Assembly: GCA_021788565.1 (NCBI GenBank)
Contig: JAJYKO010000047.1
Location: 1-13,932 of the forward strand
DNA from: Chloroflexota bacterium
Lineage (GTDB): Bacteria; Chloroflexota; UBA6077
Direction of reading: 5' to 3'
DNA: 13,932 nt
Part shown: in pieces, positions 1 through 13,932 of the stretch
Position numbering within the stretch: the first letter of the stretch is position 1
Layout: every line of letters starts with the position of its first letter
Translations under genes and position numbers: made by a program
The notes under the pieces: model-generated
The model's database searches: none
What the model was told of the DNA's origin: nothing
What the model saw: only the letters and a program-made list of their open reading frames with translations

Positions 1-1
1 G

Positions 2-1165
2 TTCGAGGCGGCCAGAGTCAGGCGCTTCAAGAAGGGGAGCGGCTTCGTCCTCAAGGTTCCGGTGATCGAGATGATCGAGATCGGCGCAGGAGGAGGCTCC
101 ATGGCCCATCTCGACACCATGGGGCTGCTCAAAGTGGGCCCCGAGTCCTCGGGCGCCACCCCGGGCCCCGCCTGCTACGGCCAGGGGGGAAGTGAGCCGA
201 CCGTGACTGACGCGGACCTGGTCCTGGGTTACCTCAACGAGGGCTACTTCCTGGGAGGGGAGATGGTGCTCGACCGGGCGGCCGCCGAGAGGGCCATCAC
301 CGAGCACGCGGCGAAGCCGTTGGGGACGGGACTCCTTCAGGCCGCGGAGGGGATCTTCAACGTGGTCAACGAGAACATGGCCAGCGCCACCAGGATCTAC
401 GCGGCCGAGAAGGGCCACGACCCCCGCGCCTACGCACTCGTAGCCTTCGGCGGGGCAGGGCCCGTCCACGCATACGCCCTGGGCAGGCTTCTCAAGATAC
501 GCCGGGTGGTGTGCCCGCTTGCCGCCGGCACCACCAGTGCCCTGGGCTTTCTGGTCGCCCCCATGAGCCTCGACTTCGTGCGCAGCTACGTCACCCGTCT
601 GGATAGCCTCGACTGGGGTCACCTGGGCTCTCTGTTTGCTGACATGGAGCGGTCCGGGCGGTCGATGCTCGAAGACGCGGGGGTGGCGCCGGAGGAGATG
701 CGCTTCGTGCGCAGCGCCGAGATGAGGTACGTGGGGCAGGGATTCGAGATCACGGTCCCCATCCCTCATGCCAAACTGGATGGAGGACATCTGGAGGAGA
801 TCCGGCAGAACTTCTATGCCGCTTACGAGAAGCTGTACGGCCGCTACCTGACCGATGTGCCCATCGAGGCCCTCACCTGGCGCGTTGTGGCCTCCGGGCC
901 CGCGCTTCAGGTGGACCTGAGGGTTCATGAGCGGCACGTCCAGGACTACCCGGGCGGGGTGAAGGGGCATCGGGGAGCCTACTTCTCCGAGGCTAAGGGC
1001 TTCGTCACCTGCACTGTGTACGACCGTTACAGCCTGCTTCCGGGGATGGAGTTCGAGGGACCCGCCATTGTGGAGGAGAGGGAGTCCACCACTGTCGTGG
1101 GGCCATCGGCCAGGGCGAGGATAGACGAGTACCTGAACCTGATCATGGAGATTGATTACAAGTAG
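2..1165 (+). CDS. hyuA: Hydantoinase/oxoprolinase subunit A (HyuA-type), 5'-truncated by the window edge
   Basis: The reading frame is open from base 2, so the start codon lies left of the window; about 388 C-terminal residues are visible, out of roughly 650-700 usual for the family. The internal GTG at 62 is not a plausible start, because conserved family sequence already runs through it. Family signatures are the GAGGGS motif, the stretch GATPGPACYGQGG followed by PTVTDAD, and AFGGAGPVHA, part of the actin-like ATP-binding fold of HyuA/5-oxoprolinase. The C-terminus (EGPAIVEERESTTVVGP) is the small beta domain typical of the family. Known members hydrolyse cyclic amides such as N-methylhydantoin or 5-oxoproline using ATP, or are acetone carboxylase subunits; the substrate cannot be told from this part. 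It is followed after 111 bases by the B subunit, and the two probably form one transcription unit and one cytosolic complex. The hyuA name denotes the family, not a proven substrate. Confidence 0.93.
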   Translation, partial: FEAARVRRFKKGSGFVLKVPVIEMIEIGAGGGSMAHLDTMGLLKVGPESSGATPGPACYGQGGSEPTVTDADLVLGYLNEGYFLGGEMVLDRAAAERAITEHAAKPLGTGLLQAAEGIFNVVNENMASATRIYAAEKGHDPRAYALVAFGGAGPVHAYALGRLLKIRRVVCPLAAGTTSALGFLVAPMSLDFVRSYVTRLDSLDWGHLGSLFADMERSGRSMLEDAGVAPEEMRFVRSAEMRYVGQGFEITVPIPHAKLDGGHLEEIRQNFYAAYEKLYGRYLTDVPIEALTWRVVASGPALQVDLRVHERHVQDYPGGVKGHRGAYFSEAKGFVTCTVYDRYSLLPGMEFEGPAIVEERESTTVVGPSARARIDEYLNLIMEIDYK

Positions 1166-1276
1166 GTGCGAACGAAGACTCACGCACTTGAGTTGTGAAG
1201 TACGAGAAGGGTGTTTGGTGAGACCCCAAACCCCGCCAGGTGCTGCGCTCTGAACCCGAGGTGCAAGAGGTAGCCA

Positions 1277-2917
1277 ATGCAGGAATATGATCCCATCACA
1301 CTCGAGATATTGTGGTCCCGCCTGATCGCCATCGCCAACGAGACGGCGGCCACGCTGGTTAGGACGTCCTTCTCCACCATCGTTCGGGAGTCCAACGACT
1401 ACGCCTGCGTCTTGATGGACGCGGAGGGAGACTCATTGGCGGAGAACACCGGCAGCATCCCGTCCTTTGTGGGGATCCTTTCCAAGACCACCAAGTCGCT
1501 AATGGGGTTCTTCCCCCCCTCTACCCTCCAGCCGGGGGACGTGCTGATGACCAACGACCCGTGGCTGGCCACCGGCCACCTGCCTGATGTCACCACGGTG
1601 ATGCCTATCTTCCGCGGAGACCGGATCGTGGCCTGGGCAGCCAACGTGGCTCACTCACCAGACATGGGCGGCGCCATGTGGGCGCCGGACGCCCGGGAAC
1701 TGTTCGAAGAGGGATTGCGCATCGTTCCGTGCAAGTTCATGGTGGCTGGTAGGCCGAACCAGACCCTGCACGACATGATCAAGGGGAACGTCCGCACACC
1801 GGAGCACACCATCGGCGACATGTATGCCCAGGTGGCTGCCAACCAGGTGTGCGCGAATCGAGTGCTGGAGTTCATGGAGGAGCAGGGCCTGGAGGACTTG
1901 ACCAGCCTTTCCCGATCAGTCCGGGGCCGAGCCGAGCAGACGATGCGCCGTGCCATCGCGGAGATACCGGACGGGGTCTACACCAATCGAATAGAGACGG
2001 ACGGCTTCGATTCTCCACTGATTTTGAAGGCCACCATCACTGTGAGAGGCGAAGAGATATTCGTGGACTGGGCGGGGACCTCGCCTCAGATAGATCGTGG
2101 TCTCAACTCCTGCCTGAACTACACCACTGCCTACACTGAATACCCCATTAAATGCGCCCTAACTCCCGACACACCGAAGAACGAGGGATCGAACAGGCCG
2201 ATCCACGTTACCGCCCCCGAGGGCAGTCTGCTGAATCCCACGTACCCGGCGCCAGTCAATTCGCGGCAACTCACCAGCCACTTCCTGAGCGCGGTGATCT
2301 ACGGGGCCCTGGCGCCAGCCATCCCCGACAGGGTGATCGCGGACTCTGGTTCCGGTCCCACGCTCAGGACGGTGTACGCCGGTCGCAACAAGGATGATAG
2401 GCCATTCTCGGCCATCCTCTTCGCCAGTGGCGGCATGGGCGCGACGCACGTCCGGGATGGGCTGGCCTGCACCGCCTTCCCGACAAACGCGGGGGCTGGA
2501 TCTCTGGAGGCACTCGAAAGCGTGTCGCCGCTGATCTTCTGGAAGCAGGAGATGCTGACCGACTCGGGCGGGCCCGGAAGGTACAGGGGCGGACTGGGAC
2601 AGGAGATTGTGGCGGAGGTAGCGACTGACAGGCCGGTGCGGCTCGCCACCCACTCAGACCGTCGGACTCATCCGGCCCTGGGCCTCTTCGGTGGGTTGCC
2701 CGGCTCGACCACCGACATCATCCTGGACGGCCATGGCTCGGTGCCAGCGAAGGGCAAGTCCATAGTCCATCCTGGCGACCGGATAATCAGCCGGTACGCA
2801 GGAGGCGGCGGGTACGGTCCGCCCGAGGAGCGGGACCGGGAAGCGGTCCGGCGAGACCTGAAGAACGGCCTGATCAGCGAGAAAGCCGCCCGAGAGATCT
2901 ACAAGCTCACCGAATAA
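1277..2917 (+). CDS. hyuB: Hydantoinase/oxoprolinase subunit B (HyuB-type)
   Basis: A complete 546-residue protein, close to the usual 520-580 of the family. The ATG at 1277 has a good ribosome site (AAGAGG, 1265-1270, six bases upstream), and the N-terminus DPITLEILWSRL is where family members normally begin. Visible signatures include the N-terminal helix with VRTSFSTIVRESNDYA, the GDVLMTNDPWLATGHLPD segment that carries candidate metal-binding residues, AHSPDMGG, and a glycine-rich C-terminus (GGGGYGPPEERD) followed by the usual short helical tail. It should pair with the upstream A subunit as the catalytic partner in ATP-dependent opening of a cyclic amide ring or a related carboxylation. 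No transporter or ring-specific hydrolase lies nearby to fix the substrate. No frameshift or missing segment is seen. Confidence 0.93.
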   Translation: MQEYDPITLEILWSRLIAIANETAATLVRTSFSTIVRESNDYACVLMDAEGDSLAENTGSIPSFVGILSKTTKSLMGFFPPSTLQPGDVLMTNDPWLATGHLPDVTTVMPIFRGDRIVAWAANVAHSPDMGGAMWAPDARELFEEGLRIVPCKFMVAGRPNQTLHDMIKGNVRTPEHTIGDMYAQVAANQVCANRVLEFMEEQGLEDLTSLSRSVRGRAEQTMRRAIAEIPDGVYTNRIETDGFDSPLILKATITVRGEEIFVDWAGTSPQIDRGLNSCLNYTTAYTEYPIKCALTPDTPKNEGSNRPIHVTAPEGSLLNPTYPAPVNSRQLTSHFLSAVIYGALAPAIPDRVIADSGSGPTLRTVYAGRNKDDRPFSAILFASGGMGATHVRDGLACTAFPTNAGAGSLEALESVSPLIFWKQEMLTDSGGPGRYRGGLGQEIVAEVATDRPVRLATHSDRRTHPALGLFGGLPGSTTDIILDGHGSVPAKGKSIVHPGDRIISRYAGGGGYGPPEERDREAVRRDLKNGLISEKAAREIYKLTE

Positions 2918-3088
2918 TTGGTGGGGCTTCTGCCGAACTGCCCAGCGAACATGGCGATGCATCTTGTGAATGGTAGGGCGCGCGAATTGCCTTCGGTATG
3001 GTCGCCCAGGATCCTGGTCAGCAACGACCCAATGGTGCGGGCCGGCGCCGGGTTCCGAATCAGCCGGCCGTGCTGGGAATATGGTCGA
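2918..3088. other. Intergenic region between convergent genes, with two short palindromes
   Basis: This 171-base gap lies between the ends of the HyuB-type gene (+) and the metallo-hydrolase (-), where a bidirectional terminator would be expected. It contains a perfect 12-base palindrome CCAGGATCCTGG (3006-3017) and a 10-base palindrome CCGGCGCCGG (3042-3051). Neither has a T-tract, so I do not call an intrinsic terminator. No convincing short gene was seen. Confidence 0.5.
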
Positions 3089-4054
3089 TCAGAGGCCCCA
3101 CGGATAGCTCTGCGAGCGCGCTGCCTCAATGTGCGCAGCTAGCGTGGGCCCTCCCGCGGCGGGCATTCCCGTCTCTCGAACCAGTCGCGTCGGAAGCTCG
3201 TAGACCAACTCCGAGAGCGCCTCCAACGCGATTTCCCGCCTGGTGGCCCCGGGCTTTCGCGCGCCGGCTTCCTCCACGGCCTTCTGGATGGTATCGGCCA
3301 CCTGGGCGGCCTCACGGATGAAGACCTTGCCCTCCGAGCTTCGTCTGGTGGGCTCGTTAATCAGTCCGCCCAGATAGGCGTGGCCCAGGCAAAGAAGATC
3401 GAAGTCCATCCGAGCCACTGACGCCAGCGTTCGGCGATAGGTGGCGGCATCGAAGTACAGGGGATAGGCTCCAAGCCGAGAACCGAGACCTGGAATGCTG
3501 TCTCCGGTGAGCAGGACGCCCTCTGACTCCCAGTGATAGGCGACGGAGCCCGGGGTGTGGCCCGGGCAGTGGACCACCTTTAGCTGTATACCGCTTCCCA
3601 GATTCACGGTATCTCCATCCTGCAGGACCACATCGGCACCGGCAGCCTCGCCAGCCTTCTCGCGAATGTCCTCCACCCGCTTCTCTATCACCTGCGGCGG
3701 GAATTCGAGAGCCCGAAGGGGAGCAGTCATGAACTCCACCTGGGCGTCCGTCGAGTTGGCCATGGGCAGATCCCCCGCATGCATGTGGATTATCGCCTTC
3801 GAGGCCTTCCTGAAGGCCATGTTGCCCCCGGCGTGGTCGAGGTGCACATGAGTGTTGAGGATCATGTCCACGTCTGAGAGAGCCATCCCCAACTCCGCGA
3901 AGGCCGGCTCCAGCACCTCTCGCGGTGACTGAGCCGTGCCCGTGTCGACCAGGGCTGTGGCACCGGCCTTGATCAGGTAGAGGAAGACGGTGCCACCACC
4001 GCCGAAGGGGGTCTCGATCCTGTAGATCTTGTCGTGGACCTGCGTCACCTGCAT
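3089..4054 (-). CDS. Metallo-beta-lactamase-fold hydrolase
   Basis: A complete 321-residue protein of the metallo-beta-lactamase superfamily. The main metal-binding motif is HVHLDH (H69, H71, D73, H74). The remaining ligands are H166 in CPGHTPGS, D185 in TGDS and H225 in LGHAYL, so a two-zinc site is intact. The N-terminus (VHDKIYRIETPF) and the segment LVDTGT match the glyoxalase II / lactonase / arylsulfatase-like part of the family. The last 80 or so residues form a predicted helical tail with ETGMPAAGG. The ATG at 4054 is preceded by a GAGGAGG stretch about eleven bases away and a weaker AAGAAGAG closer in. There is no signal peptide or membrane segment, so it is probably cytosolic. Its substrate is unknown; lying tail-to-tail with HyuAB-type genes makes a role in amide or ester catabolism possible but unproven. 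Confidence 0.9.
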   Translation of the reverse strand: MQVTQVHDKIYRIETPFGGGGTVFLYLIKAGATALVDTGTAQSPREVLEPAFAELGMALSDVDMILNTHVHLDHAGGNMAFRKASKAIIHMHAGDLPMANSTDAQVEFMTAPLRALEFPPQVIEKRVEDIREKAGEAAGADVVLQDGDTVNLGSGIQLKVVHCPGHTPGSVAYHWESEGVLLTGDSIPGLGSRLGAYPLYFDAATYRRTLASVARMDFDLLCLGHAYLGGLINEPTRRSSEGKVFIREAAQVADTIQKAVEEAGARKPGATRREIALEALSELVYELPTRLVRETGMPAAGGPTLAAHIEAARSQSYPWGL

Positions 4055-4227
4055 GGCTCTTCTTGCCTCCTCGGTTGCGCGTTGCTGGCGTTCTCTCTAC
4101 CTGGCCTTCTTCTTGGCGATGATGGCCGACAGCTTAGCTCCAGTGCTGGCCCTAAGTAGCATCTCGACCGCTTGCTCGAGTGCGAATCAAGCACTTTCCA
4201 TGGGCGTGCTGCTGCTTGTCATGGCGC

Positions 4228-4256
4228 ATTGTATAGAATACGCAGAATTTAAGTAA
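4228..4256 (-). promoter_or_regulatory. Weak candidate promoter for the metallo-hydrolase gene
   Basis: This is the most AT-rich patch upstream of the minus-strand gene starting at 4054. Read on the minus strand it offers a good -10-like TACAAT (4228-4233), seventeen bases from a poor -35-like TTACTT (4251-4256). The leader would be about 170 bases. The -35 match is too weak for more than a tentative call. Confidence 0.25.
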
Positions 4257-4334
4257 GATGCGCTCGGCGGGTTTGCAGGGCCTTTTAGTTCTCTGATACC
4301 GGACCAATAGAGCGCAGTGTCAGGGCCACGAAGG

Positions 4335-4404
4335 TGTCATTCTGAGCGCAGCGAAGAATCTCCGCGCGCATACGTGGAGACCCTTCGCTGCGCTCAGGGT
4401 GACA
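4335..4404. repeat. REP-like long palindrome (CTGAGCGCAGCGAAG family)
   Basis: Two 28-base arms (4336-4363 and 4376-4403) are inverted copies of each other around a 12-base centre, and one more outer base pair (4335 with 4404) extends the match. The arms differ at four positions only. Each arm also carries its own five-base inverted repeat: ATTCT (4339-4343) with AGAAT (4355-4359), and ACCCT (4380-4384) with AGGGT (4396-4400). The four differences are exactly the bases that keep these inner pairs complementary. Repeats of this look are scattered between genes in many environmental bacterial genomes and resemble REP/BIME elements mobilised by REP-associated transposases. A related copy lies at 9391-9492. 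Confidence 0.85.
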
Positions 4405-4568
4405 ACGAAAAGACCCTGGGCGGGTTTGTCAAGCCGCGAGGCGACGCCCCAGTACGCAGATTCGTTTGCCCGAAGTGCCTGTTTCCGGCCTCACAACGGG
4501 CGAAAAGGCGCCTTCCCGAACCACCTTATGATTGAAGGCGGTGAGTGCTAGTTTCCCCGCGTGGTAGG

Positions 4569-4606
4569 AGTGGCGCAAGGTGTTGGCTGGACTCCTTCGC
4601 GCCACT
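4569..4606. other. GC-rich hairpin downstream of the PRC-barrel gene
   Basis: Arms AGTGGCGCAAGG (4569-4580) and CCTTCGCGCCACT (4594-4606) pair over twelve positions with one bulged base, around a 13-base loop. It lies about 35 bases past the stop codon of the minus-strand PRC-barrel gene, so it could end or protect that transcript. There is no T-tract after it on the minus strand, so it is not a standard intrinsic terminator. Confidence 0.5.
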
Positions 4607-4641
4607 TCCACGAGAGGCCGGTGCGCGTTCTGCACGGTTGC

Positions 4642-5139
4642 TCAGGCCGTTTTCTTCAGCTCCGGGGCTGCATCCCCGACGTCCGGGACCATCAGGATAT
4701 CCTTTACGAAGTGCATACCTTCCACGGCTGGCAGGCTCTTCCTTCCTCCAAAGAGGTCTGACAGGGCGTTCGTCCCAACCTGGTAGCCCGTGATAACCAG
4801 GTTCGTGTCGATCTCCACCTCTTCGATATTCCCCAGGAGGTTTCCGCCGTGGCTCAGGACCCTCACCCCCAGAAGTCTACTCAGGTCGACTGTTCCCTCG
4901 GCCTCGGCCAGCTCCTCCTGCGTAACGGACCTGGAATCCTTGATGGTGACGGCGTCGTGGCCGACCCTCGCGTCGATGGCCGAGACGGTTTTCACGACCC
5001 CCTCGGGCAACAATTTGATGCGGACGGCCACAACGTGCTGCGCGTCGGGGTTGAGCACGAGGTCCTGGACATCTCCGAGCTTCTCAGCGCCAGCGATGCT
5101 GACAACCGGCATTCCCAGTAACTGGGTTGCTTTCATCAT
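4642..5139 (-). CDS. PRC-barrel domain protein
   Basis: A 165-residue protein with two PRC-barrel-like units. The first runs from about residue 3 to 70 (ATQLLGMPVVSIAGAEKLGDVQDLVL). The second runs from about 85 to 150 (LLGVRVLSHGGNLLGNIEEVEID, then ITGYQV). The glycine-plus-acidic pattern 'G..LG.V.D' is the family hallmark. The frame is open nine codons further to 5166, but the ribosome site AGGAG lies inside that extension, seven bases before the ATG at 5139, and decides the start. PRC-barrel proteins are small scaffolding or RNA/protein-binding modules (RimM, photosynthetic reaction centre H subunit); stand-alone ones often sit among stress genes. No signal peptide or membrane segment is visible. 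The gene is preceded by copy A of the shared upstream element, giving a predicted leader of about 50 bases, and appears to be its own transcription unit. Confidence 0.88.
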   Translation of the reverse strand: MMKATQLLGMPVVSIAGAEKLGDVQDLVLNPDAQHVVAVRIKLLPEGVVKTVSAIDARVGHDAVTIKDSRSVTQEELAEAEGTVDLSRLLGVRVLSHGGNLLGNIEEVEIDTNLVITGYQVGTNALSDLFGGRKSLPAVEGMHFVKDILMVPDVGDAAPELKKTA

Positions 5140-5146
5140 AATAAAA

Positions 5147-5151
5147 CTCCT
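5147..5151 (-). promoter_or_regulatory. Ribosome binding site that sets the PRC-barrel start
   Basis: AGGAG on the minus strand, seven bases upstream of the ATG at 5139. It lies within the open frame that would otherwise extend to 5166, so the longer start is unlikely. Confidence 0.75.
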
Positions 5152-5195
5152 ATTCAGGCGAACCATGCGTTTCTTGATGCACTCCCACGCTTAGC

Positions 5196-5253
5196 AGCGT
5201 ATGCGTAACCCACGCCGCCTGTCGTCTATCGAAGGCTTATTCTGGGATTAGAT
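5196..5253 (-). promoter_or_regulatory. Shared upstream element, copy A (PRC-barrel gene)
   Basis: Read towards the gene, this stretch runs from GATCTAATCCC through CCTTCGATAGACGACAGG to GTGGGTTACGCATACGCT. It shares a run of 27 identical bases (5216-5242) with copy D at 11808-11834. A promoter-like reading is ACGACA, an 18-base spacer, then TACGCT (5196-5201), placing transcription start about 50 bases before the ATG at 5139. Its conservation upstream of four genes, always facing the gene the same way, supports a promoter/operator rather than a passive repeat. The box assignment is inference. Confidence 0.7.
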
Positions 5254-5337
5254 CCGCGGAGAGTCTATCGGCGGATTGGTGGGGGAGCAGGCATCGGGCT
5301 CAGGGAAGAGGAGCAGCGGCGAGGGCGCGGGTGGTCT

Positions 5338-5715
5338 TCACTCGAGGTCAATCGTCTCGCCCTTGCCCTGGCGTGGACGCAACTGCAGCCGGGTGGGGCG
5401 GATCTCGACCAACTGGCACCACGCCGCTTCGGGCGTCCTGGCAAGGGCGAGTCCATCGGGGTGCTCACCTGGCCGCAGCAGGCGCGCTACCCCACGCATC
5501 TGCCACGTATCCGCGGTGGCCACTATCAGCGCATTGCTCTCCAGGTTGAACAGCAGATCGGACGTTCTCGCAACGAGCACGTAAAGGGCGAGCCCTATGG
5601 ACTCGCAGGACAGCGTCTCGGCCTGGATGTCCGCCGGACCGTTGGTCGAGAGCACGATCTGGCGTACGGTCGAAAGCGCTTCACTCGCGTGTTGTCGTAG
5701 CTGATGCAGCACCAC
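5338..5715 (-). CDS. Small split-barrel FMN-binding (PNPOx-like) protein
   Basis: A 125-residue protein resembling the short pyridoxamine 5'-phosphate oxidase-like flavin-binding family. The visible pattern is the N-terminal strand VRQIVLSTNGPADIQAETL, then LALYVLVARTSDLLFNLESN (the 'lyllls..s.k..nl..np' block), the strand ALIVATADTWQMRGVARLL, and a C-terminal CQLVEIRPTRLQLRP as in the family's last strand. Members form dimers and bind FMN, F420 or haem; many have no known reaction. The GTG start at 5715 has the ribosome site GGAAGG six bases upstream. A second GTG directly follows and cannot be excluded as the start. It has its own copy (B) of the shared element upstream, with a predicted leader of about 36 bases. 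The family call rests on pattern recognition and is moderately secure. Confidence 0.72.
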   Translation of the reverse strand: MVLHQLRQHASEALSTVRQIVLSTNGPADIQAETLSCESIGLALYVLVARTSDLLFNLESNALIVATADTWQMRGVARLLRPGEHPDGLALARTPEAAWCQLVEIRPTRLQLRPRQGKGETIDLE

Positions 5716-5740
5716 GGTCCGCCTTCCAATAATTGAAGAA

Positions 5741-5775
5741 CCGGTTTACGCTTGCATACGGTAGGCGTAAACCGG
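5741..5775. repeat. Perfect 11-base inverted repeat in the PNPOx-like gene promoter
   Basis: CCGGTTTACGC (5741-5751) and GCGTAAACCGG (5765-5775) are perfect inverted copies around 13 bases. The right arm belongs to shared element copy B; the left arm mirrors it across the predicted -10 box (5758-5763). It could be an operator, or the end of the LuxR-type transcript on the minus strand, where the hairpin is followed by the moderately T-rich TTCTTCAATTATT. Confidence 0.75.
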
Positions 5776-5815
5776 CGCGACTGTCGTCTATCTAAAGTCT
5801 AATCTTGGGGCTTAC
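5758..5815 (-). promoter_or_regulatory. Shared upstream element, copy B (PNPOx-like gene)
   Basis: This is the most divergent of the four main copies, but it keeps GATAGACGACAG, the GGTTTACGC block and the same spacing (ACGACA, 18 bases, TACCGT at 5758-5763). It overlaps the stop codon of the LuxR-type gene at 5812-5814, so this promoter-like region lies at the very end of the upstream gene. The predicted leader to the GTG at 5715 is about 36 bases. Confidence 0.62.
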
Positions 5816-8568
5816 CCTTGCTCGAGGAGCCCAAGGTTCCTGGCTCGGGCAACTGCCTCGGTGCGATTGCTCGCGCCGATCTTGCCCAAAATGTGGCTGA
5901 TGTGCGCCTTGACCGTACCCACGCTGACAGTGAGCTCGTTGGCGATCCTCTGGTTGGGGGCGCCCGCCGCCAGAAGCCGAAGAACCTCGACCTCTCGGGC
6001 GGTGAGTAGCTCAACTGTGGGGGCCGGGGGGCGGGACCCGGGGGTCAGTGATGTGCGCTCCGCCCTCTCGTCTCCTGACCCCTGGCCCCCGACCCCCGAC
6101 CCCTGGATGGCCGCCAACAGTCGGGCGACATACCTGGGTGCGATACCGCGCGCGGCCACCTGGCGGAGGAGCCTGCCCATCGGCTCGCCGTGATCCGCGA
6201 ACGTGCGCACATATCCCTCTGGCTCGGCCAGGGCCAGCGCCCGCTCCAGGGAGCCCACCGCGGGCGCAAGCTCGCCGTTCTGGTCCAGGGCCAGCGCCTG
6301 GAGGGTCAAGATCTCAATCACCACCCCGAAGCGTCCGGCTGCCTCAGCGGGCTCCAGGAGACGAGCCAGAAGCTTGAGCGCCTCGGCCGTCTCGCCCCGC
6401 GCCAGGCGGAGCCGCACCAGGCTCAGGCACTCTCGCTCGTCGGGCAAGCCGACTTGGACCGCTTCGCCCACACGGCGGTCCCGCGCCCACCTCGCCGCGT
6501 CTTCCAATCGGTCCAGAGCCACCAGGAGGTCGGCCCGTTCGGCCAGCAGAAGGCGGCGCATCACCGTCAAGCGTTGCTCCTGGACCGCCTCGATACCCCT
6601 CTCGATCATGGCCAGGCCGGCCTGAACGTCCGCCTGCGCTCGGCGGAGTTGCGCGAGCGCCCAGTAGGTCGCGGCCAGGGCGTCCACGTATCCGCTCTGC
6701 TCTCCCAGCTCCAGCGCTTGCCCGAGGTAGCCCCCAGCGCCGTCGAGATCATCCCTCTCGCGTCTCAAATGGCCCATGTAGGCGTACAGCATCCCCAACG
6801 TCGGCACCATCCGAGCAGGATCGTCGGCTACCTCCGCGACGACCTTTAGCGCCCGCTCACACACCTGCTCAGCCTCTCGAAGCCGCCCACGCACCATCTG
6901 AGCCCGAGCCAGGTGGGCCGAGGACACAACGACCATGTGAAGGCTTCCGGTGGCCAGGCTGAGATCGACCGCGTCGGCGAAGGCGGCGCTTGCCGGGACC
7001 ACTTCGCCGGTCGACAGGTGGGCATCCGCAAGGTTGAACGCGGCGAGACTCCGCATGAACAACTCGCCCGAGGGCAGGCGTGAGAGGGCCTGCCTGGCGT
7101 GCTCGACGGTGCGCCGCGCATCGGACTTCTGGCCGGCGATGCTGGCGCGGACGGCCGCGATCTGGCCCTGCAGGATCTGGGATTCCGGTTGCGGTATGCC
7201 AATGATCGCGCCGTCAGCACTATCAAGGTAGGCTTCCGACGCTTCCAGTTGCCCTCCCAGCGCCAGCGCCGCACCTACCAGGACGCACAGGCGGGGTCTT
7301 GCGTGCACAACCGCTTGCGGCAGCCGGTTGGCCCAGTTTAGAAGGAAGACGATCTCGCCCTGTCCCAGCACGCGGGGAGCATGTTCCTCGACCAGCCGCG
7401 CAGCTGCTTCGAAATCCTGCGCCGCCAGGGCATGGCCGATCGCCTCGTCCACCAGCCCCTGCCGCTCGTACCACTGGCTGGCCAGGCGGTGAAGCTCGGG
7501 GATCATCCCAGGCTCCTCCTCTGTCAGCCGTCCACTCAGGCAGTCCTGGAACAGGCGGTGGTAGCGATACCAGTGCCGCTCATCGTCCAGCGGTGTCACA
7601 AAGAGATTGTCGCGTTCCATCCGCAACAGAACCTCGGCGGCGTCGGTGCGCCCGGTTACGGCTTCGCAAAGTGGTCCCGAAAGCTCGGTCAGGATCGATG
7701 TCCGCAGAAGGAATTGCCGGATCTCCTCGGTCTGCCGGCTCAGGACTTCCTCTATCAGGTAGTCCACGATGTAGCGATGGGCACCGGTCACGGTGGACAA
7801 CAGACCAGCCACGTCTTGACGGCCCTGGATCGAAACGGCCACCAGCTGCAGCCCGACGATCCACCCCTCGGTGCTGGATTGGAGGGCCGCCACGTCGCCT
7901 GTACTGAGGCTGAGACCCATCACTCGGTTCAGGAACGTCTCAGCTTCTTCGATGGTGAAGAGGAGATCAGGGCCGCGGAGCTCGACCAGTTGATCGCGTG
8001 CCCGAAGACGGCTGAGGGGCAGCGGCGGGTCGGAGCGCGTGGTCATGACCAGGTGCACCTGTGCAGGCAGGTTCCCGATGAGGAAGGCAACAGCGTCGTG
8101 AACGGCCGGTGCGTCGATCTCCTGGTAGTCGTCCAAGACGAGAATCAGGTCGTCGGGTACGCCGGCCAGGTCGTTTAGAAGCGATGTGAGGACCGCCCTC
8201 GCCGGCGGAGGCTGATGGGACCGGAGCATGATCAAAGCAGCGGAACCCATGTCCTCCCGCACCCCGCTGAGGGCCGCGACTACGTACGTGAGGAACCGGG
8301 GCAGATCGTTGTCGTCCTCGTCCAGCGTGAGCCACGCGGTGGGGATTCCCTCCACCGGCCCTGCGAGCCACTCACTCACCAGGGTAGTCTTGCCGAACCC
8401 AACCGGGGCGGAGACGAGGGTGAGCGCGCGGCTGAGCCCAGCGTCCAGCCGCTTGGTCAGGCGCGCTCGAGACACGATGCTTGCCCGCACCCTTGGCTGG
8501 CGCAGCTTAACGGCCAAGAGTGGGGTCTGGCCCGACGGATTTGCAGCAGAGGAGCCAAGTTCGTCCAT
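5812..8568 (-). CDS. MalT-type LuxR-family ATP-dependent transcriptional regulator
   Basis: A 918-residue protein with the STAND/LAL regulator layout. An N-terminal P-loop NTPase has Walker A APVGFGKTT (residues 54-62) and Walker B LILVLDDY (about 141-148). Next comes a winged-helix linking region. A long helical TPR-like sensor region spans about 350-820. The LuxR helix-turn-helix fills the last 67 residues (LTAREVEVLRLLAAG, NQRIANELTVSVGTVKAH). A low-complexity Gly/Ser linker precedes the DNA-binding domain. I prefer the ATG at 8568. A GTG twelve codons upstream (8604) is in frame but has no ribosome site; the ATG's own site is also weak. In this class an inducer plus ATP drives oligomerisation and activation of target promoters. 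Its target is not shown, but it lies in the middle of genes sharing one upstream element and is a candidate activator of them. Its own upstream region lacks the element in the matching orientation. Confidence 0.92.
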   Translation of the reverse strand: MDELGSSAANPSGQTPLLAVKLRQPRVRASIVSRARLTKRLDAGLSRALTLVSAPVGFGKTTLVSEWLAGPVEGIPTAWLTLDEDDNDLPRFLTYVVAALSGVREDMGSAALIMLRSHQPPPARAVLTSLLNDLAGVPDDLILVLDDYQEIDAPAVHDAVAFLIGNLPAQVHLVMTTRSDPPLPLSRLRARDQLVELRGPDLLFTIEEAETFLNRVMGLSLSTGDVAALQSSTEGWIVGLQLVAVSIQGRQDVAGLLSTVTGAHRYIVDYLIEEVLSRQTEEIRQFLLRTSILTELSGPLCEAVTGRTDAAEVLLRMERDNLFVTPLDDERHWYRYHRLFQDCLSGRLTEEEPGMIPELHRLASQWYERQGLVDEAIGHALAAQDFEAAARLVEEHAPRVLGQGEIVFLLNWANRLPQAVVHARPRLCVLVGAALALGGQLEASEAYLDSADGAIIGIPQPESQILQGQIAAVRASIAGQKSDARRTVEHARQALSRLPSGELFMRSLAAFNLADAHLSTGEVVPASAAFADAVDLSLATGSLHMVVVSSAHLARAQMVRGRLREAEQVCERALKVVAEVADDPARMVPTLGMLYAYMGHLRRERDDLDGAGGYLGQALELGEQSGYVDALAATYWALAQLRRAQADVQAGLAMIERGIEAVQEQRLTVMRRLLLAERADLLVALDRLEDAARWARDRRVGEAVQVGLPDERECLSLVRLRLARGETAEALKLLARLLEPAEAAGRFGVVIEILTLQALALDQNGELAPAVGSLERALALAEPEGYVRTFADHGEPMGRLLRQVAARGIAPRYVARLLAAIQGSGVGGQGSGDERAERTSLTPGSRPPAPTVELLTAREVEVLRLLAAGAPNQRIANELTVSVGTVKAHISHILGKIGASNRTEAVARARNLGLLEQG
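6077..6106. repeat. C-rich minisatellite encoding the linker before the HTH domain
   Basis: Near-tandem units of the type GACCCCTGG / CCCCCGACC run through this stretch. On the coding (minus) strand they yield the glycine/serine-rich linker GSGVGGQGSG between the TPR region and the DNA-binding domain. The composition is clearly unlike flanking coding sequence, suggesting expansion of a short repeat inside a flexible linker. Confidence 0.65.
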
Positions 8569-8604
8569 GTGCGTATTGTACACCCAGCCAGACCAAGAGG
8601 ACAC

Positions 8605-8793
8605 GATAGGTCTGCCGTTATGCGATCTAACCCCGAAATAGGCCCTTCGACTGACGATAGAGGGCGTGGGTTACGAGTAAGCTGATACCAGGGCCATCTG
8701 ACATAACCAGCAAAGAATCAGCACCGCCGGCCGAGCAGTCAGCAAGGCCCGTGGAATATCAATTTAGGGACACTCAGCAACAAGGAGAAAGAT
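8605..8793. other. Divergent intergenic region, LuxR-type / YggT-type genes
   Basis: This stretch of about 190 bases holds the start regions of two divergent genes. The shared element copy C (8624-8683) points to the plus-strand YggT-type gene. No clear promoter for the minus-strand LuxR-type gene was recognised, so it may use sequence overlapping copy C on the opposite strand, which would allow cross-regulation. Confidence 0.5.
8624..8683 (+). promoter_or_regulatory. Shared upstream element, copy C (YggT-type gene)
   Basis: This is the only copy on the plus strand, and it precedes the only plus-strand gene of the set. It runs from GATCTAACCCCG through CCTTCGACTGACGATAG to GCGTGGGTTACGAGTAAGCT. 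The boxes would be ACGATA, 18 bases, then TAAGCT (8678-8683), with a leader of about 100 bases to the ATG at 8794. The switch of strand together with the gene is the best argument that the element is functional. Confidence 0.7.
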
Positions 8794-9351
8794 ATGACAC
8801 AAGTACCTGATCCACGGTCAGACGAGCAATACGAAGCTACCAGGGTCGACGAGACGGTCGCTCCATCAAATGGTCCGGTCCTGGCCTCGTCTCACACGGA
8901 GCACACCGAGACGACCACTGAAAGTACGGCCGGCATTGAGCAAAGGGAGCGCGTGGTCACCGGGCAGGGCGGCATCGAACACCGCGAACGGATCGTGCAG
9001 GATACCGCCGCTGAGCAAATGCTAAACCGCCTCAGGGTTTCCCAATTGATCTGGCTCTTCTTCGGTATCGTCGAGATACTGATCGGCTTGCGCGTCCTGC
9101 TGAAGTTAATAGGCGCCAACCCTGCCAACGGCTTCGCGAGCTTCATATACAATGCAGCCGCGCTCTTTCTGTCGCCGTTCTTCGGCCTGATCGGCAGCCC
9201 GTCCGCCGGCAGCGTGGTCCTGGAGGTTCCATCGCTCATAGCCATGTTGGTTTACGCCCTGCTGGGCTGGTTGATCGTGCGCGTGATCACGCAGTTCTTT
9301 TTCCCACCCACGACGCGCGGCAGCTCGACTTACGATCGCTACCCGAGCTGA
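8794..9351 (+). CDS. YggT-family membrane protein with charged N-terminal tail
   Basis: A 185-residue protein. The ATG at 8794 has a strong ribosome site, AAGGAG, six bases upstream. Residues 1-80 are hydrophilic and rich in Thr/Glu, with a near-repeat GIEQRERVV (47-55) and GIEHRERIV (60-68). Membrane segments follow at about 84-107, 117-135 and 146-169. The pattern FGIVEILIGLRVLLKLIGANPANGFASFIYN with FLSPFFG matches the YggT integral-membrane family. The C-terminus is short and polar. YggT proteins are small inner-membrane proteins of unclear role, linked in some bacteria to osmotic stress and cell shape. The long soluble N-terminus is not part of the core family and is probably cytoplasmic. 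The gene stands alone, preceded by copy C of the shared element and followed by a REP-like repeat. Confidence 0.82.
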   Translation: MTQVPDPRSDEQYEATRVDETVAPSNGPVLASSHTEHTETTTESTAGIEQRERVVTGQGGIEHRERIVQDTAAEQMLNRLRVSQLIWLFFGIVEILIGLRVLLKLIGANPANGFASFIYNAAALFLSPFFGLIGSPSAGSVVLEVPSLIAMLVYALLGWLIVRVITQFFFPPTTRGSSTYDRYPS

Positions 9352-9390
9352 GCTGTCCTAGCGAGTACAGCCGGCTGGTCTCAGCAATAA

Positions 9391-9492
9391 GAGGAAGGGT
9401 CTCCGCAGGCGAGGAGACCCTTCGCCGCGGCCGCTACGAAAGTGAATCGCGCCGGCGCCAACCAGGAGATCCTTCGCCGCGGCTCAGGATGG
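9391..9492. repeat. Composite REP-like repeat after the YggT-type gene
   Basis: A perfect 10-base inverted repeat (AAGGGTCTCC at 9395-9404, GGAGACCCTT at 9413-9422, loop of eight) is built from the inner ends of the same palindrome family as 4335-4404. A further half-unit at 9465-9492 carries ATCCT (9469-9473) and AGGAT (9486-9490) around CGCCGCGG-type sequence. The copy is rearranged or decayed: the outer left arm is missing and two right arms are present. It fills the gap between convergent genes and may help end both transcripts, though no T-tract follows. Confidence 0.72.
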
Positions 9493-9559
9493 CAGGGGGG
9501 GCAACCTGGCCGATGGACCGCCTGGTTATGGCGCCGAACCCCCGCTCGTCCTGGAGCTG

Positions 9560-10495
9560 CTACCCTGGTTCTTGCCGGTCCCTGTCCGCCTCCAGATAGG
9601 CAGGGATGGTGGTCTCGATAATCCGATCCAAGGTCATATTCACGGCAACCTGCAGAGCCAACACCTCGTCGATGGAGATCTCTTTCGGCAGATACCGGCA
9701 CAGGGTCTTCCAGATTTCGTTCCGGAGCAGCGTGTACTCCCTGATGACGGCAGCCAGCGGGATAGCCTGTTTCCGCCGGATGACCGCGTGGAGGCGGGCT
9801 CGCTCCAGTGCGTCCGGGTGGTGCCGGAAGAACTCTTCGGGATCGCGGTAGAGGAGCGCGGCCGAGACGGCCTCCACCAGGGTGGGCACGTAGTCGATGA
9901 AACCGGCCAGGCGCAGGCCCCGCCGGTACTTCCAAGGCTCTTCCTCCTGCAACCGCTGAATCCACTCGAAGAGGGCCTCCGGGGAGTGTTCGGCCAGAAT
10001 ACGCTGGGCTCGCCACAGGATCGTATCGCTTTCTGCTTGGTTGGGTGGGAGCGTGGGGAAGATTGCCGGCAGCTGAAGAGCCTCCTGGATCTTCGCCAGG
10101 AGCTCGGTCAGGTCGAAGGGCTTTAAGACGCTGGCCCGGACGTTGTAGCTGGAAAGAGCCCGGCCCCCCATTTCCTCATCGCTCACCATCACCACCACGG
10201 GGATATGGGAGACGGCCTGGTCGATCCGCATTCCGTCGAGGAGACCAAAGCCCCCGCCGGGATCGCCGGCAAGCAGGTCCAGGAGGAGCAGATCGGGCTG
10301 GCGCTTCCGCACCTCGGGCAAGAGGTTGGCGCCGTCATGGATGCTTTCAGCCTCATAGCCACCGGTCTCCAGCCCCCAACATGCTAAATCGGCCAGCTCC
10401 TCGCTGTGCTCGATCACGAGCACGCGGCTCGGCCTCTTTGTGACCTGTTCGATGCTGTGTTCGATGACGAGCACTGGCGCTCTCGTCTTAGCCAT
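9560..10495 (-). CDS. Atypical response regulator with RsbRD_N-like C-terminal domain
   Basis: A 311-residue protein. A receiver-like domain covers about 24-140: candidate phospho-acceptor D73 (LLLLD), S105 in VVVMVS, and K125 in LKPFD are present. The paired acidic residues normally at the end of the first strand are replaced by E29-H30 (VLVIEH). The first strand is preceded by a near-copy of itself, VLVIEHS at 8-14 and 25-31. Residues about 160-300 are helical (LFEWIQRL, YVPTLVEAVSAALL, HAVIRRKQAIPLAAVIREYTLLR) and resemble the RsbRD N-terminal (RsbT co-antagonist) domain; there is no DNA-binding domain. The ATG at 10495 has GGAGG eight bases upstream. The gene lies 78 bases after a histidine kinase on the same strand and is its likely partner. 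Output is probably by protein contact, as in partner-switching stress pathways (inference). The C-terminal family call is less sure than the receiver call. Confidence 0.82.
   Translation of the reverse strand: MAKTRAPVLVIEHSIEQVTKRPSRVLVIEHSEELADLACWGLETGGYEAESIHDGANLLPEVRKRQPDLLLLDLLAGDPGGGFGLLDGMRIDQAVSHIPVVVMVSDEEMGGRALSSYNVRASVLKPFDLTELLAKIQEALQLPAIFPTLPPNQAESDTILWRAQRILAEHSPEALFEWIQRLQEEEPWKYRRGLRLAGFIDYVPTLVEAVSAALLYRDPEEFFRHHPDALERARLHAVIRRKQAIPLAAVIREYTLLRNEIWKTLCRYLPKEISIDEVLALQVAVNMTLDRIIETTIPAYLEADRDRQEPG
10403..10474. repeat. Short direct repeat at the 5' end of the response regulator gene
   Basis: Two 21-base segments (10403-10423 and 10454-10474), differing at two positions, lie 51 bases apart, exactly 17 codons. 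On the coding strand both encode VLVIEHS, so the first beta strand of the receiver is duplicated in frame. Confidence 0.75.
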
Positions 10496-10525
10496 ATATT
10501 CTGCCTCCAGGCTCGGTTAAGTTCT

Positions 10526-10544
10526 GCCGCACAAAAGGTGCGGC
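10526..10544. other. Hairpin between kinase and response regulator genes
   Basis: GCCGCAC (10526-10532) and GTGCGGC (10538-10544) form a perfect seven-base GC-rich stem with a five-base loop. It lies in the 78-base gap, about 30 bases before the response regulator start. It lacks a T-tract and may be a leader structure or mRNA processing site setting relative levels of the two proteins. Confidence 0.5.
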
Positions 10545-10554
10545 CCTTTGCGTG

Positions 10555-10579
10555 CGTCTATTTCGGGGAAGGCCTATTC
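10555..10579 (-). promoter_or_regulatory. Possible degenerate fifth copy of the shared upstream element
   Basis: Plus-strand CGTCTAT (10555-10561) and GAAGGCCTATTC (10568-10579) match two blocks of the shared element (CGTCTAT and GAAGGCTTATTC) in the same order and orientation, but with six extra bases between them and without the GGGTTACGC end. It overlaps the 3' end of the kinase gene and precedes the response regulator. It may be a relic or chance. Confidence 0.3.
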
Positions 10580-11686
10580 CTCGCTTAGCGGCAGACTGAT
10601 ATAGAAGCTGCTCCCCTTGCCTGGCTTGCTTTCAACCCAGATCCGTCCACCGTGGGCCTCCACGATCTGCCGGGTGATGGCAAGCCCGAGCCCGAGCCCG
10701 CCGGCCTTCTTGCCGCTGCCGGTTCGGTACAAACGGTGGAAGAGCTGTCTCTGCTCCTCGGGCGCGATCCCCGCTCCCTGGTCGATGACGGAGATCACTA
10801 CGTCCCCGCCGCTGCGCACGACTTTTACAACAACTGGGCTGCGAGAGGGTGAGTACCTGAACGCGTTGGCGATGAGGTTCGTGATCGCCCTCTCGATTCT
10901 CTCCCAATCAACAGACAGGGGCGGCAGAGGCTCCGGACACTCCACCCGCAGCCACTCCTGCTCCTCGGCCGTCCCGACCCGGCCGGCAAGGTCCGTGATC
11001 AGATAGCAGAGATCCGTGGGTTCCCTGTGAAGCTCGAACACCCCAGCCTCCAGGCGGACCGAATCCACCAACTCCTGGATCATGGAGTCCATCCTCTTGG
11101 CGCTCTTCACAATGGCCTCGGCAGCCCTGGCCTCCTGATCCATCCCCCTCATCGCCAGCTTCCGCTGGAGTATCGAGGCGTGCCCTATCACGGGGGTCAG
11201 AGGCTGCCGCAGGTCGTGAGAGATCGTGCGGATAACCTCCTCGCGTTGCGCTTGAAGCTCTTGGATGGAGGTAATATCGGAGAACGCGAAGACGGCCCCA
11301 AGGGCGGTGCCCTCCTTGGTAACAACCGGAGCAGCACCGGCGGCGATCGAGAGGATGCTGCCATCTCGCGTGCTCAAGGCCATTATCTCGTCGCGCACCG
11401 TCTCTCCCCGCAACGCCCGGGCCGTCGGGGTCTCATCTCGCTTCCACGGTTCTCCGTCGGGAGTCTTAGCATGGCTCGTCGCAACAGATCCTTCCAGAAA
11501 CCCGCTCCACTCCTTCAGAGTGTAACCCAGCATTGTCTCAGCGGCCGCGTTCACGCGGAGGACCTGTCCGTGGAGGTCGTAAACGACGATGCCGACGGTC
11601 GCGGAGTCGATAGCGGCCTCCAACTCCGCCGCGACCGCCTCGGCTCGTTGCAGAGGATCTAAATGTGCAGGGTTCCTTCCGCTCAT
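10574..11686 (-). CDS. Soluble PAS-domain sensor histidine kinase
   Basis: A 370-residue kinase. A PAS domain covers about 20-140 (AIDSATVGIVVYDLHGQVLRVN, then LGAVFAFSDIT). The HisKA dimerisation box is TISHDLRQPLTP with phospho-accepting H157. The HATPase domain shows an N-box with NLIANAFRYSP (N270, N274), a G1 box DQGAGIAPEE and a G2 box GGLGLGLAI. The frame is open to a TTG at 11722, but the ATG at 11686 has the ribosome site AGAAGGA six bases upstream and is chosen. No membrane segment is present, so it senses a cytoplasmic signal through PAS, for which no cofactor residue can be named. The downstream response regulator is the likely phosphotransfer partner. Copy D of the shared element precedes it, with a leader of about 95 bases. 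Confidence 0.93.
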   Translation of the reverse strand: MSGRNPAHLDPLQRAEAVAAELEAAIDSATVGIVVYDLHGQVLRVNAAAETMLGYTLKEWSGFLEGSVATSHAKTPDGEPWKRDETPTARALRGETVRDEIMALSTRDGSILSIAAGAAPVVTKEGTALGAVFAFSDITSIQELQAQREEVIRTISHDLRQPLTPVIGHASILQRKLAMRGMDQEARAAEAIVKSAKRMDSMIQELVDSVRLEAGVFELHREPTDLCYLITDLAGRVGTAEEQEWLRVECPEPLPPLSVDWERIERAITNLIANAFRYSPSRSPVVVKVVRSGGDVVISVIDQGAGIAPEEQRQLFHRLYRTGSGKKAGGLGLGLAITRQIVEAHGGRIWVESKPGKGSSFYISLPLSEE

Positions 11687-11692
11687 ACGTGG

Positions 11693-11699
11693 TCCTTCT
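11693..11699 (-). promoter_or_regulatory. Ribosome binding site that sets the kinase start
   Basis: AGAAGGA on the minus strand, six bases before the ATG at 11686. It lies downstream of the alternative TTG start at 11722, which has no comparable site. Confidence 0.7.
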
Positions 11700-11787
11700 A
11701 CGCAGGTCTGTCGTGAGAGCAAGGCGTACCCAGCCGGCAGGGCATGGCATCGGCGCAGTGCTAACTGGGTGACAGGCTCCAGGTGCC

Positions 11788-11845
11788 AGCGTAGGACTAA
11801 CCCACGTCGCCTGTCGTCTATCGAAGGCTTATTCGAGGATTAGAT
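11788..11845 (-). promoter_or_regulatory. Shared upstream element, copy D (histidine kinase gene)
   Basis: Nearly identical to copy A through the core, with 27 identical bases at 11808-11834, plus a common GATTAGAT further out. The boxes are ACGACA, 18 bases, then TACGCT (11788-11793). It fills the gap between the end of the GH94-type gene (11865) and the kinase, giving the kinase its own promoter rather than relying on read-through. Confidence 0.72.
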
Positions 11846-11864
11846 TTCGGAGAGAGGGGTTTAA

Positions 11865-13932
11865 TCAGCTGGTGGCCTCGACGACAGAAGGCCCGAGCCT
11901 GACTGTAACGGTATGGCTCTGCCCATCGTCTTCCAGCGCGATCTCCGGCGCGAGCTGGCGCCGGCCATCGATTTCGACCCACGCCACGCCTCTGCCGGCG
12001 CGGTCGGGGTTCTCGACTCGAACCTCGTAGTGGGCGCTGTGGAATCGGTAGCGGAGTGTGAAGCCCGGCCATTCCGACGGAATAACCGGATCGAGCCGGA
12101 GCACATCGCCCCGAAGCTTGAACCCGAGCACCTCCTCGAGCCAGACGCGGTACATCCAGCCGGCTGAGCCTGTGTACCAGCTCCAGCCCCCTTCGCCGAC
12201 CCTGCCCTCCAGGGAGTAAACGTCGGCTGCCACGACGTAGGGCTCGATCCGGTAACGCTCGACCGCCTCGGGATCGCGCGCATGCTCCACGGGGTTGAGA
12301 AGCCTGAGGACCGCCACAGCCCGATCGCCCTCGCCCAGCCGGGCCAGCGCCATCGCCACCCAGAGCGCGGCGTGGGTGTACTGCCCGCCATTCTCCCGAA
12401 CGCCCGGGGGATACCCCTTGACGTAGCCGGGATCGACCGGCGACTTGTCGAAGGGCGGCGTGAAGAGGAGCACCAGCCCCTCGGCCGAGCGAACGAGTTG
12501 CTCCTCGACCGCCCGCAAGGCCCGTTCTGTGCGCGCCGTATCCCCGGCGCCGGAGATCGCCGCCCAGGACTGGGGCAGCGAGTCGATCTTCGCCTCCTCG
12601 TTCTCATGCGATCCCAGCGGCGTCCCGTCGTCGAAGTAGGCGCGCAGGTACCACTCACCATCCCAGCCGTGCTCCTCCACGGCAGTCACCAGCCGCTCGG
12701 CCCGTCCCTGCCACTCCCGCGCCTCCTCGCCCTGCTCGAGTCTCTCCAGCAGCTCGGCAAAGCCGCCCAGGACGTCGGCCAGGAACCAGGCGAGCCAGAC
12801 GCTCTCGCCGCGACCCGCGGCGCCAACCCGGTTCAGCCCATCGTTCCAATCGCCGGTGCCGATGAGCGGAAGTCCGTGGGGGCCGGCGGTGAACCCCTTC
12901 CTGATCGCCCGGCGGCAGTGCTCGAGGAGCGGGCCGGCCCCCACGGAGATCACCGGCGCGAAGTACGCCTCCGGCTCGCCTTCGGCCAGCGCTCGCCCAT
13001 CCAGGAAGGGTACCATCTCGTCCAGGATACCCGCGTCGCCGGTTACCCGGACATACTGCGCCGTGGCGTAGGGCAGCCAGAGCAGGTCGTCGGAGATTCG
13101 CGTTCGGACACCGGCCCCAGACTGGGGGTGCCACCAGTGCTGGACGTCGCCCTCGATGAACTGTCGGGACGCCGCGGCGAGGATCTGCTCCCGGGCGACC
13201 TCGGGTGCCGCGTAGAGGAGGGCAAGGCTGTCCTGGAGCTGATCGCGGAAACCGACGGCGCCGCCCGACTGATAGAAGGCCGAACGGCCCCAGATGCGGC
13301 AAGAGAGCGCCTGGTAGAGAAGCCAGCGGTTTAGCAGGAAATTGACGGACAGGTCGGGAGTCTCCACCTGGATCGTGTCCAACAGGTGATCCCACCAGCT
13401 TCGGGTCTCCTGGAGCGCCTGGTCGACTCTGACCGGATCCCGGAAACGCTCGACCAGCTGCTGAGCCTCAGCAGCGTCAGCGGCCTCGCCCGTCAGGAAG
13501 TTGACCTCCACTTCCTGGCCGGGGTCGATCTCGACGACCACCTGGAGTGCCGCGCAGGGATCGAAGCCGGCTCCCGCCTGGCCGGAGAGAGCCCTGCGCA
13601 GCAGCGCGGCCGGCCGCGCATAGGAGCCGTTTCGCCCGAGAAACTCGGTCCGGTCGGCGGTGTAAGTCTGGGGCAGCGGGCTCGCGCTCGCGAAGGCGAC
13701 GCGGCTCGCGAAGTCCGGATGGAAGCCGTTGCGGGCCAGCAGCGTCCGGGTCCCAACATCCCACGTAGTGACGACGTGCATCTGGGTGTCCTCGCGATTC
13801 GTCCCGAGGACCCAATCGAGGTAGGAGAAGACGCTGAGCCTCCGCCGGCGTGACGACCGATTTCGCAGCCGCAGCCGCTGGACCCTGACCGGCGCACCCC
13901 CCGTTTCGTCCATCGGCACGAAGGTGACCAGT
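11865..13932 (-). CDS. GH94-type glycoside phosphorylase / cyclic beta-1,2-glucan synthase C-terminal part, start outside the window
   Basis: About 689 residues are visible and the frame stays open to the right edge. The GTG at 13919 is not taken as the start, because family sequence (VTFVPMDE, then VQRLRLRNRS) runs through it. Order seen: a beta-sandwich domain (RLSVFSYLDWVLG, FLGRNGSYARPAALL), a helical linker, then an (alpha/alpha)6 barrel with GFRDQLQD, a VQHWWHP segment, the GTGDWNDGLNRVG motif that carries the general acid aspartate of GH94 enzymes, and KGYPPGVRENGGQYTHAALW. The C-terminus is a small beta domain. These match the C-terminal GH94 region of cyclic beta-1,2-glucan synthases, where it trims chain length by phosphorolysis; the extended N-terminal glycosyltransferase part would lie outside the window. 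A stand-alone GH94 phosphorylase is the alternative. No signal peptide can be judged. Confidence 0.88.
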   Translation of the reverse strand, partial: LVTFVPMDETGGAPVRVQRLRLRNRSSRRRRLSVFSYLDWVLGTNREDTQMHVVTTWDVGTRTLLARNGFHPDFASRVAFASASPLPQTYTADRTEFLGRNGSYARPAALLRRALSGQAGAGFDPCAALQVVVEIDPGQEVEVNFLTGEAADAAEAQQLVERFRDPVRVDQALQETRSWWDHLLDTIQVETPDLSVNFLLNRWLLYQALSCRIWGRSAFYQSGGAVGFRDQLQDSLALLYAAPEVAREQILAAASRQFIEGDVQHWWHPQSGAGVRTRISDDLLWLPYATAQYVRVTGDAGILDEMVPFLDGRALAEGEPEAYFAPVISVGAGPLLEHCRRAIRKGFTAGPHGLPLIGTGDWNDGLNRVGAAGRGESVWLAWFLADVLGGFAELLERLEQGEEAREWQGRAERLVTAVEEHGWDGEWYLRAYFDDGTPLGSHENEEAKIDSLPQSWAAISGAGDTARTERALRAVEEQLVRSAEGLVLLFTPPFDKSPVDPGYVKGYPPGVRENGGQYTHAALWVAMALARLGEGDRAVAVLRLLNPVEHARDPEAVERYRIEPYVVAADVYSLEGRVGEGGWSWYTGSAGWMYRVWLEEVLGFKLRGDVLRLDPVIPSEWPGFTLRYRFHSAHYEVRVENPDRAGRGVAWVEIDGRRQLAPEIALEDDGQSHTVTVRLGPSVVEATS

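Follow-up and report, generated by a model that had tools for sequence, protein, structure and literature searches.

Within the window, i.e., the whole 13,932-nucleotide stretch of Chloroflexota DNA that was analyzed, copies of a promoter-like element precede four genes, and the gene of a large transcriptional regulator lies among these sites. The PRC-barrel gene (4642..5139, minus strand) and the PAS histidine kinase gene (10574..11722, minus strand) had been named in the first-pass annotation, and both identities are clear in Pfam, the former from PF05239 and the latter from its PAS, HisKA and HATPase_c domains. The start of the PRC-barrel gene was picked from the AGGAG ahead of its ATG, and for the kinase gene an ATG at 11686 is a possible start as well. 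The naming of the other two genes held in part. The YggT-type gene (8794..9351, plus strand; 275 homologues at E<=0.001) gave a weak match to YGGT (PF02325), but this match is below the cut-off with 20 against 27 bits. The PNPOx-like split-barrel gene (5338..5715, minus strand) has no Pfam match, but the predicted fold of its product (pLDDT 89.8) resembles FMN split barrels, General Stress Protein 26 among them. This protein has 112 homologues, the best being 98% identical, and it seems to form a family of its own. Wherever organism names were given, the homologues of the YggT-type and PNPOx-like proteins come from a Chloroflexi/Chloroflexota or a Dehalococcoidia bacterium.

The regulator gene, on which the first-pass annotation was silent, is located between copies B and C of the element (5812..8604, minus strand). 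It encodes a LAL (MalT-like LuxR) regulator of 930 aa with a MalT-like TPR region (TPR_MalT, PF17874, E 6.6e-63) and a C-terminal LuxR-type helix-turn-helix (GerE, PF00196, residues 866-919, E 1.2e-17). The Pfam scan listed no NTPase match, and a Walker A motif, APVGFGKTT, was read by eye in the N-terminal part of the translation.

The four copies, each about 58 bases long, were found at the places claimed for them, and each is oriented toward its own gene (4/4). Copy A (5195..5252, minus strand; core and -35 box at 5220-5241, predicted -10 box at 5196-5201) precedes the PRC-barrel gene, and copy B (5758..5815, minus strand; core and -35 box at 5782-5803, predicted -10 box at 5758-5763) precedes the PNPOx-like gene and shares 4 nt with the end of the LAL gene. 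Copy C (8625..8684, plus strand; core and -35 box at 8638-8659, predicted -10 box at 8678-8683) sits in the divergent region upstream of the LAL gene and is directed at the YggT-type gene, while copy D (11787..11844, minus strand; core and -35 box at 11812-11833, predicted -10 box at 11788-11793) lies before the histidine kinase gene. The gap of 18 bases between ACGA(C/T)A and TAnnnT is constant in all four copies, and orientation and spacing are kept before separately transcribed genes, as expected for the promoter-like element that had been proposed. The distance between the predicted -10 box, measured from its end, and the start codon is 56 nt for A (counted to the ATG at 5139), 42 for B, 110 for C and 65 or 101 for D (counted to the TTG at 11722 or to the ATG at 11686, respectively), which fits the leaders of 36-100 bases predicted earlier.

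A composite pattern of the element, with up to three mismatches tolerated, matched the window at exactly four sites, all of them exact (5200-5230, 5762-5792 and 11792-11822 on the minus strand and 8649-8679 on the plus strand). In 200 dinucleotide-preserving shuffles of the window the mean was 0.01 sites and none reached four, which shows no more than that the sites are not due to chance, since the pattern was derived from the same four copies. A shorter 18-base pattern recovered copies A, B and D, and in a repeat search A, B and D formed the first direct family, whereas C was paired with A and with D in inverted orientation.

Copy B is accompanied by an additional inverted repeat (5741..5775, arms of 11 bases at 5741-5751 and 5765-5775), which was read in the sequence, appears as hairpin in folding and surrounds the -10 box of this copy. 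Because its left arm, on the strand of the gene, lies between -35 and -10, a second operator is likelier than an RNA hairpin, and this repeat may possibly be one; a second inverted repeat around the -10 box is present in some relatives as well. Elsewhere in the window, a 32-nt inverted repeat with a 6-nt loop (4335-4404, 84% complementary) has partial relatives at 9404-9429 and 9456-9481 and looks like a REP-type dispersed repeat.

Anatomy and distribution of the element

Relatives of the element were collected by several routes. The exact composite pattern gave no match in genome contigs. A search with the PNPOx-like protein led to four loci (L001-L004), and the element precedes the PNPOx homologue in L001, L002 and L004 (70%, 47% and 31% protein identity); at L003 it was not found, although a LAL gene and the PNPOx gene are in place. 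The PNPOx alignment retrieved no relative from viral contigs, and in the class of G001 it matched 2 of 393 genomes, G001 itself and a contig-end fragment in G051. A sequence-only model, R1, was built from copies A-D and from L001, L002 and L004. At E<=0.01 it matched four genomes among 400 from the phylum and another four among 158 from the class of G002, and these eight comprise three training genomes, three new ones (G406, G469 and G746) and two near chance (G520 and G806). The weak matches in G520, G806 and G397 were dismissed as near chance, with the sequence inspected for the first two only.

A second model, R2, was trained on 15 sites, all of which match it by construction. In the class of G003, one Chloroflexota class, R2 gave 36 matches in 24 of 346 genomes, none of which had contributed a training site, compared to two matches in 2 of 346 genomes for the reversed control model R3, which has a similar information content (0.689 against 0.679 bits per position for R2). 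In a draw from the phylum, 4 of 311 genomes were matched, three of them training genomes, so that within what was searched the element is rare beyond the class of G003. Among genomes from the order of G469, R2 found G469 itself and a weak match in one of 12 others. Further analyses refer to 31 matches, i.e., 30 of the 36 from the class of G003 and the weak one from the order of G469. The remaining six matches are without a locus, two of these places being L115 and L119, and the training copies (window, G001, G002, G004, G406, G469 and G746) are excluded.

The best-fitting core in these 31 matches is ATCTATC-TTTC-GATAGAT-GACA, of which 14 to 22 of 22 positions are kept. It consists of a dyad, in its cleanest form ATCTATC-TTTC-GATAGAT, that is fused with the -35 box, as the end of the dyad together with GACA forms aTGACA. 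The dyad is perfect (7-4-7) in L075 and L090, and such inverted half-sites with a 4-nt centre, of the DosR/OsdR kind, suit a GerE dimer. In two further loci both sides of the dyad have changed, with six of seven pairs kept in each (TTCAACC-TTTC-GGTTGAT in L069 and ATCCAAC-TTTA-GATGGAT in L087). Among the window copies the right half-site is better kept and the left half is degenerate. A -10 box (TAnnnT) follows 17 or 18 nt past the -35 box in 28 of the 31 matches, and the operator abuts -35, as in sigma70 class II activator promoters. As the -10 box is part of model R2, only the seven matches that were aligned without it are unbiased in this respect; six of these seven have TAnnnT at exactly 17 nt, a result that 20,000 mononucleotide shuffles did not once equal. 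Many copies also carry AACCCC upstream, and GGTTTA between the two boxes. In some copies the upstream TAAnCC boxes are spaced by 11-13 nt, and the core itself is a dyad; three direct repeats of period 11 had been the first idea for the core and were displaced by the dyads of the relatives. Taken at the level of sequence, an operator combined with a sigma70-type promoter is the best-supported reading of the element.

LAL genes and their recognition helices

In 16 of the 31 matches, the element sits -5 to 300 nt past the stop codon of a LAL gene on the same strand. The chance of such adjacency is below 0.1%, an estimate based on the genome richest in LAL matches (47 in 9.3 Mb) of the 13 counted; in total, these 13 genomes contain 137 LAL matches, 1 to 47 per genome with fragments included. 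The same order of LAL gene and element is seen in the window (copy B), in G406, in G004 and in two G469 copies, all of which are training sites. That the element is often right behind a LAL gene in distant relatives makes a LAL the likely protein working the switch. The other 15 of the 31 matches are not directly behind a LAL gene, so that the assignment is strong but unproven. At L071, a divergent LAL was matched at a distance of 64-91 nt from the element. The copies at L089, L092 and L093 each share their contig with a LAL-adjacent match that is 1.2 to 2.2 kb away, and are thus second copies. For the three copies on contig C15 of G469, no LAL was found within the 19 kb examined.

For a comparison of LAL proteins with the DNA behind their genes, 71 LAL 3' ends were available from 80 loci of 13 genomes, which had been chosen for the element or for a PNPOx relative; one LAL is entered twice (L162), and the minus-strand entry of L126 is probably no LAL. 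With a core called at a minimum of 15 of 22 positions within 250 nt, it was found behind 11 of the 22 LALs whose recognition helix is of the GT[VA]K type and behind 2 of the 49 others; half of the GT[VA]K LALs, L003 among them, are therefore without a recognizable core behind the gene. Under the stricter element rule (core plus -10) the same helix test gave 10/11 vs. 12/61 (p 1.1e-5), a p-value to be taken as a guide only, like the others here, since the helix patterns were noticed before counting and the LALs share ancestry. A second operator class is the dyad AACAC-N4-GTGTC. Of the 13 LALs that have [SDA]T[VI]KG helices, 5 are followed by it, compared to none of 58 others, and within that group it lies behind five of the six with DTVKG or DTIKG helices (L061, L125, L043, L122 and L143).

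By geometry alone, i.e., a dyad, the AC of the -35 box and a -10 box at 17 or 18, five of the 58 LAL ends without the canonical core carry another dyad with at least five of seven pairs in the same place relative to -35 and -10, compared to a mean of 0.14 and a maximum of 1 in 200 shuffles and to none on the reverse strand. Distances between helices and between operators correlate (r 0.56, reached in 0 of 10,000 permutations) in 27 hand-chosen pairs. These post hoc observations suggest, as guides only, that the operator sequence follows the recognition helix of the LAL. In the recognition helix of RcsB, K180 and S184 are described to make base contacts (PMC5829831), and by our own alignment on the following Thr, K180 would correspond to the Gly or Asp before Thr that separates the two LAL helix classes.

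As a side observation, LAL genes are often followed immediately by the gene of a small protein that contains WxxWF and DQAALHGLL-like motifs, in 14 of the 71 flanks (L035, L037, L039, L057, L121, L125, L127, L150, L156, L157, L162 and L164, with L162 entered twice, and L124, which matches the second motif only). It may be a conserved LAL partner.

Proposed mechanism and rival explanations

Class II activators are arranged in this way, with a dimer, here of GerE domains, seated on a dyad that merges with a sigma70-type -35 box, and MalT is an ATP-dependent activator. From the arrangement described above, each copy of the element is probably a compact promoter that is worked by a LAL regulator, in the window most likely by the one encoded at 5812-8604. 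A dimer formed by the C-terminal GerE helix-turn-helix of the LAL would occupy a dyad (ATCTATC-TTTC-GATAGAT in its clean form), the end of which runs into the -35 box (aTGACA), and the bound LAL would aid sigma70 RNA polymerase at the -10 box 17-18 bases downstream. The upstream TAAnCCC box is a possible seat for further LAL subunits. By analogy with MalT, activation by the LAL is considered about twice as likely as repression. We infer binding by the LAL, activation, a signal and a role in stress.

It appears unlikely that the element is read by a different regulator with a GerE domain, for instance a response regulator of the NarL/FixJ type, and that LAL genes are just common among its neighbours or targets. 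GerE domains do bind similar dyads, as described for OsdR, with the palindrome AGGGCC-GATC-GGCCCT and a centre of 4 nt (PMC5069765), and for DegU, which binds a palindrome as dimer (PMC9263151), and the 15 matches away from LAL ends would suit such a regulator. However, the dyad behind a LAL gene tracks the recognition helix of that very LAL, which a third protein would not explain. It is quite improbable that the element constitutes the promoter class of an alternative sigma factor, although its -35 and -10 boxes are conserved at fixed spacing, the targets are stress-like and a sigma70-family gene (L023:7125-8222, regions 1.2, 2, 3 and 4) follows the element-driven yggT in G469. The boxes resemble those of ordinary sigma70 promoters, the strongest conservation is in the dyad upstream of -35, and two G469 copies (C98 and C1) keep the core without TAnnnT at the usual distance.

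A structured, riboswitch-like RNA leader is very improbable. The arms of copies A-D can pair, some of them with changes on both sides (GCCT/AGGC and GACT/AGTC), but pairing fails in L001 and three of the four copies fold no better than shuffles, with copy B reaching a z of -2.0 through its extra inverted repeat. Moreover, no Rfam family matched at its gathering score in the window, at the element included, and the dyad is upstream of the predicted -10 box and would thus be untranscribed from that promoter. A passive dispersed repeat or mobile element is hardly conceivable, as already argued in the first-pass annotation: the 27 identical bases in copies A and D, which are legible in the sequence as had been claimed, would fit it, whereas the conserved orientation and spacing of all four copies do not, and the copies of relatives diverge in sequence and yet keep the dyad and its distance to -35 and -10.

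Known systems and a probable small local regulon

The operator of MalT is composed of direct repeats, and the half-site of DevR/DosR is of the GGGAC type. Compared to MalT and the SARP-LALs, the core described here is an inverted repeat that runs into the -35 box and often lies just behind the regulator gene. Compared to DevR/DosR and OsdR, which are two-component response regulators, the regulator here is a LAL and the half-sites differ; GGGAC-type half-sites were not found in the element, whose half-sites are CTATC/GATAG-like. The window LAL resembles MalT and other LALs (maltose regulon; Streptomyces LALs) as a large regulator of the ATP-binding type with MalT-like TPR and C-terminal LuxR-type helix-turn-helix, in line with the definition of the LAL family (PMC3282765), and for SARP-LALs heptameric direct repeats are reported that are read by the SARP domain (PMC5930380). 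The DevR/DosR and OsdR regulons are similar in their GerE-type regulator, the palindrome with a 4-nt centre, a core regulon near the regulator gene and the stress theme (PMC5069765), while RcsB and DegU have only the DNA-binding domain (GerE helix-turn-helix) in common with the LAL. In the available parts of the open-licence literature searched, including PMC9263151, PMC5069765, PMC9734109, PMC3282765 and PMC5829831, no description of this operator or of any operator for a Chloroflexota LAL was found.

The regulon that had been proposed holds in a smaller form. The genome-wide scans, made in relatives, found few sites per genome, which speaks against a broad regulon and for a small, local one with its likely regulator among the sites. 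In the genomes of nine relatives, searched with laxer filters at E<=0.01, there were 0 to 3 matches per genome, and G469 had five with the second model, three of them within 8 kb of one contig. Of these three, one precedes a yggT homologue (60% identity), another a 56-aa ORF with a GlsB-like gene (PF04226) after it, and the third a 62-aa ORF that has a Ctc/L25 gene next to it downstream. Two weaker matches in G469 fall just past LAL ends. GlsB-like, Ctc/L25, flavodoxin, cupin, MoxR-type AAA, SnoaL and methyltransferase genes come after copies in relatives. The four target genes of the window probably form a small local regulon around the LAL gene. Its theme looks like stress, judged from the names of the genes, i.e., YggT, the GSP26-like split barrel, the PRC-barrel and the kinase, together with Ctc/L25 and GlsB-like in a relative.

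There is, in our estimation, an even chance that Chloroflexota LALs commonly have their cognate promoter directly behind their own gene, with a dyad that is fixed relative to -35 and read by few residues of the recognition helix, so that the protein sequence of an orphan LAL could serve to predict its operator and targets, and that the LAL of the window governs a small regulon for stress, made up of the PRC-barrel, YggT, GSP26-like and kinase genes. If this is true, the location of the operator next to the regulator gene, and half-sites that vary with the recognition helix, would make targets predictable for numerous orphan LALs, and Chloroflexota would offer a natural series of helix-turn-helix and operator pairs on which a recognition code could be tested.
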